Below are positions 1-64,000 of a stretch of DNA of 64,000 nt, one piece after another. The position numbers were made by a program, and so were the translations under genes. The notes beneath the pieces were generated by a model. The model did no database searches. It was not told the DNA's origin and saw nothing but the letters and a program-made list of their open reading frames with translations. Position 1 is the stretch's first letter. Each line of letters begins with the position of its first letter. The stretch is from Methanofollis formosanus (GTDB lineage Archaea > Halobacteriota > Methanomicrobia > Methanomicrobiales > Methanofollaceae): contig NZ_CP037968.1 in the NCBI RefSeq assembly GCF_019633745.1, positions 434,001-498,000 on the forward strand, read 5' to 3'.

Positions 1-167
1 AGGGCAGGTTCTGCGTGGCCGGACGAGAGGAAGACGCCGGCGACGGTGGCCCCGGTACCGGCGACGTGTTTGTTGAGGTACTCGGGATCCTCTGCAATCC
101 TGTCGGAGAGGAAAAAGGCGGTTCCGACGAGGAGGAGAGCGAGGATGACGACCCACTTCACCTTCAT
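1..167 (-). CDS. Partial N-terminus of a membrane-anchored or secreted protein
   Basis: The first 55 codons of a minus-strand gene lie here and the rest is outside the window. The protein starts MKVKWVVILALLLVG, a short basic N-terminus followed by one hydrophobic segment (about residues 5-20), so it is a signal peptide or an N-terminal anchor. The visible remainder (ending near SSGHAEPAL) gives no family. A good TATA element (CTATAAATAG on the minus strand, 191-200) sits about 29 bp upstream of the ATG, so the mRNA is probably leaderless. Function unknown. Confidence 0.6.
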   Translation of the reverse strand, partial: MKVKWVVILALLLVGTAFFLSDRIAEDPEYLNKHVAGTGATVAGVFLSSGHAEPA

Positions 168-188
168 ACCCAGTAATCACAAACAATA

Positions 189-202
189 CTATTTATAGAT
201 TT
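189..202 (-). promoter_or_regulatory. TATA box of the left-edge gene, leaderless spacing
   Basis: The minus strand reads CTATAAATAG centred near 196 in a very AT-rich stretch. The expected start site, about 25-29 bp downstream, coincides with the ATG at 167, and there is no Shine-Dalgarno motif between them. Confidence 0.5.
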
Positions 203-389
203 AGTGTTTTTAAATCAATTTTTAAGCGGCATTATATGATATTTTCAATTCAGTGCTCGGGGTTGTGCCATATGGCCGAATTGATGCGGCGCAGTACTTC
301 GTGGTGCGAGTTTCGCCTCGGGACCATCGCCTGGAGAGGTATATCCCGATCAAAAACACCTGAAAAAAGGAGGATCTGGCGGGTGCCCT

Positions 390-2837
390 TCAGGCTCCGC
401 TCAGCGGGGTCGGGATGCCTGTAATGATCGGTTTCTTCCTGACCGCTTCGAGTTTTGTCTCCAGGTCTTCGGTGAGTTGCCGGATCCTGGCGAAGTCCTT
501 CTTCCTGGCAAAGGTCGCGGTCTCCAGTGCCTGAACCAGGTCCTTGATCTCCTCATCCTTCCCGGCCTCCTTCACCAGGCCGGCACGCTTGACGAGGGAG
601 GAGGCCTTCTCGAGTGCGGCCCGCTGCTCGCCGGGGTACAGGATCTCCCAGGAGAGCCGCTCGAACTCTTCGAGCCGCTCCTTCGGGAGGGAGGGTTTCA
701 CCTTCGCAAAGGCCGCGTCGAAGTGTCTCGTCGTGACCCGCACGTTCGCCACGGCGTCGTTGCGTTCCTGCGGCGACTTCTCCCGCATCGCGTCGATGAA
801 CTCGCGCATCGCCGCCAGCTTCGCCTCTCTCACCAGCGCCTCGATATCGGCACCGGCAAAGCCCTCGGTCCGGTCCACCATGGCGTCGACGTCAACGTCG
901 GCGGCAAGGAGTCCCTCGGTGCCGCGGAGGTAGACGTCGAAGATCTTCTTCCTGCTCTCTCTGTCGGGCGGCGGGACATAGACGATGCGATCGAGCCTGC
1001 CCGGGCGCATCAGGGCCTCGTCGAGCATATCGGGCCGGTTCGTCGCACCGAGGACCACGACGTCCTTGAGCTCCTCCAGGCCGTCGAGTTCGGTGAGGAG
1101 CTGGGAGACGACGCTCTCGGTGACATGCGTCGAGTCCGCGTACGAGCCGCGCCGCGGCACCAGGGAATCGATCTCGTCGAAGAAGACGATCGACGGCGCC
1201 GCCTGCCTCGCCTTCCTGAAGATCTCCCGCACGCCCTTCTCAGACTCGCCGACCCACTTGGAGAGGAGTTCGGGCCCCTTCACCGAGATGAAGTTGCACT
1301 CGCTCTCGTTTGCGGTCGCCTTGGCAAGCAAAGTCTTGCCGGTGCCGGGCGGGCCGAAGAGGAGGATGCCCTTGGGTGGTTTGGTCTGCATCCTGGCAAA
1401 GACCTCCGGGTATCTCAGCGGCCACTCCACCGCCTCGGTGAGGTCGGCCTTCACCTCCTCGAGCCCGCCGACGTCGGTCCACTTCACGTCGGGCACCTCG
1501 ACGAGCACCTCGCGCATCGCCGAGGGTTCGACGTGCTTGAGGGCCTCGTCGAAGTCCTCGCCAGTCACCTTCAGTTCCTCGATCAGTTCGGCCGGGATCT
1601 CCTCCTCGGCCTTGATCTTGGGGATCACCTTGCGGAGGGCGTGCATCGCCGCCTCCTTCACCAGGAGGGCGACGTCGGCGCCGACGAAACCGTGGGTGAT
1701 CTCGGCCAGGTGTTCGAGGTCCACGTTCTCGGCGAGGGGCACGCCCCTGGTGTGTACCTGGAGGATCTCGTGCCGCCCCTTCTTGTCGGGGATCCCGATC
1801 TCGATCTCGCGGTCGAACCGTCCGCCCCGGCGCAGCGCCGGGTCGAGGACGTCGGGGATGTTGGTGGCGGCGATGACCACGACCTGCCCCCTGGTTTCGA
1901 GCCCGTCCATCAGGGCGAGGAGCTGGGCGACGACGCGGCGTTCCACCTCGCCCTTCGTCTCCTCCCGTTTGGGGGCGATGGAGTCGAGTTCGTCGATGAA
2001 GATGATCGTCGGGGCGTTCTCCTGGGCCTCCTCAAAGACCTCACGCAACCGTTCCTCAGACTCGCCGTAGTACTTGCTCATGATCTCGGGGCCCGAGATC
2101 GAGATGAAGTGGGCGTCCACCTCGTTCGCGACGGCCTTGGCGATGAGCGTCTTGCCGGTGCCGGGTGGGCCGTAGAGGAGCACGCCCTTCGGGGGCTCGA
2201 TCCCGAGGCGCTCGAAGATCTCGGGGTGACGCAGCGGGAGTTCGATCATCTCCCTGACCATGTCGAGTTCCCGGCCGAGCCCACCGATGTCCTCGTAGTG
2301 GACGTCGGAGACCGGCTTGCGTTTTCCTTCCTCCGGTTTGTACGGGGTCTCCTTCAGTTCGATCTCGGTCGTGTCGGTGATGATCGCGATCCCCCGCGGG
2401 GTTACCTTGGAGATGACGAAGGTGAGGGGGTTGCCGAGGACGTTGATCCTGAAGGTCTGCCCCTCGAAAACCGGCCGGCCGGCCATCAACCGGCGGAGAT
2501 ACTGCTCGCCGCCGACGAGCCGGATCGGCTGGGTGGGCTGGATGACCACCTTCTGGCCGTAGCCTGCCTCGACCTTTTTGATCCTGACGGTGTCGTCGAT
2601 CCCGACCCGTGCGTCGCTCCTGATGTTGCCGTCGATCCTGACGATCCCCTGGCCGGTATCCTGGGGATAGCCGGGCCAGACGATGGCCGCGGCTTTCTCG
2701 CGGCCCTGGATCTCGATCACATCTCCGGAGACGAGGTTGAGGGCCTTCATCACGTCGATCCCGACGCGCGCAATCCCCCGACCTGCGTCCTCGTGATATG
2801 CTTCTTTGACGATGACTTCAACCTGGTCTTTCGGCAT
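390..2837 (-). CDS. cdc48: Cdc48/VAT-type AAA+ ATPase (p97 homologue)
   Basis: An 815-residue double-ring AAA+ unfoldase of the Cdc48/p97/VAT family, cytoplasmic, which unfolds substrates ahead of the proteasome. Residues 1-180 form the N-domain (double-psi barrel plus 4-stranded domain). D1 carries Walker A GPPGTGKT at 223-230 and Walker B IIFIDELD at 278-285. D2 carries Walker A at 495-502 and Walker B VFFDEID at 551-557. The C-terminal tail (about 735-800) is charged and probably helical, and it does not end in the HbYX motif of proteasome gate-openers. The ATG at 2837 follows GAGGTG (minus strand, 2848-2843) with 5-nt spacing, and TTTAAATATT lies near 2883-2891, giving a short leader. Full length for the family and both ATPase sites intact. 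The gene upstream is the 5-FTHF cyclo-ligase. Confidence 0.97.
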
Positions 2838-2908
2838 AGTTGCACCTCGTTGAGAGCGATTTACTACAAGTTAGTGCAACCAATATTTAAAAATTGTGGC
2901 AGCCCTTT

Positions 2909-3502
2909 TCAGGGAGGACAGGCGATGCACTCACCTTCGGTAATGATCCAGTCCATCCGCCGGTCGAAGGGTTCGCTCGGGATGGACGGGAGTTCCTGAC
3001 AGGAAAAGGCAATCCCGATGACGGTCAGGTCGGGGTTGGCTTCGAGGAAGCGGTCGTAGTACCCGGCGCCATAGCCGAGGCGGTTGCAGGCACGGTCGAA
3101 CCCGACCATGGGGACGACCACGGCGTCGAGGTCGGCGGGGTCGACCGGGACTTCGTGGCCGATGGGTTCGGGGACATGGAAGGTGCTCTCGACCAACACG
3201 CTCCGGTCGGGGATGGAAGAGAGGCGGAGGGTGTGGGTCTCCTTCTCGATGATCGGGAGCACGACGTTCCTGCCCTCCGCGATGAGGGCGTCGATGAGTC
3301 CGGCGGTCTCGACCTCAGGGGGCTTGGAGGCATAGAGCATCACCGTCCCGGCTCCGTCGAGGAGGGGAAAGAGGCGCTCTCCGATGGCCCCGCTCATCGC
3401 TCTGATCTCGTCGGTGGAGAGGGCGGCCCTGCGTCCCTTGACCTGCTCTCTCAACTCCTTCTTCTCTACGGCCCGTCTCTCCGGTTCCGGCACAGCGCTC
3501 AT
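2909..3502 (-). CDS. 5-formyltetrahydrofolate cyclo-ligase family protein
   Basis: A 197-residue protein of the MTHFS/5-FCL family, which catalyses ATP-dependent cyclisation of 5-formyl-folate to the methenyl form. In a methanogen the natural pterin may be a methanopterin derivative, which the sequence cannot decide. The family signature is clear: VVVPMVGFDRACNRLGYGAG followed by YYDRF near residues 145-170, plus the N-terminal basic KKELREQVKGRR segment. The start is chosen at ATG 3502 rather than GTG 3505 because the minus-strand TATA (GGATTTATCC, near 3530) lies about 30 bp upstream, which fits a leaderless message. Array A1 begins about 115 bp upstream of the gene. Confidence 0.85.
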   Translation of the reverse strand: MSAVPEPERRAVEKKELREQVKGRRAALSTDEIRAMSGAIGERLFPLLDGAGTVMLYASKPPEVETAGLIDALIAEGRNVVLPIIEKETHTLRLSSIPDRSVLVESTFHVPEPIGHEVPVDPADLDAVVVPMVGFDRACNRLGYGAGYYDRFLEANPDLTVIGIAFSCQELPSIPSEPFDRRMDWIITEGECIACPP

Positions 3503-3617
3503 CACTGAGGCGTTGGATGAGAACCGGGATAAATCCGTTGTTCAGGCTGCAAAAAATCGGGCACGAGTCAGGAGCGTGCCATGAAGATCTCCGGAGATTT
3601 TTTCAAATCTGCCTCTG

Positions 3618-4560
3618 GAGATTAGATCTGCCGTCCCCTTATCGAAGAACGGTCCTGTCGTCTCGCGAGAGGATCGGTTGGGGACGGCAGGGAGTGACGT
3701 GCTCCCCTGCGGTTCTACTCCGAAAGAAATGATCTCTGTCTCCGGCGGCACCGGTCCGCATCTATCTTCAGGGTTTTGGATTGGGGGCGGCGTTCCCGCG
3801 GAGCGATGATCGCGACTCTTCCATCCCATTCCAATCTCCGGGGTCATGAAAACAGGACGGCGTCGTGATCCAAAGATGCCGTTCCCCTTCACTGAATTTG
3901 TTCTGGTATTTCGCGAGAAGATAGGGCGGGGGACGGCACGATTTGGTGTACTCTCTCCCTTCCGGTTCTATCTTCGGGATCATGAAAACAGGACCGCCTG
4001 ATGATCCGAACGTGCCGTCCTCTCATCACCGAATCTGTTCTGGTATTTCGCGAGAGGAGAGGATGGGGACGGCGAGGAGGGGTGATCCCGTTGAGTAATG
4101 ATCGGCCTTTCCCCGTCCGCGGTCTATCTTCGGGGCCATGTAAACAGAACAGCGTGACGATCATATCTTGCCGTCCCCTCATCAACGGATCTTCTCTGGT
4201 ATTTCGCGAGAGGATAGGGTGGGGGACGGCACCGCATATGATCCCGCTGAGAGGGGATCAATCACCACACTTCCGTCCGGGTTCTATCTTCAGGGTCATG
4301 CCGTCGAGAAAGGCATGATGATCAGCCCATGCCGCCCTCTCATCTTCATCATCGAATCTGTCCCGCAGCCTCGCGAGAGGATAGGGCGGGGGACGGCACG
4401 GGTTGGCGTGTTCCCACTGAATCATGATCGGCCCTTCCCTGTCCAGGTTCTATCTTCGGGATCATGGCAACGGGACGGCGTAACGATCCAGGTGTGCCAC
4501 CCCCCCGTGTAGAACCTGTTCTATCGTCTCGCGAGAGTGAAGTGTTCTATAGTATCGCGA
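3618..4560 (+). repeat. Tandem intergenic repeat array A1 (~158-bp units)
   Basis: This 1.2-kb gene-free gap is mostly filled by six or seven degenerate units. The anchor TCTCGCGAGA-like site recurs near 3660, 3909, 4046, 4203, 4370, 4527 and 4553. The unit order is TGCCGTCCCC, spacer, TCTCGCGAG, AAGATAGG, GGGGACGGCA, spacer, a TTCTATCTTCGGG-like module, GGGTCATG, then GTGATGATC. GCCGTCCCC and GGGGACGGC are inverted repeats around the palindrome. No conserved reading frame runs through the units. 4561-4730 is non-repetitive and I see nothing in it. Confidence 0.85.
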
Positions 4561-4730
4561 GAGGAAAGAGTGGAAGCGACACATGATGCCCATCATGATC
4601 GCTTTTTTCTTCGTGTGAGGAATGATTCTCAGATCCTTCGAGGGCGCCTACCACGCACAACCGATGGGTGAAGGCATCCCAATCATCCGCAACCAGGAAA
4701 AAGTTGAGGGATTTTTTTCAGACCCGCCGT

Positions 4731-5123
4731 TCAGAACGAATCCTTGAAGACCCTGAGGGAGTCGGCGAGGATTTTGGTCTTGCCGAGGATGCCGGCGATG
4801 AGGATGGTGTCCAGGATCTCGTCGCGGGTGGCGCCTTCCTTGAGGGCCGCACCGATGTGGACCCTCACGCACTTGTCGGCGCCGGCACCGGCGGCCGCGG
4901 CGATGGCCACGAGTTCGGCGGTCCTGGCGTCAAGGCTCGCAGGACGGGCGGTCTTGTAGTCGCCGAGGGCCGAGAAGACGAAGGCCTCGGGGCGTTCGCG
5001 CATCAGTTTGAAGATGAAGGGGACGGTACCGAGCCATTCTTCGGTCCCGGCAAGGACGTCGTCGGCCATCTCGTCGGCGTGGGAGAGGAAGTCGTCGATG
5101 GTTTTCTGTGTCGTCGGTTTCAT
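4731..5123 (-). CDS. Carboxymuconolactone decarboxylase/AhpD-like protein
   Basis: A 130-residue all-helical CMD/AhpD-fold protein. Members are decarboxylases or alkylhydroperoxidase-type thiol reductases. The core around residues 60-95 reads ARTAELVAIAAAAGAGADKC followed by VRVHIGAALKEGAT. The peroxidatic Cys and the His four residues later (CVRVH) are present, but the first Cys of the AhpD CxxC pair is Ala (ADKC). It therefore cannot form the usual intramolecular disulfide, and whether it is a peroxidase is open. The length is normal for single-domain members. It stands alone, transcribed away from the QueG-like gene. Physiological substrate unknown. Confidence 0.85.
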   Translation of the reverse strand: MKPTTQKTIDDFLSHADEMADDVLAGTEEWLGTVPFIFKLMRERPEAFVFSALGDYKTARPASLDARTAELVAIAAAAGAGADKCVRVHIGAALKEGATRDEILDTILIAGILGKTKILADSLRVFKDSF

Positions 5124-5239
5124 GAGAGGATATTGGAGAGCGGGAGTTATGTTTCTGTCTTTTTGGCCGTGCGATAGGGACTTCCCGTGTCACCGTCCAG
5201 ACCAAACAAACAAAAACACATGCCGATCCTGATACCACC

Positions 5240-6013
5240 ATGCACTCCGGATCCCCTCCCCTCCAGAAATCCAGAAAATCCCTCGAGTACATCCTTCACA
5301 CCGAAGGAGTAGAGTTCTCCGCCACCCTGGCCGTGGCCGAATGCTCTGCACCGGAGGGGTATCATCCCAGGAACGTATTGCCCTCCGCAAAAACCGTCAT
5401 AATCTTCGGACTCGAAATCCCGGCGGAGACATTCTCACTCGCGAGCAGAGAGAAGACCGAGCGACTGCACCGCGTCATCGGACGCCTTGACGAGATCGCT
5501 ATTTTGCTTGTGAAAGCACTTGAGGAGGAGGGATACTCTTCCATCGCCGTCCCGTCTTTCTTCCCGGTGCGGGTACGGGACAGGAGGATCGGGGGGTATC
5601 TCTCCCTGAAGCATCTGGCCGCAGAAGCAGGTCTGGGGAGTATCGGGCAGAACACGCTCCTCATCACCGCGCGGTCTGGAAATCGCGTGGCGCTCGGTGC
5701 GGTGGTGACAGAGAAGGAGTTGCACCTCGAGGGCCCGGCGGTGCCGCCGCCCCAATGCCGCCGGTGCAACCGGTGCATCAAGGCCTGCCCCACCGGGGCG
5801 CTGACTGAAGAGGGAGTGGATGTCCTCCGCTGCAGAAATGTAACCCATGCGATCCCGGCGCCGGTGCGACCCCTGTTCGGCGTCCTGTTCAAGAGTCGCG
5901 CCGGAGCACCCCTGGCGGAGTGGCTGATCAACTGCATGGCCTGGGACGCAGAGATGGTCTGCAGCCGGTGCCTGACGGCATGTCCATATTTTCGAGAGTC
6001 CGGTGCCGGTTGA
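5240..6013 (+). CDS. QueG-like double-cluster 4Fe-4S protein (epoxyqueuosine reductase-like)
   Basis: A 257-residue protein related to the iron-sulfur half of epoxyqueuosine reductases (COG1600 type). Two cysteine motifs are visible: CRRCNRCIKACP (Cys 173, 176, 179, 183) and CSRCLTACP (Cys 241, 244, 248), with extra cysteines at 198 and 232, enough for two 4Fe-4S clusters. Upstream, GGYLSLKHLAAEAGLGSIG (119-136) is the conserved segment of this family. It is shorter than bacterial QueG and lacks the C-terminal HEAT-like repeats. In archaea such proteins are annotated as QueG-like reductases, but queuosine synthesis is not expected, so the substrate is unknown. The ATG at 5240 is the first start, divergent from the AhpD-like gene. 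A family B element begins right after the stop. Confidence 0.75.
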   Translation: MHSGSPPLQKSRKSLEYILHTEGVEFSATLAVAECSAPEGYHPRNVLPSAKTVIIFGLEIPAETFSLASREKTERLHRVIGRLDEIAILLVKALEEEGYSSIAVPSFFPVRVRDRRIGGYLSLKHLAAEAGLGSIGQNTLLITARSGNRVALGAVVTEKELHLEGPAVPPPQCRRCNRCIKACPTGALTEEGVDVLRCRNVTHAIPAPVRPLFGVLFKSRAGAPLAEWLINCMAWDAEMVCSRCLTACPYFRESGAG

Positions 6014-6383
6014 GGAGGGCACCGCGGACTCTCCCCCGCAGAAGATAGGGAGGAGGACGACAATCCCTTTTTTAGGATCATCAAAGATGCCTTCCCCCCT
6101 ATCGTCATCCCGGGGGTCAGGGGGCAGGGGCCCCGGCGGGAGGATTTGGGAAGGCATGATGATCAGACGTGCCGCCCTCGATTGTGTAGAAACTTCACCA
6201 CCGTCTCGCGCCGGGGGGCTTTGCCCCCCGGAACCCCCCACGGCGAAGATAGCCGAGGGGCGGCGATGGAACAGGATCCACACCAATTCTCATGTCTTAT
6301 AAAAGAGTGATCAAGCAACAGGAAATTTTCATCCCGTATGCCTGAGGCGTGTTCCCGCCTCATGCAAAATTCTACACGGCCCG
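6014..6383 (+). repeat. Dispersed family B element
   Basis: The gap between the QueG-like gene and thiC is one family B element. It has the core TCTCGCGCCGGGGGG, CTTTG loop, CCCCCCGG hairpin (about 6210-6233), then CGAAGATAG and GGGGCGGCG. A second GC hairpin (GGGGGTCAGGGGGCAGGGGCCCCGG) lies near 6110-6137. It ends with the family tail AAATTTTCATCCCGTATG and TTCTACACGGCC near 6370-6381. No gene is seen. Confidence 0.75.
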
Positions 6384-6405
6384 AAAAAAAGATTCAGAAA
6401 AGAAA

Positions 6406-7680
6406 TTAGAAGTGGAAGTTCTTGTTGACGATCTTGAGGGCGCAGTAATCGCCGCACATCGTGCAGCCGTCGGTGTCGGCGGGCATCCGCTCGTCCCTGA
6501 TCTTCTTCGCACGCTCGGGGTTCATGGCGACCGCGAACTGCCGGTCCCAGTCGAGGTCGCGGCGGGCATGGCCCATCTCGAGGTCGTCGCCGCGCTTCTT
6601 GAGTTTGATCATGTCGCCGACGTGGGCGGCGATCCGCGAGCTGATCACACCCTCGTAGACCTCCTCGGGGGTGGGGAGGGCGAGGTGCTCTGCCGGGGTG
6701 ACGTAGCAGATGAAGTCGGCGCCGCAGGCAGAGGAGAGGGAAGCACCGATTGCGGCGACCCGGTCGTCGTAGCCCGGGGCGATGTCGGTGACCAGGGGGC
6801 CGAGCATGTAGAAGGGCTTGCGGTTGGTGACGCGCTTCTGGACGATGACGTTTGCCTCGACCTCGTCGAGGGGGATGTGGCCCGGCCCTTCGATGATCGT
6901 CTGGACGCCGAAGTCGTTGGCCTTGTCGGCGAGTTCGGCGTTGATGATCAGTTCCTGGAGCTGCGCCCGGTCGGTGGCGTCGTGGACGGCGCCGGCCCGC
7001 ATGCCGTTGCCGAAGGAGAGGGTGACCTCGTGCTCCTTGAGGATCTCCAGGAGGTAGTCGAACTCGGCGTAGAGCGGGTTCTCCTGCTCGTTGTGGAGCA
7101 TCCACGCGGTCATGAACGCACCGCCGCGGGAGACAAGGCCGCCGTGCCGGCCCTGGTTCTGGAGCCTCTTCATCGTCTCCAGGTTGATGCCGGTGTGGAT
7201 GGCCATGAAGTTGGTGCCGGCCTTCGCCTGCTCGGCGGTGATCCTGAAGAGGTCGTCGGGGTCCATGAAGACGACGCCGCCCTTGTTCCTCGCCGCCTCG
7301 ATGAAGGCCTGGTACAGGGGGACGCTCCCGACCGAGAGGGTGGTGTTGGCGATGACCCGGCGCCTGATCTCCATGAAGTCGCCGCCGGTGGAGAGTTCCA
7401 TCAGGGTGTCGGCGCCGGCGAGTTCGGCCTGCCGCGCCTTCTCGATCTCCTGCTCGATGTCCACGATATCGGAGGAGGTGCCGATGGAGGCGTTCACCTT
7501 GGTCCGCAGACCTTCGCCGATACCACAGATCTTGATCTCACGGTACGGGGAGACCGGGATGGTGATGTGGCCGCCGGCCACGCCGCGGCGGACGAAGTCC
7601 TCGGTGACGCCTTCCTTCTCCGCGACGATCTTCATCTCTTCGGTGACGATGCCGCGTTTTGCGTCCTCAATTAGTCCCAT
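6406..7680 (-). CDS. thiC: Phosphomethylpyrimidine synthase ThiC
   Basis: A 424-residue radical-SAM enzyme converting 5-aminoimidazole ribotide to HMP phosphate for thiamine. The ThiC core is recognisable ([13 protein letters not shown] near 94-106, [16 protein letters not shown] near 310-325). The C-terminus has the cluster-binding motif CTMCGDYC (Cys 406, 409, 413), a C-x2-C-x3-C spacing, one residue shorter than the C-x2-C-x4-C of the well-known bacterial enzyme. I take this to be an archaeal variant. The length matches the short archaeal/clostridial form. The ATG at 7680 has only a weak purine-rich AAAGG upstream. No other thiamine gene is adjacent. A 17-bp inverted repeat lies 64-80 bp upstream. 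Confidence 0.95.
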
Positions 7681-7743
7681 GCCTTTAAGCTTGGAGAAGC
7701 ACCAAGATAAACCCTCTGTTTTCCAAACCCCCGTTAAATTTTG

Positions 7744-7760
7744 CTTGTTTTGCGAACAAG
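7744..7760 (-). promoter_or_regulatory. Operator-like inverted repeat upstream of thiC
   Basis: CTTGTT-TTGCG-AACAAG is a perfect 6-bp inverted repeat with a 5-bp centre. A TATA-like AAAATTTAAC (minus strand, 7732-7741) adjoins it on the thiC side, so the repeat sits just upstream of the BRE/TATA region, where archaeal activators often bind. No TPP riboswitch motif is seen. The regulator is unknown. Confidence 0.4.
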
Positions 7761-7784
7761 TAAATTTGTTTACGTTTGGACAAG

Positions 7785-7972
7785 TGGGATTACCCGGGCG
7801 TGCCGCCCCCGGATCCGGGAAGGACCGGGGACGGCAACACCCTCTTTATGTTCATCAATTGTGCCTTTCCTGCCCAATTGTCATCCCGGTGATCCGGGGC
7901 GGCGCCCCCGACGTGAAGATGAGAGAAGGAATGAGTCAGGCCCGAGAATGGGTGAAGATTTCTACAGGGCCT
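7785..7972 (+). repeat. 5'-truncated family B element
   Basis: This matches the right part of the family B short element (compare 50830-50979): GGGGACGGCA, ATCATCCCGGTGATCC-like hairpin segment, GGGGCGGCGCCCCC, GAAGATGAG, and the terminal TTCTACAGGGCC at 7961-7972. The left terminus is missing. The rest of the gap to 8084 is AT-rich promoter DNA. Confidence 0.55.
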
Positions 7973-8048
7973 ACTAAATAAGATTAATGCATTTATAAAT
8001 ACAAATTTTTCATTATTATCTTCTTTTAAAAGATATGATAATTAAAAA

Positions 8049-8062
8049 TCTTTATATTTATT
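8049..8062 (+). promoter_or_regulatory. TATA box of the sensor kinase gene
   Basis: CTTTATATTTATTG lies about 25-30 bp upstream of the GTG at 8085, with no Shine-Dalgarno motif between, which is the layout of a leaderless or nearly leaderless archaeal transcript. Confidence 0.45.
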
Positions 8063-8084
8063 GTCATGAACATAGTTATCTTAC

Positions 8085-9383
8085 GTGAACATCCCCTCGC
8101 TCCAATCCAATATCTGCCGTACACCCACCGGACGCGATGCGCTGGTCCTTCTCATAGTCGGAGCCGCGCTCTTTTTGATCGCCTCGTTCACGGACGCCTT
8201 CGAGATACTGGTGGGGTTCACCAGAACATACGAAGAATGGGAGATCGACGAATTCCTCACCGCGGTTCTCCTCCTATCGGGCGGGTTTACCATATTCTCC
8301 TTGAGGAGATGGAATGAACTCAAGACCGAGGTACAGGCACGGAAAGAAATACAGGAGCGATTGAAATTCGCCATCGAAGGTGGTTCTCTCGGGGTCTGGG
8401 ACTGGAACGTCGCAACCGGTAAGCTGTCGATCATTCATGACTGGATACATGACCGGACCGCCCCGTACCCGGAGGAGACGCACGTCTCGATCTTCGAAGA
8501 GTGCGTACATCCCGACGACCACCTCCTCCTGATACAAAAAATGAAAGAGGTGAGAGACGATGCCATGCCGTACTATGAGGCCGAGTGCCGGGAACAGCGC
8601 CAGGACGGAACATGGCGATGGGTGCATGTCATCGGGAAGGTGACGGCCCGCGACGAGGAGGGCCGTCCCGTCAGAGCGACCGGTATAACCAGGGATGTCA
8701 CCGAGGTGCACCGAACCCGAGAGGCCCTCGAAGAGGCGAACAAAAAACTCGACCTCCTGTACAGCATCACCAGGCACGACCTCCTCAACCAGGTCAGCAT
8801 CATTGCCGCATATACAGGACTCATCGAGGAGGAAACGGTGGAAAACAGGAGGCTCAGGGAATATACCGGACACGTAACCACCGCAACCGCGACGATCAGG
8901 GACCAGATCGTCTTCATGCAGGACTACGAGAGCATGGGCGTGAAAGCGCCGGAATGGCTGTGTGTAAAAGAGATCGCCAGGGTTGCCGGGGCAAAGGCAT
9001 CCCGGGGGAACCTGTCGATCGACGTACGCACCGGCCAACTGGAAGTCTTCGCCGATCCCCTCTTCGAAAAGGTCATCTTCAATCTCGTTGACAATACTAT
9101 CCGCCACGGGGAGAAAGCGACAAAGGTCTGCATCTCGTTCCATAATGAGAACAACGAGGGCATCCTTGTCATCGAGGACGACGGGAGGGGGGTCCCCTCC
9201 GGCATCAAAGAACATATCTTCTCCCGGGGTTTCGGGCGGGAAGGCTCAGGGCTCGGCCTCTTCCTTGTCAGGGAGATCCTCGGGATCACCGGGATGACCA
9301 TTCAAGAGACCGGGGAAGAGGGGGCGGGCGCGAGGTTCGAGATCGTCGTGCCCGCCGGAGCGTTCAGGGCCGACCACCGGTAG
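8085..9383 (+). CDS. Membrane PAS sensor histidine kinase
   Basis: A 432-residue sensor kinase. Two hydrophobic segments (about 18-38 and 58-72) bracket a short loop. A PAS domain with PAC motif follows (about 88-215, FAIEGGSLGVWDWN to TGITRDVTEVHR). The dimerisation/phosphoacceptor region has SITRHDLLNQ (His near residue 230), the methanogen-type H-box. The ATPase domain has NLVDNTIRHG (N-box), EDDGRGVP (G1) and GSGLGLFL (G2). No response regulator is adjacent, so the output is unknown. The last 200 residues closely resemble those of the kinase at 33364-36324, including a YESMGVKAPEW segment. The GTG at 8085 is chosen from the TATA spacing; the ATG at 8066 is in another frame. Confidence 0.9.
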   Translation: MNIPSLQSNICRTPTGRDALVLLIVGAALFLIASFTDAFEILVGFTRTYEEWEIDEFLTAVLLLSGGFTIFSLRRWNELKTEVQARKEIQERLKFAIEGGSLGVWDWNVATGKLSIIHDWIHDRTAPYPEETHVSIFEECVHPDDHLLLIQKMKEVRDDAMPYYEAECREQRQDGTWRWVHVIGKVTARDEEGRPVRATGITRDVTEVHRTREALEEANKKLDLLYSITRHDLLNQVSIIAAYTGLIEEETVENRRLREYTGHVTTATATIRDQIVFMQDYESMGVKAPEWLCVKEIARVAGAKASRGNLSIDVRTGQLEVFADPLFEKVIFNLVDNTIRHGEKATKVCISFHNENNEGILVIEDDGRGVPSGIKEHIFSRGFGREGSGLGLFLVREILGITGMTIQETGEEGAGARFEIVVPAGAFRADHR

Positions 9384-9459
9384 GGGCCGCCCGCCCCCTT
9401 GATGGAATGTTCGATAGTTTCTATAAAACCGCTCGCCCATAATACACAACGGTGATTTT

Positions 9460-10212
9460 TTGAAGGTGAACTTCGGGGGCTTTGTCCCGCTCAGCACAGT
9501 GGACTGGAGAGGAAAGGCCGTCTGCACGGTCTTTCTGCGCGGCTGTCCGGTACGGTGTCATTACTGCCAGAACACCGCGATCCTCGAAGGAAAAGACGAG
9601 CGGGAGATCGAAGAGGTGCTCGGAATGGTCCGCGAGTCCACTCTCCTCGTCACCGGCGTCGTCTTCTCTGGCGGCGAGGCGACGATGCAGAAGGAGGCCC
9701 TCCTCGCCCTGGCCGCCGGTGCGAAGAAGATGGACCTCGGCGTCGGCCTCCAGACCAACGGCGTCTATCCGGGAACCATCCGGGCCCTCCTCGAAAACGG
9801 CCTCGTCGACCACATCGCCCTCGACGTCAAGACCACCTGGCGCCGGTACAACAACCTCCTCAAACAGGACTTCAAGGAGCGCGTGCAGGAGTCGCTCGAA
9901 CTCTGCACCGAGGCATACCGTCGGGGCGCCCTTCCTGAGTTCGAGGTGGTGGTCACGACCTTCAGGGGATGCGAGGACGAGATCCGGTATATCGCACAGG
10001 ACGCGAAAGGCGTCGACTTCGTCCTCCAGCAGGGCGTCATCGCCGGCGTCGCCCCCCTCACCTTCACCGAACTTGCGGCCATCGCCGACGGCCTGGGCCG
10101 AACCGTGAAGATCAGGACGCGAGAGGACGGCGAGGTCGTCTACGAGGGCAGACGGATCGTCAGAGCAGAGAGCATTGATGTCAGCAGGATCGAGCAGGAG
10201 CACGTGAGATGA
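9460..10212 (+). CDS. Radical SAM activating-type protein (NrdG/PflA-like)
   Basis: A 250-residue radical SAM protein of the anaerobic ribonucleotide reductase or glycyl-radical activase group. The cluster motif is GCPVRCHYCQN (Cys-x3-Cys-x2-Cys near residues 30-37), followed by VFSGGEATMQ (the SAM-binding GGE) and VDHIALDVKTTW. The family N-terminus KVNFGGFVPLSTVDWRG supports the TTG start at 9460; a GTG two codons later is the alternative. GGTGAT (9451-9456) serves as ribosome binding site, and a TATAAAA lies near 9421. No glycyl-radical enzyme is adjacent, so the target is not visible. First gene of an operon: its stop overlaps the next start (ATGA). Confidence 0.85.
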   Translation: MKVNFGGFVPLSTVDWRGKAVCTVFLRGCPVRCHYCQNTAILEGKDEREIEEVLGMVRESTLLVTGVVFSGGEATMQKEALLALAAGAKKMDLGVGLQTNGVYPGTIRALLENGLVDHIALDVKTTWRRYNNLLKQDFKERVQESLELCTEAYRRGALPEFEVVVTTFRGCEDEIRYIAQDAKGVDFVLQQGVIAGVAPLTFTELAAIADGLGRTVKIRTREDGEVVYEGRRIVRAESIDVSRIEQEHVR

Positions 10213-10757
10213 AGGTCATCGGGATCGTCGGGATGCCGGCGAGCGGAAAAGGAGAGTTCTCAAAGATCGCAGAGGCCAGGGGCATCCCGGTCGTGGTGAT
10301 GGGCGACGTGATCAGGGCCGCCGTCGTCGAGGCCGGACTTGAGATGACCGACGCCAACATGGGGAAGGTCTCCTCGGACCTCCGCGCGGAACACGGCATG
10401 GGGGCGATCGCCCTCAAGAGCATCCCCTTCGTCGAGGAACAGGACGCACCCGTCGTGATCATCGACGGGATCCGTGGGAGCGCGGAAGTCGAGATCTTCA
10501 GGGAACACTTCCCCACTTTTCTCCTCGTCGCCGTCACGGCCTCGTTCGAGACGAGGTTCGGGCGCCTGAAGAACCGGGGCCGCGCCGACGACGTCGACTC
10601 TGCCGAAGCCCTCCGTGCACGCGACGAGCGCGAACTCGGGTGGGGCCTGGGCGAGGCAATGACCATGGCCGATGTCGAGATCGCAAACGAGGGCGGCATG
10701 GAAGAATACGCAGCAAAGGTCGCCAGACTTATCGGGGCGATGGAGGGATGCCGGTGA
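10209..10757 (+). CDS. UPF0200 P-loop kinase-like protein
   Basis: A 182-residue P-loop NTPase of the UPF0200 family (dephospho-CoA kinase/adenylate kinase-like fold). GIVGMPASGKGEF at residues 5-17 is the Walker A loop with the family-specific GMPASGKGE. VVIIDGIRGSAEVEIF (about 78-93) gives the Walker B and downstream Arg, and RLKNRGRADD is the lid. The substrate is not established for the family. It overlaps the radical SAM gene by 4 nt and the TIM-barrel gene by about 4 nt, so the three are translationally coupled. Confidence 0.85.
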   Translation: MKVIGIVGMPASGKGEFSKIAEARGIPVVVMGDVIRAAVVEAGLEMTDANMGKVSSDLRAEHGMGAIALKSIPFVEEQDAPVVIIDGIRGSAEVEIFREHFPTFLLVAVTASFETRFGRLKNRGRADDVDSAEALRARDERELGWGLGEAMTMADVEIANEGGMEEYAAKVARLIGAMEGCR

Positions 10758-11530
10758 GCGTCGTCCCCTATTTCTCCTCATCCTCGACGGTCTGGGAATC
10801 GATCGAGTGGGTCTTCGGGATCGAAGAGGTCGGGTATACCGGGTGGGAGATCTCGGCCGACGGCAACTACCGCCTCGAGAAGCCGGAGAACAAACGCGCG
10901 ATTCTCGATGTCGTCGAGAGCACGCACCTCGACGTGACCGTGCACGCGCCCTACGCCGACCTCAACCTCGCCTCCATCAACGACCCCATCTGGCGGGAGT
11001 CGGTGCGCCAGATCTGTGCATGCATCGAGCACGCCGCCGACCTCACCGACCGCGTCACCCTCCACCCGGGGTATCTCTCGCCCGCAGGCAAACTCCTGCC
11101 AGGCAAAACCTGGGCGTTGCAGAAGGAGGCGCTCCGTCTGATCGGGGCGTGCGGCGAGGAACATGGGGTGAAGGCCTGCCTTGAAAATATGATCAATATC
11201 CCCGAGTTCCTCTGCCACGACGCCGACGAACTCCTCGGGATCACCGACGGGATCGAGGGCGTCGGCGTCACCTTCGACCTGGGCCACGCCAACACGGTCA
11301 GGGCGGTCGACGGCTTCCTCAAGCAGATCGGCGCCGCCGACCATATCCACATCCACGACAATCACGGCAGTTCGGACGAGCACCTCGCCCTCGGCGACGG
11401 GATCATCGACTGGGAGAAGGTCGGGCATGCCGTCGCAGCAGGGTATCGGGGAAAGGTCGCCGTCGTCGAGGGGCGCAACCTCGAAGAGGCGGCCCGGAGC
11501 CTTGCAGTCTTCAGGAGGCGGTTCGTATAG
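10754..11530 (+). CDS. Xylose isomerase-like TIM-barrel protein
   Basis: A 258-residue AP-endonuclease-2/sugar phosphate isomerase type TIM barrel, cytoplasmic. Visible metal-site motifs include VHAPYADLNLAS (near 58-69), RVTLHPGY (near 97-104), ACLENM and TFDLGHANTV (near 175-184), then HIHDNHG and VVEGRN, all in family order. The substrate is not predictable. GTG 10754 is chosen: it lies 6-7 nt after GGAGGG (10742-10747) and overlaps the upstream stop as GTGA. The ATG at 10748 sits too close to that ribosome binding site. The RNase Z reading frame follows directly. Confidence 0.8.
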   Translation: MSVVPYFSSSSTVWESIEWVFGIEEVGYTGWEISADGNYRLEKPENKRAILDVVESTHLDVTVHAPYADLNLASINDPIWRESVRQICACIEHAADLTDRVTLHPGYLSPAGKLLPGKTWALQKEALRLIGACGEEHGVKACLENMINIPEFLCHDADELLGITDGIEGVGVTFDLGHANTVRAVDGFLKQIGAADHIHIHDNHGSSDEHLALGDGIIDWEKVGHAVAAGYRGKVAVVEGRNLEEAARSLAVFRRRFV

Positions 11531-12465
11531 CCGGCGAAACACTACAGATCTATTTCCTCGGTACCGCCGGGGCGCTTCCCACACCGAACCGCAACCCACC
11601 CTGCATCATGGTGAGGCGGGGTTCGGACACCCTCCTCTTCGACTGCGGGGAGGGTGCGCAGCAGCAGATGATGCGGGCGCGGACCGGGTTCCTGGTGGAC
11701 GCCGTCTTCATCACCCACTGGCATGCCGATCATTTCCTGGGCGTGCTCGGTCTGGTCCAGACGATGTCGTTCAACGGCAGGACCGAACCGCTCGTCATCT
11801 ACGGCCCTGAAGGCGTCCACGAATTCGTGGAGCACACCCAGCACCTCGGCAAGACCAAACTCGGGTTCGACCTCCAGCCGGTGAAACTCGGGCCCGGTTC
11901 GACGGTGCGCTACGACGGTTACCGGGTGGAGGCCTTCGCCACCTGCCACGGGATGCCGAGTCTCGGGTATGTGCTCAGGGAGGACGGAAGGCCGGGCCGG
12001 TTCAACCGGGAGAAGGCGATCGAACTCGGCGTACCCCCCGGTCCCCTCTTCGGCCGTCTCCAGCGGGGCGGCGAGGTGACGGTGGAGCGCGAGGGAGAAC
12101 AGGTGACGGTCACGCCCGACCAGATCATGGGCCGGGCGCGCCCGGGCCGGACGCTCATCTACACCGGCGACACGAGACCCCTCCACCACGGCCCGCTCGA
12201 CGGCCTGGAAGACGCCGACCTGCTTATCCACGACGCCACCTTCGACGATACCGAACGGACGCGGGCGGCCGAGGTCTACCATTCCACCTCGGGGGAGGCC
12301 GGAGAGGCGGCGGCGGCGCTGAAGGCGCACATGCTGGCCCTCGTCCATATCAGTTCGCGCTACACATCGACGGCAAACCATATACAGGATGCACGAAAGA
12401 GATTTGAAGGCGAAGTGATCGCACCACCCGACCTGACAATGGTCGAGATTCCTTTCAGAGAGTGA
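11527..12465 (+). CDS. rnz: Ribonuclease Z, apparent AUA start
   Basis: tRNA 3' processing endonuclease of the metallo-beta-lactamase fold. The zinc motif THWHADH (His 64, His 66, Asp 68, His 69 in this numbering), FDCGEGAQQQMM and LIYTGDTRPL are present. The conserved first strand QIYFLGTAGALPTPNRNPP lies upstream of the first ATG (11608), so the protein must begin earlier. No in-frame ATG, GTG or TTG exists for over 100 bp upstream. The best candidate is ATA at 11527, 8 nt after a perfect GGAGG (11514-11518) and overlapping the previous stop as ATAG. That gives 312 residues, normal for the family. Alternatives are a base error or substitution at that codon, or translation by another route. 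Confidence 0.8.
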   Translation: MAGETLQIYFLGTAGALPTPNRNPPCIMVRRGSDTLLFDCGEGAQQQMMRARTGFLVDAVFITHWHADHFLGVLGLVQTMSFNGRTEPLVIYGPEGVHEFVEHTQHLGKTKLGFDLQPVKLGPGSTVRYDGYRVEAFATCHGMPSLGYVLREDGRPGRFNREKAIELGVPPGPLFGRLQRGGEVTVEREGEQVTVTPDQIMGRARPGRTLIYTGDTRPLHHGPLDGLEDADLLIHDATFDDTERTRAAEVYHSTSGEAGEAAAALKAHMLALVHISSRYTSTANHIQDARKRFEGEVIAPPDLTMVEIPFRE

Positions 12466-12486
12466 TGACAATGGCGGAGGGCGAAG

Positions 12487-13686
12487 ATGAGTGCGGGAAA
12501 CGGACTGGGGCGCGAGCAGCGCCTCTTCCTGACGGGCCTTCTGGCACTCCTGGTCAGCACAGCCATCGCCGTCGTCGCCGGATCGTACCTCTCCTCGATC
12601 CGTGAGACCCTCGCCCTCATCCCGGGCCTGCTCGTCCTCGTCCCCCCGACGATCAATATGCGCGGCAGCATCTCCGGGGTGCTCGCCTCCCGTCTCTCCT
12701 CCTCGATGCACCTGGGCGAGTTCGCCCCCGACTGCCGGGGCGGCGTCCTCACCGAGAATCTGCACGCGGCGTTCATCCTCACGGTCGCCACCGCCCTTGC
12801 CCTCGGGTTCATTGCAAAGCTTGCAGCCTGGGCATTCGGGATCGAGGTGATCGCGGCCGGCGATCTTGTTCTCATCTCGGTGATCGCCGGGATCCTCTCA
12901 GGCCTCATCGTGATGGGCTTCACGGTCCTGGTCTCCGTCCTCTCGTACCGGCGCGGGGTGGATATGGACATGATCGCCGCGCCGGCGGTGACGACCCTCG
13001 GCGACCTGGTCACCATCCCGGTGCTGGCCGTCACGGCGGTGACGGTCACCGCTCTTCCCATGGGATGGAGGATGACCCTCCTCGCCGGTGTCCTCGTCAT
13101 CGCCGCGGGTGCGTCGGTGTACTCATGGATGCACGGGGCGCGGGCCAGAGATATTGTCTCTGAGATCCTGCCCCTCCTGGTCGGGCTCTCGGTCCTCGGC
13201 ACCGTCGCCGGCGTCACCTATACGATGGACCTCGACCGCCTCGTCGCCGTCGGGGCGCTGCTCATTCTCATCCCGCCCTTCGCCGGGATCTGCGGATCGA
13301 TCGGGGGGATCCTCTGCTCGCGCCTCGGCACCTGGATGCACCTCGGCCTCATCGAGCCGTCGATCCGCCCCTCCCGCGCCGTGGGGGTGCAGTTCGTCCA
13401 GAGTTACCTCTTCACCTTCCTCCTCCTCCCGCTGATGGCCGCCCTCGCCCACGGCGCCGCCCTCCTCCTCGGGGCGGCCTCGCCGGGCCTGCTCACCATG
13501 GTCGGGATCGCCCTCGGCGCGGGGGTCGTCGTGATGAGCATCGTCAACGGGATTGCCTACCTCACGGCCAGCATCTCGTTCAGGTACGGCTTCGACCCGG
13601 ACAACTTCGGGATCCCGGTGATCACCTCGGTGATCGACCTGCTGGGCGCGGTGGTGCTCATCTCGGTGATCAACCTGTTTCTGTGA
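12487..13686 (+). CDS. MgtE/SLC41-type divalent cation transporter
   Basis: A 399-residue integral membrane protein with two homologous halves, as in SLC41/MgtE carriers. The first half contains PGLLVLVPPTINMRGSISGV (about 48-67) and PAVTTLGDLVTIPVLA. The second half contains LIPPFAGICGSIGGIL (about 260-275) and PVITSVIDLLGAVVLI near the end. These paired G-S-I-G and D-L motifs line the ion path in the family. About ten membrane segments are visible. There is no cytosolic CBS or N domain, so regulation must come from another protein. The PhoU/TrkA-C protein at 15818 is a natural candidate. GGAGG at 12476-12480 precedes the ATG by 6 nt. Mg2+ is the likely but unproven substrate. Confidence 0.85.
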   Translation: MSAGNGLGREQRLFLTGLLALLVSTAIAVVAGSYLSSIRETLALIPGLLVLVPPTINMRGSISGVLASRLSSSMHLGEFAPDCRGGVLTENLHAAFILTVATALALGFIAKLAAWAFGIEVIAAGDLVLISVIAGILSGLIVMGFTVLVSVLSYRRGVDMDMIAAPAVTTLGDLVTIPVLAVTAVTVTALPMGWRMTLLAGVLVIAAGASVYSWMHGARARDIVSEILPLLVGLSVLGTVAGVTYTMDLDRLVAVGALLILIPPFAGICGSIGGILCSRLGTWMHLGLIEPSIRPSRAVGVQFVQSYLFTFLLLPLMAALAHGAALLLGAASPGLLTMVGIALGAGVVVMSIVNGIAYLTASISFRYGFDPDNFGIPVITSVIDLLGAVVLISVINLFL

Positions 13687-13734
13687 AGTGAACGGCTGCC
13701 CTGATCGTGCTGATGCTCGTCCCCTCCGGTCCCC

Positions 13735-15600
13735 TCGCGCGAAGATAGGTGGGGACGGTACGGAGCGATGTGCTCCCGCTGAAAAAAGATCAACTCTCTC
13801 CCGTCCGGGTTCTATCTTCGGGGTCGCGATGACGCGACGGCGTCACGATCAGATCGGCCGCCCCCTCGTCGCAGGATCTTTTCCGGCATCTCGCGAGGGG
13901 ATAGGGCAGGGGGCGGCGAGAATACGTGCCCTTCTCCTGTCCTTGATTTATCTTCGGGGTCATGATAACAGGACAAGGGTGATGATCTGATGTGCCGTCC
14001 CCTATTGCAGAACCTGTCCCGCCGTCTCGCGAGACGATGGAGCGGGGGACGGCACGGGATGGTGTGCTCCCGCTGAAAAAAGATCGGCGCTCTTCTGTCC
14101 TGGGTCTATCTTCAGGGTCATGAAAATGGGGTGGCGTGACGATCCGAATGTGCCATCCCCGATCATCGAGTCTTTCCCGTTGTCTCGCGAGAAGATAGGA
14201 CGGGAGGCGGCCGGGGCGCGTGTTCCCTCCGAAAATAGATCACCTCCTTTTCGTCCCGCTCCAATCTTCGGGGTCATGCCGACAGGGAGGCGTCGTGATC
14301 AAACCATACCGTTCCACTTCACATGATCTGTTCTGCCATTTCGCGAGAATATAGGACGGGGGACGGCAGGGGTTGGTATGCTCCCGCTGAAAAAAAGATC
14401 AACGATCTCCCGTCCGGGTTCTATCTTCGGGGTCATGACGACAGGACAGCGTACTGATCAGAATGTGCCGTCCCTTATCACCAGGTCTGTTCTGTCATCT
14501 CACAAGAAGATAGGATGGGGGACGGCACGGAGCGCGTGATCCCTCCGAAATGTGATCGGCTCTCTCCGATCCAGGTTCTATCTTCGAGGTCATGACGACA
14601 GAACAGCGTGATGATGATCCAACGTGCCGTCCCCCCATCACCGGGTCTGTTCTGTTATTTCGCGAGAAGATAGGACGGGGGACGACATCACGCGTGTTCC
14701 CTCAGAAAATAGATCAACTCTCTTGTGTCTGGGTTCTATCTTCGGGGTCATGACGACGAGAAAGGTGTGGTGATCAGAAAATGCCGTCCCCCACATCATC
14801 TGATCTGTTCTGCCGTTTCGCGCTAAGATAGAGCAGGGACGGCACAGGGTGGTGTGCTCCCGCTGAAAAAAGATCAGCCCTCTCCCGTCCTCGTTCAATC
14901 CTCGGGGTCACGACGAGGGGGAAAGCGTGATGATCCAAACATACCGTCCCCCCATCACCTGATCTGTTCTGTTATTTCGCGAAAAGATAGGACAGGGGAC
15001 GGCACGGATTGGGGTGCCTCTGCTGAAAAAAGATCAGCCCTCTCCCGTCCGGGTTCAATCCTCGGGATCACGACGAGGGGGAAAGCGTGATGATCCAAAC
15101 ATACCGTCCCCCATCACCTGATCTGTTCTGTTATTTCGCGAGAAGATAGGACGGGGAACGGCACGGGTTGGGGATGCTTCTGCTGAAAAAAGATCAGCCC
15201 TCTGCCTTCCCGGTTCTATCTTCGGGGTCGCGACAAGGGGACGGCGTGGTGATCAGGTGTGCCGTCCCCCTTCGCAGGATCTGTTCTGCCATCTCGCGAG
15301 AAGATAGAGTTGGGGACGGCACGGGGCGTTGTGCTCCTCTGCTGAATAATAATCGGCCCTCTCCCATCCTGGTTCAATCCTCGGGGTCACGATGACAGGC
15401 CGGTGTGACGATCAGACGTGCCGACCCTGTTCCTATCTTCATGCTTGGAATCGAGGGCGATGTCCCCGGTGAGGGGCTTCGTGATGGCGCGAGGATCACG
15501 ATCGTGCCGCCCCCATCGCAGAACGGTATTGCTGTCTCGCGCGAAGATAGCCGGGGGGCGGCGGCGTAGGTGATCCCGGTCCGCTGATCTGTCGTGATAA
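13735..15600 (+). repeat. Tandem intergenic repeat array A2, the longest (11-12 units of ~158 bp)
   Basis: The whole 2.1-kb gap between the cation transporter and the PhoU/TrkA-C gene is one array. The TCTCGCGAG anchor or a close variant recurs near 13735, 13890, 14024, 14184, 14340, 14498, 14659, 14817, 14977, 15137 and 15294, with a last degenerate copy near 15536. Spacing is 155-161 bp except for one 134-bp unit. The two units near 14880-15120 are almost identical, indicating recent duplication. Each unit has GTGCCGTCCCC and GGGGACGGCAC flanking the palindrome and an opposite-sense TTCTATCTTCGGGG module about 65 bp later. 15600-15817 is unique sequence with a TATA (TTAATATA, near 15774). 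Confidence 0.9.
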
Positions 15601-15817
15601 ACGGTCGGGATCGCTGGTGGGGCCTTCCCATCCCGGTCGCCACCCCGAAAGAAACCGACATCCCCTCCACCGCAAGAAGATCATGTCCTTCCCTCACCGC
15701 TGCCCGGGCTCCCCAGGCCGAGGGGTAATGGAACCCTTCGCGTACCTCATGACGGTGCGCCCAACTAGGAGTTAATATACCCTCGGGACAATATCGAAAG
15801 GGAAGACGGTACTGACC

Positions 15818-17011
15818 ATGATGGAAGTCGAATATCAGCCGACCAGCCTCAAGGATGTCCTCATCGAGATGAAGGATATCTCTGAACTGATGGTTGACCT
15901 CGCCTATTCTGCCATTCTTTTTGAAAGCCGGGACATCGCCGGCGAGGTGGGGAACCTCGAAGAGATCATGAACCGGCATGTCTACCAGGCCCGCATCTCG
16001 GCGATGCTCGGGGCGCGCAGGGTAGAGGAAGCCGAGTCGATGAGCGGGCTGCTGCAGATTGCGGAGTCGGCCGAGCGGATCTCGAACTCAGCCTCAGAGG
16101 TTGCAAAACTCATCCTCAAAGGGGCCAAGTTCCCGCAGAAACTCAGAGACGCTCTCCCCGCGGCTGAAGAGGTGACGGCGCGCGTCGAGGTCCAGAACGG
16201 CTCGGTCCTCGACGGCCAGACCCTGGGCGAGGTGAAACTCCAGAGCAGGTCCGGGATGCGCGTCATCGCGATCAGGCGGGGGAACGGATGGATCTACGAC
16301 CCGGACAAGTACTCCCGGGTCGCCGCCGGCGACATCCTCCTTGCCAAAGGACTTGAAGCCGGCATCCCCCCCTTCCGCATCATGGCCGGAGTGGTCCAGG
16401 AAGCGAAAAGAGAAGCGGCAAAGGCCGGATGCGTCGACGACCTCGATCGCGCCGTCGCCCTGATGATCGAGATGAAAAACCTCTCCGAACTCGCGGTCGG
16501 GCTTGCATACACCTCGCTCCTCTTCACCAACGAGGACGTGGCCCAGCAGGTCGTCGCCCTCGACGAGAAGATGGAGGACATGCGCTACCAGTTCGACCTC
16601 TGGGTGCTCGAGGCCGCCAAGCGCATCGAGAACGTGGAATATCTCCGCGGCCTCCTCTACCTCTCCTCCTTTGCCGAGACCATCTCGGGGGCGGCCTCCG
16701 CGATCGCCGAGGTGCTCCTCAGGGACATCGAAGTTCCGCCGGTCTTCAGGATGATCGTGCGCGAGTCCGACGAGATCATCACCCACCTCACGGTGGAAGA
16801 AGGCTCGGCCCTTTCCGGCCGGAGCCTCAAGGAGGCGTCGCTGGCGACCGTCACCGGCATGGTGGTGCTGGCGGTCAAACGCGGCGGCGAACGCTGGAAG
16901 TACCGTCCTGGCCGCGACGAACGGCTTCACGCAGGCGATCGCATCATCGCAAAAGGGAGACGAGACGGCGAAGAACGGCTTGCCTCCCTTTGTTCAGGTG
17001 AGAATACATAA
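15818..17011 (+). CDS. Duplicated PhoU/TrkA-C (RCK-C) regulatory protein
   Basis: A 397-residue cytoplasmic protein made of two copies of the same module: a PhoU-like helical domain (about 10-105 and 210-305) followed by an RCK-C/TrkA-C domain (about 115-190 and 315-385). The repeats align well: VLIEMKDISELMVDLAYSAI versus LMIEMKNLSELAVGLAYTSL, and GSVLDGQTLGEVKL versus GSALSGRSLKEASL. RCK-C domains bind small ligands and gate cation channels or carriers. With an MgtE/SLC41 carrier as upstream neighbour it is probably the regulatory partner. The array between them leaves it with its own promoter (TTAATATA near 15774). Two consecutive ATGs (15818, 15821) are possible starts. Confidence 0.85.
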   Translation: MMEVEYQPTSLKDVLIEMKDISELMVDLAYSAILFESRDIAGEVGNLEEIMNRHVYQARISAMLGARRVEEAESMSGLLQIAESAERISNSASEVAKLILKGAKFPQKLRDALPAAEEVTARVEVQNGSVLDGQTLGEVKLQSRSGMRVIAIRRGNGWIYDPDKYSRVAAGDILLAKGLEAGIPPFRIMAGVVQEAKREAAKAGCVDDLDRAVALMIEMKNLSELAVGLAYTSLLFTNEDVAQQVVALDEKMEDMRYQFDLWVLEAAKRIENVEYLRGLLYLSSFAETISGAASAIAEVLLRDIEVPPVFRMIVRESDEIITHLTVEEGSALSGRSLKEASLATVTGMVVLAVKRGGERWKYRPGRDERLHAGDRIIAKGRRDGEERLASLCSGENT

Positions 17012-17039
17012 ACACTGTACAGTCAAGTGAGTTAAGGAA

Positions 17040-18905
17040 ATGGCGAACCAGGAAGATATGATTGTGTACTCCCTCGGCCCGGGCTGCGGGCTGGAGGAGG
17101 TCGAAGAAGGCAAGGTCTACGCCGGGATCGTGCAGGGCTTTGCAAACTTCGGCACCTTTGTCCAGTTGAACGCCAGGCTCAAGGGTCTGGTCCACAAGAG
17201 CAACATCATCGGCACCCACGAGGAGAAAGAGCAGATCTTCGTGCAGGTCATCAACATCAGGAACAACGGCAACATCGACCTTGCCGAGGTCGCCCCCACC
17301 GTCTTCCGTCTGGAGACCGTGACCAGACGGGCGAAGGTGACCGGACTTGGCGAACTGGCCTCGCGGGTCGGGCGCGACGTCACCCTCGAGGCGACGGTCG
17401 CCCAGATCAAGCAGACGAGCGGGCCGACGATCTTCACCCTGGTCGACGCGACCGGGAGCGGGAACGCCGCGGCCTTTGTCGAGGCCGGCGTGCGCGCCTA
17501 CCCCGAGGTCGAACTCGGCGACTCGGTCTTTGTCGTCGGCGAGGTGATGCGGCGGCAGAACCAGCTCCAGATCGAGGTCAGCGCCATGGAAGCCCTCACC
17601 GGCGAGGACGCTCAAAGGGTCCACGACCGGATCGAGGCGGCACTCGACGCGCGCGCAGAGCCCGAAGAGATCCCGCTCCTCATCGAGAGCGAGGCGATGG
17701 AACAGCTGCGCCCTGAGATGAGAAAGGTCGCCAAGCGGATCCGGCGTGCGGTCTTCGAAGCCCAACCGATCATCCTCCGCCACCACGCCGACGCCGACGG
17801 GATCAGCGCGGCGGTCGCGGTCGAGCAGGCGGTCGTCTCTCTCATCAAGGAGGAAGGCAACGACCTGGACACGGCGTACTATCTCTTCAAGCGCTCGCCG
17901 TCGAAGGCGCCCTTCTATGAGATCGAGGACATCACCAGGGACCTCGACTTCGCCCTGAAGGACAATGTGCGGTTCGGGCAGAAGATGCCGCTGATCGTCC
18001 TGATGGACAACGGATCCACCGAAGAGGACATCCCGGCGATGAAGGTGGCCCGTGTCTACGACATCCCGATGATCGTCGTCGACCACCACCACCCGGACGC
18101 GATCGTCGACGATTACCTGGTCGCCCATGTCAACCCCTACCATGTGGGTGCCGACTTCGGGATCACGGCCGGGATGCTCGGGACCGAGGTAGCCCGGCTC
18201 ATTTTCCCGGGCGTGAGCGACCGGATCAAACACTTCCCGGCGGTCGCCGCGGTCGGCGACCGGAGCGAGGCGCCGGAGAGACAGCGCTACCTTGATCTCA
18301 TCGCCGAGGAGTACTCCGAGGACGTGTGCAAGGACATCGCCCTCGCCCTGGACTACGAGCAGTTCTGGCTCCGGTTCAACGACGGCAGGGAGATCGTCAA
18401 GGACATCCTGAATGTGGACGGCGAGCGGGACCTGCAGGACAAGTTCGTCAACCTCCTGGTCGACGAGGCGAACGCCGCCATCGAGGGCCAGATGGAAGCC
18501 TCCATGCCCCATGTCACCGAGGAGATCCTCCCGAACGGCGCTCATCTCTTCAGGATCGACGTGGAGATCTTCGCCCACCGCTTCACCTTCCCGCCCCCGG
18601 GCAAGACGTCGGGCGAGATCCACGACCGGCTCTGCAAGCAGCACCCCGGCGAACCGGTGGTCACGCTCGGGTTCGGCCCGGACTTCGCGGTGCTCCGTTC
18701 CCGCGGCGTGATGATGAACATCCCGCAGATGGTCCGGGAACTCCACGAGGAGATCCGGGGCGGCGGGATCAGCGGCGGCGGCCACCTGGTGGTCGGGTCG
18801 ATCAAGTTCGTCGAAGGGATGCGCGAGGCGGCGCTCGCCGGTCTGGTCGAGAAGATCGGACGCGTGCCGGTGGAATCGTCCCTGCCCGCACAATCCGAGG
18901 ACTGA
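17040..18905 (+). CDS. Archaeal RecJ-like DHH phosphoesterase with S1 and OB domains
   Basis: A 621-residue nuclease/phosphoesterase. Residues about 20-80 form an S1-type RNA-binding domain (GKVYAGIVQGFANFGTFVQL). Residues 95-185 form a second OB fold (VTLEATVAQIKQTSGPTIF). The DHH catalytic domain follows, with ILRHHADADGISAAVAVEQA (about 241-260), VLMDNGST and VVDHHHPDA (about 340-348). The DHHA1 domain ends in GGGISGGGHLVVGSIKF. This is the archaeal RecJ-like/GAN-related lineage, probably acting on single-stranded DNA or RNA ends in replication, repair or RNA turnover. The message is probably short-leadered: ATACATAAAC (near 17005) lies about 30 bp upstream. A hairpin with a pyrimidine tail follows the stop. 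Confidence 0.92.
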   Translation: MANQEDMIVYSLGPGCGLEEVEEGKVYAGIVQGFANFGTFVQLNARLKGLVHKSNIIGTHEEKEQIFVQVINIRNNGNIDLAEVAPTVFRLETVTRRAKVTGLGELASRVGRDVTLEATVAQIKQTSGPTIFTLVDATGSGNAAAFVEAGVRAYPEVELGDSVFVVGEVMRRQNQLQIEVSAMEALTGEDAQRVHDRIEAALDARAEPEEIPLLIESEAMEQLRPEMRKVAKRIRRAVFEAQPIILRHHADADGISAAVAVEQAVVSLIKEEGNDLDTAYYLFKRSPSKAPFYEIEDITRDLDFALKDNVRFGQKMPLIVLMDNGSTEEDIPAMKVARVYDIPMIVVDHHHPDAIVDDYLVAHVNPYHVGADFGITAGMLGTEVARLIFPGVSDRIKHFPAVAAVGDRSEAPERQRYLDLIAEEYSEDVCKDIALALDYEQFWLRFNDGREIVKDILNVDGERDLQDKFVNLLVDEANAAIEGQMEASMPHVTEEILPNGAHLFRIDVEIFAHRFTFPPPGKTSGEIHDRLCKQHPGEPVVTLGFGPDFAVLRSRGVMMNIPQMVRELHEEIRGGGISGGGHLVVGSIKFVEGMREAALAGLVEKIGRVPVESSLPAQSED

Positions 18906-18959
18906 ATAAGGCTCAGGCCCTCTTCTTCCCTCGCACGGAACAAGAGGTCGGGGTCATAC

Positions 18960-18988
18960 AGTACCCTTCTGGTACTCTTTTCTTCTCC
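18960..18988 (+). terminator. Hairpin plus T-rich tail after the DHH gene
   Basis: AGTACC-CTTCT-GGTACT forms a 6-bp stem (18960-18976), followed by CTTTTCTTCTCC. The position 55 bp after the stop and the T-rich tail fit an archaeal terminator. Confidence 0.45.
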
Positions 18989-19075
18989 TGTCGTGCCGTC
19001 TTCTCCTAACGCTCACTTCCGGCGAAAGGGATATATGCGGCGGCCCTGAGGTAGTACTTCATCGGAGGGATTGCT

Positions 19076-20104
19076 ATGGTACGAAGCATATATGCCAGGA
19101 TCTCCGGGGTCGGCATCGTCTGCGCTCTTCTCCTGCTGGCCCTGGTCGTCATCGCACCGGCCGCGGCACGGGGAGATACGATCGCCGAGATCGAATCTGG
19201 AGACACGGTCTTTGTCTATGAAGAAGGGTTGGACCTCTCGGCCCTGAGAAACGAAACGACCGATACCCCGGTGACCGCGCTGGTCAAGTACACGGACGAC
19301 GACCTCGATAAGGGTGAGATAAACCGCATCTCGGTCCCGGACGAGACCGACTTCGACCTCGACGATGCCGATGTCGGTGAATACACCGGACTGTACTACG
19401 CCTACAGCAAGGAAGACAACGCCCGCACCGGGAAGAGGATCATGGTCAGGTACCCCGAGGTCAGGATCGAACCCGTCCTCGCCGCCCCGAACCATGCCGA
19501 CCGGATCGAGGGGATCACCATCCCGACCGGGACGGCGATCGCCTTCAAGGTGATCGGTTCCTATGTGGGCACCCAGTACGTCGCCGGCGACGAGCACGCC
19601 TCGGTCGACATCGTGGTCACGACACCTGGCGGAGCCGAACTGACGACGTTCGAAGGGCGCGATCTTACGGATCTCCCGCTCACTGCCTCAAACTTCTACA
19701 CCGACGATCCGGGAATGCCGGGTCCGATCAGACTCGAAGGACTTGAGGAAGGGAAGTATAAAGTCCAGGCACGGTGGCACTCTCCGCAGGGTTTTGCCGA
19801 CTATGCGGAGGACTCGAATATCATTACCATCTATTCGGGCGAGAGGATCGGGGTCAATACCCCCCTGCCGACGCCGACGGTGACGACGGTGACAACGCCG
19901 ACCACGACCGTCACCGGAACCCCGACGGCGGCACCGACAACGGCTGTACCAACGGAGACTACAGCCGAAACAACAGTGTCTGAAACTTCGGTTCCGGAGA
20001 CGACCACGACGGTCCCGGCCACGACGCCTGCGCCGACCCCGCTGACATTGATCCCCGTTTTCGCCGCACTTTTGCTCGGCATCCTTGTGATGACGAGAGA
20101 ATAG
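19076..20104 (+). CDS. DUF3821-type surface protein with Thr-rich stalk
   Basis: A 342-residue exported protein. Residues 1-32 are a signal peptide (hydrophobic run VCALLLLALVVIAPAAA). The following domain, GDTIAEIESGDTVFVYEEGL onward (about 33-255), matches the DUF3821 type common in Methanomicrobiales surface proteins. Residues about 262-322 are a Thr/Pro-rich linker, probably O-glycosylated. A final hydrophobic segment (LIPVFAALLLGILVM) with a short charged tail anchors it in the membrane. TATA GGATATATG (19028-19036) and GGAGGG (19064-19069) precede the ATG. A T7 run follows the stop. Likely a cell-envelope component; ligand unknown. Confidence 0.85.
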   Translation: MVRSIYARISGVGIVCALLLLALVVIAPAAARGDTIAEIESGDTVFVYEEGLDLSALRNETTDTPVTALVKYTDDDLDKGEINRISVPDETDFDLDDADVGEYTGLYYAYSKEDNARTGKRIMVRYPEVRIEPVLAAPNHADRIEGITIPTGTAIAFKVIGSYVGTQYVAGDEHASVDIVVTTPGGAELTTFEGRDLTDLPLTASNFYTDDPGMPGPIRLEGLEEGKYKVQARWHSPQGFADYAEDSNIITIYSGERIGVNTPLPTPTVTTVTTPTTTVTGTPTAAPTTAVPTETTAETTVSETSVPETTTTVPATTPAPTPLTLIPVFAALLLGILVMTRE

Positions 20105-20111
20105 AATCATC

Positions 20112-20118
20112 TTTTTTT
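20112..20118 (+). terminator. Poly-T terminator after the DUF3821 gene
   Basis: Seven consecutive T residues start 8 bp after the stop codon, the usual archaeal termination signal. Confidence 0.45.
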
Positions 20119-20182
20119 ATGGAACTATAACCGACTTAGAAGCCAGAAATACTCATTTACAGGGAGAGAAGCAGGGAAAAAC

Positions 20183-20197
20183 ACAAGATATATATAA
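20183..20197 (+). promoter_or_regulatory. Strong TATA box for the small wHTH gene
   Basis: GATATATATAAAG, about 40-50 bp upstream of the ATG at 20235, would give a leader of roughly 20 nt carrying the ribosome binding site GAGGT (20224-20228). Confidence 0.5.
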
Positions 20198-20234
20198 AGA
20201 AGTGCTGATAGGTCTAACAAGCCGAGGTATCGAT

Positions 20235-20486
20235 ATGAGTAACAATAAGAGTATCCGGGAAAACTATAACGATACACAGAACCGGATTGTCAAATATCTC
20301 ATGGGGGGTTTAAGAAAAGGCAAACATTACTTCAAGTCGAAGTATATCGCTCACGACCTTGGACTCTCGGCAAAAGAGGTCGGCACCAACCTCGCTATCC
20401 TCTCAGAGATCTGTGAAGAACTCGAGATCAAGAGGTGGAGTTACTCGAACTCGACGACATGGATGGTCAGCCCCAGGGCGGCATGA
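20235..20486 (+). CDS. Small winged-helix DNA-binding protein
   Basis: An 83-residue basic protein. KYLMGGLRKGKHYFKSKYIA and DLGLSAKEVGTNLAIL followed by LEIKRWSYSNSTTWMV resemble a compact winged helix-turn-helix, of the sort annotated as DUF7123-like in haloarchaea (family assignment tentative). The ATG at 20235 is preferred over upstream starts because GAGGT precedes it by 6 nt and the TATA spacing fits. It is a standalone gene with a strong promoter, suggesting an abundant chromosomal or regulatory protein. Confidence 0.7.
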   Translation: MSNNKSIRENYNDTQNRIVKYLMGGLRKGKHYFKSKYIAHDLGLSAKEVGTNLAILSEICEELEIKRWSYSNSTTWMVSPRAA

Positions 20487-20514
20487 TTAATATACACGGC
20501 CACAATTTTTAGGT

Positions 20515-20712
20515 ATGGAACCGATCGTCTCTTTCGAGTCTGAGATCGAATTTGTCGCCAGGATCAACGAGTTCAAGGACTGCATCATGCAGCAGGGCCC
20601 GGAGAGCGGGGGAGAACAGGATCCCGAGCAACTCTGGTTCAACATCGATATCCCGAAGGGCCACGGACTCAAGGCGGGCGACCGCGTGCGGATCACCGTC
20701 GAGAAGATCTGA
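20515..20712 (+). CDS. Hypothetical small acidic protein
   Basis: A 65-residue protein starting MEPIVSFESEIEFVARINEF and ending KAGDRVRITVEKI. The C-terminal third looks like a beta-rich GDRV motif, and the middle is acidic with a QQGPESGGEQDPEQ loop. No family is recognised. The TATA element TTAATATAC (near 20487) lies about 27 bp before the ATG, so it is probably leaderless, although AGGT sits just ahead. Codon use matches its neighbours, supporting a real gene. Confidence 0.65.
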   Translation: MEPIVSFESEIEFVARINEFKDCIMQQGPESGGEQDPEQLWFNIDIPKGHGLKAGDRVRITVEKI

Positions 20713-20886
20713 ACTGATGAAGAGCGAGGTTCCGGTGTGCCGGTGTCAAAGGCGCGATCGGAATCGATCATGAAAACCATCGGTGACGGTGGATTTCAAA
20801 GAACCGCCTGAAACAGACGTTTCATGAGCGATTCTTCAGAAAAAACAATGCCCTTTTTTCTGCCCTGAAGAAATCAATCCTCCTTC

Positions 20887-21085
20887 GGCTTTGTAGAATC
20901 ATCGTGATAGTTCTCTTCGACGGGTGGCTGGCCGCCCCCCTTTCAGGGTCATTGCTCCGCCTTCCACCCCAATCTTCATCCTGGGGGTCAGGGGACGGAG
21001 CCCCCGGCATAAACATGAGGGAAGGCGATAGATGAAGGTCACAGGGGGTTGAGGTGATGAAAAGAGGATGTTTTCTACAGAGCCG
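20887..21085 (+). repeat. Short family B (MITE-like) element with 12-bp terminal inverted repeats
   Basis: A 199-bp element bounded by GGCTTTGTAGAA (20887-20898) and TTCTACAGAGCC (21074-21085), inverted repeats with one mismatch. Inside are a GC-rich segment and a CTGGGGGTCAGGGGACGGAGCCCCCGG region. It is shorter than the 50752 copy because part of the first hairpin is deleted. No coding capacity and no clear target duplication. Confidence 0.8.
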
Positions 21086-21835
21086 AGCCCAGGATACTTT
21101 TGGGATATGCTCCATGAAAATGATCGCTAAAATTGTGTCTATAGATGTTGCATGATGATTCGAACTCACCAAATCTCGCTGAAGCCGATATACAGAGGAT
21201 AAAATCTTCTTCAGAGTGATCAGCCGCTCCAATCGTTGAATCTTCACCGCTGTCTTGTGCCGGGGGGTTGCACCCCTGATTCCTCACGACGAGGATAGAC
21301 GGGGGCGGCGATGGAACAAGACCCCACCGGTTCTTCAGTCTTGAATAAAAGAGCGATCGAACGACGAGAAATTTTCATCCCGTATGTTTGAGGCGTAATC
21401 TCGCCTCATGAGCAATTACCATGAAAATGATCCTGACGATCATCTCTCCAGGTTTCCATAATGGTTTGAATCCACCACCCGCCTTCAGGACAGATACAGA
21501 TATTGCAGATGCATCTCCTGAATGATCGGGCCTCTGCCTTCCCGGCCCTATCTTCGTCCCGGGGGTCCGGGGGCAGCGCCCCCGGCACCGATGTTTGGGA
21601 AGGCGTGATGATCCGATGTGCCGCCCCCATCGTAGAATCGTTCCTGGAATCCCGCACCGGGGGGTTTCACCCCCCGGACCCCCCACGACGAAGATCGGTG
21701 GGGGCGGCAATGAAGTGGTCGCCCTATGTGGTGTCCTGCTCCGAAGAGGGAGCAAGGATCCACTCACTAGAGACCACCAAGAATTTTCATCCCGTATGCT
21801 TGAGCCCAGGGTTCATGTCCGATTCTACAAAGCCC
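21086..21835 (+). repeat. Two further family B long modules in tandem
   Basis: The rest of the 1.2-kb gap up to the GTPase gene. 21110-21420 carries the long module: CATGAAAATGATC start, CCGGGGGGTTGCACCCC hairpin, GAGGATAG, AAATTTTCATCCCGTATG tail. 21421-21835 repeats it with both hairpins intact: CCGGGGGCAGCGCCCCCGG near 21573 and CCGGGGGGTTTCACCCCCCG near 21658. The outer end is TTCTACAAAGCC (21823-21834). 21840-21970 is AT-rich promoter DNA. Confidence 0.75.
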
Positions 21836-21973
21836 TGCACCTCTCCATCTCAGGACAAATGATCAAAATCCCCATGGAGGTTTACAAATACTCCCAATTT
21901 CGACAAAATGAAGTTATTTCGTGAAAAATCAACATCGTAATGATAAAATACCGATATACCATATACACTGGTG

Positions 21974-22474
21974 ATGGCACGCGAGAAACTCAAACTCTGC
22001 GTATTTGGGTCCTTCAATGCAGGGAAGACTTCTCTTATCACCGCCCTCGATCCCTCTTCCAGGCATGTCGAGGCCGACTGCGACGGCGGGTCGACGACCG
22101 TCGCCCTCGACTTCGGCCGGGTGCAGGTGGGGGAGCAGCAGGTCTATCTCTTCGGGACACCAGGGCAGGACAGGTTTGAGTTTGCCAGAAAGATCCTCTC
22201 CAGGGGGATGGACGGAGCGATCATCGTAGTGGACTCGACCTATGCACCCGACGAGATGACGCGTGAATTGTATTCGTGGCTGAAGGGGACCGGGCTGCCG
22301 GTCGTCTTCATGCTCAACAAGTGCGACCTCCCCGAGTCCAGGCCCTCGCTCTATGCCGACGTGATCGGCGACGCCTCGGTCCACCTCGTCTCCGCCCGGA
22401 CAGGCGAGAATGTGCATGAAGCGCTTGTCTCCTTTGTCAGCGGCATCGTCGAGGACGCCGATCCCGTTTTGTAG
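21974..22474 (+). CDS. Small Ras/Rab-like GTPase
   Basis: A 166-residue single-domain GTPase. G1 is GSFNAGKTS (about 11-19), switch II/G3 is GTPGQDRFEF, G4 is NKCD, and G5 is SARTG. The pattern resembles archaeal Ras-like proteins adjacent to roadblock or surface-signalling genes, but no roadblock partner is here. It is probably leaderless: GATAAAATA (21942-21950) lies about 27 bp upstream of GTG 21971/ATG 21974. The stop codon lies in TTTTGTAGAA, which is the conserved edge of a family B core fragment (22468-22525). A repeat fragment therefore abuts and may have supplied the end of the gene. Confidence 0.85.
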   Translation: MAREKLKLCVFGSFNAGKTSLITALDPSSRHVEADCDGGSTTVALDFGRVQVGEQQVYLFGTPGQDRFEFARKILSRGMDGAIIVVDSTYAPDEMTRELYSWLKGTGLPVVFMLNKCDLPESRPSLYADVIGDASVHLVSARTGENVHEALVSFVSGIVEDADPVL

Positions 22475-22525
22475 AAGGCCTCACACGTCGCGCCGGGGGC
22501 GCTGCCCCCCGCAAAGATATCGATC
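22468..22525 (+). repeat. Isolated family B core fragment
   Basis: TTTTGTAGAAGG, TCGCGCC, a GGGGGCGCTGCCCCC hairpin and AAAGATA reproduce the order of the family B core without its outer parts. It overlaps the GTPase stop codon. Confidence 0.45.
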
Positions 22526-22664
22526 CTTTTCTATAACACCGCCTCTACTCACCCAATCGATAACCCCTCCCTTCAGATCAATCCCTTACCTCTCAACCCC
22601 CCGGATCTTCTCCAGGAAACCGGAAACAAATACTATATCTTCTCTTAATGGTCACACTCTGGTA

Positions 22665-23030
22665 ATGGCAGCAACTCCCCCCACCACACCTTTTATCGGG
22701 CTCTCCTGCCTCTGCATCCTCGCTCTCGCTCTGACCGCAGGATGTACCGGCATCGGGTTTGGAGAGGCGACCTACACAGACGGCGCCCTCCAGCTCGAGG
22801 TGGACAACCCGTCAGAACCCACGGAGGCCACCCTCCAGGTGACGGTTGTGAAGACCAGCGGTTTCGGACAGGAACAGGTCGATACCTTTGTCAAAATCGA
22901 ACACTTTCAGGAAGGCACCAATATCTTCTCCTTCCCGGTGGCCCTCGAACCAGGCACCTATAAACTCTATCTCTATCTCCTGAAAGGGGATGAACGGACG
23001 GCCGCCGTGATCAGGGACCTGCAGGTGTGA
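22665..23030 (+). CDS. Predicted lipoprotein
   Basis: A 121-residue exported protein. The signal sequence (about 10-30, hydrophobic LSCLCILALALTAGC) ends in a lipobox LTAGC at Cys 27, so the mature protein is probably lipid-anchored outside the cell. The mature part is beta-rich (GALQLEVDNPSEPTEATLQV, then LEPGTYKLYLYLLKG), consistent with an Ig-like fold. No family is recognised. TATA ACTATATC lies near 22632, about 30 bp upstream, so the leader is short or absent. The stop lies 2 nt before the adenine deaminase ATG, so they may be co-transcribed. Confidence 0.75.
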   Translation: MAATPPTTPFIGLSCLCILALALTAGCTGIGFGEATYTDGALQLEVDNPSEPTEATLQVTVVKTSGFGQEQVDTFVKIEHFQEGTNIFSFPVALEPGTYKLYLYLLKGDERTAAVIRDLQV

Positions 23031-23032
23031 CC

Positions 23033-24694
23033 ATGAACGAATGTCTGGACGCCGCACGCGGGAGCGTACCTGCCGATCGTCTCTTCACCCACCTCTCCCT
23101 GTACAACCCCTTCACCTGCACCTGGGAAGAGACCTCCTTTGCGGTGAAGGACGGAACGGTCGTCGGGGTGGGCGAGGGTTACGAGGCCCTGGAGACCGTC
23201 GACCTGGAGGGCGCGAGGGTCGTGCCCGGCCTTATCGACGCTCATGTGCATATCGAGAGTTCTCTGCTCACACCCGGCGAATACGCGCGGGCAGTGTTGC
23301 CGCGGGGGACGACGACGGTCGTCGCCGACCCCCACGAGATCGCCAATGTATCAGGGAAAGAGGGGATCGAGTTCGTCCTCTCGGAGGGATCGCGCTCAGC
23401 CCTCTCGGTCCTGGTCACCCTCCCCTCCTGTGTCCCGGCCACTCCCCTGGACGAGGGCGGGGCCGTGCTCACGGCAGACGACCTTGCGGAATTTGTCGGG
23501 AGAGATGAAGTGGTGGGACTGGGCGAGGTGATGAATGTCCCCGGCGTCCTGAACGGCGATCCCGAGGTCTGGAAAAAGCTCGGGCTCTTCCGGGTCAGGG
23601 AGGGGCACGCACCCATGCTCTCGGGAAAAGACCTCAACGCCTATGTGTTCGCCGGGATACAGAGCGACCACGAGTCCACGACGCTTGAGGAGGGTGAGGA
23701 GAAACTCCGCCTCGGGATGTACGTCATGATGAGGGAGGGCTCGACCGAGCGAAACATCCGGGCCCTCGCGCCCCTGCTCACGCCCTGCACCTCGTCGCGC
23801 TGCTGTCTGGCGACCGACGACCGGCACGCCGACATGCTCCTCTCGGAGGGGCATATCGACGACTGCATCAGGAAACTGGTGAGGTGCGGGGTGTCCCTGG
23901 AACTGGCGCTCAGGGCGGTGACCCTCTCCTCCGCCCGGCGGTTCGGGCTTGATGACCGGGGTGCGATCGCACCGGGCCGGCGGGCCGACTTCTGCGTGCT
24001 CAGGGGTTCGCCGGAGTTCGAGGTGGAGACGACCTACGTACAGGGAGTACACTACGAAGATCCCGGCTATCAGACGCCGGCGTGCCCGCCGCCGGTCTTC
24101 AGGTGCCGCCCGCCCGTCCCTGAGGACCTTGCGATCGGGGGCAAGGGCATCGCCCGCGTCATCGGCCTGACCGAGGGGCAGATCGTCACCGACGACCTGC
24201 GGTGCAGGGTGGAGGACGTCCCTGACCTGGAGCATGACATCCTCAAGGTCGCGGTCTGCGACCGGTACCGGAACGGCGGGTGCGGGGTTGGCCTGGTCCA
24301 CGGTTTCGGGATGAAAGAGGGTGCGATCGCCGCAAGCGTCTCCCACGACACCCACAACATCGTCGCCGTCGGGGTCTCGGACGAGGAGATCTGCCGGGCG
24401 ATCAGGTCGGTGATCGCCCATCAGGGCGCGATGGTCACGGTGAGGGGCGAGCGGGTGACTGTCCTTCCCCTGCCGTGCGGGGGGTTGATGGCAACCGAGC
24501 CCTACCCGGAGGTCTGCCGGAGGCTCGAGGCCCTCACGGAGGAGACCAGGGCGATGGGGGCGGTCGAGCACCCGTTCATGTACCTCTCGTTCCTTGCGCT
24601 GACCGTCATCCCGCACCTCCGGGTGACCGACCGCGGGGTCTTTGATGCGGCGGCCTTCGCCGATGTCCCGCTCTTCTGTGAGGAGGGAAAGTAA
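23033..24694 (+). CDS. ade: Adenine deaminase
   Basis: A 553-residue amidohydrolase converting adenine to hypoxanthine in purine salvage. The metal motif DAHVHIESS near residues 68-76, VADPHEIANV, LATDDRHADML (about 260-270, the Ade-specific DDRH) and the C-terminal domain with VSHDTHNIVAVG are all present and in order. Length is typical of archaeal/bacterial Ade. ATG 23033 is preferred over GTG 23027 because GGTG (23024-23027) is then correctly spaced as ribosome binding site. The stop overlaps the next ATG by one base (TAATG), so the methanogenesis marker gene is coupled. Confidence 0.95.
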   Translation: MNECLDAARGSVPADRLFTHLSLYNPFTCTWEETSFAVKDGTVVGVGEGYEALETVDLEGARVVPGLIDAHVHIESSLLTPGEYARAVLPRGTTTVVADPHEIANVSGKEGIEFVLSEGSRSALSVLVTLPSCVPATPLDEGGAVLTADDLAEFVGRDEVVGLGEVMNVPGVLNGDPEVWKKLGLFRVREGHAPMLSGKDLNAYVFAGIQSDHESTTLEEGEEKLRLGMYVMMREGSTERNIRALAPLLTPCTSSRCCLATDDRHADMLLSEGHIDDCIRKLVRCGVSLELALRAVTLSSARRFGLDDRGAIAPGRRADFCVLRGSPEFEVETTYVQGVHYEDPGYQTPACPPPVFRCRPPVPEDLAIGGKGIARVIGLTEGQIVTDDLRCRVEDVPDLEHDILKVAVCDRYRNGGCGVGLVHGFGMKEGAIAASVSHDTHNIVAVGVSDEEICRAIRSVIAHQGAMVTVRGERVTVLPLPCGGLMATEPYPEVCRRLEALTEETRAMGAVEHPFMYLSFLALTVIPHLRVTDRGVFDAAAFADVPLFCEEGK

Positions 24695-25542
24695 TGGACG
24701 AACATATCATCGAGGCCGCCGGGAAGGCGCGAGTCGTCGTCAGGGACGGGAAGGTCGTCGAGGTGGGCGAACCGGTGATCCGGTCATGCCCGCTCGCCGA
24801 ACGGTTCTCCTATCCGGTCATGGAGATGACGAGAGAAGAGATCCAGAAGAACATCGAGGAGCGGATCCGCACCTTCGGGATGTGCACGCCTGAACGCAGG
24901 GTACTTGCCGACCCGGACTTCGTCCTCTTCGGGGCTTCGGAACTGATGAGCGCAGCGGTGCGGCGGGGCGACCTCGACGCCGCAGTCGTCGCCTGCGACG
25001 GGGCCGGGACGGTCGTCGCCATAAACCCGCGGCTGGTCCAGGGGATAGGCGGGCGGATGTCGGGACTGGTGAAGACCTCGCCCATCCCCGCAGTGATCAG
25101 CAGGATCGAGGAGAACGGCGGGATGGTGCTCGACCCCGAGACGGCGCGGATCGATCCGGTCGCCGGGGTCGAAGCGGCGGTGCAGGCCGGGTACCGGACG
25201 GTGGCGGTGACCGTCGCCTCGCCCGACATGGCCGAGGAGGTGAGGATACGCTACCCCGACGCCCTCATCGTGGGGGTGCACCTGACCGGGCTGTCGGCCG
25301 AGGAGGCCGAACGGATCGCGGCGGTGGCTGATATCGTGGCGGTCTGCGCCTCACGACACCTCCGCGAGGCGGCCGGACGGCGGGCTCTCCTTCAGGCCGG
25401 GACCGTGGTCCCGGTCTTTGCCCTGACGCAAGCAGGCAAAGAGATCATCCTGGCAAAGATCAGGGAGACCGACCGGCAGGTGCTGGTCACCGGCGGGCAT
25501 CTCCCGGTCGCGGGAACGCGGGGGCCCGAGCCGCTGGTGTGA
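24694..25542 (+). CDS. DUF2099 protein, probable methanogenesis marker 8
   Basis: A 282-residue cytoplasmic protein resembling DUF2099 (methanogenesis marker protein 8). MDEHIIEAAGKARVVVRDGK at the start, IRTFGMCTPERRVL near 57-70, GIGGRMSGLVKTSPIPAVI near 118-136, and alternating beta/alpha segments later are the recognisable parts. Such markers occur almost only in methanogens and their biochemical roles are largely unknown. Translationally coupled to ade with a 1-nt overlap. The family name rests on recall of the N-terminal pattern. Confidence 0.75.
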   Translation: MDEHIIEAAGKARVVVRDGKVVEVGEPVIRSCPLAERFSYPVMEMTREEIQKNIEERIRTFGMCTPERRVLADPDFVLFGASELMSAAVRRGDLDAAVVACDGAGTVVAINPRLVQGIGGRMSGLVKTSPIPAVISRIEENGGMVLDPETARIDPVAGVEAAVQAGYRTVAVTVASPDMAEEVRIRYPDALIVGVHLTGLSAEEAERIAAVADIVAVCASRHLREAAGRRALLQAGTVVPVFALTQAGKEIILAKIRETDRQVLVTGGHLPVAGTRGPEPLV

Positions 25543-25572
25543 GATAACCAGAGGGTTCAAGGGTTTATCTCC

Positions 25573-25603
25573 GGGGTTCAACCATCGAACCCCTGCAATT
25601 TTT
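25573..25603 (+). terminator. Hairpin terminator after the marker gene
   Basis: GGGGTTC-AACCATC-GAACCCC is a perfect 7-bp stem with a 7-nt loop, followed by TGCAATTTTT; another T7 run lies at 25614-25620. It separates the ade operon from the next transcription unit. Confidence 0.6.
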
Positions 25604-25644
25604 CCAATTTATCTTTTTTTCATTCTTATTCTCCAAACGATACC

Positions 25645-26895
25645 ATGAGAATCAGACTATATGTCATGCTCCTCCTCATCGCCGTATGTACCGGTGCGGT
25701 GACGGCGGAGGAGAACACGGCGGCCCAGGTTGCGATCACCGGGGTTGCCGTCGATCCGGGTGTGCTCATGAAGGGCGACACCGGGACGGTCACCGTCACG
25801 GTCACCAACAATGGCCAGACCAGCGTCCCGATCGCGCGTGCCGCCCTCCTGGGCAACGACCTCTCGGTCCAGGACTCGGGGATCTACTCGTCGGTGAGCA
25901 ACCTGGGTGCGGGAAATTCGATGGACTTCACCTTCACCGTGCAGGCCGATACCGCCGACGGGATCTATTATCCTTCCTTCTATCTCGACTACCGGGACGC
26001 AGGAAGCCTGCGCTATCCGGTGCCGGTGAAGGTGGAAAGCAGCGGACTCGAGGTCTCGGTGCTTCAGCAGCCTGAGGTCTATGCCGAGGAGAGGACCGAG
26101 ACCGTCACGCTCCTGATCGGCAACCCGCGCGAGAACATGGTGAGCGGCGTCACCGTCAGGCCGGTGGGGGAGGGGATCGAGACGACCCAGACCAGCGCCT
26201 TTGTCGGCGACCTCCAGCCGGGCGGCTCGGCCGAGGTGACCTTCGACCTCCGCGCCTCGCAGTCGACCGACCTCACCTTCGAGACGACCTACCGGAACGG
26301 GATGAACTCTCACACCGCCGCGACGACGGTGCCGGTGGAGGTCGGCGAGGGGAAGGTCCGCGCCGAACCGGTGGTCAACAACATCAACGTAGTACAGAGT
26401 GGCGGACAGTTCACGGTCAGCGGGGACGTGAACAATGCCGGCCTTGAGGAAGCGAAGTCGGTCGTCGTGACCGTCGCCGAGCCTGCGATCCCCTCTGGCG
26501 CCTACCCGGCCTATGTCGTCGGGGCCCTCGAGCCTGACGACTTTTCCAGTTTCGAAGTGACCTTCACGGCGTCCGGCACCTCACCGGTCCCTCTTCTGGT
26601 CCAGTACAAGGACGGGGACGGGAATGCCTATGAAACGAGTTGTTCGGTTGATCTCAGGGGGGCCGGGACCGCGGCGCCGGCGAACGGCGATGTCGAGAAC
26701 ATGGCGGCTTCGAAGTCAGGCGGGCGCAACCCGATGGGCACCTTCGGCGGAGGGCTGCAAAACCTTCCGATCACCGAGATCCTCGTCGGTCTCCTGGTCG
26801 TCGTCGGTGCCCTCGTCGCCTGGCGGAAAGGGCTCTTTGCCGCCGCCGTACGGAAGGGCAGGGCGCGTCTGGGTCGGGACCGGGACGAGGACTGA
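25645..26895 (+). CDS. Membrane-anchored extracellular Ig-like (COG1361-type) protein of an ABC system
   Basis: A 416-residue exported protein. It has a signal peptide (about 1-21) and three beta-rich CARDB/Ig-like repeats (about 28-130, 131-235 and 240-340), visible as recurring patterns such as GTVTVTVTNNGQ, ERTETVTLLIGNPREN and GQFTVSGDVNNAGLEEAKSV. A membrane helix (about 375-393, ITEILVGLLVVVGALVAW) and a basic cytosolic tail follow. Proteins of this architecture (COG1361) often precede MacB-like ABC genes in archaea, and two such genes follow 15 bp downstream. It is probably the extracytoplasmic partner of the exporter. CAATTTATC near 25605 is the likely TATA. Confidence 0.8.
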   Translation: MRIRLYVMLLLIAVCTGAVTAEENTAAQVAITGVAVDPGVLMKGDTGTVTVTVTNNGQTSVPIARAALLGNDLSVQDSGIYSSVSNLGAGNSMDFTFTVQADTADGIYYPSFYLDYRDAGSLRYPVPVKVESSGLEVSVLQQPEVYAEERTETVTLLIGNPRENMVSGVTVRPVGEGIETTQTSAFVGDLQPGGSAEVTFDLRASQSTDLTFETTYRNGMNSHTAATTVPVEVGEGKVRAEPVVNNINVVQSGGQFTVSGDVNNAGLEEAKSVVVTVAEPAIPSGAYPAYVVGALEPDDFSSFEVTFTASGTSPVPLLVQYKDGDGNAYETSCSVDLRGAGTAAPANGDVENMAASKSGGRNPMGTFGGGLQNLPITEILVGLLVVVGALVAWRKGLFAAAVRKGRARLGRDRDED

Positions 26896-26910
26896 ACCGG
26901 GGTCAGGACA

Positions 26911-27585
26911 ATGAACGATCTTCCGGTGATCAGACTGGACGGGGTGACCAGGGTCTACTCCATCCCTGCAGGAGACGTGGTGGCCCTCGACGATGTCTCC
27001 CTCGATATCATGGAAGGAGAGTTCGTGGCGATCATGGGGCCGTCGGGTTCGGGCAAGTCCACCCTGCTCAACCAGATCGGGAGCCTGGACGTCCCGACCT
27101 CAGGCGACCTCTTCATCGACGGGAGGAACACCAGGGAGATGACCGACGACGAACTCACCGATCTCAGGCGGGACTCCATCGGCTATATCTTCCAGAAATT
27201 CAACCTCATCCCGCTCCTCACGCTCTATGAGAACGTGGAGTATCCGCTCATCCTGAAGTACGGGAAGCGGGACGAGAGTGGACGGGCTACGGAGTTGTTG
27301 AAGATGGTCGGGCTCGAAGGGGCGATGATCGAGCATACCCCGACCGAGATCTCGGGCGGGCAGCAGCAGCGGGTGGCCATCGCACGGGCGCTGGTCAATG
27401 ACCCGAAGATCCTCCTCTGCGACGAACCGACCGGGAACCTGGACTCGAAGACGAGCACCCAGATCATGGAGATCCTGGCCGACCTGAACCGGCGCGGCAA
27501 GACGGTGGTGATGGTCACCCACGACCCGGCGACGGCCGAGTATGCGAACAGGACGATCGTCATCAGGGACGGGAGGGTCGAGTGA
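26911..27585 (+). CDS. MacB/LolD-type ABC transporter ATPase
   Basis: A 224-residue nucleotide-binding protein. Walker A GPSGSGKST is at 43-51, the Q-loop is FQKFNLIPLLT, the signature ISGGQQQRVAIARAL and Walker B ILLCDEPTGNLDSKTS follow, and the H-switch is MVTHDPA. The EPTGNLDSKT segment is characteristic of the MacB/LolD/FtsE group. It powers the permease whose start overlaps its stop by 4 nt (GTGATGG region at 27582). Full length with all motifs intact. Confidence 0.95.
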   Translation: MNDLPVIRLDGVTRVYSIPAGDVVALDDVSLDIMEGEFVAIMGPSGSGKSTLLNQIGSLDVPTSGDLFIDGRNTREMTDDELTDLRRDSIGYIFQKFNLIPLLTLYENVEYPLILKYGKRDESGRATELLKMVGLEGAMIEHTPTEISGGQQQRVAIARALVNDPKILLCDEPTGNLDSKTSTQIMEILADLNRRGKTVVMVTHDPATAEYANRTIVIRDGRVE

Positions 27586-28787
27586 TGGCCGCCGATATCT
27601 TCTTCGACCTCTCGGTGAGGAGTGTGCGGCGTCACTTCCTCCGCTCGCTCCTCGCCGCCGTCGGGATCGTCATCGGGGTGGTCGCCATCACCTCGATGGG
27701 GATCATGGGGACGAGCATGAGTCTCTCGGTGACCGACTCGCTCACCGAGACCGGAAATGTGCTGGTGATCTATCCGGACTCAGGCGGGGACGGCGGCGGC
27801 AAGATGGGCGGGCCGTCAGGGGGCGACGAGGACGAGTACATCTCGGAGAATCAGGTCAGGGATATCGTCAGGGCCGCGGGTTCCAATGAGGTCGTCCCGA
27901 TCTATTCAGAGACCGAGCAGATCCGGGCGGGTTCGGAGGAGAGACGGGCCACCATCTATGGCCTCGACACCGACCAACTCCCTGACCTTTTCGAGGTCGC
28001 CGAGGGCGACTATCCCAGGAGCACCTCGGGGGTGCTCGTCGGTCCGACGCTTGCCGAAAACCTGGACCTGAAGGTGGGGACCAGGATCAAGATCGGCGAT
28101 CCGGACGACGAGGGCCAGCACACCGTCAGGGTCAACGGGATCCTGGAAGAGCGGGGCATGTCGATGGACCTCAACACCGACAATGCCGTCATCGCATCTG
28201 ACCGGTGGTTCACCTCCGTCTTCGGCGGTGAGGGGGAGTACGACCAGGTGAACGTGGTTGTCGGGGCGATCGAGGATATCGATCAGGTCAAGGACGATAT
28301 CGACCGGCACCTGAACAAGAAGGATGACGAGGTGAGGATCTGGGACTCAGGGCAGATGCTTGAGTCGATCACCTCGACGCTCGATACGATGACCGGGTTT
28401 ATCATGGCGATCGGCGGGATCTCGCTGCTGGTCGCGGCGGTGAGTATCTTCAATGTGATGATGATGTCGGTGACGGAGCGGACGCGCGAGATCGGGATCC
28501 TCCGGAGTATCGGGACGAGACGAACCATCGTCAGGAGGATGTTCCTGTACGAGGCGTTCATCCTCGGCGGCGTGGGTGCGGTGATCGGCGGAGTGCTGAG
28601 TCTGGTCGCCGGGTACCTCGCGGTGCTCGTAATGATCGGGGATGCGGCGTACTTCTTCACGCCTGAAGCTCTGATCTATGTTCCGTACGGGATGTGCATC
28701 GGAGTCGCGGTCTGTGTCTTCTCAGGGCTCTATCCGGCATGGAAGGCGGCCGACCTCGATCCGGTCATGGCCCTGGCGGCGGAGTGA
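27582..28787 (+). CDS. MacB-type ABC permease (FtsX fold)
   Basis: A 401-residue membrane protein of the MacB/FtsX family. One membrane helix near residues 18-42 (FLRSLLAAVGIVIGVVAITS) precedes a large extracytoplasmic MacB_PCD domain (about 45-265). Three helices follow (about 270-295, 320-350 and 365-390), including the conserved MMMSVTERTREIGILRSIGT coupling segment. This topology acts as a mechanotransmission exporter or protein-release machine, not a classic importer. With the ATPase it forms a 2+2 complex; the Ig-like protein upstream is the likely outer partner. Substrate unknown. Confidence 0.9.
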   Translation: MMAADIFFDLSVRSVRRHFLRSLLAAVGIVIGVVAITSMGIMGTSMSLSVTDSLTETGNVLVIYPDSGGDGGGKMGGPSGGDEDEYISENQVRDIVRAAGSNEVVPIYSETEQIRAGSEERRATIYGLDTDQLPDLFEVAEGDYPRSTSGVLVGPTLAENLDLKVGTRIKIGDPDDEGQHTVRVNGILEERGMSMDLNTDNAVIASDRWFTSVFGGEGEYDQVNVVVGAIEDIDQVKDDIDRHLNKKDDEVRIWDSGQMLESITSTLDTMTGFIMAIGGISLLVAAVSIFNVMMMSVTERTREIGILRSIGTRRTIVRRMFLYEAFILGGVGAVIGGVLSLVAGYLAVLVMIGDAAYFFTPEALIYVPYGMCIGVAVCVFSGLYPAWKAADLDPVMALAAE

Positions 28788-28817
28788 AGGTTTCATACTC
28801 TCAAGGCGCATGGAGGA

Positions 28818-29612
28818 ATGAGGTGGATGATGGAGGACGAAGAAGGGACTCACACACTCCTGGTCGAGCGCGACGAGGACTTCCTCGCCGAACTCTCCGA
28901 GTATCTCGACGTGCTCGGGAGCGGGACGCGCCTGAAGATCCTGAAGGCAATCGAGCGGCGGCCCAAAGATGTCAGAGAAATCTCGCGCGAGATCGAGACG
29001 AGTTATGAGAACACCAAGAAGCACATCGACAAACTGCTCAGGATCGGGGTGATCAGGAAGGAGGCCGGGATGAGCAGGCCGACGGTGAAAGGGGTGCATC
29101 CGGTCTGGAAGTATTCGGTGGTTCCCGGCGGGATGGAGGGGATTGTCAGGAGTCTCAGTCTTTTTGGCAATATCGGGCTCATGCCCTCCGACGCCGTGCT
29201 CTCCGAACGTCTTGCTGCGGTGCAGGAGCAGGTCTCGGAGGAACTGGCGACGGCCGTGCCGGTGCTGATGCTCCTCGGCGGTCCAGACGACGGGAAGGTC
29301 TTCCCCCTCCATGGGGAGCGGGTCGCCGTCGGCCGCGAGGACCCTGCCGGGGCGGGAGAGTACGACGAGGTGGTCGATATCGTCCTCGCCGAGCATTACG
29401 CCGCGGTGACCAGGGTCACGCGCCCGCACGCCCTGCTGACGCTGGAGGAGGGTACCTGGTACCTGGAGGACTGCGGGAGCACCGGCGGGACGGTGCTCAA
29501 CAGTGTCCCGCTCGAAGGGAAACAGAAGGTCGCCCTCAGTGACGGAGACCTCATCGGTCTCGGGAAGGGCATGAAGGGCGCACGTCTCGTCGTCACCCTG
29601 CCAGGGGCCTGA
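28818..29612 (+). CDS. Winged-helix + FHA domain regulator
   Basis: A 264-residue protein combining DNA binding with phosphothreonine recognition. Residues about 25-100 are an ArsR-type winged helix (LGSGTRLKILKAIERRPKDV, then a recognition-helix region ENTKKHIDKLL). A linker precedes an FHA domain (about 150-262) with VAVGRE (Gly172-Arg173), TRPHALL (Thr201-Arg202, His204) and STGGTVLN (221-228). These are the FHA phosphopeptide-binding residues. The next gene encodes a Ser/Thr kinase, so kinase output probably reaches transcription through this protein. Several ATGs (28818, 28827, 28830) are possible starts; GGAGG and GAGGTG both lie nearby. Confidence 0.88.
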   Translation: MRWMMEDEEGTHTLLVERDEDFLAELSEYLDVLGSGTRLKILKAIERRPKDVREISREIETSYENTKKHIDKLLRIGVIRKEAGMSRPTVKGVHPVWKYSVVPGGMEGIVRSLSLFGNIGLMPSDAVLSERLAAVQEQVSEELATAVPVLMLLGGPDDGKVFPLHGERVAVGREDPAGAGEYDEVVDIVLAEHYAAVTRVTRPHALLTLEEGTWYLEDCGSTGGTVLNSVPLEGKQKVALSDGDLIGLGKGMKGARLVVTLPGA

Positions 29613-29707
29613 GGCGGCAGGGTCGCATTCCGTCGATTTCATACCCTCCTCTCTCCCATACTTTTTCTGGTCAAAATATCCCCGCTCTCTCCGGGGGTAC
29701 CCCGACG

Positions 29708-31339
29708 ATGACATGCATGCGATCCCCTGAGGCCCTCATCTGGTGTCTGCTCCTTTTTTTCCTCGTCGGAGTGGTCGCTCCGGTCATGGGAGCGGCGGAG
29801 GTGATGATCCCCGTCGAAGGGCCGCATATGGACGTCCAGGAGATGCAGCACCCCTGGAGGGAGGGGAATGTCACCGGGGACGCGGGAGGTTTCCAGCCGG
29901 CGAGGGCCGGGTTCCATCCGGCGGCGAATCAGGCAGCCCTGGCAACGACGGTGATGGCCTACTTCACCGCCTTCTTCAGCGTCGGCCTCTCCATCCTGGT
30001 CGTCGCCGTGCTCTTCACCCTTGGCAGGGGGACGTCTCGGGGCTACCGATATGCCCTCCCCCGAGGGGGTTTTGGGCTTCTCGCAACGGCGTACGGTATC
30101 TCCGGATCGTTCTCCGCCATCTTTGCCGTCGGTGCTCTCTCGACCTTCAACCTGGTGACGATGAACTCCATCTCCGGCGGGGGACGAGCGCCCGACCTGA
30201 CTGTCGCCTTCGTGGGCATCTGTCTTGTCTACCTTGCCTTCTCCTCCTTCGCCCTCGCGTATGCATCCTTCAGGCGTCTCCCGGTGATCTACCTTCTCAG
30301 GGCCCACCCGCTCCCGGCCCTGACCCTTCTCCTGGTCGGTCTGGTCGGAGCCGTGCCGCTCTTCCGCGGGCCGGGCGGCGATCTCCTCGCGGTGCCGGTG
30401 CTCCTTGCGTCTGCGATCTTTCCGGTTCTCCAGATGCGGGGTCTCACCGTCACGGAGCGGGGATCCGCGACGATCACCGGCGGGGACGAAGGGCCTCTGA
30501 CGGTCGTCGGGGACGAAGAGGCGGTGCCTCCGAGATCGCCGTCCGGTTTTCCCGCGGGGTTTTCGGGGCGGTACGCCGATGTGACGTACGTCGGCAGAGG
30601 TGGGAACGCGAGCGTCTTCCGGGCGGTCCGCCGTACCGACGGCGAGGTGGTCGCGGTCAAGATCCCCCTCGGGACCGACGAACTGACCGGCCGCTACTTC
30701 CTCAAGGAGATGCGGATTTGGGAGGGGCTCGACCACCCGAATATCGTGAGGCTGTACGCCCTCAACATCCTGCCCGTCCCCTTCGTCGAGATGGAATATG
30801 TGGAACAGTCGCTCCAGGAGATCGAGAAACCGGTGAGCCCGACGGTGGCCCTGAAGATCGCGAGAGGAGTCGCCGCAGGACTCGGCTACGCCCATGAGAG
30901 GGGAGTGATCCACCGGGACATCAAACCGGCAAACCTCCTCATCGCACCCGGATGGGTCCCGAAGATCACCGACTGGGGCCTGGGCAAGGAGGTCGCCGAT
31001 ACCGGGACGACAACGGTGGTCGCCTTCTCCCTGGACTACGCAGCCCCCGAACAGGTTTCGCCCTCGCAGTTCGGGTCTCCCGGCAAGGAGACCGACATCT
31101 TCCAGTTCGGGGTGGTGCTGTACGAACTTCTCACCGGCAGGCGCCCGTTCCCTGGTGAGGGGATCGGCGAGGTGAGCATGGCGATCCTCACTGCCGACCC
31201 TCCCCTCCCCTCAACGCTGGACCCCTCCCTTGCCTGCTGGGACAGGGTCGTGGAGAGGTGTCTGGCAAAAGATCCGAAGCACCGGTACCGCTCGGTCGCA
31301 GACCTCCTCGCTGCCCTGGACGAGGTGGAGGAGGAGTGA
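29708..31339 (+). CDS. Membrane Ser/Thr protein kinase (Hanks type)
   Basis: A 543-residue kinase with an unusual N-terminal membrane half. A signal-like segment (about 9-29) and roughly 40 exposed residues are followed by about five helices (82-105, 121-145, 165-188, 203-220, 224-243). The cytoplasmic kinase domain spans 289-543: G-loop VGRGGNASVF near 295-304, VAVK (Lys 318), HRDIKPANLL (Asp 404, Asn 409), DWG (422-424, replacing DFG) and APE (446-448). All catalytic residues are present, so it should be active. It may sense a membrane or envelope signal and phosphorylate a ligand of the FHA protein upstream. AAAATATCCCC near 29675 suggests a short leader or none. Confidence 0.92.
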   Translation: MTCMRSPEALIWCLLLFFLVGVVAPVMGAAEVMIPVEGPHMDVQEMQHPWREGNVTGDAGGFQPARAGFHPAANQAALATTVMAYFTAFFSVGLSILVVAVLFTLGRGTSRGYRYALPRGGFGLLATAYGISGSFSAIFAVGALSTFNLVTMNSISGGGRAPDLTVAFVGICLVYLAFSSFALAYASFRRLPVIYLLRAHPLPALTLLLVGLVGAVPLFRGPGGDLLAVPVLLASAIFPVLQMRGLTVTERGSATITGGDEGPLTVVGDEEAVPPRSPSGFPAGFSGRYADVTYVGRGGNASVFRAVRRTDGEVVAVKIPLGTDELTGRYFLKEMRIWEGLDHPNIVRLYALNILPVPFVEMEYVEQSLQEIEKPVSPTVALKIARGVAAGLGYAHERGVIHRDIKPANLLIAPGWVPKITDWGLGKEVADTGTTTVVAFSLDYAAPEQVSPSQFGSPGKETDIFQFGVVLYELLTGRRPFPGEGIGEVSMAILTADPPLPSTLDPSLACWDRVVERCLAKDPKHRYRSVADLLAALDEVEEE

Positions 31340-31454
31340 ATCGTTGAACCAATCGGTTCAACCATTGCACTCCAGGTATTTCGGGAATATTTATCCGCAC
31401 CTGCAGACTGGTGATCAGGGTGTCCATCCGGCACCCGATATCTGGAGGAAGAAG

Positions 31455-31880
31455 ATGAGAAAGATCGGCATCATCGGCATCATATGCCTCTGTTGTGTCG
31501 GTGCGTTTCTGGCCATGCCGGCAAGCGCATTCTTCGGCGGAGACTCCGGCCATGCCCCCAGGATGCACTATGCCCAGGGGGGTGCATTGAGTGCTGCATG
31601 CGAGGAGAACAGGTTCGGCGGGTTCGGTGCGGGCAACCACGGCGCACACCCTGCGGCCCCGGTCCTCGCCGCCCTCGATGAGAGCGGGTACGACACCTCA
31701 GAACTGCAGGCCCTCCTCGACACCGCACAGGAGGCCCGTGAGAACGGAGACTGCGAGACGGCATTCGAGACGATGCAGGAGTTCAGAACCGAATTGAAGA
31801 CCGCCGTCGATGAAAGCGGCATTGCAGTGGGTTTTGAGAGGTGCGGTTTCAAGCACGGCCACTGCTTCAGGTCTGCCTGA
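31455..31880 (+). CDS. Small exported protein
   Basis: A 141-residue protein with a clear signal peptide (MRKIGIIGIICLCCVGAFLA, cleavage after PASA near 24). The mature part has a Gly/His-rich N-terminal stretch (FGGDSGHAPRMHYAQGG), then a helical region (SELQALLDTAQEARENGDCE, ETMQEFRTELKTAVDES) and a C-terminal CGFKHGHC. The last part, with Cys and His pairs, could bind a metal, but this is speculative. No family is recognised. GGAGGAAG (31444 on) precedes the ATG at 31455 at good spacing; upstream starts in this frame lack one. Confidence 0.7.
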   Translation: MRKIGIIGIICLCCVGAFLAMPASAFFGGDSGHAPRMHYAQGGALSAACEENRFGGFGAGNHGAHPAAPVLAALDESGYDTSELQALLDTAQEARENGDCETAFETMQEFRTELKTAVDESGIAVGFERCGFKHGHCFRSA

Positions 31881-31973
31881 GTGGGGAGAGAGCCCTCCCC
31901 CTATTTTTCTGAGAGAGCGTCCCGGAAGTATGCCGGGTTTGCTCATTCACCAGGACAGAAGTACATTTTTTTA

Positions 31974-32285
31974 GCTCTTTAGAATTCGGCATGAGGCGAG
32001 ATCACGCCTCAAGCATACGGGATGAATATTTCTCGTCGCTTGCTCTCCCATATTCAGACAGGAAAACTGGTGGAGACCTCGCTCCATCACCGCCCCCACC
32101 TATCTTCGATCCGTGGGGGAACGAGCGCTAGCGAGTTCGAGAAGACGAAGTCTTCGCTGAAGACCGAAGGGAGTCGAGACAATCTCCGATTTTCGAGTGT
32201 GAGCGGAGCGAACATGAAAAGAACGGCAGGTCTTCGAGCGGCTAGCCCTGCACAGAGATAGTTATCCAGAGGAATTCTAAGTGCT
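31974..32285 (-). repeat. Divergent family B element
   Basis: Bounded by GCTCTTTAGAATTC (31974-31987) and GAATTCTAAGTGC (32272-32284), imperfect inverted repeats. Near the left end it carries the family tail CAAGCATACGGGATGAATATTT and then CCCCCACCTATCTTCGAT. The interior (AACGAGCGCTAGCGAGTTCG, AGAAGACGAAGTCTTCG) is shared with the copy near 41728-41775 but not with the others. 32286-32391 shows nothing. Confidence 0.55.
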
Positions 32286-32391
32286 TCGGTTAGAGGGAAG
32301 GTTCAATCCTCAGAGAGTTCCGGGCTATGCTCTAAGAGAGCCATTCATCTCAAGTGACGACGAAGCCCCAGATATCACGGCTTTCATCCTC

Positions 32392-33183
32392 TCACGATAC
32401 AAGCCCAAGGGCCATCAGCAGCCCCAGGATCACAGGCTGGTGGACGAGGTAGATGAAGAGCGAGTTCCTGCCAAAAAGCGAGAGAAGGCCCGCACACCAG
32501 CCGTTCATCTCCGGGAAACAAAAGCGCCGCTTTCCTTCAGGGTAGAGCCAGAACCCGAACCCCATCCCGATGAGGGCCACGCCGAGCCACGGGATGACCG
32601 GGACGTAGTCGACGCTGTAGAAGGATGCCGGGTGGACGCCGAGCCAGAGGAGCCAGTACGGACCGTTGATTCCGCTGAGCGGGACGGCGGCGAGGATGAA
32701 CGCCGCGCCGATGGGGAGGTTCCAGCGGCCGAACCTGAGGAAGAAGGGGGCGACGATGATCGCGAAGCCGATGAGGTGGAGGATCCCGAAGACCACGAAA
32801 CCGTCGCCGAGGAAGAGCCAGGTGGCGAGGGTGACGAGGAGGCCGTACAGGAAGATCTTCCCGCCGCGGTGCGCGTAGTCGGCCCAGAGCGCCTTCCCCG
32901 ACAGTCGGTCCCGCCGGCGGGCATAGCTGATCGGAAGCGAGATGCCGGCGAGGGCGATGAAGAGCGAAGCGGTCGCGAGGGCGAAGAGTTTCCAGAACCC
33001 GGTGTGCACCTCCACGTCGGCGATCCCGAAGAAGGAGAGGTCGAAGAGGAAGTGGAAGAGGACCATCATCAGGATCGCGACGCCGCGCAGGAGGTCGATC
33101 TCCAGGAAACGTCGGCCTGCACTATGAGTTGAGAAAGCTCCTGTCACGAGTTCCGGGTATGGGGTGCGGTGCGGGCGGCGCAT
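32392..33183 (-). CDS. DUF1624 / HGSNAT-like membrane protein
   Basis: A 263-residue integral membrane protein with about seven hydrophobic segments. It begins with the family motif FLEIDLLRGVAILMMVLFHF (about 26-45), followed by GRNSLFIYLVHQPVILGLLM near the C-terminus. These mark the DUF1624/heparan-glucosaminide acetyltransferase-like group, related to membrane acyltransferases that modify envelope sugars. Substrate unknown. It is a single gene flanked by a repeat element and by the promoter of the large sensor kinase. Confidence 0.8.
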   Translation of the reverse strand: MRRPHRTPYPELVTGAFSTHSAGRRFLEIDLLRGVAILMMVLFHFLFDLSFFGIADVEVHTGFWKLFALATASLFIALAGISLPISYARRRDRLSGKALWADYAHRGGKIFLYGLLVTLATWLFLGDGFVVFGILHLIGFAIIVAPFFLRFGRWNLPIGAAFILAAVPLSGINGPYWLLWLGVHPASFYSVDYVPVIPWLGVALIGMGFGFWLYPEGKRRFCFPEMNGWCAGLLSLFGRNSLFIYLVHQPVILGLLMALGLVS

Positions 33184-33363
33184 GTCAGGGAGATAGATAG
33201 GTACCGAAGGGTGATGACTCTTTTCACACGGCTTTGAAATATCAAAAATATCCTCAAATCATCCTCTTCGTCAGGATAGAATCTCGATGGAATCGTATCG
33301 AACAAATAATATATTATATTGGCAGAATGGTCGATCTGAATCCGGTGGGGTTGGTGAAAATAT

Positions 33364-36324
33364 ATGATTCATCTGCTGTTGGTTGACGACGAGCCCGCAA
33401 TTTTACAGGTGGGCAGGGTGTTCCTTGAAGATCAAGGAGGAATATGTGTCGATGTTGCGGGGTCGGCCGGGGAGGGGATGGACCTCCTCAGATCCTGCAA
33501 GTACGATGTCGTCGTCTCCGATTACGAGATGCCGCAGACTAACGGGATCACGTTTCTCAAGGCAGTCCGACGGTTCTGTCCCGCGATGCCGTTCATTCTC
33601 TTCACCGGGAAGGGACGGGAGGAGGTGGTGATCGAGGCGCTGAACAGCGGCGCGGATTTTTATCTCCAGAAGGGCGGGGACGCGGCGGCCCAGTTCACCG
33701 AACTAACCCATAAGGTCAGGCAGGCGGTGAACAGGAGGAGGGCCGAGCGGGCGTTCAGGGAGTCCGAGAAGAACTACCGTGACCTGGTGGAGAATCTCCA
33801 GAACATCCTCTTCAAGGCCGATCGGGAAGGAAAAATCACCTATCTCAACAGTTGCGGCCTCGAAGCGCTGGGGGTGACCGACGCCGAGGCGGTCGGTCAG
33901 AACTGGAACCTCTACCTCCACCCTGACGACCGGAAGGCGGCGTGGGAACGGGGGGTCGAGATGGTCAGGACCGGCAAACCGGTGATCAACCATGAGGCCA
34001 GAGTTCTGCCGCAAAGAGACGAAAAAAAGGCGTTCCCGGCCCTTCTCACCTTCACGCCGCTCTGGGACAGTGAGGATCAGTTCGTCGGTCTCCAGGGAAT
34101 TGCGGTCGATATCTCCGAGAGAAAAAGGGCACAGGAAGCTCTCGGAGAGGTGGAGTTCAGGTACCAGATCATCGCCGAGGGGATCTACGACGGTGTCACG
34201 GTGGGCGGGACGGACGGGACGATCATCTTCGCATCCCCTTCGATGGAACGGCTTTCCGGCTACCGTCCTGAGGAGATGCTCGGACGGTCATATGCCGAAT
34301 TTATCAGGGGCCCGGATATCGAGAGGATCCAGGAACATTTCAGGAAGACGGTCAGAGGGGAGTGCTTTGAAGGGTTGCAGGTCCAGGTGATGCAAAAGGA
34401 CGGAGACTTTATCGATATCGAGATGAACGGCGGCCCGGTTTATACCACAGACGGGGAGATTTATGGGATTCAGAGCATCATGCGCGATGTCACCCGGCAG
34501 AAGCAGGCCGAGAAGGCACTCAGGGAGAGCGAAGAGCGCCTGAACGTCACGCTCCGTTCCATCGGCGACGGGGTGGTCGTGACCGATGCGGAAGGACGGG
34601 TGGTGATGCTCAATACGGTAGCCGAGGAGTTGACGGGGTGGCCTGAAGAAGAGGCCGCCGGGCGGCCCCTGGACGAGGTCTTCGTCATCGTCAACGAGAA
34701 AAACCGCAGACCGACCGAGAACCCGGTCAGGCGGGTGATCGAGACCGGACGGGTGGTTGGCCTGGCAAACCACACTGCACTCATCGCGAGGGACGGGAGC
34801 GAACGGTTGATCGCGGACAGCGCCGCACCGATCAGGGACCGGGACGGTGGGATCATCGGGGTGGTGCTCGTCTTCCGTGATGTGACCGCGGAAAAAGAGG
34901 CTGAGGCCGATCGTCTCAGGCTTGCGGCCATCGTCGAGTCGTCGGAGGACGCGATCTTCGGGACCGACCTGGAGGGGTTTGTCACGAGCTGGAACTCCGC
35001 CGCTATGGCGATCTACGGGTATGCTCCCGAAGAGGTGATCGGTCGTCATGTCTCGATGTTCGCCCCTGAAGACCGGAAGAACGAGTTCATGGGGGTCGTC
35101 GAACGGATCAAGAAGGGAGAGACGACAGGTCATTATGAAAGCAGGCGGGTGAAAAAGGACGGGAAAGAACTCGAGGTCTCCATCACCATCTCGCCGGTCA
35201 GGGATGAAGATGGTTCCATCATGGGTTTCTCCGCGATCTCCAGGGATGTCACCCGGCGCAACGAGGCGGTGCGGGCGCTGAAGGAGAACGAGGAGACGAT
35301 GAACCTGGTCATCAAGGGGGCCGACCTGGGCATGTGGGACTGGGACCCTCTCACCGGCGAACTGCTCTTCAACGGGATCTATGAGGAGATGCTCGGATAT
35401 GATCCCGACGAACTGGAGAGGAACGATCTCCTGTGGTCGCGCCTCATCCATCCGGAGGACTATCCGCGTGTCCATGAGACCATGCAAATCCATCTCGACG
35501 GGGATACTCCGTATTATCATACCGAGTTCAGGATGAGAAGAAAAGACGGCCGCTGGGCATGGATCCGGAGCCAGGGGAAGGTGGTGCAGAGGAACGGCGT
35601 GGATATGCCGCTCAGGATGACCGGGATCCATCAGGACATCACCGAGGTCCGCGAGTACGAGGAGGCGCTGAAGAAGGCGAACAAGAAACTGAATATCCTC
35701 AACGGGATAACCAGGCACGATATTGTCAACCAGATTGTGGCACTCCAGGGGTACCTGTACCTCATCAAAAAGTCCGCCGGGGCCGACCGGGCGCTCGCCG
35801 GTCGTGTCGACTCGTGTAATGGCCTCACCGAGAAGATCAAGCGACAGATCTCGTTCACGAGGGATTACGAGCACATGGGCGTGAAGGCCCCTGAGTGGCA
35901 GGACGTGGAGACGGTGGTGCGGGGGGCGGCGAGCGACCTGGCGCTCGACGGGATCGCTCTGACGGTCGCCGCCGGACCGATGGAGATCTATGCCGACCCC
36001 ATGTTCCAGATGGCGGTCTTCAATCTGCTCGAAAATTCGGTGCGGCACGGGAATGGTGTTTCGGAGATCAGGGTCTCGTTCAGGGAGAACGGCGAGGTCG
36101 GCACCCTGGTCATCGAGGACGACGGGGCCGGGGTGCCGGTCGAGCACAAGCCCAACATCTTCGATGCGGGTTTCGGGAGGAATACGGGATACGGGCTCTT
36201 TCTGGTGAGAGAGATCCTGGATATCACGGGGATGGCGATCGTCGAGACCGGGTGCGATGGTGAGGGAGCGAGGTTCGAGATCTCGGTGCCTGAGGGGAAG
36301 TTCAGGAGCAGGGCAGGAGCGTAA
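33364..36324 (+). CDS. REC-multi-PAS hybrid histidine kinase
   Basis: A 986-residue cytoplasmic kinase with no membrane segment. An N-terminal receiver domain (1-125) has the acidic pair DD at 8-9 and phosphoacceptor Asp 53 (VVVSDYEMPQ). Five PAS domains follow (about 140-255, 262-380, 390-510, 515-635 and 645-765), each ending in a DVT/DIT-type PAC junction. The kinase core has GITRHDIVNQ (phosphoacceptor His), NLLENSVRHG, EDDGAGVP and GYGLFLVRE. The REC-first order is common in methanogen kinases and suggests that a second kinase phosphorylates it. Its core is closely related to that of the kinase at 8085. TATA AATATATTATAT (33307 on) and GGTGAAA precede ATG 33364. Its end overlaps the convergent gene by 23 bp. 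Confidence 0.92.
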   Translation: MIHLLLVDDEPAILQVGRVFLEDQGGICVDVAGSAGEGMDLLRSCKYDVVVSDYEMPQTNGITFLKAVRRFCPAMPFILFTGKGREEVVIEALNSGADFYLQKGGDAAAQFTELTHKVRQAVNRRRAERAFRESEKNYRDLVENLQNILFKADREGKITYLNSCGLEALGVTDAEAVGQNWNLYLHPDDRKAAWERGVEMVRTGKPVINHEARVLPQRDEKKAFPALLTFTPLWDSEDQFVGLQGIAVDISERKRAQEALGEVEFRYQIIAEGIYDGVTVGGTDGTIIFASPSMERLSGYRPEEMLGRSYAEFIRGPDIERIQEHFRKTVRGECFEGLQVQVMQKDGDFIDIEMNGGPVYTTDGEIYGIQSIMRDVTRQKQAEKALRESEERLNVTLRSIGDGVVVTDAEGRVVMLNTVAEELTGWPEEEAAGRPLDEVFVIVNEKNRRPTENPVRRVIETGRVVGLANHTALIARDGSERLIADSAAPIRDRDGGIIGVVLVFRDVTAEKEAEADRLRLAAIVESSEDAIFGTDLEGFVTSWNSAAMAIYGYAPEEVIGRHVSMFAPEDRKNEFMGVVERIKKGETTGHYESRRVKKDGKELEVSITISPVRDEDGSIMGFSAISRDVTRRNEAVRALKENEETMNLVIKGADLGMWDWDPLTGELLFNGIYEEMLGYDPDELERNDLLWSRLIHPEDYPRVHETMQIHLDGDTPYYHTEFRMRRKDGRWAWIRSQGKVVQRNGVDMPLRMTGIHQDITEVREYEEALKKANKKLNILNGITRHDIVNQIVALQGYLYLIKKSAGADRALAGRVDSCNGLTEKIKRQISFTRDYEHMGVKAPEWQDVETVVRGAASDLALDGIALTVAAGPMEIYADPMFQMAVFNLLENSVRHGNGVSEIRVSFRENGEVGTLVIEDDGAGVPVEHKPNIFDAGFGRNTGYGLFLVREILDITGMAIVETGCDGEGARFEISVPEGKFRSRAGA

Positions 36325-36856
36325 GGACGGCCCCGACGACGGGGGGTATGACGAGGTTGTCGTCGACCGGCGAGAGGAGTTCGGCGAGCATGGCGGCGGC
36401 CGCGGCGATGAGGGCGGGGAGCGGCGGCATGATGAAAAGGAGGACGGCGGCGAGTGCCAGAAATCCTCCGACCGAGCCTTCGAGGGTCCGGCCGTTGACG
36501 AGAGGATGTCGGCCGCAGGTGATCCCGACGACGGTGGCAGCGGAGTCGAGGACGGCGAGGGAGAGGACGGCGACGAAAGCGGTGCCGGGAGTGAAGAAGA
36601 TGGACGAGAAGAGGGCGCCGGCCACGAAGTACGCCGCGCCTTTGCCCGGGAAGGTCTCCTTGCGCTCGAAGGCGCCGACAACCTCGGAGAAGATGGGAAC
36701 GTGTCGTCCGTGGAGGAGCGCTTCGGCGATGACGAGTCCGGCGATGAGAAAGGCGGCATAGATCTTCGACGCAACCCCGGGCACCGGGATGAGGAGGACT
36801 GAGGCGATGCCGAGACCGAAGAGGAGGTGGACGGCCTGGCGCCCGAGTTCGCGCAT
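36302..36856 (-). CDS. Polyprenol/dolichol kinase-like membrane protein
   Basis: A 184-residue membrane protein with about five to six helices, resembling the SEC59/diacylglycerol kinase-like family (COG0170). These phosphorylate lipid alcohols with CTP and are related to CTP transferases. Recognisable parts are the N-terminal ELGRQAVHLLFGLGIASVLL, FPGKGAAYFVAGAL and DSAATVVGITCGRHPLVNGR followed by TLEGSVGGF, the last being the nucleotide-binding core. A polyprenol role in glycan or lipid synthesis is likely, and the CDP-alcohol transferase at 38072 is a lipid enzyme nearby. It converges on the sensor kinase with a 23-bp overlap. Confidence 0.75.
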   Translation of the reverse strand: MRELGRQAVHLLFGLGIASVLLIPVPGVASKIYAAFLIAGLVIAEALLHGRHVPIFSEVVGAFERKETFPGKGAAYFVAGALFSSIFFTPGTAFVAVLSLAVLDSAATVVGITCGRHPLVNGRTLEGSVGGFLALAAVLLFIMPPLPALIAAAAAMLAELLSPVDDNLVIPPVVGAVLTLLPCS

Positions 36857-36935
36857 GCGGGAGAATGGGGGGGTGATCTGATATATTCTTGCGGTATCTC
36901 TCTTCTTCGAAGGGTTAATCCCTCATCTGAGGCAA

Positions 36936-37127
36936 ATGAAGGGTATGGAGATTGAATACGAGGAGGTCGTCTGCAACCATTGCGAGGGTGCGGGCTGTAT
37001 GTACTGCGAGAAGACCGGGAAGGTGCTGGTCAGAAAACCTGCCCGACTCTGCGAGCGGTGCGATGGGATCGGGTGTATTTACTGCGGCTACACCGGGTGG
37101 GCCGGGGTAAAAGGGAAGTACGATTGA
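36936..37127 (+). CDS. Eight-cysteine mini-protein with duplicated CxxC-x4-CxxC
   Basis: A 63-residue protein made of two copies of one motif: CNHCEGAGCMYC (Cys 13, 16, 21, 24) and CERCDGIGCIYC (Cys 39, 42, 47, 50). The spacing CxxC-x4-CxxC with an internal GxGC recalls half of a DnaJ-type zinc centre, so it probably binds one or two zinc ions, or less likely an Fe-S cluster. No larger domain is attached, so it may be a chaperone- or ribosome-associated accessory. GAGG (36929-36932) precedes ATG 36936; ATG 36945 is an alternative. The stop abuts the end of the convergent gene at 37128. Confidence 0.75.
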   Translation: MKGMEIEYEEVVCNHCEGAGCMYCEKTGKVLVRKPARLCERCDGIGCIYCGYTGWAGVKGKYD

Positions 37128-37703
37128 TCAAACGCACCGCCTGATGAGGAGGGCGAGGGCGGCCGCGACGCCGATGATCGAGGGTGCCGCGCGGGTGGTC
37201 GGGGTCTCCTGCTCTCCGGGCTCCCGGGGTTCCGGTTCCAGATCCTCAGGAGTCTCTTGTTTTTCGGTCTCTGTTCTCTCTTCCTCTCCGGTCTCCAGGA
37301 AGAGTCCGGGGCGCCGGAGAGTGACGGAGAGCATGGAATAGACAGCCCCGCTCGCACTAAGGTCGTCTCGTGCGGCCGGATGGTCGGAGGCGTAGACGGT
37401 GTAGGTGCCGGGATCGATGCCGAGGCCGGCGGTCTTCCAGCGGTATCGCCATCTTCCCTTATCGTCGGCGGTGACAGTGGTGAAGGTGTCCGGGTTGCCG
37501 GTCTCGACCGTAGCGGCGTTCTCAAGGTTGACTCCTCCTGCCGGGAGGTTTGGGCCGGTAAAGAAGAGATAGACGGTTTCTCCTTCGGTCGCAGTGCCCA
37601 TGAGTTCCACCTCCTCCCCCATGACCGCCCCGGCGGCGACCGCGGCGACGAGAGAGATGAGAAGGAGACAGGCGGATACGAGATGCATTCCTATCCTGCC
37701 CAT
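37128..37703 (-). CDS. Exported surface protein with beta-domain and C-terminal anchor
   Basis: A 191-residue exported protein. The signal peptide (about 1-28) is followed by a beta-sandwich-like domain with GETVYLFFTGPNLPAGGVNL (41-60), TVTADDKGRWRYRWKT and GIDPGTYTVYASDHP. These features recur in large Methanomicrobiales surface proteins next to DUF3821. An acidic Glu/Pro linker (about 140-168) and a short hydrophobic end with arginines (IIGVAAALALLIRRCV) complete a processed-anchor-like architecture. Its start lies 3 nt after the upstream gene's stop, so the two are co-expressed. Confidence 0.75.
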   Translation of the reverse strand: MGRIGMHLVSACLLLISLVAAVAAGAVMGEEVELMGTATEGETVYLFFTGPNLPAGGVNLENAATVETGNPDTFTTVTADDKGRWRYRWKTAGLGIDPGTYTVYASDHPAARDDLSASGAVYSMLSVTLRRPGLFLETGEEERTETEKQETPEDLEPEPREPGEQETPTTRAAPSIIGVAAALALLIRRCV

Positions 37704-37706
37704 TTT

Positions 37707-37949
37707 TCAGAGAATGTTTGCGTAGACGATGCGGTCGGTGACTTCCACAAATCTGCTGTTCTCGTCGTCGTTGAGCGGGACGTCTCTGATCTCCTCGATC
37801 CTGAGGTCGACGGCGCCGTCGGCGTACTCGGCAACGATGGCGAGGTGCCCGGTGACGGGATCGCCAAAGATGGCCCTGAGTTCCTCGCTGTTGTTGAGGT
37901 CCTCGATGATCGCTGCGAGGCTCTCCAGCCTGATGCCTACACGTTTCAC
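37707..37949 (-). CDS. Hypothetical small acidic protein
   Basis: An 80-residue acidic protein, probably alpha/beta: helix SLAAIIEDLNNSEELRAIFG, strands GHLAIVAEYADG and VDLRIEEIRDV. GTG start at 37949 preceded by a GGGGGG run. A TATA (GATTTATATATTC, minus strand, near 37997) can serve this gene and, on the other strand, the divergent lipid transferase. No family is recognised. First gene of a two-gene unit with the surface protein at 37128. Confidence 0.6.
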   Translation of the reverse strand: MKRVGIRLESLAAIIEDLNNSEELRAIFGDPVTGHLAIVAEYADGAVDLRIEEIRDVPLNDDENSRFVEVTDRIVYANIL

Positions 37950-38071
37950 GAAATTCCCCCCTGTGCGTATGTGCAGATCTTCTATTGGCAGACGAATATA
38001 TAAATCAGGACGGTACAGCGAAGAAAAGTTGATGTCGGTTCCATTCAGATATCAGATTGATCTGAGGCGGC

Positions 38072-38647
38072 ATGATCGACGGGTGGATGAGGGAACGGAC
38101 TGATGGAGTTCTTTCGCGGGCGGCTGCGGTCCTGGGGAGAACCGGGGTCACTCCGAATGCTCTGACGGCCATGGGGCTTCTTATCACCGCCGTCGCCGCC
38201 GGGCTCATCGCCTCGGGGCGTCTCATAAGCGCGGGATTGGTGCTGGCCTTCGGCGGCCTCTTCGATGCGCTCGACGGGGCGGTGGCCAGGGCCAACGGGC
38301 AGGCAAGTCGTTTCGGGGCGTTTTTCGACTCGGTGCTGGACCGATATGCGGAGGCTCTCCTCTTCGGCGGGCTCTTCCTCTATTTTTCCGGCGACCAGAC
38401 AGCCCGGGCCCTCACCTTCGCGGCCCTGGTCGGCTCCCTGATGGTGAGTTACACCCGTGCGCGGGCGGAGGGGCTGGGTGCAGAGTGCAAAACCGGGCTT
38501 TTCACCCGAATCGAACGGATGCTCGTCCTCATCCTCGGCCTTCTCACCGGTTTTCTGGTTCCGGCACTCTGGATCCTCGCCGTTCTCACCAACCTTACCG
38601 CCGTACAGCGAATGTGGCATGTCTGGCTGGTGACGAAAGAAGGGTGA
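38072..38647 (+). CDS. CDP-alcohol phosphatidyltransferase (archaetidylinositol phosphate synthase-like)
   Basis: A 191-residue membrane enzyme that transfers a phospho-alcohol from or to a CDP-activated lipid. The defining motif D-x2-D-G-x2-A-R-x8-G-x3-D-x3-D is complete: DALDGAVARANGQ followed by ASRFGAFFDSVLDR (about 66-92), with the catalytic aspartates in place. Five to six helices are visible. In archaea the group makes archaetidylinositol phosphate or related ether lipids. GAGG (38062 on) precedes ATG 38072, and TATA GAATATATAAATC lies at 37993-38005. Confidence 0.88.
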   Translation: MIDGWMRERTDGVLSRAAAVLGRTGVTPNALTAMGLLITAVAAGLIASGRLISAGLVLAFGGLFDALDGAVARANGQASRFGAFFDSVLDRYAEALLFGGLFLYFSGDQTARALTFAALVGSLMVSYTRARAEGLGAECKTGLFTRIERMLVLILGLLTGFLVPALWILAVLTNLTAVQRMWHVWLVTKEG

Positions 38648-38813
38648 GACGCCCGGAATCGCGTCATTTTCCGCCATTTTATCCCGGCCGAGAACCGGCG
38701 CTCCATGAGGGGGAGCACATTCCTATCTCTCCCGGTCATACAGGCCGGCATTCGGCCAGGAGACTCCGCGATATTTCCTGCATTTGGCGATCCTCTCCCA
38801 TTTTCACGAGAGT

Positions 38814-39015
38814 TCTAAATATCCCCGTTCCGGCCCCGGATCATAAGCCTGATCCCCGGGATTAAAGCCGATATGGGCGTATTTCATCCTCTGTCGACGC
38901 ACCCCCCGACAGAGGCGAGGGGATCGTAATCCATCGAAACCATCAGGATTTCAAAGAACCCACGGCGAGAGATGTCGGGTCGGGACGGTGTCTTAGAAAA
39001 ACTGCAGAGGGGAAA
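38814..39015 (+). ncRNA. Possible structured RNA in the 470-bp gap
   Basis: The gap between the lipid transferase and the 51-residue gene has no credible ORF but shows a TATA-like TCTAAATATCC (38812-38822). About 70 bp later comes a perfect 9-bp hairpin CCTCTGTCG/CGACAGAGG (38888-38896 with 38907-38915, loop of 10). A block GGATTTCAAAGAACC (near 38949) occurs identically at 20791-20805 behind another gene. The layout is that of a small RNA gene, but no known family (RNase P, SRP, box C/D) is recognised. Confidence 0.25.
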
Positions 39016-39119
39016 ACCCGTCCTCACACTGTGCAGATTATCATGAAAGATCGTCAATAACTCCGCGGATCGAATTCAGAACATCTTTATCTCCCTCGGC
39101 CAAACGCGAAGACAGCACC

Positions 39120-39275
39120 ATGCAGACCAAGATGATGATGTACCGGGAGTCCCTCGAAGAGTGGTACAACGGCGAGTTCCGCGAGTGCATGCGCAACGTC
39201 AACCTTTATCACGCCGTCATGCAGAAGATGGACGGCATCCGTGCCGAGGAGATCGAGGTCAGAGAACTCTTTTGA
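39120..39275 (+). CDS. 51-residue hypothetical protein
   Basis: A complete small gene: ATG at 39120, TGA at 39273-39275. The protein starts MQTKMMMYRESLEEWYNGEF, continues with RECMRNVNLYHAVMQKMDGI and ends IEVRELF. It is predicted helical and amphipathic with balanced charge. Codon use is GC3-rich as in neighbouring genes. TATA ATCTTTATCTCC (39083-39094) lies about 30 bp upstream, the leaderless spacing seen repeatedly in this window. No family is recognised; two helices could form a hairpin that binds a partner. Confidence 0.65.
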   Translation: MQTKMMMYRESLEEWYNGEFRECMRNVNLYHAVMQKMDGIRAEEIEVRELF

Positions 39276-39340
39276 GAAATTATTCAATATATCCACTCTC
39301 CAGATATTTCGAGCCCCGGCTTTGAAAAAATGCTCTGAAA

Positions 39341-39895
39341 GGCTTTGTAGAAATCATCGTGATGGTTCCTCTTCGACGGGGGGGCCTGCCGCCCCCCGAA
39401 CACCCCGCACGGGCGATAGGCGGTGGACGGCAACCTCCCTTTCAGGGTCACTCCTCCACCTTCCGCCCCAATCTTCACCCTGGGAGTCCGGGGGCAGAGC
39501 CCCCGGCATAAGCATGAGGGAAGGCGATGGATGAGGGTCACAGAGGGTTGAGGTGATGAAAAGAGGATGGTTTACCATGAAAATGATCCAGACGATCCTC
39601 TCTTCATGTTTGCATGAGCGTTTGAACTTGTCATATCACGTTGAAGCCGATACGCAGAGGATAGAAAATTCTTCAGATGGATCGGCCGCCCCCATCGTCG
39701 AAATTTCCCTGCCATCTCGCGCCGGGGGGTTGCACCCCCCGGACCCCCCACGGACCGAAGAGAGGTGGGGGCGGCGACGGAACACGATCCCCCCCCGATT
39801 TTCCGTATTCTCAAGCTCCCCACGCTTGCACATCGAAGATCAAAGATCTTCTCCAACTTGCTGGCGCTCGTTTCTCCAAATCCTTAGGATAGCGA
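39341..39895 (+). repeat. Composite family B element (short + long module)
   Basis: It starts with GGCTTTGTAGAA (39341-39352). The short module follows, with GGGGGGGCCTGCCGCCCCCC and CCGGGGGCAGAGCCCCCGG hairpins. It joins the long module at 39572-39590 through TTTACCATGAAAATGATC. The long module has a CCGGGGGGTTGCACCCCCCGG hairpin near 39723-39743. The right end is degenerate. 39276-39340 and 39896-39993 show nothing else. Confidence 0.75.
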
Positions 39896-39993
39896 TTGGG
39901 ACGGGAAGGCAGACCCGTGATCATTCAGAGAGAAGAATTCCCCGGGACCGGACAGGGCGCAATGTTGATGAGACCTGCGGCGTATGAGGGGTT

Positions 39994-40944
39994 ATGCGAG
40001 TGGCCGTGGCAGGTGCAGGTGTGGCCGGGAGTTTTCTTGCATCCCGACTCTCGGATGCAGGGCATGCGGTTGACCTCTATGACCGCCCGGTGCAGACGGC
40101 GTGCGGGGCCGCTCCGTGCGCCTGGATGGCAACACGGGACTTCCCCGCCGTGCTGGAGGGCGAGGGGTTGGAGCCTGAGGACTATGTGACCGAACGTTTC
40201 GATGCCTTCCTCTTCCAGGGGCAGCGGGTGACGGCCGACCTGATGACCATTCAGAAACCTGCCCTTATTGCCGACCTCCGGGAGGGAGCCGGGGTGAGGA
40301 CCGGGCCACTTGACCCGGCAGGATACGACCGGATCGTCGACGCCACCGGGACGGCGCGGGCCTATCTCCCGCCGATAGGGGGGGACGACCTCTGCAGGTG
40401 CGTCCAGTTCAGGGTGCGCGGCGGGAAGGGCGAGGTTCTTCCTGCGGTGCGCTATGTCCGCGGCGGGTATGCCTGGTCTTTCCCGCTCGGTTCCGACGAG
40501 CGGCATGTCGGGTGCCTCAGCCATCTCGCCGACCCGTCCGGGCTCATCGGGAAGACCGGATTTCTGGACGGCGAACGGCTCTGTGCGTGCAGAAGCAGGC
40601 TGCGGGTCACCTCGCCGTACAGAGCGCTGCCGTTCGTCTCCGGGAAGGTCTGGGGGGTGGGCGAGGCGATCGGGTGCACCTATCCCCTGGTCGGCGACGG
40701 GATCGTCCCGGCCCTCGTCTCCGCCCGCCTCCTCCTCGACCACTTCGAAGACCCCGCGGGTTACACCCGGGCTGTCCTCGACGCCTTCCCCGCGATGCAG
40801 AGAGAACGCGCGCTCCTGGAAAGGATGAAGGGAGGACGCCGGCCTTCACCAGCGTGGCTTGCCGAGGTCGACACCTCCCGCCTCGGCATCAGGGTGGGCA
40901 TGGCCTCAGCTGCCGGTCTCATACTCAAGATCCTTGCCCGGTGA
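39994..40944 (+). CDS. FAD-dependent oxidoreductase (geranylgeranyl reductase-like)
   Basis: A 316-residue flavoprotein. The N-terminal dinucleotide fold RVAVAGAGVAGSFLASRLSD (2-21) binds FAD. The DATGTAR segment and a late IGCTYPLVGDGIVPALVSAR (the second FAD contact) place it in the geranylgeranyl reductase/halogenase-like group. It is shorter than classical archaeal GGRs, with a compact substrate domain. A role in saturating isoprenoid chains is possible but not shown. It is isolated between two repeat blocks, so it carries no operon information. Confidence 0.75.
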   Translation: MRVAVAGAGVAGSFLASRLSDAGHAVDLYDRPVQTACGAAPCAWMATRDFPAVLEGEGLEPEDYVTERFDAFLFQGQRVTADLMTIQKPALIADLREGAGVRTGPLDPAGYDRIVDATGTARAYLPPIGGDDLCRCVQFRVRGGKGEVLPAVRYVRGGYAWSFPLGSDERHVGCLSHLADPSGLIGKTGFLDGERLCACRSRLRVTSPYRALPFVSGKVWGVGEAIGCTYPLVGDGIVPALVSARLLLDHFEDPAGYTRAVLDAFPAMQRERALLERMKGGRRPSPAWLAEVDTSRLGIRVGMASAAGLILKILAR

Positions 40945-40965
40945 AAAAGAGGGGGGCCTGGCCCC

Positions 40966-41830
40966 TGTAGAATCGGGCATGAACGCCGGGCTCAAGCATA
41001 CGCGGGTGAATAGTGCTCGGAGCAGCGTTTCAGGGTTTGGACGGCTCTCTCTCCTTGCTGCAGGGAGGGATCATTCAATCGCCGCCCCCCCGCAATCTTC
41101 GGCCGTGGGGGCGGGGCGGCACCAATCTCTTGAACGACACCGTGCTTCAGAAACTTTTTCCACTCGCCGATCAAGGCCAGAGATAGTCTTTCAGAGAACT
41201 CTGTAGAATCAGGCATGAACCCGAGGTTCAAGCATACGGGACGAAAATTTCTCGTCGCTTGATCGCTCCTTTTCAAGACAGGAGAACTGGTTGATACCCC
41301 GCTCCATCGCCGCCCCGCCCTATCTTCTCGCGAGATGGCAGGAACGATCGTGCGATAGGGGGGGCGGCACGCCTGATCAGCACGCCTTCCCCCATCCTCC
41401 CGCCGGCGGCGCTGCCCCCGGACCCCCGGGATGAAGATTGGGTCGGAAGGTGGAGAGATGACCTGAAGAGGGGGGTGCAATCCGCCACCTATCTTCGCGC
41501 GGGGGGTTTGTGGGGCGGCCAGCCCCCCGAAGAAATAGCCACCCAGAGCATTTCTACATAGCCGAAAATCGGACTCTGTAAAATCAGGCATGAACCCTGG
41601 GCCCAAGCATAGGCGATGAAAATATTCTGAGTAGCGTTTCAGCATGTGGGCGGATCCCCCTCAATCGCGACAGGGCATCTGGAAGATCTGGTTTCATCGC
41701 CGCCCCCTGGCTATCTTCGTCAGTGGGGGGAACGAACATCAGCGAGTTCGAGAAGACCGGAGGTCTTCGAGTCCGGGGGGACGGCGAAGTCCGGTGTTCA
41801 CACCTGCCGCCCTGTGGTGAGAGGAGTGAT
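40966..41830 (-). repeat. Three family B long modules in inverted orientation
   Basis: Each copy starts with a CTGTAGAATC-type end and GGCATGAAC (near 40965, 41201 and 41566), then CAAGCATACGGG and CGCCGCCCC followed by an ATCTTC module. The middle copy carries TATCTTCTCGCGAGATGG (41319-41336), the plain family A palindrome without the GC hairpin, and ends in TTCTACATAGCC. The third is a degenerate copy sharing AGCGAGTTCGAGAAGAC with the 31974 element. No genes lie in this 0.9-kb gap. Confidence 0.7.
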
Positions 41831-41879
41831 CAAAAATTTTTCACAGCCATTTCATCGGCGATTCCACGGCACTCACCGT

Positions 41880-42965
41880 TCAGTCATGGGCGTGCCGGTG
41901 ATGGAGATCGGGCGAGTGCGGGTGGTCGTGGACCATCTCCGGGTGGGCATGGGGATGAGAGTGGTAGCCCTTCGCATCGAGCGGCGGCGTGCCCGGCGGA
42001 TGATCGTGGCCGTCGTGGTGGAGATCGTCGTGCCGGTGCCGGTGCTCGTGAGCCATCGGTTCGTGCCGGTGGGGATGGGCATGCCGCTCCGAGATGAGAA
42101 GCCACGCCCCGAGGGCCATCACCAGCAGGGAGACGAAGAAAGCCGGCCGCAGTTCCTCGGTGAAGAGGAGGAACGAGACAAAGACCCCGAAGAACGGCGA
42201 GGTCGAGACCAGCGCACTCGTCCGCGCCGACCCGATCCCGCGCAGCGCCATCATGAAAAAGACGCTCATCATTCCGCCGTACCCCAGGAACCCGATCGCC
42301 ATCGCCGCAAGACAGGTGGCCGGGTCGGGCATCGCCTCGCCGAAGAGGCGGGCGATGACGAAGGTGACCGCGCCCGCCCCGAACCCCTTGATCATCACGA
42401 TCGGGATCGGATCCTTCGCTGAGATCTGTTTGCTGAAGTTGTTGTCCATCCCCCAGAAGGTGCAGGTCAGGATGATCCCGAGCGCCCCGACCGAGAGGCC
42501 GAACGGCTGGTCGGGCACGTACGAGAGGATGACGCACGAGAGCGTGATCAGGGAAAGCGCACCCCAAATCCGTCCTCCCACGGGCTCACGATACCAGAGC
42601 ACCGCGATCACCGTCGTGGCCACCGCCTCGAAGTTGAGGAGAAGGGACGCTGTCGCCGCCGGCGTCTGGGCCAGACTGATCATCAGGGCGACCGGGGCGA
42701 GCACCCCGCCGAAGAGGACGACTCCTGCAAGCCACGGGAGATCGGTCGGGGCGAGAGAGGCCTCCACCCCGTCGCGCCCGTGCCCGAGAAGCGATCCTCC
42801 CAGCAGATAAAGACACAGACCCGTCCCACTCCCGAGGAAGAGCAGCGAGGCCATCGTGATCGGCCCGACACCCTCGAGCAGCAGCTTCGAGAACGGCGCC
42901 GTGATGCCGAAGAGCAGCGCCGATGTCAACCCATACAGGATAGGGAGAAGATTTTCGCGGGTCAT
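41880..42965 (-). CDS. EamA/DMT-family transporter with His-rich tail
   Basis: A 361-residue drug/metabolite-superfamily membrane carrier with about ten helices in two EamA halves (about 5-140 and 150-290). GLTSALLFGITAPFSKLLLE and TFWGMDNNFSKQISAKDPIP mark the two repeats. The C-terminal tail from residue 295 to the end contains 23 histidines in 67 residues (for example HEHRHRHDDLHHDGHDH), probably a metal-binding cytosolic appendage. Such tails are common on Ni, Co and Zn carriers but unusual on EamA proteins. Start: ATG 42965 (MTRENLL), because the upstream extension lacks carrier character and overlaps the promoter (CTATAACTG near 43005). Confidence 0.85.
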   Translation of the reverse strand: MTRENLLPILYGLTSALLFGITAPFSKLLLEGVGPITMASLLFLGSGTGLCLYLLGGSLLGHGRDGVEASLAPTDLPWLAGVVLFGGVLAPVALMISLAQTPAATASLLLNFEAVATTVIAVLWYREPVGGRIWGALSLITLSCVILSYVPDQPFGLSVGALGIILTCTFWGMDNNFSKQISAKDPIPIVMIKGFGAGAVTFVIARLFGEAMPDPATCLAAMAIGFLGYGGMMSVFFMMALRGIGSARTSALVSTSPFFGVFVSFLLFTEELRPAFFVSLLVMALGAWLLISERHAHPHRHEPMAHEHRHRHDDLHHDGHDHPPGTPPLDAKGYHSHPHAHPEMVHDHPHSPDLHHRHAHD

Positions 42966-43077
42966 GGTTCTCTGAGATGAATATACAGGTGTGCCCTGCA
43001 CGCAGTTATAGCTGCGGGGCCGGGACGGCGAGAACAAAGCGCCCGGGCTCATCCCTGAGTGAATTTTCAAAAGTGAG

Positions 43078-43162
43078 TGCGAGGGGAGCGATTCGAACGC
43101 TCGAACACCTACGTGACAAGGCCCTCAACCTTGCGCCTTTGACCTGGCTCGGCAACCCTCGC
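43078..43162 (-). tRNA. tRNA-Leu (anticodon GAG)
   Basis: An 85-nt class II tRNA. Acceptor GCGAGGG pairs with CCCTCGC, discriminator A, and no encoded CCA. The D-arm is GCCGAGCCAGGTCAAAGGC, the anticodon stem CAAGG/CCTTG has loop TTGAGGG (anticodon GAG), the variable arm is long (TCACGTAGGTGTTC), and the T-arm is GAGCG-TTCGAAT-CGCTC. No intron. It reads CTC and CTT codons. Confidence 0.95.
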
Positions 43163-43321
43163 CTGTTACCCTATAAAGAAGGATATCAAAGTAATTGAAT
43201 CTATCGCTCAATCATGGCCCGTCCCGCCCCCTCTTTCTCCGGGACGATCCGAAAAACCGGAAAAATGCCCAGGATCCAGGGGCGAGCGCAGGGATCCCGG
43301 ACCCCAAGGATAATAAAGGGT

Positions 43322-43843
43322 ATGCGTGTATTCTTCATGAATATGTGGGCAGCACTCATGCAGGAATTTGCCGATTCGCCTGCACAGGTCAGAGTCGTGA
43401 AATTTTTACTTGAAAACGGCTTTGGCGTCTCGGAAAAAGGGCGTATCACCTGTAATGACATCGAGATCCCGGCCACCCATATCGCACGCACCATCGGGAC
43501 CGACCGGCGGGTCGTCGACGCCACGGCGCGCCGCATCCTGAGCATGGACTGGACCAGCAAGGTCTTCTCCTCCATGCGGGCGACCCCCGACCTCTCAAAG
43601 GTCGCCGAGGCCCTCGGCCTGACGGTCATCACCATCCTCCCGACCGATGCCCATGAGAAGGGGATCGTCGGGGCCGCGGTCAGGGTACTTTCAGAACACG
43701 ACCTTGCGATCAGACAGATCTTCGTGACCGACCCCTACTTCGCCGAGTCACCCAGACTGGTCATCATCCTCGACGACCCCCTCCCGATCGGGGTGATCGA
43801 GGAACTGCGGGCTCTCCCGCAGGTGCAGAAACTGGTTATTTAG
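43322..43843 (+). CDS. ACT-domain amino-acid regulator (COG2150-like)
   Basis: A 173-residue cytoplasmic regulator. The N-terminal half is helical and DNA-binding-like: EFADSPAQVRVVKFLLENGF, then IPATHIARTIGTDRRVVDAT as a helix-turn-helix. The C-terminal ACT domain (about 95-170) includes VITILPTDAHEKGIVGAAVR and LAIRQIFVTD. The combination matches the predicted regulator of amino-acid metabolism of methanogens (COG2150); the ligand amino acid is unknown. ATG 43322 is preceded by AAGGGT. ATGs at 43337 and 43343 are alternatives, and the longer frame from 43214 looks non-coding. Confidence 0.8.
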   Translation: MRVFFMNMWAALMQEFADSPAQVRVVKFLLENGFGVSEKGRITCNDIEIPATHIARTIGTDRRVVDATARRILSMDWTSKVFSSMRATPDLSKVAEALGLTVITILPTDAHEKGIVGAAVRVLSEHDLAIRQIFVTDPYFAESPRLVIILDDPLPIGVIEELRALPQVQKLVI

Positions 43844-44109
43844 GGGCGGGTCAGGAATACGGTGGCGCCACCGCGATGCGTTCGAAGGAGGGAATCTCAT
43901 CATCTTGCGTGAAGGGGTCGTCGGGATCGAGATTATTCTTTTCATAATCGCCTCCCGGCCCCGGGGGATAGACAGGGACGGTGCGATCCCATTCCCATCT
44001 CAGGATCTACGGCGAGACGAAATTTTCATCAGGAGCATCTCCCGAAACGCTCGGCGGCCCGCCCCTCCACCCGGACCGAAATGGAAACGGTTCCTTCGGA
44101 ATTCTGAGT

Positions 44110-44900
44110 GATTATCCCCGGGCGGTGGGCGGCACGGGGTGGTTTTCGTGTCAGAATAATTGATCGCCCTTCTCTCGTCCTGCTCCAATCTTCAGGGTCA
44201 TGAATGCGGGATGGCGTAATGATCCAAATGTGCCGTCCCTGTCATCATTGGATCTTTTCTGCCATCTCGCAAGAAGATAGGACAGGACGGAGGGTGCATG
44301 ACTTCACTGCCATCAGGGTTCTATCTTTGAGGTCATGACGACGGGACGGCATGGTGATCAGAAAAGCCGTCCCCGATCACTGAATTTGTTCTGGTATTTC
44401 GCGAGATGATCGTGCGGGGGACGGCACCACGCGTGCTCTCTCAGAAGAGGGATCTCCGCTCTTCCGTTCCGTTCCAATCTTCGGGGTCATGAAAACAGGA
44501 CGGCGGGATGATGATCTAACGTGCCGTCCCACCTCACATGATCTGTCCTGCCGTCTCGCGTGAAGATAGAACGGGGGACGGCACGGGGCGGTGTGCTCCT
44601 CGGAAGAATGATCGGCCCTTTCATGTCCGGGATCTATCTTCGGGGTCATGACGACGGAACAGCGTACTGATCCTGATATGCCGTCCCCTCATCATGGGAA
44701 CGGTTCTGCTGTCTCGCGAGAAGATAGGGAGGGGACGGCATCACGCGTGATCCCGTTGAAGAATGATCGGCCCTCTACCGTCCCACCCTAATCTTCGGGG
44801 TCATGAAAACAGACCCATGTGATGATCAGGTGTGCCGTCCCCTTTTGTAGAACCTTTTCGTCATATCGTGAGAAGATAGAAATGAGGCGGCGATGAAGCG
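44110..44900 (+). repeat. Tandem intergenic repeat array A3
   Basis: Five family A units in plus orientation. Anchor sites are near 44265, 44399, 44557, 44715 and 44868, mostly about 158 bp apart. TTCTATCTTCGGGG-like modules with GTCATGA lie between them. It fills most of the gap between two convergent genes. 43844-44109 is unique sequence with only weak ORFs, and I see nothing in it. Confidence 0.85.
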
Positions 44901-45004
44901 GTCTGCCCCTCTGCTGTGAAAGAAGCGATCGTTTTTCTAACATGCACCCGGCCCGCTCGCCACCGAGGAAAGACCCGGCGAAATTCTCCGGAACCACATA
45001 AATT

Positions 45005-45546
45005 GGCTTTGTAGAATCAGGCATGAACCCCTGGCTCAAGCATACGGGATGAAAATTTTTCGTCGTTTGCTCTCTCTATTCAAGACAGGAGAATCTGGGG
45101 GGATCGTGTTCCATCGCCGCCCCCACCTATCTTCGTCGTGGGGGTCCGGGGGGTGAAACCCCCCGGCGCGAGATTGCGGGAAAGATTTGACGATTCGGGG
45201 CGGCCGATCCATTAGAGGAATTTTTTATCTTCTGCGTATCGGCTTCAAAGGGATATGGCGAGTTCAAACTCTCATGCAAACCTGAAGGGAGGATCGTCAG
45301 GATCATTTTCATGGTAAATCATCGTGATGGTTCTCTTCGACAGGGGGCTTGCCGCCCCCCGAACCCCCCGCGCGAAGATAGGCGGCGGACTGCAACCCCC
45401 CTTTCAGGGTCATTGCTCCGCCTTCCGCCCCGATATTCATCCTGGGGGTCCGGGGACTCTCCCCCTGGCGTGAGGATGAAGGAAGGCGATGGATTCAGTT
45501 CACAAGGGGGTTGAGGTGATGAAAAGAGGATGTTTTCTACAGAGCC
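45005..45546 (+). repeat. Composite family B element with near-perfect target duplication
   Basis: A 542-bp element: GGCTTTGTAGAA (45005-45016), long module inverted, junction GATCATTTTCATGGTAAA (45301-45318), short module, then TTCTACAGAGCC (45535-45546). Flanking octamers are CATAAATT (44997-45004) and CAAAAATT (45547-45554), 7 of 8 identical, consistent with a transposition target duplication. The inner hairpins are CCGGGGGG/CCCCCCGG type. Confidence 0.8.
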
Positions 45547-45609
45547 CAAAAATTGAAAAGAGTGGTGGTCCTTCCTGCCGTTCCGTCAGGAGAAGAGGGC
45601 CATCATCTT

Positions 45610-46104
45610 TTATGACTCCCTGCCGGGCAGGTGTTTCAGCGGTTCGAGGTCGAGGCCTAGCCTGAAGATCCGGACCGCCGCCTTCCGTCCAAGAACGACC
45701 GAACGGTCCATCCGCTCCTCCATCGTGATCTGCCTGGTCCCCTTCGTGAGATTGTCGGCATGGGCGACGACCCGTTCTTCGAGCCTCTGCGGAACGGCGT
45801 CCGCGGGCGGGAGACCGAGGAGCGCGCACTCCTCCACCGTCAGCCCGGCCCCGATATGCCGCCTGATGATTCTGACCACGTCGTCGGGGAGACCGAGGGC
45901 GCGCGCAAGGTCGCCGCCGACCCGCGCGTGCCCGAGGGCATGGGTCTTCGACCGCCCCAGGTCATGGAGCATCCCGCCGGCGAGGAGGAGATCGCAGTCG
46001 ACCGCCGACGACCCTGCGTACTCCTGAGCGGCGGCGGTCACCGCGCGGCAATGGGCGACGACCCCCTCGTCGCATCCCGCTTTTCTCAGGATATCCTCAT
46101 GCAT
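45610..46104 (-). CDS. HD-domain hydrolase (HDIG family)
   Basis: A 164-residue HD-superfamily metal phosphohydrolase. The first metal His is in EDILRKAGCDEGVVAHCRAV, HD is in GGMLHDLGRSKTHALGHARV (about 44-63), the next His in IIRRHIGAGLT, and the final Asp in RVVAHADNLTKG. A complete H...HD...H...D set predicts activity on a phosphate ester or nucleotide. Size and motifs match the HDIG proteins widespread in euryarchaea (TIGR00295-like). Last gene of a five-gene minus-strand operon, overlapping tfe by 8 nt. Confidence 0.85.
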   Translation of the reverse strand: MHEDILRKAGCDEGVVAHCRAVTAAAQEYAGSSAVDCDLLLAGGMLHDLGRSKTHALGHARVGGDLARALGLPDDVVRIIRRHIGAGLTVEECALLGLPPADAVPQRLEERVVAHADNLTKGTRQITMEERMDRSVVLGRKAAVRIFRLGLDLEPLKHLPGRES

Positions 46105-46615
46105 GCCCTATCATCGAACGGATCTCTTCGATCCGGTGCTTCAGGGCGACAAGCAACATCTCGTTGTCGAAGTGCTTCACCTCGCCTCCGCAGACCGGAC
46201 AGGTGAAGTTGGTGTCGGAGACGTCGTTGAACGTGAAAATCCCGCACTCGTCGCAGATGTAAAAATCGTTCTCTTCCTCGTATTTTGCACGCTTCTGCAG
46301 GATCTCAAGGACCCGTTCGAGTTCCTGGCCGATGACCGGATAGAAGTGGTCGGAGCGCAGGGTCCAGAGGTAGGTGAGCCATCCGGTGTCCGGGTCCTTG
46401 ATCCGCCGGTACTCGGCAAGCCGCCTCTCGTAGAGCGTATAGAGTGTGTGCCTGACCGTGTTGAGGTTGATCCCGGTCTTCTCCGCGAGTTCCTCGTCCG
46501 AGTACTCGCCCTCAGGCGGGAACTTCTCCAGGAGTTCGAGCCCGTCCGCCTCGATGAGGCGGAGAAGATAGGCTCGGACCGCCGGATCCCCCAACATTTC
46601 GCCAATGCCAACCAT
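46097..46615 (-). CDS. tfe: Transcription factor E (TFE alpha)
   Basis: A 172-residue general transcription factor that helps TBP/TFB open promoters with RNA polymerase. The N-terminal winged helix (about 5-90, with DEELAEKTGINLNTVRHTLY) is followed by a linker helix and a zinc ribbon with CDEC...CPVC near residues 122-142. All four zinc cysteines are present. Standard length for archaeal TFE. It overlaps the ATP-grasp stop by 1 nt and the HD gene start by 8 nt. Confidence 0.95.
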   Translation of the reverse strand: MVGIGEMLGDPAVRAYLLRLIEADGLELLEKFPPEGEYSDEELAEKTGINLNTVRHTLYTLYERRLAEYRRIKDPDTGWLTYLWTLRSDHFYPVIGQELERVLEILQKRAKYEEENDFYICDECGIFTFNDVSDTNFTCPVCGGEVKHFDNEMLLVALKHRIEEIRSMIGHA

Positions 46616-47688
46616 CAGGACATATATTGACGGACGCGTGTTATATTTCTATCCAGCGACGCAAGGGCGGTGGCCCGGTCGGGCCCGGAGCCGTAGACGC
46701 TGACCACCGCACTCCCTTCCTCCACCTCGGTGCCCGGCCATGGAATATCGGCGATGCAGGAGGAGAGCGAGGATAGGTCTTGCTTCACCACGAGGTCACG
46801 GTCGGCAAAGAGGATCCCCCGTGCCGCCACCCGGCAGGGCGCGGGCCGGGCCGCCGGGAGACGGCCGGTGCAGGCATTGAGATGATGCAGGAAGACGCTC
46901 TGTTCGATCGAGGCCTCGACGGTGTCGAGGGTGCCCTGGAAACGGGGGTTGATCTCGATCGCCCAGAGGCCGTCTGGACCGACGACAAAGTCCACGCCGA
47001 CCGATCCGACGCACCCGCTCCGCGCCACCGCCTCTTCGGCGATCCCCATCATCCGCGCGGCGAGCGGGTGGACGAAGGGGGTAACCGAGCCCGAGAACCC
47101 GTACGCCCGGTCTCCGTCGCCGCCCCTGAGAAGTTGCTCGTTGACCGCGAGCGCCACGGCACGTTTCCCGTCGCAGACACAGGAGACGCTGGCCGGGACG
47201 CCTTCGACCACTTGCTGGGTTATCGCCGGGACGTCGGGCCACTCCTCCTCCCAGGCCCGCAACTCCGCTGCCGACCGAACAAGCCGGTTCCGCCAGCCTC
47301 CGGCTCCGTGCCTGGGCTTGACCATCGCCGGGAAACGCCCGTCGGCAAGGGGGGGAGTCGGGATCCCGGCATCTTCGAGGAAATGCTGGATTTCGAGTTT
47401 GTCCAAGAACTTCGCCGAGCACTCGGCCGATGGACCGGCATGCGGGACCGGGACCGAGAGTTCTTCGGCTCCTGACGTGGTCACCAGCCAGTCGACGGTG
47501 TGCCCGTTGCAGATCTCGGAGACCAGGTCAGGGATCTCGTCGAGTTCCTCGAACTTCAGGTGCCGCTCAGCGTCCCGGCAGAGGTCCTGGTCGCAGAAAT
47601 GGTCGACGGCATAGACCTCGTATCCGGCCCGGCGTGCCGACTGGACCACATGCCTGGTGGCGAAGCCGACCACAAGGACCCGCTTCAC
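46615..47688 (-). CDS. ATP-grasp carboligase (COG2232-like)
   Basis: A 357-residue ATP-grasp enzyme. The N-terminal pre-ATP-grasp domain starts [20 protein letters not shown]. The ATP-binding core has [20 protein letters not shown] (about 119-138) and [20 protein letters not shown] (about 233-252; Glu and Asn bind Mg-ATP). It resembles the predicted ATP-dependent carboligases of methanogens (COG2232). Ligands are unknown; amide-bond formation on a cofactor or amino acid is likely. Four-nucleotide overlap with trm56 upstream and one-base overlap with tfe downstream. Confidence 0.8.
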
Positions 47689-48212
47689 AGCTCGATCACC
47701 CGCTTGCCGGCCTCGCAGGGCTCGACACGGATCTTTGCCCCCTCGAACTTCTTATCCATCTCCTGACCCATGAAGAGGCGGTCCAGGAGGATGGCAAGGC
47801 TTGAGATCTCGGAATGGGGCTGGTTGGTCACGGAGACGTTGTAGTCGACCATCCCGTAGACGTCGCCGGGCACCTTCTCGGCACCGACGATGATGAGCAG
47901 GTCTTCGGTCCGCTCCCGCATCTCGGCAACAACTTCACCGACCTCAAGGCCGTACATCGTGAGATGAGCGACGATCCCGCCCCGCTCCTTCCACTGCCTG
48001 ATGCACTGCTTCCACTTCACCTTGTCCTCGATGAAGAACTCTCCGCCCCAGCGTTCGACGACGTCTCTGATCGACCCGACGATCACCGGGTCTTCGCCCA
48101 CGAGGTACATCCCGTCGGCGCCGAGGGCGCGCGCGGTGAGCCCGACATGGGTGGTGACCCGGTGGTCACGTTCAGGCCGGTGACCGAGCCTGAGGATGCA
48201 TACTTTTCTCAT
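47685..48212 (-). CDS. trm56: tRNA (cytidine-56-2'-O)-methyltransferase
   Basis: A 175-residue SPOUT-class methyltransferase, archaea-specific, methylating C56 in the T-loop of tRNA with SAM. The N-terminal signature [20 protein letters not shown] (6-25) and the knot region [20 protein letters not shown] followed by [16 protein letters not shown] are diagnostic. Normal length for the one-domain form. Overlaps both neighbours by 4 nt, so it is translationally coupled in the operon. Confidence 0.93.
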
Positions 48213-48526
48213 TGTTTGTCACCGCTCCGTGCAAAATCTGGTATCTTAATCACGCCGTTCTCGATCTCAAGCGGGATCCCGGCGGTATTTTTCAACTGAC
48301 ATTTCAGAATCGATTCTTCGACCGAAAGCGCCCGCACCTTCTCGCCGTCCCTCTCGAGGAGCAGATAGGAGACGAGTCGGTCGACCGACTCCTTGACGGC
48401 CTTTGCGTCCCCCCCGGCGTGCTCGACAAGATCGGGGATGGTCGCGGCCTGGCCCCAGACGATGACGTGGTAGACCATCCAGTCGAATTCTTCGGTTTTC
48501 ACACCATATTTTGTGCGTGATGCCAC
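48209..48526 (-). CDS. Small winged-helix-like protein
   Basis: A 105-residue protein. Residues about 12-70 ([20 protein letters not shown], then [20 protein letters not shown]) look like a winged helix, followed by a beta-rich tail ([16 protein letters not shown]). It leads the operon and overlaps trm56 by 4 nt, so it may be an autoregulator or an RNA-binding companion; neither is shown. GTG 48526 is the assumed start; GTG 48502 is possible. Its promoter region is shared with the divergent acidic-protein gene. Confidence 0.65.
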
Positions 48527-48569
48527 AATATACTTTATCCAGAAGGACGAGGAGAGAAGGAGTGAGAGT

Positions 48570-48968
48570 ATGACCGATTACCAGGAACTTGCAGAGATCG
48601 CCGACCGACTGCTCGAAGAGGCCGACGAAGACGACGAACGACTTGTCCGCCTCCTCGACGGTCTTTCCGAAGACCTGAGACTCGAACTCCTCACCTCAGA
48701 CCTCCTCAATGCCTACCAGGCATACCTCTATTTCTTCAGGGAAGAACCGGGCGGCGAACTCCAGGCCGAACGGTTGATGCTCACTCCCGCCTCCGAGACC
48801 CTCAGAGGAGTCTTCTTCGACGAGGCCGATATCTTCGAACTGGTCTTTCTGGTCGGGAAGGACGGGGCGGTGGTGGAGGTCACCGACGGGGAGCAGACCT
48901 ACGAACGCTTCACCGGGAAGGGAGCGCGGGACCGGGCGGTCGATTACGTCTACGAAAAACTCGCGTGA
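48570..48968 (+). CDS. Hypothetical acidic protein
   Basis: A 132-residue, strongly acidic protein. The N-terminal half is helical (ELAEIADRLLEEADEDDERL and VRLLDGLSEDLRLELL). The C-terminal half looks beta-rich and compact (IFELVFLVGKDGAVVEVTDG, then TYERFTGKGARDRAVDYVYE). No family is recognised. ATG 48570 follows GGAGTGA (48559-48565). The TATA AATATACTTTATCC is near 48529. Divergent from the trm56 operon across about 40 bp, so the two may share control. Confidence 0.65.
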   Translation: MTDYQELAEIADRLLEEADEDDERLVRLLDGLSEDLRLELLTSDLLNAYQAYLYFFREEPGGELQAERLMLTPASETLRGVFFDEADIFELVFLVGKDGAVVEVTDGEQTYERFTGKGARDRAVDYVYEKLA

Positions 48969-49049
48969 TGGCGGAACCGATCCGGTGAATCGGGGCGGCA
49001 TGTTCTGACCCCCCCCACCTCTCCTTTCGTCACGCCAGGGACGCCGCCC

Positions 49050-49775
49050 ACGATCCAAAACCCTGAAGATAGAGGGGAGCGGCCACGCCGGCGATCCAGA
49101 TCCATGCTCTTCCAACAGAACAGCGGAGGAGCACATCACCCCGTGCCGTGCCCCAACCGATCTTCATGCGAGACGGCAGAACAGTTTCCATGATGAGGGG
49201 ACGGCATGTGCTGATCACGACGCTGTCCTGTCGTCCCGACCCCGGAGATAGAACCTGGACGGGAGATAGTTGATCTTTATCCAGCAGGATCACGCCGCCC
49301 GTGCCGCCCCCACCCTATCTTCTCGCGAGATGACAGGACAGACCTGGTGATGGGGGGCGGCACGTTGGATCATCATCACGCCGTCCCGTTGTCATGACCC
49401 CGAGGATAGAACCTGGACGGGAGATAGTTGATCTTTTTTCAGCGGGAGCACACCAAACCTTGCTGTCCCCCATCCTATCTTCTCGCGAAACGGCAAGACA
49501 GATCAGGTGACGGAGGACGGCACGTTGGATCATCATCACGCCGTCCCGTTTTCATGACCCCGAAGATAGAACCCGGACCGGAGAGAGTTGATCTATTTTC
49601 GGAGGGAACACGCGTGATGCTGTCCCCTTTTCTATCTTCTCGCGAAAGAACAGAAAAGATTCAGTGATCGGGGACGGCCTATCGGACCATTACGCATTCT
49701 CGTCGTCATGGCCCCGAAGATAGATCCCGGACCGGAGAGAGTCGATCTCTTTTCAGCGGGGGGGCGCCGCCCCCG
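49050..49775 (-). repeat. Tandem intergenic repeat array A4 (inverted)
   Basis: Four to five family A units in the opposite orientation to the other arrays. The reverse-sense anchor TATCTTCTCGCGAG recurs near 49315, 49474 and 49633 (159-bp spacing), with a weaker copy near 49158. GATAGAACC-type and GATCTTTTTTCAGCGGGAGC modules alternate with them. It lies between two convergent genes. Confidence 0.85.
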
Positions 49776-49785
49776 AGATCGCACT

Positions 49786-50514
49786 TTATCGGCGACCTTC
49801 CGGTCTCGACTCACCCCTGGTGATGAGAGAGGGGTCGACCGTCGCCCCGACGATCTCGGGCACCTCCCCCCAGATGCCGACCTCCTCCCCGATGATCATC
49901 AGCACCCCCTCCACCGCCGTACCCTTGAGCGCGGCGAAAGAACGCTCGTCGCCGGGGGCGAAGGTGTTGCAGAGCGAGGTGGCCCAGGCGTCGGCGCGCG
50001 AGACGTCACGGGAGAAGACCGAGACGGCGTCCGCGACCCCGAAGGAGATGGAAGGCCCGACCGTCGCCGACGAGGTGCAGATGCCGAGGATCTCTTCCTG
50101 CGGCGGGACGACGAAGGCGAGTCTGTCGGAGAAGGACGAAGCCCCGGCATGGACACCGACCCGCACCTCGCGATTCGAGAAGAGGGCGATGTCGCCGCCG
50201 TTGTCCACCACCCCGAACCTCGCCCCGGCCTCCTGCATCGCCTCGGCCCCGGCCCAGGCGATCGTCCCGGCCACCGCCGCCATCGGCCCGACGCCCGCCT
50301 CCAGGGAGGCGGCGCCCATCCGCCGCACCGTCAGACTCTCCGCATCGGGTGCATAGGGCTCGAAGGTCATCCCGAAGAAGGGGTCGGCGGCGATGAAACG
50401 TTCCAGTTCCTCCCGCGCGCGGAGCATCCCCTCCTTTGCCGCGGCGACGTGCGCCTCCTCGTCGGCAAGGACGGTCGTGATCGTCTGTTTGTACTCGAAG
50501 TGCTCTCTGATCAT
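49786..50514 (-). CDS. UPF0280 (ApbE-like) family protein
   Basis: A 242-residue protein of the UPF0280 family, related to the flavin transferase ApbE fold. VGPMAAVAGTIAWAGAEAMQ (about 95-114) and FGVVDNGGDIALFSNREVRV (about 118-137) are the family hallmarks, with ICTSSATVGPSISFG and ADAVSVFSRDVSRADAWAT later. Reaction not established; flavin or FMN chemistry is suggested by the fold. ATG 50514 (MIREHFEYK) is chosen over an upstream ATG because it starts the conserved region. The HicB-like gene ends 16 nt upstream, so they are probably co-transcribed. Confidence 0.82.
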   Translation of the reverse strand: MIREHFEYKQTITTVLADEEAHVAAAKEGMLRAREELERFIAADPFFGMTFEPYAPDAESLTVRRMGAASLEAGVGPMAAVAGTIAWAGAEAMQEAGARFGVVDNGGDIALFSNREVRVGVHAGASSFSDRLAFVVPPQEEILGICTSSATVGPSISFGVADAVSVFSRDVSRADAWATSLCNTFAPGDERSFAALKGTAVEGVLMIIGEEVGIWGEVPEIVGATVDPSLITRGESRPEGRR

Positions 50515-50530
50515 GAGAAATCTCTCTCGA

Positions 50531-50707
50531 TCACCGAGTTGGGTCTTCTTCTTCAAAAAAGTCTGGGGACGCACCGTGGAGGGCCGCGGCCTCGTCGATA
50601 TTTTTCATGAGTTCGTCGAGCGTGACGCCCTGGGTGAAGATGTCCGCTCCTACGCCACGGGCACACCACCACTGGCCGTCATGATAGATCTCGAATGGTG
50701 TCGGCAT
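50531..50707 (-). CDS. Orphan HicB-like protein
   Basis: A 58-residue protein with the truncated RNase H-like HicB fold: FEIYHDGQWWCARGVGADIF, then GVTLDELMKNIDEAAALH (about 26-43). HicB normally neutralises the HicA toxin, but no HicA (short GHxxH double-stranded-RNA-binding protein) lies on either side. It may be an orphan regulator. ATG 50707 is chosen because the frame upstream runs into the family B element at 50752. That element inserted 45 bp upstream of the gene and separates it from a TATA-like GATTTATG (minus strand, near 50990). Confidence 0.7.
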   Translation of the reverse strand: MPTPFEIYHDGQWWCARGVGADIFTQGVTLDELMKNIDEAAALHGASPDFFEEEDPTR

Positions 50708-50751
50708 GACCGGTGCCTCCCGTTGATGGTTCGTGTTCGGTGTGTTCAAAC

Positions 50752-50979
50752 GGCTTTGTAGAAAACCTCTTGCTGAATATCTCTGCGGGGGGCTAGCCGC
50801 CCCCCGGTCCCCCCGCGCGAAGATAGGCGGTGGACGGCACCCCCTCTTCATGATCATCTCTTCGCTTTCCCAGCCCTCTCTTCATCCCAGGGGTCCGGGG
50901 GCAGAGCCCCCGGCGAGAAGATGGGGAAGGCGGTTGAATCACGCTCACACCCAGAAAAGGTGAGGGTTTCTACAGGGCC
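50752..50979 (+). mobile_element. MITE-like family B element with 8-bp target duplication
   Basis: A 228-bp non-coding element. Left end GGCTTTGTAGAA (50752-50763) and right end TTCTACAGGGCC (50968-50979) are inverted repeats with two mismatches. Immediately outside, GTTCAAAC occurs at 50744-50751 and again at 50980-50987, a perfect 8-bp direct repeat, the mark of DDE-transposase insertion. Inside are GGGGGGC/GCCGCCCCCC and CCGGGGGCAGAGCCCCCGG hairpins, plus GCGAAGATAGGCGG. No transposase gene is present. Confidence 0.85.
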
Positions 50980-50987
50980 GTTCAAAC

Positions 50988-51425
50988 ATAAATCTGACCG
51001 GTATCAGATGTGCCGCCTCCACTGGGGACGTTGCCCCCTGACCCCCCTCGGAGAGAGGGAAGGCAAGGGCGGCGAGGGGTGATGTTTCTCGTACGTTGTT
51101 CTGTTGTGAGATAAGTGATCAGATCTCTGACGTGGCCTTCCCGCCCCAATCGCAATCCCGGGGGTTCCGGGGGCAGAGCCCCCGGCACAACCATGTGGGA
51201 AGGCGTGATGATCAGACGTGCCATCCTCAATTGCAGCATCTTCCCCGGCGTCTCGCGCCGGGGGGCAAGTGCCCCCCGGATCCCCCACGACGAAGATAGG
51301 TGGGGGCGGCCATGGAACACGATCCCCGCCGATTCTTCTCTCTTGAAAAAGAGCGATCAAGCAACGAGAAATTTTCATCCCGTATGCTTGAGGCGTGCTT
51401 TCCCCTCATGAAAAATTCCACACCG
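50988..51425 (+). repeat. Family B long module
   Basis: It follows the MITE-like copy directly. It holds TTCCGGGGGCAGAGCCCCCGG (51168-51188), TCTCGCGCCGGGGGGCAAGTGC followed by CCCCCGG (51251-51279), ACGAAGATAGGTGGGGGCGGC and the AAATTTTCATCCCGTATGCTTG tail (51369-51390). No gene. Confidence 0.7.
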
Positions 51426-51467
51426 CCCTCTCGCACGGGGATTGCCTCGACAAAAAAAGTATGAGAG

Positions 51468-51854
51468 TTACCTCTGCACCGTCAACGCCCCGTGCGGGCA
51501 GGCCTGCACGCACCGGCCGCAGAGGACACACCTGCTCTGGTCGAGGGTGAGTTTCCACTCCTCGTCGAAGGAGAAGACCTCCTGCGGACAGACGCTGACG
51601 CACGCCCCGCAGTCTACGCACTCGTCGTCGTCGTGCATGACGGCGTGCTCCAGCACCTCGACCGCGGCCCCGAGTTCGCGCATCCTCTCGCAGACCGTCC
51701 TCGCACTCTCGTCGGGGACGTCGATCAGGACCTTTCCCTCGCTCGGTTCGATCCGCGCCCGCTCGACATTGATGAGCACGCCGGTCTCCCTGACCACCAT
51801 CGCGATGATCGGTTCGCTGACCTTCTTGCGGGAGAACGAGACCAGCAGTTTCAT
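51468..51854 (-). CDS. NIL-domain ferredoxin of the homocysteine pathway
   Basis: A 128-residue protein: N-terminal NIL domain (about 1-70, LVSFSRKKVSEPIIAMVVRE, ERARIEPSEGKVLIDV) and C-terminal double 4Fe-4S ferredoxin with CVDCGACVSVCP and CVLCGRCVQACP. It corresponds to the partner (MA1822 type) of the DUF39 protein that makes homocysteine from aspartate semialdehyde and sulfide in methanogens, probably delivering electrons. ATG 51854 overlaps the DUF39 stop (ATGA) and lies 8 nt after GGAGGT; the upstream GTG at 51863 is less likely. Tight coupling supports one complex. Confidence 0.9.
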   Translation of the reverse strand: MKLLVSFSRKKVSEPIIAMVVRETGVLINVERARIEPSEGKVLIDVPDESARTVCERMRELGAAVEVLEHAVMHDDDECVDCGACVSVCPQEVFSFDEEWKLTLDQSRCVLCGRCVQACPHGALTVQR

Positions 51855-53359
51855 GCCTGCCACCTCCCGCCGAGAAGCTTTCCGAGATCGATCGCCGAGA
51901 GCATCCCGATCACCCGGTTGGCCGGGTCAACCACCGGCAGGGCACTGATATTGTGCCGTTCGAGTTTCTGGGCCGCAATGTCCACCGCCTCTTCGGGCGT
52001 CGTCCGCACCACCCGTCTGGTCATGATATCCCGCACCACCGTGAGGTCGCGGGTGCTCCCGACCGCCTTGGTGACATCGTAGGTGGTCACGATCCCGACG
52101 AGTTGCCCGTCCCCGTTGAGGACCGGGAGATGGTTGGTCTCGCCCTTGAGCAACTTCGCCGCGGCCGTACTGATCGGTTCGTCCTCGGTGACGGCCACGA
52201 CCCGCGTGTCCATGATCTCGCGCACCCTGGGCACCACCTTCGTCTCCCGCATCGGTCCGGTCCGCTTCGCAGCGTTGAACCGGCGGGTCGGGAGTGCGAG
52301 TTCCATCGAACCCGCCTCCACCCAGGTGCGGAGGCTCTCGGCGACTTCCCGTGCCTTCCGGTAACTGGAGAGCGAGGACGTTCTGATCTCTTCGCCGTCG
52401 ATCTCCACCTTCCCGCTCTTGAGTTCGGCATAACTGACGCGGGCGATGGTCGGACGGTTGTTGCTCGGCGTACCGTAGTCGACGATATCGGTCATGATCT
52501 CCTCGTCTCTCACCGCCGTGCTCCGCACCACATCCAGGTCCACGACCGGGATCGGCACACCCACGCCGACGTACATCGTCACGCCGTACCCCGTGAACGT
52601 CGCGGCGCGGAGGAAGTCCGCGCTCATCTCCTTGAGATTCCCGGTGGTCATCAGGTTGGCAAACCCGGTCGCCGGCGAGGACTGGGTCCCCTGGCCCACG
52701 ATCATCCCCTGGGCGCCGCCCAGGAAGATGGGCACGCCGCTCCCGATCACCCGGTATGCGGGGTCGTTTGCGAGCGGGGAGAGGGCGCCGGCACCCGAGA
52801 ACGAAACATTGCCGCTGTGGGGGAGGAGCATCCCCATATAGGTATGGAGAACACGTTCGGTCATGTTCGTGGCGGCGTCATAACACTGGAAAGAATTTCT
52901 CGGGTTGACCATGACGGCGTCGTTGAGGTCTTCGAGGAGCAGGGTCGTCGTCACCGTCCGGCGCGGATAACAGTCGGTGCCCTTGGAGATGGCGCGCAGT
53001 TCGATTGATTTGCCCGAGACAAAATCTTCGAGGACATGGGCGCCGCCGTAGGCGTTCCCCTGCGTCGTCGACTCGCTCGTCGCCCCGAGATAGGCGTCCA
53101 CCGCCGCCAGTCCGCTGTAGGCCTCCACATCATTGAGCCAGACCCGTTCCATCCTTATCGGGGGGTCGGCATGGCCGAAGTTGAGGAAGGCACCTGATGA
53201 GCACATCGCACCGAAGGTACCGGTGGTGACGACGTCCACCTCTCTGAGGGCCTCTTCCTCGCCGAGTTCCGCGACGATCTCCGGCATCTCCTCGGCCGTG
53301 ACGACCCGGGCATTGCCATCGCGTATTCTCGTATTGATCTCTTCGATGGACTTCTCCAT
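51851..53359 (-). CDS. DUF39-CBS homocysteine biosynthesis protein
   Basis: A 502-residue protein. DUF39 covers about 1-365 (with FGAMCSSGAFLNFGHADPPI, GGAHVLEDFVSGKSIELRAI, and GGAQGMIVGQGTQSSPATGF). Two CBS repeats follow (about 375-495, starting VREIMDTRVVAVTEDEPIST, and VRDIMTRRVVRTTPEEAVDI). Genetic work in Methanosarcina acetivorans (MA1821/MA1822) showed that this family with the NIL-ferredoxin is needed to form homocysteine from aspartate semialdehyde. The CBS pair may sense an adenosyl metabolite such as SAM. ATG 53359 is chosen: a TATA (CTATTAATA, near 53385) lies about 26 bp upstream, fitting a leaderless start. Longer starts at 53380 or 53398 would lie in the TATA. Confidence 0.92.
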   Translation of the reverse strand: MEKSIEEINTRIRDGNARVVTAEEMPEIVAELGEEEALREVDVVTTGTFGAMCSSGAFLNFGHADPPIRMERVWLNDVEAYSGLAAVDAYLGATSESTTQGNAYGGAHVLEDFVSGKSIELRAISKGTDCYPRRTVTTTLLLEDLNDAVMVNPRNSFQCYDAATNMTERVLHTYMGMLLPHSGNVSFSGAGALSPLANDPAYRVIGSGVPIFLGGAQGMIVGQGTQSSPATGFANLMTTGNLKEMSADFLRAATFTGYGVTMYVGVGVPIPVVDLDVVRSTAVRDEEIMTDIVDYGTPSNNRPTIARVSYAELKSGKVEIDGEEIRTSSLSSYRKAREVAESLRTWVEAGSMELALPTRRFNAAKRTGPMRETKVVPRVREIMDTRVVAVTEDEPISTAAAKLLKGETNHLPVLNGDGQLVGIVTTYDVTKAVGSTRDLTVVRDIMTRRVVRTTPEEAVDIAAQKLERHNISALPVVDPANRVIGMLSAIDLGKLLGGRWQA

Positions 53360-53448
53360 ATCGTGATATTGATTGAGCATATTAATAGGTCTTTCCAATT
53401 ACCTCGAGTAATACATCGTTTCATTACCGGAGACGGCGACTCCTGGGT

Positions 53449-54156
53449 ATGCATATCGCAGACCTTGTTGCGCGTCTCGAAGAGATCGCACCGCCAGACC
53501 TTGCGGAAGAGTTCGACGAGGGACGGATCGGCCTCATCGTCGAAGGGCGAGAGGAGATCGACACGGTCTGCTGCGCCCTCGACGCCACGCCCGCCGTAGC
53601 GAAAAACGCCGCAGCCATGGGCGCCGACCTCCTCGTCGTCCACCACACCCCTCTCTGGACGCCGGTGACCGGCGTGCGGGGACAGGACGCGAAGGTGCTC
53701 GCCCCTCTCCTCGGTCACGGCATCAACCTCTACGTGATGCACACCAACTTCGACCGTGCCCCCGGCGGGGTGAACGACACCCTCGCGGAGATCCTCGGCC
53801 TCGAAGAGACGGAGCGGATGTCGCTTGGCGTCGTCGGCCGGTGCACCCTCCCGCTCGCAGAGATGGTCGAACGGATCGGCGGAAACGTCCGGTTCTGGGG
53901 CGAGGCAAAGGATCCCGGGCGTCTTGGCGTCGTCGGCGGGAGCGGGTTCGACCCCGACCTCATCGAGGAGGCGGTCGCCCTTGGCGCCGACGCCTTCCTC
54001 TCCGCGGAGTTGAAGCACCACGTGGCCAGGACCGCCCCCGTCCCCTGCATCGAGTCGACCCACTACGCCCTCGAAGCCCCGGCGATGGAGGCGCTCGCCC
54101 TGCGCGAAGGCTGGGAATATATCGGGGACGCACCCCGCCTCACCACCCTCCCATGA
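53449..54156 (+). CDS. NIF3 family dinuclear-metal protein
   Basis: A 235-residue protein of the NIF3/YbgI (GTP cyclohydrolase I type 2-like) family, which forms toroidal hexamers with a dinuclear metal centre. The metal ligands are visible: LLVVHHTPLW (HH), NLYVMHTNFDRAPGGVNDTL (H, D), and a late ESTHYALEAPAMEAL (H, E). Length fits the short form without the insert domain. Function unsettled in the literature. The SWIM-domain gene begins in its stop codon (ATGA overlap), so they form a coupled pair. Confidence 0.9.
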   Translation: MHIADLVARLEEIAPPDLAEEFDEGRIGLIVEGREEIDTVCCALDATPAVAKNAAAMGADLLVVHHTPLWTPVTGVRGQDAKVLAPLLGHGINLYVMHTNFDRAPGGVNDTLAEILGLEETERMSLGVVGRCTLPLAEMVERIGGNVRFWGEAKDPGRLGVVGGSGFDPDLIEEAVALGADAFLSAELKHHVARTAPVPCIESTHYALEAPAMEALALREGWEYIGDAPRLTTLP

Positions 54157-54479
54157 ACGACTTCTGGGCAGCGGTGAAGGAGGCCGGCCTCACCCCCGAG
54201 ATCCGCGAGGGCCTTCGCAAGCGCTACCGGATGCGCGGACAGAAAGCCCTCGACGCGGTCGAAAGCGGCAGAGTCGAGAAATACAACGACTTTTTCGTGG
54301 TCAAAGGACGCAACGAAGATTACATCGTGGAAGACGACTTCTGCACCTGCAAAGACTTCACCTACCGGGGCCGGTGCTGCTGGCATATCCTGGCCGTCCA
54401 GATCGCCGCCCTTACCGGCCAATACACCCCGAAAGACGCCTGGTATCTCGACACCCTGGGGCAGAATCGGTGGACCTGA
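54153..54479 (+). CDS. SWIM zinc-finger protein
   Basis: A 108-residue protein with a SWIM zinc finger, CTCKDFTYRGRCCWH (CxC...CxH, about 68-82), preceded by helices (LTPEIREGLRKRYRMRGQKA) and followed by IAALTGQYTPKDAWYLDTL. SWIM fingers mediate protein or nucleic acid contacts. Coupled to the NIF3 gene by an ATGA overlap. The partner is not identifiable; alaS follows 54 bp later. Confidence 0.85.
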   Translation: MNDFWAAVKEAGLTPEIREGLRKRYRMRGQKALDAVESGRVEKYNDFFVVKGRNEDYIVEDDFCTCKDFTYRGRCCWHILAVQIAALTGQYTPKDAWYLDTLGQNRWT

Positions 54480-54533
54480 TAAACACTATTATGAATCATT
54501 GGCGAGTAATAGAATACCAAGACGTGGTTTTGA

Positions 54534-57275
54534 ATGCTCGAAGAAGAGTATCAACTTGATTATTTTAAATCCCAGGGACTTGTGCGCAAGATCTGTACCA
54601 AGTGCGGTGCAGCATACTGGACACGGGACCCGGAGAGGGAGACCTGCGGCGACGCCCCCTGCGAGCCGTACTCCTTCATCGGCAACCCGGTCTTCGAACC
54701 GCACACCCTTGACGAGATGAGAGAGGCGTTTCTTTCGTTTTTCGAGCGCCACGGCCATACGAGGATCGAGCGGTATCCTGTCGTCGCACGCTGGAGAGAC
54801 GACATCTACCTGACCATCGCATCCATCGCCGACTTCCAGCCCTTTGTGACGAGCGGGCTCGTGCCGCCCCCGGCCAACCCGCTCACCATCTCCCAGCCAT
54901 GCATCAGGCTCAACGACCTCGACTCGGTCGGGCGGTCAGGCAGGCACCTCACCCTCTTTGAGATGATGGCCCACCATGCCTTCAACTCACCCACCGAGGA
55001 CATCTACTGGAAGGACCGGACGGTCGAATTCTGCGACCAGTTCCTCGCCTCCATCGGTGCCGACCTGAAAATGGTCACCTTCAAAGAGCACCCCTGGATC
55101 GGCGGCGGCAACGCAGGTGCATCGGTCGAGGTGCTCATCGCCGGGCTCGAAGTGGCGACCCTCGTCTTCATGAGTTACACCAGGGAGCCCAACGACCAGG
55201 AACCGGTCGAACTCGAGGGCGAACTCTACTACCCGATGAAGATGCGGATCGTGGATACCGGCTACGGACTGGAACGGATCACCTGGGCCTCCCGCGGCTC
55301 GCCGACCGTCTACGACGCCGTCTTCCCCTCGATGGTCAGCCACCTGATGCAGTCGGCAGGGCTCGAACACCTTCTGGACAACAAGGAGTTCACCAAGATC
55401 CTCGGGCTCAACGCCAAGTTCGCCGGGCTCATGGACATCAGCGGCGCCAACCTCTACCAGCTCCGCCGGAAGGTCGCCGACGCCATCGACGTCCCCCTCG
55501 ACAAACTCGACCGGATGATCACTCCCATCGAGAAGATCTACGCCATCGCCGACCACACCCGTTGCCTGGCCTACATGCTCGGCGACTGCGTCGTCCCGTC
55601 CAATGTCAAAGAGGGCTACCTCGCCCGTCTCGTCATCAGGCGGACCCTGCGGATGATGAGCGACCTGGACCTCAAGGACACCCTCGCCGACCTGGTCGAG
55701 ATGCAGATGCGGACCATCGGCCCCGACTCTTTTGAACAGAGCGTGGCCGTGGTCAGGGAGATCATCGACCGCGAGACCGAGAAGTACGCCGCCACCCTCG
55801 CGCGCGGCGCCAGGACGGTCCAGCGTCTCGCAAAGTCGTACAAGAAGAAGAGCGAGCGGATCCCCCTCCAGGAGGTCGTCACCCTGTACGATTCCCACGG
55901 TATTCCGCCCGAGATGATCAAGGAGATCGCCGCCCAGGAAGGGGCGGTCGTCGAGATCCCGGACGACTTCTACTCGCAGATCGCCGACATCCACTCTGAG
56001 AACCGGCCCGAGAAGGCCGAAGACCCGATGGCGAAGTTCCGCGAGCGGGCCGGCGGCCTGCCGGAGACGAGACCGCTCTACTACGAGCAGCCCGCCTCCT
56101 TCGAGTTCGAGGCGATGGTCATCGACGCCTTCGAGGGGTATGTGGTCCTCGACCAGACCCTCTTCTATCCTGAAGGCGGCGGTCAGCCCTCGGATACCGG
56201 TACCCTCGTCACCGCCGAGACGGTCGCCAGGGTGGAGAACGTCGTCAAACTCGGCAACGTGATCCTCCACAAGGTGCAGGGCGCGCCCCTCAAGCGCGGC
56301 GAGCGGGTGAAGGGGATCCTGGACGAGGAGCGGAGACGGTCGCTGATGCGCCACCACACCGCCACCCACATCCTCCTCCGCGCCGCACAGGAGGTGCTCG
56401 GGGCCCACATCCACCAGGCCGGCGCCCAGAAGGGGAGCGAGACTTCGCGCCTGGACATCAGGCACTTCAAGCACATCACGCCCGAAGAACTGGCCAGGAT
56501 CGAGGTCCGCGCCAACGAGATCGTGATGGAGAACTATCCGGTCTACATCAGCCTTGAGAACCGGACCAGGGCCGAGCAGAAATACGGCTTCGGGCTCTAC
56601 CAGGGGGGTGTCCCGCCCGGCAAGGAGATCAGGGTCGTCCAGATGGCCGGCGACGTCCAGGCCTGCGCCGGCACGCACTGCCGGTCCACCGGCGAGGTCG
56701 GGCCGATCGCCGTCCTCAGGGTCGAGCACATCCAGGACGGGTTCGAGCGTCTGGAGTTCTCGGCCGGCATCGCGGCGATCTACGCGATGCAGCACCTCAA
56801 AGATCTCGTCAGCGCCTCGGCCGAGACCCTCAGCGTCCAGCAGGAGAACCTCCCCTCCAGCGTGACCAGGTTCTTCACCGAGTGGAAGGAGCAGAGAAAG
56901 GAGATCGAGCGGCTGCAGGAGAAGGTCGTCGAACTCGAGGTGAACCAGCTCAAGGGCGAGGAGATCGGCGGGTTCGAGGCCGTGATCAAGGAGATCGACC
57001 TCCCGCCCAAGGAACTGGTCGCCCTTGCCTCGCGGGTCGCGGAGAGCGGGAAGGTCGCCGTGCTCGCCGGCGGGACCGACCGGGTCCACGCCGTCGTGGC
57101 CTCGCCGACCGACGACCTGAACGCCGCCGAGATCATCCGTGAGGTCTGCGCGGCACTCGGTGGGAAAGGCGGCGGAAAACCAACCCTTGCCCAGGGGAGC
57201 GGCCAGGACGCCTCGATGATCGACGAGGCCCTTGCCCGCGGCCGGGCACTGATCGCATCGAAGCTCAATGTCTGA
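54534..57275 (+). CDS. alaS: Alanyl-tRNA synthetase
   Basis: A 913-residue archaeal-type AlaRS. An N-terminal extension with a CTKCGAAYWTRDPERETCGD zinc-ribbon-like motif (about 22-41) is typical of archaeal enzymes. The catalytic domain (about 60-420) has FLSFFERHGHTRIERYPVVA and FTSGLVPPPAN-like active-site segments (VTSGLVPPPANPLTISQP). The editing domain has HHTATHILLRAAQEV (His-x4-His) and CAGTHCRSTGEVG (third metal ligand Cys). The C-Ala tail ends in a Gly-rich GGKGGGKPTLAQGSGQD. All core functions appear intact. It ends 8 nt inside the next gene. Confidence 0.97.
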   Translation: MLEEEYQLDYFKSQGLVRKICTKCGAAYWTRDPERETCGDAPCEPYSFIGNPVFEPHTLDEMREAFLSFFERHGHTRIERYPVVARWRDDIYLTIASIADFQPFVTSGLVPPPANPLTISQPCIRLNDLDSVGRSGRHLTLFEMMAHHAFNSPTEDIYWKDRTVEFCDQFLASIGADLKMVTFKEHPWIGGGNAGASVEVLIAGLEVATLVFMSYTREPNDQEPVELEGELYYPMKMRIVDTGYGLERITWASRGSPTVYDAVFPSMVSHLMQSAGLEHLLDNKEFTKILGLNAKFAGLMDISGANLYQLRRKVADAIDVPLDKLDRMITPIEKIYAIADHTRCLAYMLGDCVVPSNVKEGYLARLVIRRTLRMMSDLDLKDTLADLVEMQMRTIGPDSFEQSVAVVREIIDRETEKYAATLARGARTVQRLAKSYKKKSERIPLQEVVTLYDSHGIPPEMIKEIAAQEGAVVEIPDDFYSQIADIHSENRPEKAEDPMAKFRERAGGLPETRPLYYEQPASFEFEAMVIDAFEGYVVLDQTLFYPEGGGQPSDTGTLVTAETVARVENVVKLGNVILHKVQGAPLKRGERVKGILDEERRRSLMRHHTATHILLRAAQEVLGAHIHQAGAQKGSETSRLDIRHFKHITPEELARIEVRANEIVMENYPVYISLENRTRAEQKYGFGLYQGGVPPGKEIRVVQMAGDVQACAGTHCRSTGEVGPIAVLRVEHIQDGFERLEFSAGIAAIYAMQHLKDLVSASAETLSVQQENLPSSVTRFFTEWKEQRKEIERLQEKVVELEVNQLKGEEIGGFEAVIKEIDLPPKELVALASRVAESGKVAVLAGGTDRVHAVVASPTDDLNAAEIIREVCAALGGKGGGKPTLAQGSGQDASMIDEALARGRALIASKLNV

Positions 57276-57888
57276 AGAGATCGTGGTGCTGGAGCCCGGA
57301 GACGAGCGGGCAAAGAAGATCGCAAAGGCCATGGCGAGTCAGACGGCCAACGACATCCTTGGTGCGCTCAAGGACGGCCCGAGGAGCGCCGCCGAGATCG
57401 CCGAGCGTCTCTCCATCCCCATCACCACCCTCAAATATCATATCGAGAACCTCGCGGATGCGGGGTTGATCGAGATCGTGAAGACGAGGTGGAGCACGAA
57501 AGGGCGCGAGGTGAAGGTCTACGGCCTCACCGAGCGGCTTTTGATCGTCGCGCCGCCGGTGAAGGACATCAAGTCGATCCTTCTCAAATATGCGTCTCTC
57601 TTCGGGTTTGTCGTCGTTGCGAGTCTGGCCGCTGCGCTCCTCCTGCCGGTCCTCGCACCGGCGCCGGAGGTGGCGCCGGCGATGCCGCGCGTGATGATGG
57701 CCCCCGAGCCCGCCGACTATGGCGGTGGGATGGAGGCGATGGACGAGGCCGGCGTAGCGCCAGGCCCGGTGCCAGATGCCCGGGTCGTCGCCTTCTTCCT
57801 TGGTGGGGCCGGCGTGATCGCGCTGCTCCTGCTCTACGAGATCTATCTGTACTTCTCGTATTACCGGAAAAGAGAAGAGCGGGCCTGA
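57268..57888 (+). CDS. Membrane-anchored winged-helix regulator
   Basis: A 206-residue protein. The N-terminal ArsR-like winged helix (about 18-95) contains AEIAERLSIPITTLKYHIEN and the wing VKTRWSTKGREVKVYGLTE. Two membrane helices follow (about 108-130 and 172-193) with a Pro/Met-rich loop (PAPEVAPAMPRVMMAPEPAD) facing the outside, and the C-terminus is short and basic. This makes a one-component membrane transcription regulator. The start overlaps the alaS end by 8 nt, so it may be co-transcribed. Signal and targets unknown. Confidence 0.8.
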   Translation: MSEEIVVLEPGDERAKKIAKAMASQTANDILGALKDGPRSAAEIAERLSIPITTLKYHIENLADAGLIEIVKTRWSTKGREVKVYGLTERLLIVAPPVKDIKSILLKYASLFGFVVVASLAAALLLPVLAPAPEVAPAMPRVMMAPEPADYGGGMEAMDEAGVAPGPVPDARVVAFFLGGAGVIALLLLYEIYLYFSYYRKREERA

Positions 57889-58035
57889 AGGAAATTTCCA
57901 TTTTTTGCAGGGCGTCCTGTTTCATCCTCACTGAGGATCAGATCGGGGGCGGCAGGCGGAGAGATTTCTGGCCGTCGCCCTGTCGCAAGAAGACCGCTCT
58001 TTCATCTTCCACCCGGTCTCCGCCATCTTTCACCA

Positions 58036-58305
58036 GGGTGTGCAAACCAATCCACCGCCGTCACTCCTGTCATCCGGGATTTCACGCCTATTCATGAGGG
58101 TTCATCGAATCGTTTGCACCCGACCGGGAAACACAGACACACACCCATGTGATCCTCTTCGTTGGTCACGCTCTGTGTTTTCTTGTTCTGGTGTAAAGAT
58201 CAATATATACGCGCGTTAGGTACTATATCCTGTGCGAATAGCCGGATCGGCCGTCATCCCGCCCACTTCATTTCTTTACACACCCGGGTGCAAAGGTGGT
58301 GCAAA
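58036..58305 (+). promoter_or_regulatory. Cluster of GGTGCAAA motifs with TATA boxes
   Basis: GGTGCAAA occurs directly at 58287-58294 and 58298-58305 and inverted (TTTGCACC) at 58113-58120; variants are GTGTGCAAACC (58038-58048) and GGTGTAAA (58190-58197). TTTACAC-ACCCGG-GTGCAAA is an imperfect palindrome (58275-58294). TATA-like CAATATATACG (58201-58211) and TACTATATCC (58221-58230) lie between them. No gene follows before the repeat at 58306, so the controlled transcript, if any, is unknown. 57889-58035 shows nothing. Confidence 0.35.
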
Positions 58306-58965
58306 ATAGTAAACCGGGCACGAACCCCGGGTTCAAGGACACGCAGTTGAAATTTGATCACTGCTCAGGTCTATGGTGATCGGATGTGCCGCTCCGTTCG
58401 GAGAATCTTTCCTTAATCTCACGCCGGGGGCGCTGCCCCCGGACCCCCACGGCGAAGATAACCGGGGAGCGGCAAGGTGCTGTATTCTTAAATCTGCTCT
58501 ACCGTCTTGAGAGATGATCGGGATCTCTAGCGTGGCCTTCCCACCCCCATCGCAATCCCGGGGGTCCGGGGGCAGAGCCCCCGGCAAGAAAATAGTGGAG
58601 GGCGGTTGAATCGCGCTCGCATCCGGAAAAAGTCAGGGTTTACCATGAAAATGATCCAGAAGATTCTCTCTTCAGGTTTGCATGAGAGTTTGAACTCGTC
58701 ATATCACGTTGAAGCCGATACACAGAGGATAGAATATTCTTCTGATGGATCGGCCGCCCTCATCATCGAGATTTCCCTGCCATCTCGCGCCGGGGGGTTT
58801 CACCCCCCGGACCCCCCACGGACCGAAGATAGGTGGGGGCGGCGAAGTGAACACGATCCGCACCGATTCTCCTCTCTTGAAAAAGAGCGATCAAGCAACG
58901 AGAAATTTTCATCCCGTATGCTTGAACCCACGTTCATGCCCGATTCAACAGAGCCCAATTTATGT
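58306..58965 (+). repeat. Composite family B element
   Basis: A short-type module (58306-58640) with CGGGGGCGCTGCCCCCGG (58423-58440) and CCGGGGGCAGAGCCCCCGG (58567-58585) hairpins joins through TTTACCATGAAAATGATCC (58640-58658) to the long module with CCGGGGGGTTTCACCCCCCG (58791-58810), and ends in TTCAACAGAGCC (58944-58955). No ORF is credible. 58966-59069 shows nothing. Confidence 0.7.
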
Positions 58966-59069
58966 ACATATGTTTGAGACGTGCTTTCGCTTCATAAGCG
59001 ATTTAATCGAGCCGAGCATTCATCACACCGCGCCGGCAGAAAAAAATAGAAAAGGACCCGCCGGCTCCT

Positions 59070-59672
59070 TCACGCAAACTCGATAAAATTTTTCAGGATC
59101 CTCAGCCCCGTCTCCCCGCTCTTCTCAGGATGGAACTGAACCCCATAGACCATCCCGTTCTTCACCGAGGACGCGAACTCGTGGATGTATTCGGTCGTCG
59201 TCATCGTATGTTCCGTCGGGGCCGAGGCATAGTACGAGTGGACGAAATAGACGTACGACCCGTCCGCCACCCCGTCGAAGAGCGGTTCGTCGGCCGGGAC
59301 CGAGAGGGTGTTCCACCCCATATGCGGCACCTTCATCTCAGGCACCCGCGGGAAACGCCGCACCGTGCCGGGCACCAGGCCCAGGCCCGCCCGCAGGCCG
59401 CCTTCCTCTGAACTCTCCATCAACATCTGCATTCCGAGACAGATCCCGAGCACCGGCACCTCGCCGACCTGCTCCCGCACCGTCCTCTCAAGAGGGCCGA
59501 GCATCTCCATCCCGTCCCTGAACGCCCCGACACCGGGGAGGACGAGGGCGTCGGCCGCGGCGATCGCGTCCTGATCGGATGAGATGGCGGCCGAAGCGCC
59601 CGCCTTCTCAAGCCCGCGGCTGACACTCCGGAGGTTCCCGAGGCCGTAATCAATTATAACTATCTTCTTCAT
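59070..59672 (-). CDS. hisH: Imidazole glycerol phosphate synthase, glutaminase subunit HisH
   Basis: A 200-residue class-I glutamine amidotransferase that supplies ammonia to HisF in histidine synthesis. MKKIVIIDYGLGNLRSVSRG, LPGVGAFRDGMEML, the nucleophile VLGICLGMQMLM (Cys 78), YFVHSYYA and VQFHPEKSG (His/Glu of the triad) are all present. Standard length. No other his gene is adjacent. It starts 23 nt inside the 3' end of the PUA/PP-loop gene, so the two are co-transcribed. Confidence 0.96.
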   Translation of the reverse strand: MKKIVIIDYGLGNLRSVSRGLEKAGASAAISSDQDAIAAADALVLPGVGAFRDGMEMLGPLERTVREQVGEVPVLGICLGMQMLMESSEEGGLRAGLGLVPGTVRRFPRVPEMKVPHMGWNTLSVPADEPLFDGVADGSYVYFVHSYYASAPTEHTMTTTEYIHEFASSVKNGMVYGVQFHPEKSGETGLRILKNFIEFA

Positions 59673-61059
59673 CCTTGCCAGACCCCCGTTTTCTCCATTC
59701 GCTGCCGGTCACCCAGGTCTCGGGCAGGTCGTGCGCCTCCTGCCAGGCCCGCAGGCGCTCCTCCCAGTTCTGCCAGAGGTGCGGGTAACCGCTCCTGATC
59801 TCTTCCAGCACTGCAAGGTCGCTAGACGGGCACATAAAACACCCGATCCTGTCCAGGCCGCGGTCGTACAACACGTTGTACGGTGCCTTCTCCCTGAAAA
59901 GGTAAAGCCAGACATGGAGGGCCGTCCAGTGCTGGATCGGCGCTGCGGAGAGCTGATTTCTCACCCGACGGTTCCGCCACACCCTGGGACTCCGCTTCCG
60001 GTTCAGCGATTCGTACTTGCGCTGTCCGATAAAGGAGAGCGACTCGCCCCACCGCTCGGCGATGACCCGGCCGACAGGTTCGAGCTTGCAGACCCGGCAG
60101 CACCAGCGAGCGTCGACCGCAGGCGGCCCCTCGACCGCGAAGTGTTTCCAGAACGCCTCCCCGGTCTCGGCCCGCACCACATCCAGGCCGTAGCGCGCGG
60201 CGACAGTCGCGACATTCTCCTCGGTCTCGGGAAACTCCAGGCCGGTGTCCGCATACAGGAGCGGCACCTTCCCGATGGCCTTGAGGACCAGCAGGAGCGT
60301 GGCAAGACTGTCCTTGCCGCCCGAGTACGAGGTATTTTTCGGGAGGGCCTCGTGATCGGCGCAGACCTTCTTGATGAACTCAATGGAGGCGCCTTCGTAG
60401 GCGTCGAGGATCCGCTGGTTCGCCGTCACCGCATCGTCCCAGGTCGCCGGGCCGGGCACGACCTCCGCGGGAGCGGTCTTGCGCGTCCGCACCACCTGGC
60501 CCCGCTCCATCGTGCGCGCCTCCGCGGCGTCGACCTTGGCCCGGCCCACGCCGATGCACTCGCCTGAACGCGAGAGGATGAATACCTCGTCGCCCGCCTT
60601 CACCGAGTCCTCGATCTCGACGAGTCCAGGAGCGAGAAGACTTGCCCCGTCCTTCACGAAGGAGACGGCGCCGTCGTCGACGACGACGTACCGCTTCGTG
60701 GGCGTACAGTACCTGGCGGCCGCGGGCCGTGGGAGAGGTTCCCAGACCCCTTCCTCGGGGAGATAACGGATGGCGGCGACGATGGTCCCGCCGAGGACCA
60801 CCTCCTCCATCCGGTCGATCTCAGGTACTTTGTTGAGAACGGCGAGGTGTCCCCCGGGAATGAGCGGGACCCCGAAGTGCTCCTGAAAGATCGCATTAAC
60901 CAGTTCGACGTCGGCGGCCATCGCGGGCCGGGCGTCACCCGGAGGGGTGATGGCGACCGGCCGCGTCTCGGCCCCGCATGCGCACTGCTCGCCGAGGACC
61001 GGTGTATGACAACGGTCACACCAGTGCAACGCGATCTTTCCCAGATATGACGGACGCAT
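59650..61059 (-). CDS. Zn-ribbon/PUA/PP-loop (PAPS reductase-like) Fe-S protein
   Basis: A 469-residue multidomain protein. An N-terminal zinc ribbon (Cys 14, 17, 26, 28: CDRC...CAC) is followed by an alpha/beta segment and a PUA RNA-binding domain (about 122-197). A PAPS-reductase-type ATP pyrophosphatase domain contains the PP-loop SGGKDS (246-251) and cysteines 320, 321, 324, 407 and 410 (CCRVC, CFMC), which probably bind a 4Fe-4S cluster. PUA plus PP-loop suggests action on RNA, for example tRNA thiolation, more than sulfate assimilation; this is inferred. ATG 61059 (MRPSYLGK) is chosen: TTTTATTC (near 61085) lies about 26 bp upstream, so it is probably leaderless. Confidence 0.85.
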   Translation of the reverse strand: MRPSYLGKIALHWCDRCHTPVLGEQCACGAETRPVAITPPGDARPAMAADVELVNAIFQEHFGVPLIPGGHLAVLNKVPEIDRMEEVVLGGTIVAAIRYLPEEGVWEPLPRPAAARYCTPTKRYVVVDDGAVSFVKDGASLLAPGLVEIEDSVKAGDEVFILSRSGECIGVGRAKVDAAEARTMERGQVVRTRKTAPAEVVPGPATWDDAVTANQRILDAYEGASIEFIKKVCADHEALPKNTSYSGGKDSLATLLLVLKAIGKVPLLYADTGLEFPETEENVATVAARYGLDVVRAETGEAFWKHFAVEGPPAVDARWCCRVCKLEPVGRVIAERWGESLSFIGQRKYESLNRKRSPRVWRNRRVRNQLSAAPIQHWTALHVWLYLFREKAPYNVLYDRGLDRIGCFMCPSSDLAVLEEIRSGYPHLWQNWEERLRAWQEAHDLPETWVTGSEWRKRGSGKDEEDSYN

Positions 61060-61335
61060 TGCATGTACCGTAGGGGCACAGAGAATAAAAGCCCAGGGTT
61101 TGAGCAGGAACCGCGGATTCAATCATGTAAAATATTAATCATGAAGGTTATTTGCAGATCGGACCGCGCAGGATTGAGACTAATGAAAAATAAGCTCAAA
61201 TATTGCATAAAAAATCCATTGAATATCACAAAACCGATAGATTCAAACTGTGCCAGAAGACGGAGAACACAAGAATAGATGCAAGAACCCGTAATATCGA
61301 CAGGTTTTTTACTGATCAAAGTGCGTGATTCGGAT

Positions 61336-61348
61336 GGTTAATAAACCC
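61336..61348 (+). promoter_or_regulatory. TATA box of the ech operon
   Basis: GGTTAATAAACCC lies 32-44 bp upstream of the echA ATG in a 257-bp AT-rich intergenic region; GAGGG (61369-61373) is the ribosome binding site. The AT-rich stretch 61123-61335 contains a T6 run near 61304-61309 but no gene I can support. Confidence 0.5.
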
Positions 61349-61379
61349 TTAGAATCCACCGAATGAGTGAGGGATATGG

Positions 61380-63299
61380 ATGAATGAACTAATATTCCTG
61401 ATACTCTTTCCCTGTATAATTGCATTCATCCTGTTATTGTTGCCTAATAACCGGATCAAAGATGCAATCGTTGCATTAGCAGGTCTGGTCATCTCCCTTG
61501 GCTCCATCTACCTCTTCGCAACCTCCTTCACCGGAGGGTCGGTTTACTTCTCCTTCCCCTTTGAACCGACGGCGCAGGTGATGTTTGTCATCGAGGTGGC
61601 CATCTCCCTCCTGCTGCTGTACCTGGGAATGAAGTTCAAGCAGTACGTTGCTGTCCTGCTCGTACTTGTACAGACCGCCATAACGCTCTACTTTGAGATG
61701 ACCATGGCCGGCGGACTCGAACCGGTGAAGAACCTCTTCATCGACGAGTTCTCCATCATCATGGCCCTGATCATCGGGATCATCGGGAGCCTTATCGCCG
61801 TCTACGCGACCAGTTACATGAACACCTACCACGAGCACCACCCCGAGATACGGGACCGGAGACGGATGTTCTTCTTCGTGGTCTTTGTCTTCCTGGCCGC
61901 GATGTTCGGGCTGGTCTTCTCGAACAACCTGCTCTGGGTCTTCTTCTTCTGGGAGATCACGACGCTTTCGTCCTTCCTGCTCATCGGCTATTCCGAGACC
62001 GAAGAAGCGACGAACAACGCCTTCCTCGCCCTGAAGTTGAACCTGCTCGGCGGGATCGCCTTTGCGGCTTCGTTCCTGTACCTCGCAACCGTCGACCCTT
62101 CAGGCGGGCTCTTCGAACTCGACGCCCTCATCGCCTCGGGTCAGTCCGTCGCGATCATTCCCGCGGTGCTCATCTGCTTCGCAGGCCTGACCAAAGCGGC
62201 ACAGATGCCCTTCTCCAGTTGGCTGGTCGGCGCGATGGTCGCCCCGACTCCGGTCTCGGCCCTGCTCCACTCGAGCACCATGGTCAAGGCCGGCGTCTAC
62301 ATCATCGTCAGGTTCGCTCCGGTACTCCTGGGCACCCTCGCCGGCGTGGCCCTCGGCATGGTCGGCGCCGTGACCTTCCTGCTCGCCTCGGCCATCGCCA
62401 TCTCGCAGACCAACGCAAAGAAGGTGCTTGCCTACTCGACCATTGCCAACCTCGGGCTCATCGTTGCGTGTGCCAGCGTCGGGACGCCCGAACTGGTCTG
62501 GGCCGCGATCATGCTCATCATCTTCCACGCCGTCGCGAAGTCACTCCTCTTCCTCTGCGTCGGGACGGTCGAACACCGCACCGGCAGCAGGGACATCGAG
62601 GACATGGACGGCCTGATCGTCAAGTTCCCCAAGATCGCCGTGATGATCGCCATCGGGATCGCCGGCATGTTCCTCGCACCCTTCGGGATGCTCATCTCCA
62701 AGTGGGCCGCAATCGAGGGGTTCATCGACGCACCCTTCGGCATCGTCTTTGTCACCATCCTCGCCTTCGGCAGTGCCGTCACGGTCTTCTTCTGGGCCAA
62801 GTGGATGGGTAAAGTCCTCTCGGTGACGCCGTTCGGCGAGAACCTCGAAGGATCGGTCTCCCGTGGCAAGTGGGTGGTCCTCTCCTCGCTCGCCGCACTC
62901 ACAGTGCTCGCCGCCCTCCTCTTCCCGCTGGTCTCCTCGGTGCTCATCGAGCCCTACGTGCTCGGCGTCTACGGCGAGACGGCGCGGCTTGCACAGGACA
63001 ACATCATTATCATGCTGCTGATGATCCTCCTCCTGCTCTTCCTCCCGCTCTCCCTGTACACTTCAAGTAAGGAGAGCCGGAAACTGCCGGTCTACATGAG
63101 CGGCCGGGCCACGACACCGGACCTCAAGTTCGCCGGGTCTCTCGGCATCCAGCGCGAGATGACCACCAGGAACTACTACTTCGACGAGTACTTCGGCGAG
63201 AAGAAACTCCTGCGCCTCGGCGACCCGATCTGCATCCTCCTCATCCTGGCGGCTGCGGCCCTGGTTGCGTGGGGCATGAGCATGGGGGTGGTCATGTGA
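61380..63299 (+). CDS. echA: Energy-converting hydrogenase subunit EchA (NuoL/antiporter-like)
   Basis: A 639-residue polytopic protein (about 16 helices) homologous to the NuoL/MrpA antiporter subunits of complex I. Its Proton_antipo_M core contains NNLLWVFFFWEITTLSSFLL and FAGLTKAAQMPFSSWLVGAM followed by VAPTPVSALLHSSTMVKAGV, with the conserved Lys and Glu of the proton path. The late segment SGRATTPDLKFAGSLGIQRE is a loop typical of Ech/Mbh. It belongs to membrane [NiFe] hydrogenase Ech, which couples ferredoxin/H2 chemistry to ion transport. It is followed with a 4-nt overlap by echB. ATG 61380 follows GAGGG; ATG 61376 is out of frame. Confidence 0.88.
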   Translation: MNELIFLILFPCIIAFILLLLPNNRIKDAIVALAGLVISLGSIYLFATSFTGGSVYFSFPFEPTAQVMFVIEVAISLLLLYLGMKFKQYVAVLLVLVQTAITLYFEMTMAGGLEPVKNLFIDEFSIIMALIIGIIGSLIAVYATSYMNTYHEHHPEIRDRRRMFFFVVFVFLAAMFGLVFSNNLLWVFFFWEITTLSSFLLIGYSETEEATNNAFLALKLNLLGGIAFAASFLYLATVDPSGGLFELDALIASGQSVAIIPAVLICFAGLTKAAQMPFSSWLVGAMVAPTPVSALLHSSTMVKAGVYIIVRFAPVLLGTLAGVALGMVGAVTFLLASAIAISQTNAKKVLAYSTIANLGLIVACASVGTPELVWAAIMLIIFHAVAKSLLFLCVGTVEHRTGSRDIEDMDGLIVKFPKIAVMIAIGIAGMFLAPFGMLISKWAAIEGFIDAPFGIVFVTILAFGSAVTVFFWAKWMGKVLSVTPFGENLEGSVSRGKWVVLSSLAALTVLAALLFPLVSSVLIEPYVLGVYGETARLAQDNIIIMLLMILLLLFLPLSLYTSSKESRKLPVYMSGRATTPDLKFAGSLGIQREMTTRNYYFDEYFGEKKLLRLGDPICILLILAAAALVAWGMSMGVVM

Positions 63300-64000
63300 C
63301 CTCGATCATCACGGCCATCGCCTTCGTCATCCTCGCCCCCATCCTCGGCGGGCTGGTCGCCGGGATCGACCGGAAGGTCACCGCAAGGATGCAGGGCAGG
63401 GTCGGCCCGCCGCTTCTGCAGCCCTTCTACGATGTGGCCAAACTCTTCGAGAAGGAAGACGTCACCGTCACCCCCTCGCAGAACCTCTACATCATAGCCT
63501 ACCTCGTCTTCATGGTCGTGAGCGGGGCGTACTTCTTCGCCGGAGGCGACTTCCTGCTCGTCATCTTCGCCTTCACCCTGGCCCACGTTTTCATCGTGCT
63601 GGGTGCGTACGCCGCCTACTCGCCGTACAGTTACATCGGCGCCGAGCGCGAACTGATCACCCTGATGGCCTACGAACCGATGGTGATCTTCACGGCCGTC
63701 GGGCTGTACCTGGTCACCGGCAGTTTCTACATCAGCGAGATCGCCACCTCGACGGTCCCGGCGATCCTGTACCTGCCCGGTGTCTTCCTGGGCTTCCTGA
63801 CTATCCTGACCATCAAACTGCGCAAGTCGCCCTTCGACATCTCGACCTCGCACCACGCCCACCAGGAACTGGTGAAAGGACTGACCACCGAGTTCGCCGG
63901 CCCGGTGCTGGGCAAGGTCGAGATCGCCCACTGGTACGAGAACGTCGTCCTCCTCGGGATGATCTACCTCTTCTTCGGGTTCAACCCGGTGCTGGCCATC
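63296..64000 (+). CDS. echB: Energy-converting hydrogenase subunit EchB (NuoH-like), partial
   Basis: The first 235 codons of a gene running off the right edge. GTG 63296 overlaps the echA stop (GTGA). The protein starts with a helix (SIITAIAFVILAPILGGLVA), then GIDRKVTARMQGRVGPPLLQ and PFYDVAKLFEKED, the hallmark of NuoH/HyfC/EchB (quinone-binding-site-like loop at the hydrogenase interface). Further on, YSPYSYIGAERELITLMAYE and TIKLRKSPFDISTSHHAHQE (with Glu and the SPFD motif) confirm it. The remaining Ech subunits should lie to the right. Confidence 0.9.
   Translation, partial: MTSIITAIAFVILAPILGGLVAGIDRKVTARMQGRVGPPLLQPFYDVAKLFEKEDVTVTPSQNLYIIAYLVFMVVSGAYFFAGGDFLLVIFAFTLAHVFIVLGAYAAYSPYSYIGAERELITLMAYEPMVIFTAVGLYLVTGSFYISEIATSTVPAILYLPGVFLGFLTILTIKLRKSPFDISTSHHAHQELVKGLTTEFAGPVLGKVEIAHWYENVVLLGMIYLFFGFNPVLAI

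Follow-up and report, generated by a model that had tools for sequence, protein, structure and literature searches.

A BIME-like intergenic repeat amplified in tandem arrays in Methanofollis formosanus

Introduction

What is the long block of palindromic repeats that separates two genes in the chromosome of the archaeon Methanofollis formosanus, and how did it come to be there? A preliminary description of the locus, made from the sequence letters, had noted a large tandem array and set it apart both from CRISPR and from any REP/BIME layout known to its author. We examined the array within a window of 64,000 nucleotides, positions 434001-498000 of the single 2,965,921-base chromosome, and then in the genome and its relatives. 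Coordinates refer to the window unless they are marked as genome positions.

Several known repeat systems offer points of comparison. The BIME-2/REP elements of E. coli, Stenotrophomonas and Xanthomonas occur in more than 100 intergenic copies, with alternating palindromic modules joined by a short and a long linker, and BIME-2 in E. coli binds gyrase (PMC2817692). The rPQS elements of Methanomicrobiaceae are intergenic, with about half of them tail-to-tail and 11% head-to-head, and show no strand bias (PMC8044849). Prokaryotic satellites are long-period tandem repeats that, among archaea, are commonest in Methanomicrobia; most long-repeat families in that survey are coding, and transposition of non-coding satellites is rare (PMC6749651). 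A search of the open-access literature returned no description of the 157-bp repeat reported here.

Results

The main array occupies positions 13720-15565 on the forward strand and has the structure A-(B-A)x11, with a unit of ~157 bp. It sits in the gap between the stop codon of an MgtE-like gene (12487-13686) and the region that carries the promoter of a PhoU/TrkA-C-like gene (15818-17011), both names being assigned from reading the translations; relatives of the MgtE-like gene are found in Methanofollis and other Methanomicrobiaceae. The period of ~158 bp proposed earlier was confirmed: Tandem Repeats Finder reported a period of 159-160 at 14027-15414 (score 1102, 74% matches), and the boxes are spaced by 156-160 bp, apart from a single interval of 136 bp and the final one, which is degenerate and measures 243 bp. 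The array is thus real. The eleven to twelve units of opposing modules that had been described correspond to 12 A boxes (CTCGCGAGAAGATAG-like), which alternate strictly with 11 B boxes (CTATCTTCGGGGTCATGA-like), and an A module stands at both ends. As far as tested, the array also lacks coding content, as had been claimed; a rough gene caller placed 0 genes in it, and the open reading frames listed inside it are at most 100 aa long or enter from a flank.

Along the 157-bp consensus, module A (TGCCGTCCCCCATCACCGGATCTGTTCTGCCGTCTCGCGAGAAGATAGGGCGGGGGACGGCA) is followed by the long linker (~40 bp), module B (CCCGTCCCGGTTCTATCTTCGGGGTCATGACAACGGGACGG) and the short linker CGTGATGATCAGAACG; module sizes are ~62 bp for A and ~45 bp for B. 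An example of the A module lies on the forward strand at approximately 14621-14690 and reads GTGCCGTCCCC..TTTCGCGAGAAGATAG..GGGGGACGACA, with outer arms GCCGTCCCC/GGGGACGGC; an example of the B module, on the same strand at approximately 14716-14773, has arms flanking TTCTATCTTCGGGGTCATGAC. There is also a second, shorter class of units of ~135 bp. The preliminary description had taken B for the simple inverse of GAAGATAG, a reading that we replace: B appears instead to be a shorter, diverged and inverted relative of A. In the consensus alone, which is devoid of the hairpins discussed below, this inverted relation is weak (p = 0.04). In the hairpin-bearing forms, here called A' and B', B' can be aligned with the reverse complement of A' through CTATCTTC-GTC..GGGGGTCCGGGGG..CCCCCGG-CGCGA. 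Scores reach 47, where the maxima for shuffles are 24-37, and some A'/B' pairs do not align above shuffles. It is mainly from these forms that A and B appear to be inverted relatives of one palindromic module.

We analyzed covariation among 177 units. The outer arms of A covary, with 28 compensated cells against 12 ± 3 in shuffled data, and exceed the mock-pair control. The formal pair test on the same units gave no covariation beyond controls for the B arms, for the GAAGATAG/CTATCTTC complement or for TCTCGCGAGA, and the last is exact in just 47% of units. A kissing or alternative pairing of GAAGATAG with CTATCTTC was rejected, its covariation being at shuffle level only. By mutual information, Watson-Crick pairs were scarce among the highest-ranking pairs and no helix emerged; the columns that covary most strongly are mostly local and non-Watson-Crick. 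This pattern fits a DNA palindrome in A over a structured RNA, and template-switch correction of quasi-palindromes could be an alternative source of the A-arm covariation.

The window carries four arrays of the same unit. The second, at 3629-4489 on the forward strand, has 6 matches, of which 5 are near full length; the third, at 44120-45204 on the forward strand, has 7 matches (4 near full length); and the fourth, at 49041-49771 on the reverse strand between convergent genes, has 5 (4 near full length). A lone weak copy (46 bits) lies on the reverse strand at 41213-41369, inside a cluster of hairpin-bearing elements and of the tail repeat C described below. Genome-wide, the unit occurs ~300 times, in intergenic arrays that number more than 50. 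Whole-genome BLAST gave 197 matches with one unit and 242 with the consensus, and the B box CTATCTTCGGGGTCATGA, allowing up to 2 mismatches, matched 163 + 133 = 296 times while its reversed control matched 0 times; chance is therefore excluded as the origin of the array. In the fetched genome stretches we counted 254 near-full units altogether, and 48 arrays with at least 2 of them; array counts combine the searches with these stretches, and the B-box search includes additional arrays beyond them. Unit orientation agrees with that of its own array in 327 of 330 matches. Since the entire 157-bp unit recurs, with a median pairwise identity of 73%, and identical short repeats with unique spacers are not seen, the earlier statement that this is not CRISPR stands.

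Three further features of the sequence were recorded. A stretch of 517 kb, running from 2.870 Mb across the record start to 0.422 Mb, contains none of the listed B boxes (simulated p 0.02); it still holds hairpin-bearing solitary elements and an A box at 0.116 Mb, and we make no claim of clustering. GATC density is about 2-fold higher in the arrays (18.3/kb) than in the rest of the window (9.8/kb). An Orc1/Cdc6-like gene at genome positions 395727-396756 is apparently split into two overlapping frames, and four intact paralogues are present elsewhere.

The arrays favour the 3' ends of genes and shun divergent promoters. Genes were assigned with a simple script based on codon usage, and single arrays may be misclassified as a result. 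The 47 classifiable arrays lie between 23 convergent, 22 tandem and 2 divergent gene pairs, whereas divergent gaps account for 36 of the 106 other intergenic gaps of more than 100 bp at these loci (Fisher test, p = 3e-5 for divergent and 0.001 for convergent gaps). Three arrays touch a predicted open reading frame at one edge, and the arrays otherwise lie between genes as placed by this rough caller. Array orientation is unrelated to gene direction, being the same in 8 tandem contexts and opposite in 14 (p = 0.29). As a separate observation, one of the longest arrays, with 9 near-full units, begins ~145 bp beyond a GyrA homologue (816-aa open frame) in the genome interval 835754-839826.

Where the unit came from is suggested by a second type of element, which occurs singly and has the order B'-A'-C, with GC-rich hairpins in both B' and A'. 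In the window we found such presumed parent forms at 6085-6376, 21531-21830 and 51150-51422, all on the forward strand. When the array unit was aligned to solitary B'-A', the long gaps coincided with the hairpins of B' and A'; the alignments scored 64, 81 and 82 in three of four elements against a shuffle maximum of 45, and the fourth, partial element was marginal (40.6 versus 39.4). The hairpin-bearing A' motif has 298 matches in M. formosanus and 113, 174 and 73 in the relatives labelled G001, G006 and G007, and at most 13 in each of the other eight Methanofollis genomes. Most likely, judging from these alignments, the array unit is a deletion derivative of the older dispersed B'-A'-C element that lost the hairpins of both modules. 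We infer loss rather than gain; the alternative is that the hairpin was inserted later.

The tail repeat C is ~100 bp long (..GACGAGAAATTTTCATCCCGTATGCTTGA..) and has 45 matches in 495 kb of fetched sequence; the examples in the window include 6275-6376, 21322-21417, 31980-32078, 41202-41298 and 58855-58950, plus others. At nearly all array edges that bear a C tail, the tail points outward. We rejected C as the terminal inverted repeat of one large element, since just 1 array among 48 is flanked by it at both ends.

The amplified form is restricted to one lineage. Exact A boxes number 138 in M. formosanus. Across 198 other genomes of the order the count is 0-2 per genome, and all the positives among these belong to the genus Methanofollis. 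The B box occurs 296 times in M. formosanus versus 0-2 times in each of 11 other Methanofollis genomes, where most matches come from a single recurring and perhaps unrelated sequence, CCATCTCCGGGGTCATGA; recognisable units number 0-5 per congener. At the main-array site the stop-to-start distance is 2134 bp in M. formosanus. The corresponding gap is 444 bp in G001, which has no recognisable unit there, and 1206 bp with other repeats in G006. G008 and G002 have gaps of 540 and 76 bp, and those of G005 and G010 are similarly short on reading the sequence. Because the gaps of the relatives are shorter and that of G001 has no unit, we regard the main array as lineage-specific.

G001, G006 and G007 share a few array sites with M. 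formosanus, at 1-2.5 units each. At 2.630 Mb, where the flanks are 91% and 88% identical to those of G001, M. formosanus has 7 matches and G001 ~2.5 units; the 1.889 Mb site has ~3 units versus ~1.7 in G006, the 2.511 Mb site has 3-5 versus ~1.5 in G007, and the 1.258 Mb site has ~1 unit in G001. Near the last site, a comparison of genome positions 1246500-1263000 with G001 showed a gene-order break, in which the ends of an inverted segment lie within ~30-70 bp of the oppositely oriented arrays at 1250302 and 1258126. This single case is as expected if inverted arrays recombine.

Units have been duplicated locally within arrays, as had been proposed. Of 173 units, 75 have their closest match inside their own array, where 4.9 would be expected, and only 29 of these 75 closest units are direct neighbours, which suggests that blocks are duplicated besides single units. 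Two arrays of inverse orientation 12 kb apart (2.762 and 2.774 Mb) have 94%-identical units in common. The adjacent units of the main array that had been called almost identical are indeed similar and locally duplicated, but the pair at ~14836-15112 is 91% identical over 117 bp and not identical. In 42 recent pairs, the units differ at rates of 0.18, 0.10 and 0.036 at positions of low, middle and high information; between the least and the most conserved third of positions, the divergence of recent duplicates thus falls 5-fold. The boxes are constrained. This could mean host selection over pure selfishness, although conversion among units would give a similar pattern.

We also searched for a mobilising agent. 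The Y1_Tnp domain (PF01797) gave 0 matches in the M. formosanus genome and was positive in 5 of 14 control genomes, and a RAYT was accordingly rejected as the associated transposase. A phage or plasmid origin was likewise rejected, since the phage and plasmid collections gave no match at E 1e-5.

Discussion

In layout and placement the repeat is BIME-like. The preliminary description had seen no known REP/BIME layout here, a view that we do not retain, because alternating inverted palindromic modules in tandem, in intergenic positions and in more than 100 copies (296 B-box matches), are the layout of BIME-2 (PMC2817692). The regular short and long linkers, the tandem arrays of variable length and the species-specific abundance are further likenesses, the alternating orientation resting on the A'/B' inverted relation, which is weak in the consensus alone. 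The repeat differs from BIME-2/REP in its archaeal host, its unrelated sequence and its module sizes, ~62 and ~45 bp where REP units have 20-40 bp and a GTAG/CGTC end tag; GTAG is absent from the consensus and CGTC is not at the unit end. Because neither this tag nor a RAYT was found, we do not assign the repeat to REP/BIME.

The hairpin-bearing forms recall the rPQS motif reported for Methanofollis and other Methanomicrobiaceae (PMC8044849). B' and A' carry a core of a G-run, TCC or TCA and a second G-run, together with a C-rich hairpin, and the gene contexts of the arrays (23 convergent, 22 tandem, 2 divergent) resemble the mostly tail-to-tail and rarely head-to-head placement of rPQS. The array units, unlike rPQS, lack precisely that hairpin and also the four G-runs with a 3' C-rich tract, and they stand in tandem, whereas rPQS elements are single interspersed motifs; the solitary relatives have a similar core. 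The parts of the source consulted describe no 157-bp unit, and the match is by motif and not by its coordinates. With MITEs and other non-autonomous elements the repeat shares small size, dispersal, non-coding sequence and inverted arms, here the outer A arms, as well as C tails directed outward at array edges. Its tandem growth to 11 units is unusual for such elements. The search for Y1_Tnp gave no matching transposase, and the empty main-array site of the relative is too diverged for a target-site duplication to be read. Like prokaryotic satellites it is a long-period tandem repeat in Methanomicrobia and, unlike them, it is one non-coding family at more than 50 sites (PMC6749651).

We consider it probable that the repeat is a lineage-amplified, BIME-like intergenic derivative of a hairpin element that was dispersed by copying, lengthened by local recombination and maintained mainly as a selfish or neutral sequence. 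The older dispersed B'-A'-C element would have lost the GC-rich hairpins of both modules and become the array unit, which a copying process may then have seeded at new intergenic sites. Array length would change in both directions through recombination or slippage between units, and arrays would persist mainly at gene 3' ends, where promoters stay uncut. Recognition of the constrained boxes probably takes place at the DNA level, through the machinery of mobilisation or recombination or through a protein that binds DNA or acts on its topology. The repeat is probably mostly selfish, and a role of arrays in topology or termination is possible.

Other explanations draw on some of the same observations. 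The arrays might be functional chromosome elements at gene ends that offer multiple binding sites to DNA gyrase or a nucleoid protein and take up positive supercoils where genes converge, a role proposed for E. coli BIME-2. The strong preference for convergent and tandem gaps, the constrained boxes, the presence of a GyrA homologue (835754-837067) and the binding of gyrase by E. coli BIME-2 (PMC2817692) are consistent with such a role. We nevertheless regard it as unlikely, given that the amplified form is missing from eleven congeners and the main-array site is empty in the nearest relative, while purging of harmful insertions would also yield promoter avoidance. A broader version, in which loss of a G-quadruplex or hairpin core created a tandem-forming repeat that spread without a Y1 transposase, with gyrase or a nucleoid protein binding the arrays between converging genes and the arrays shaping chromosome topology in one species, is speculative, and we give it rather little credence. 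Each unit could instead be a transcription-termination or mRNA 3'-end element, a bidirectional hairpin with a T run that was duplicated for strength. The arrays do sit after stop codons, the A hairpin arms covary, and the A-run of some units is a T run on the opposite strand; however, an A-run of at least 5 is present in only 23% of units and the T run is not conserved, orientation ignores gene direction in tandem contexts, and a single unit would suffice, all of which makes this improbable.

That the arrays encode structured non-coding RNAs is very improbable. The unit consensus folds into stable hairpins and the outer A arms covary, but an Rfam scan of the window returned no match, covariation above controls is confined to those arms among the pairings tested, and the top covarying columns are mostly local and non-Watson-Crick. 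It is hardly credible that short-read assembly inflated the number of units: the published genome of M. formosanus DSM 15483 was made from Illumina reads only (PMC9119062), which leaves room for such an artefact, but the units differ by a median of 27%, so that reads can place them, and the separately assembled G001, G006 and G007 have the same units at orthologous sites.

BIME-like alternating arrays are described from bacteria, where they are explained by RAYT transposases. In M. formosanus, ~300 units without a Y1 transposase, congeners with 0-5 units and intact solitary relatives together form a natural before-and-after comparison. This comparison could throw light on the origin and growth of such arrays, and on whether their placement at gene ends reflects selection for a function or purging of insertions elsewhere.
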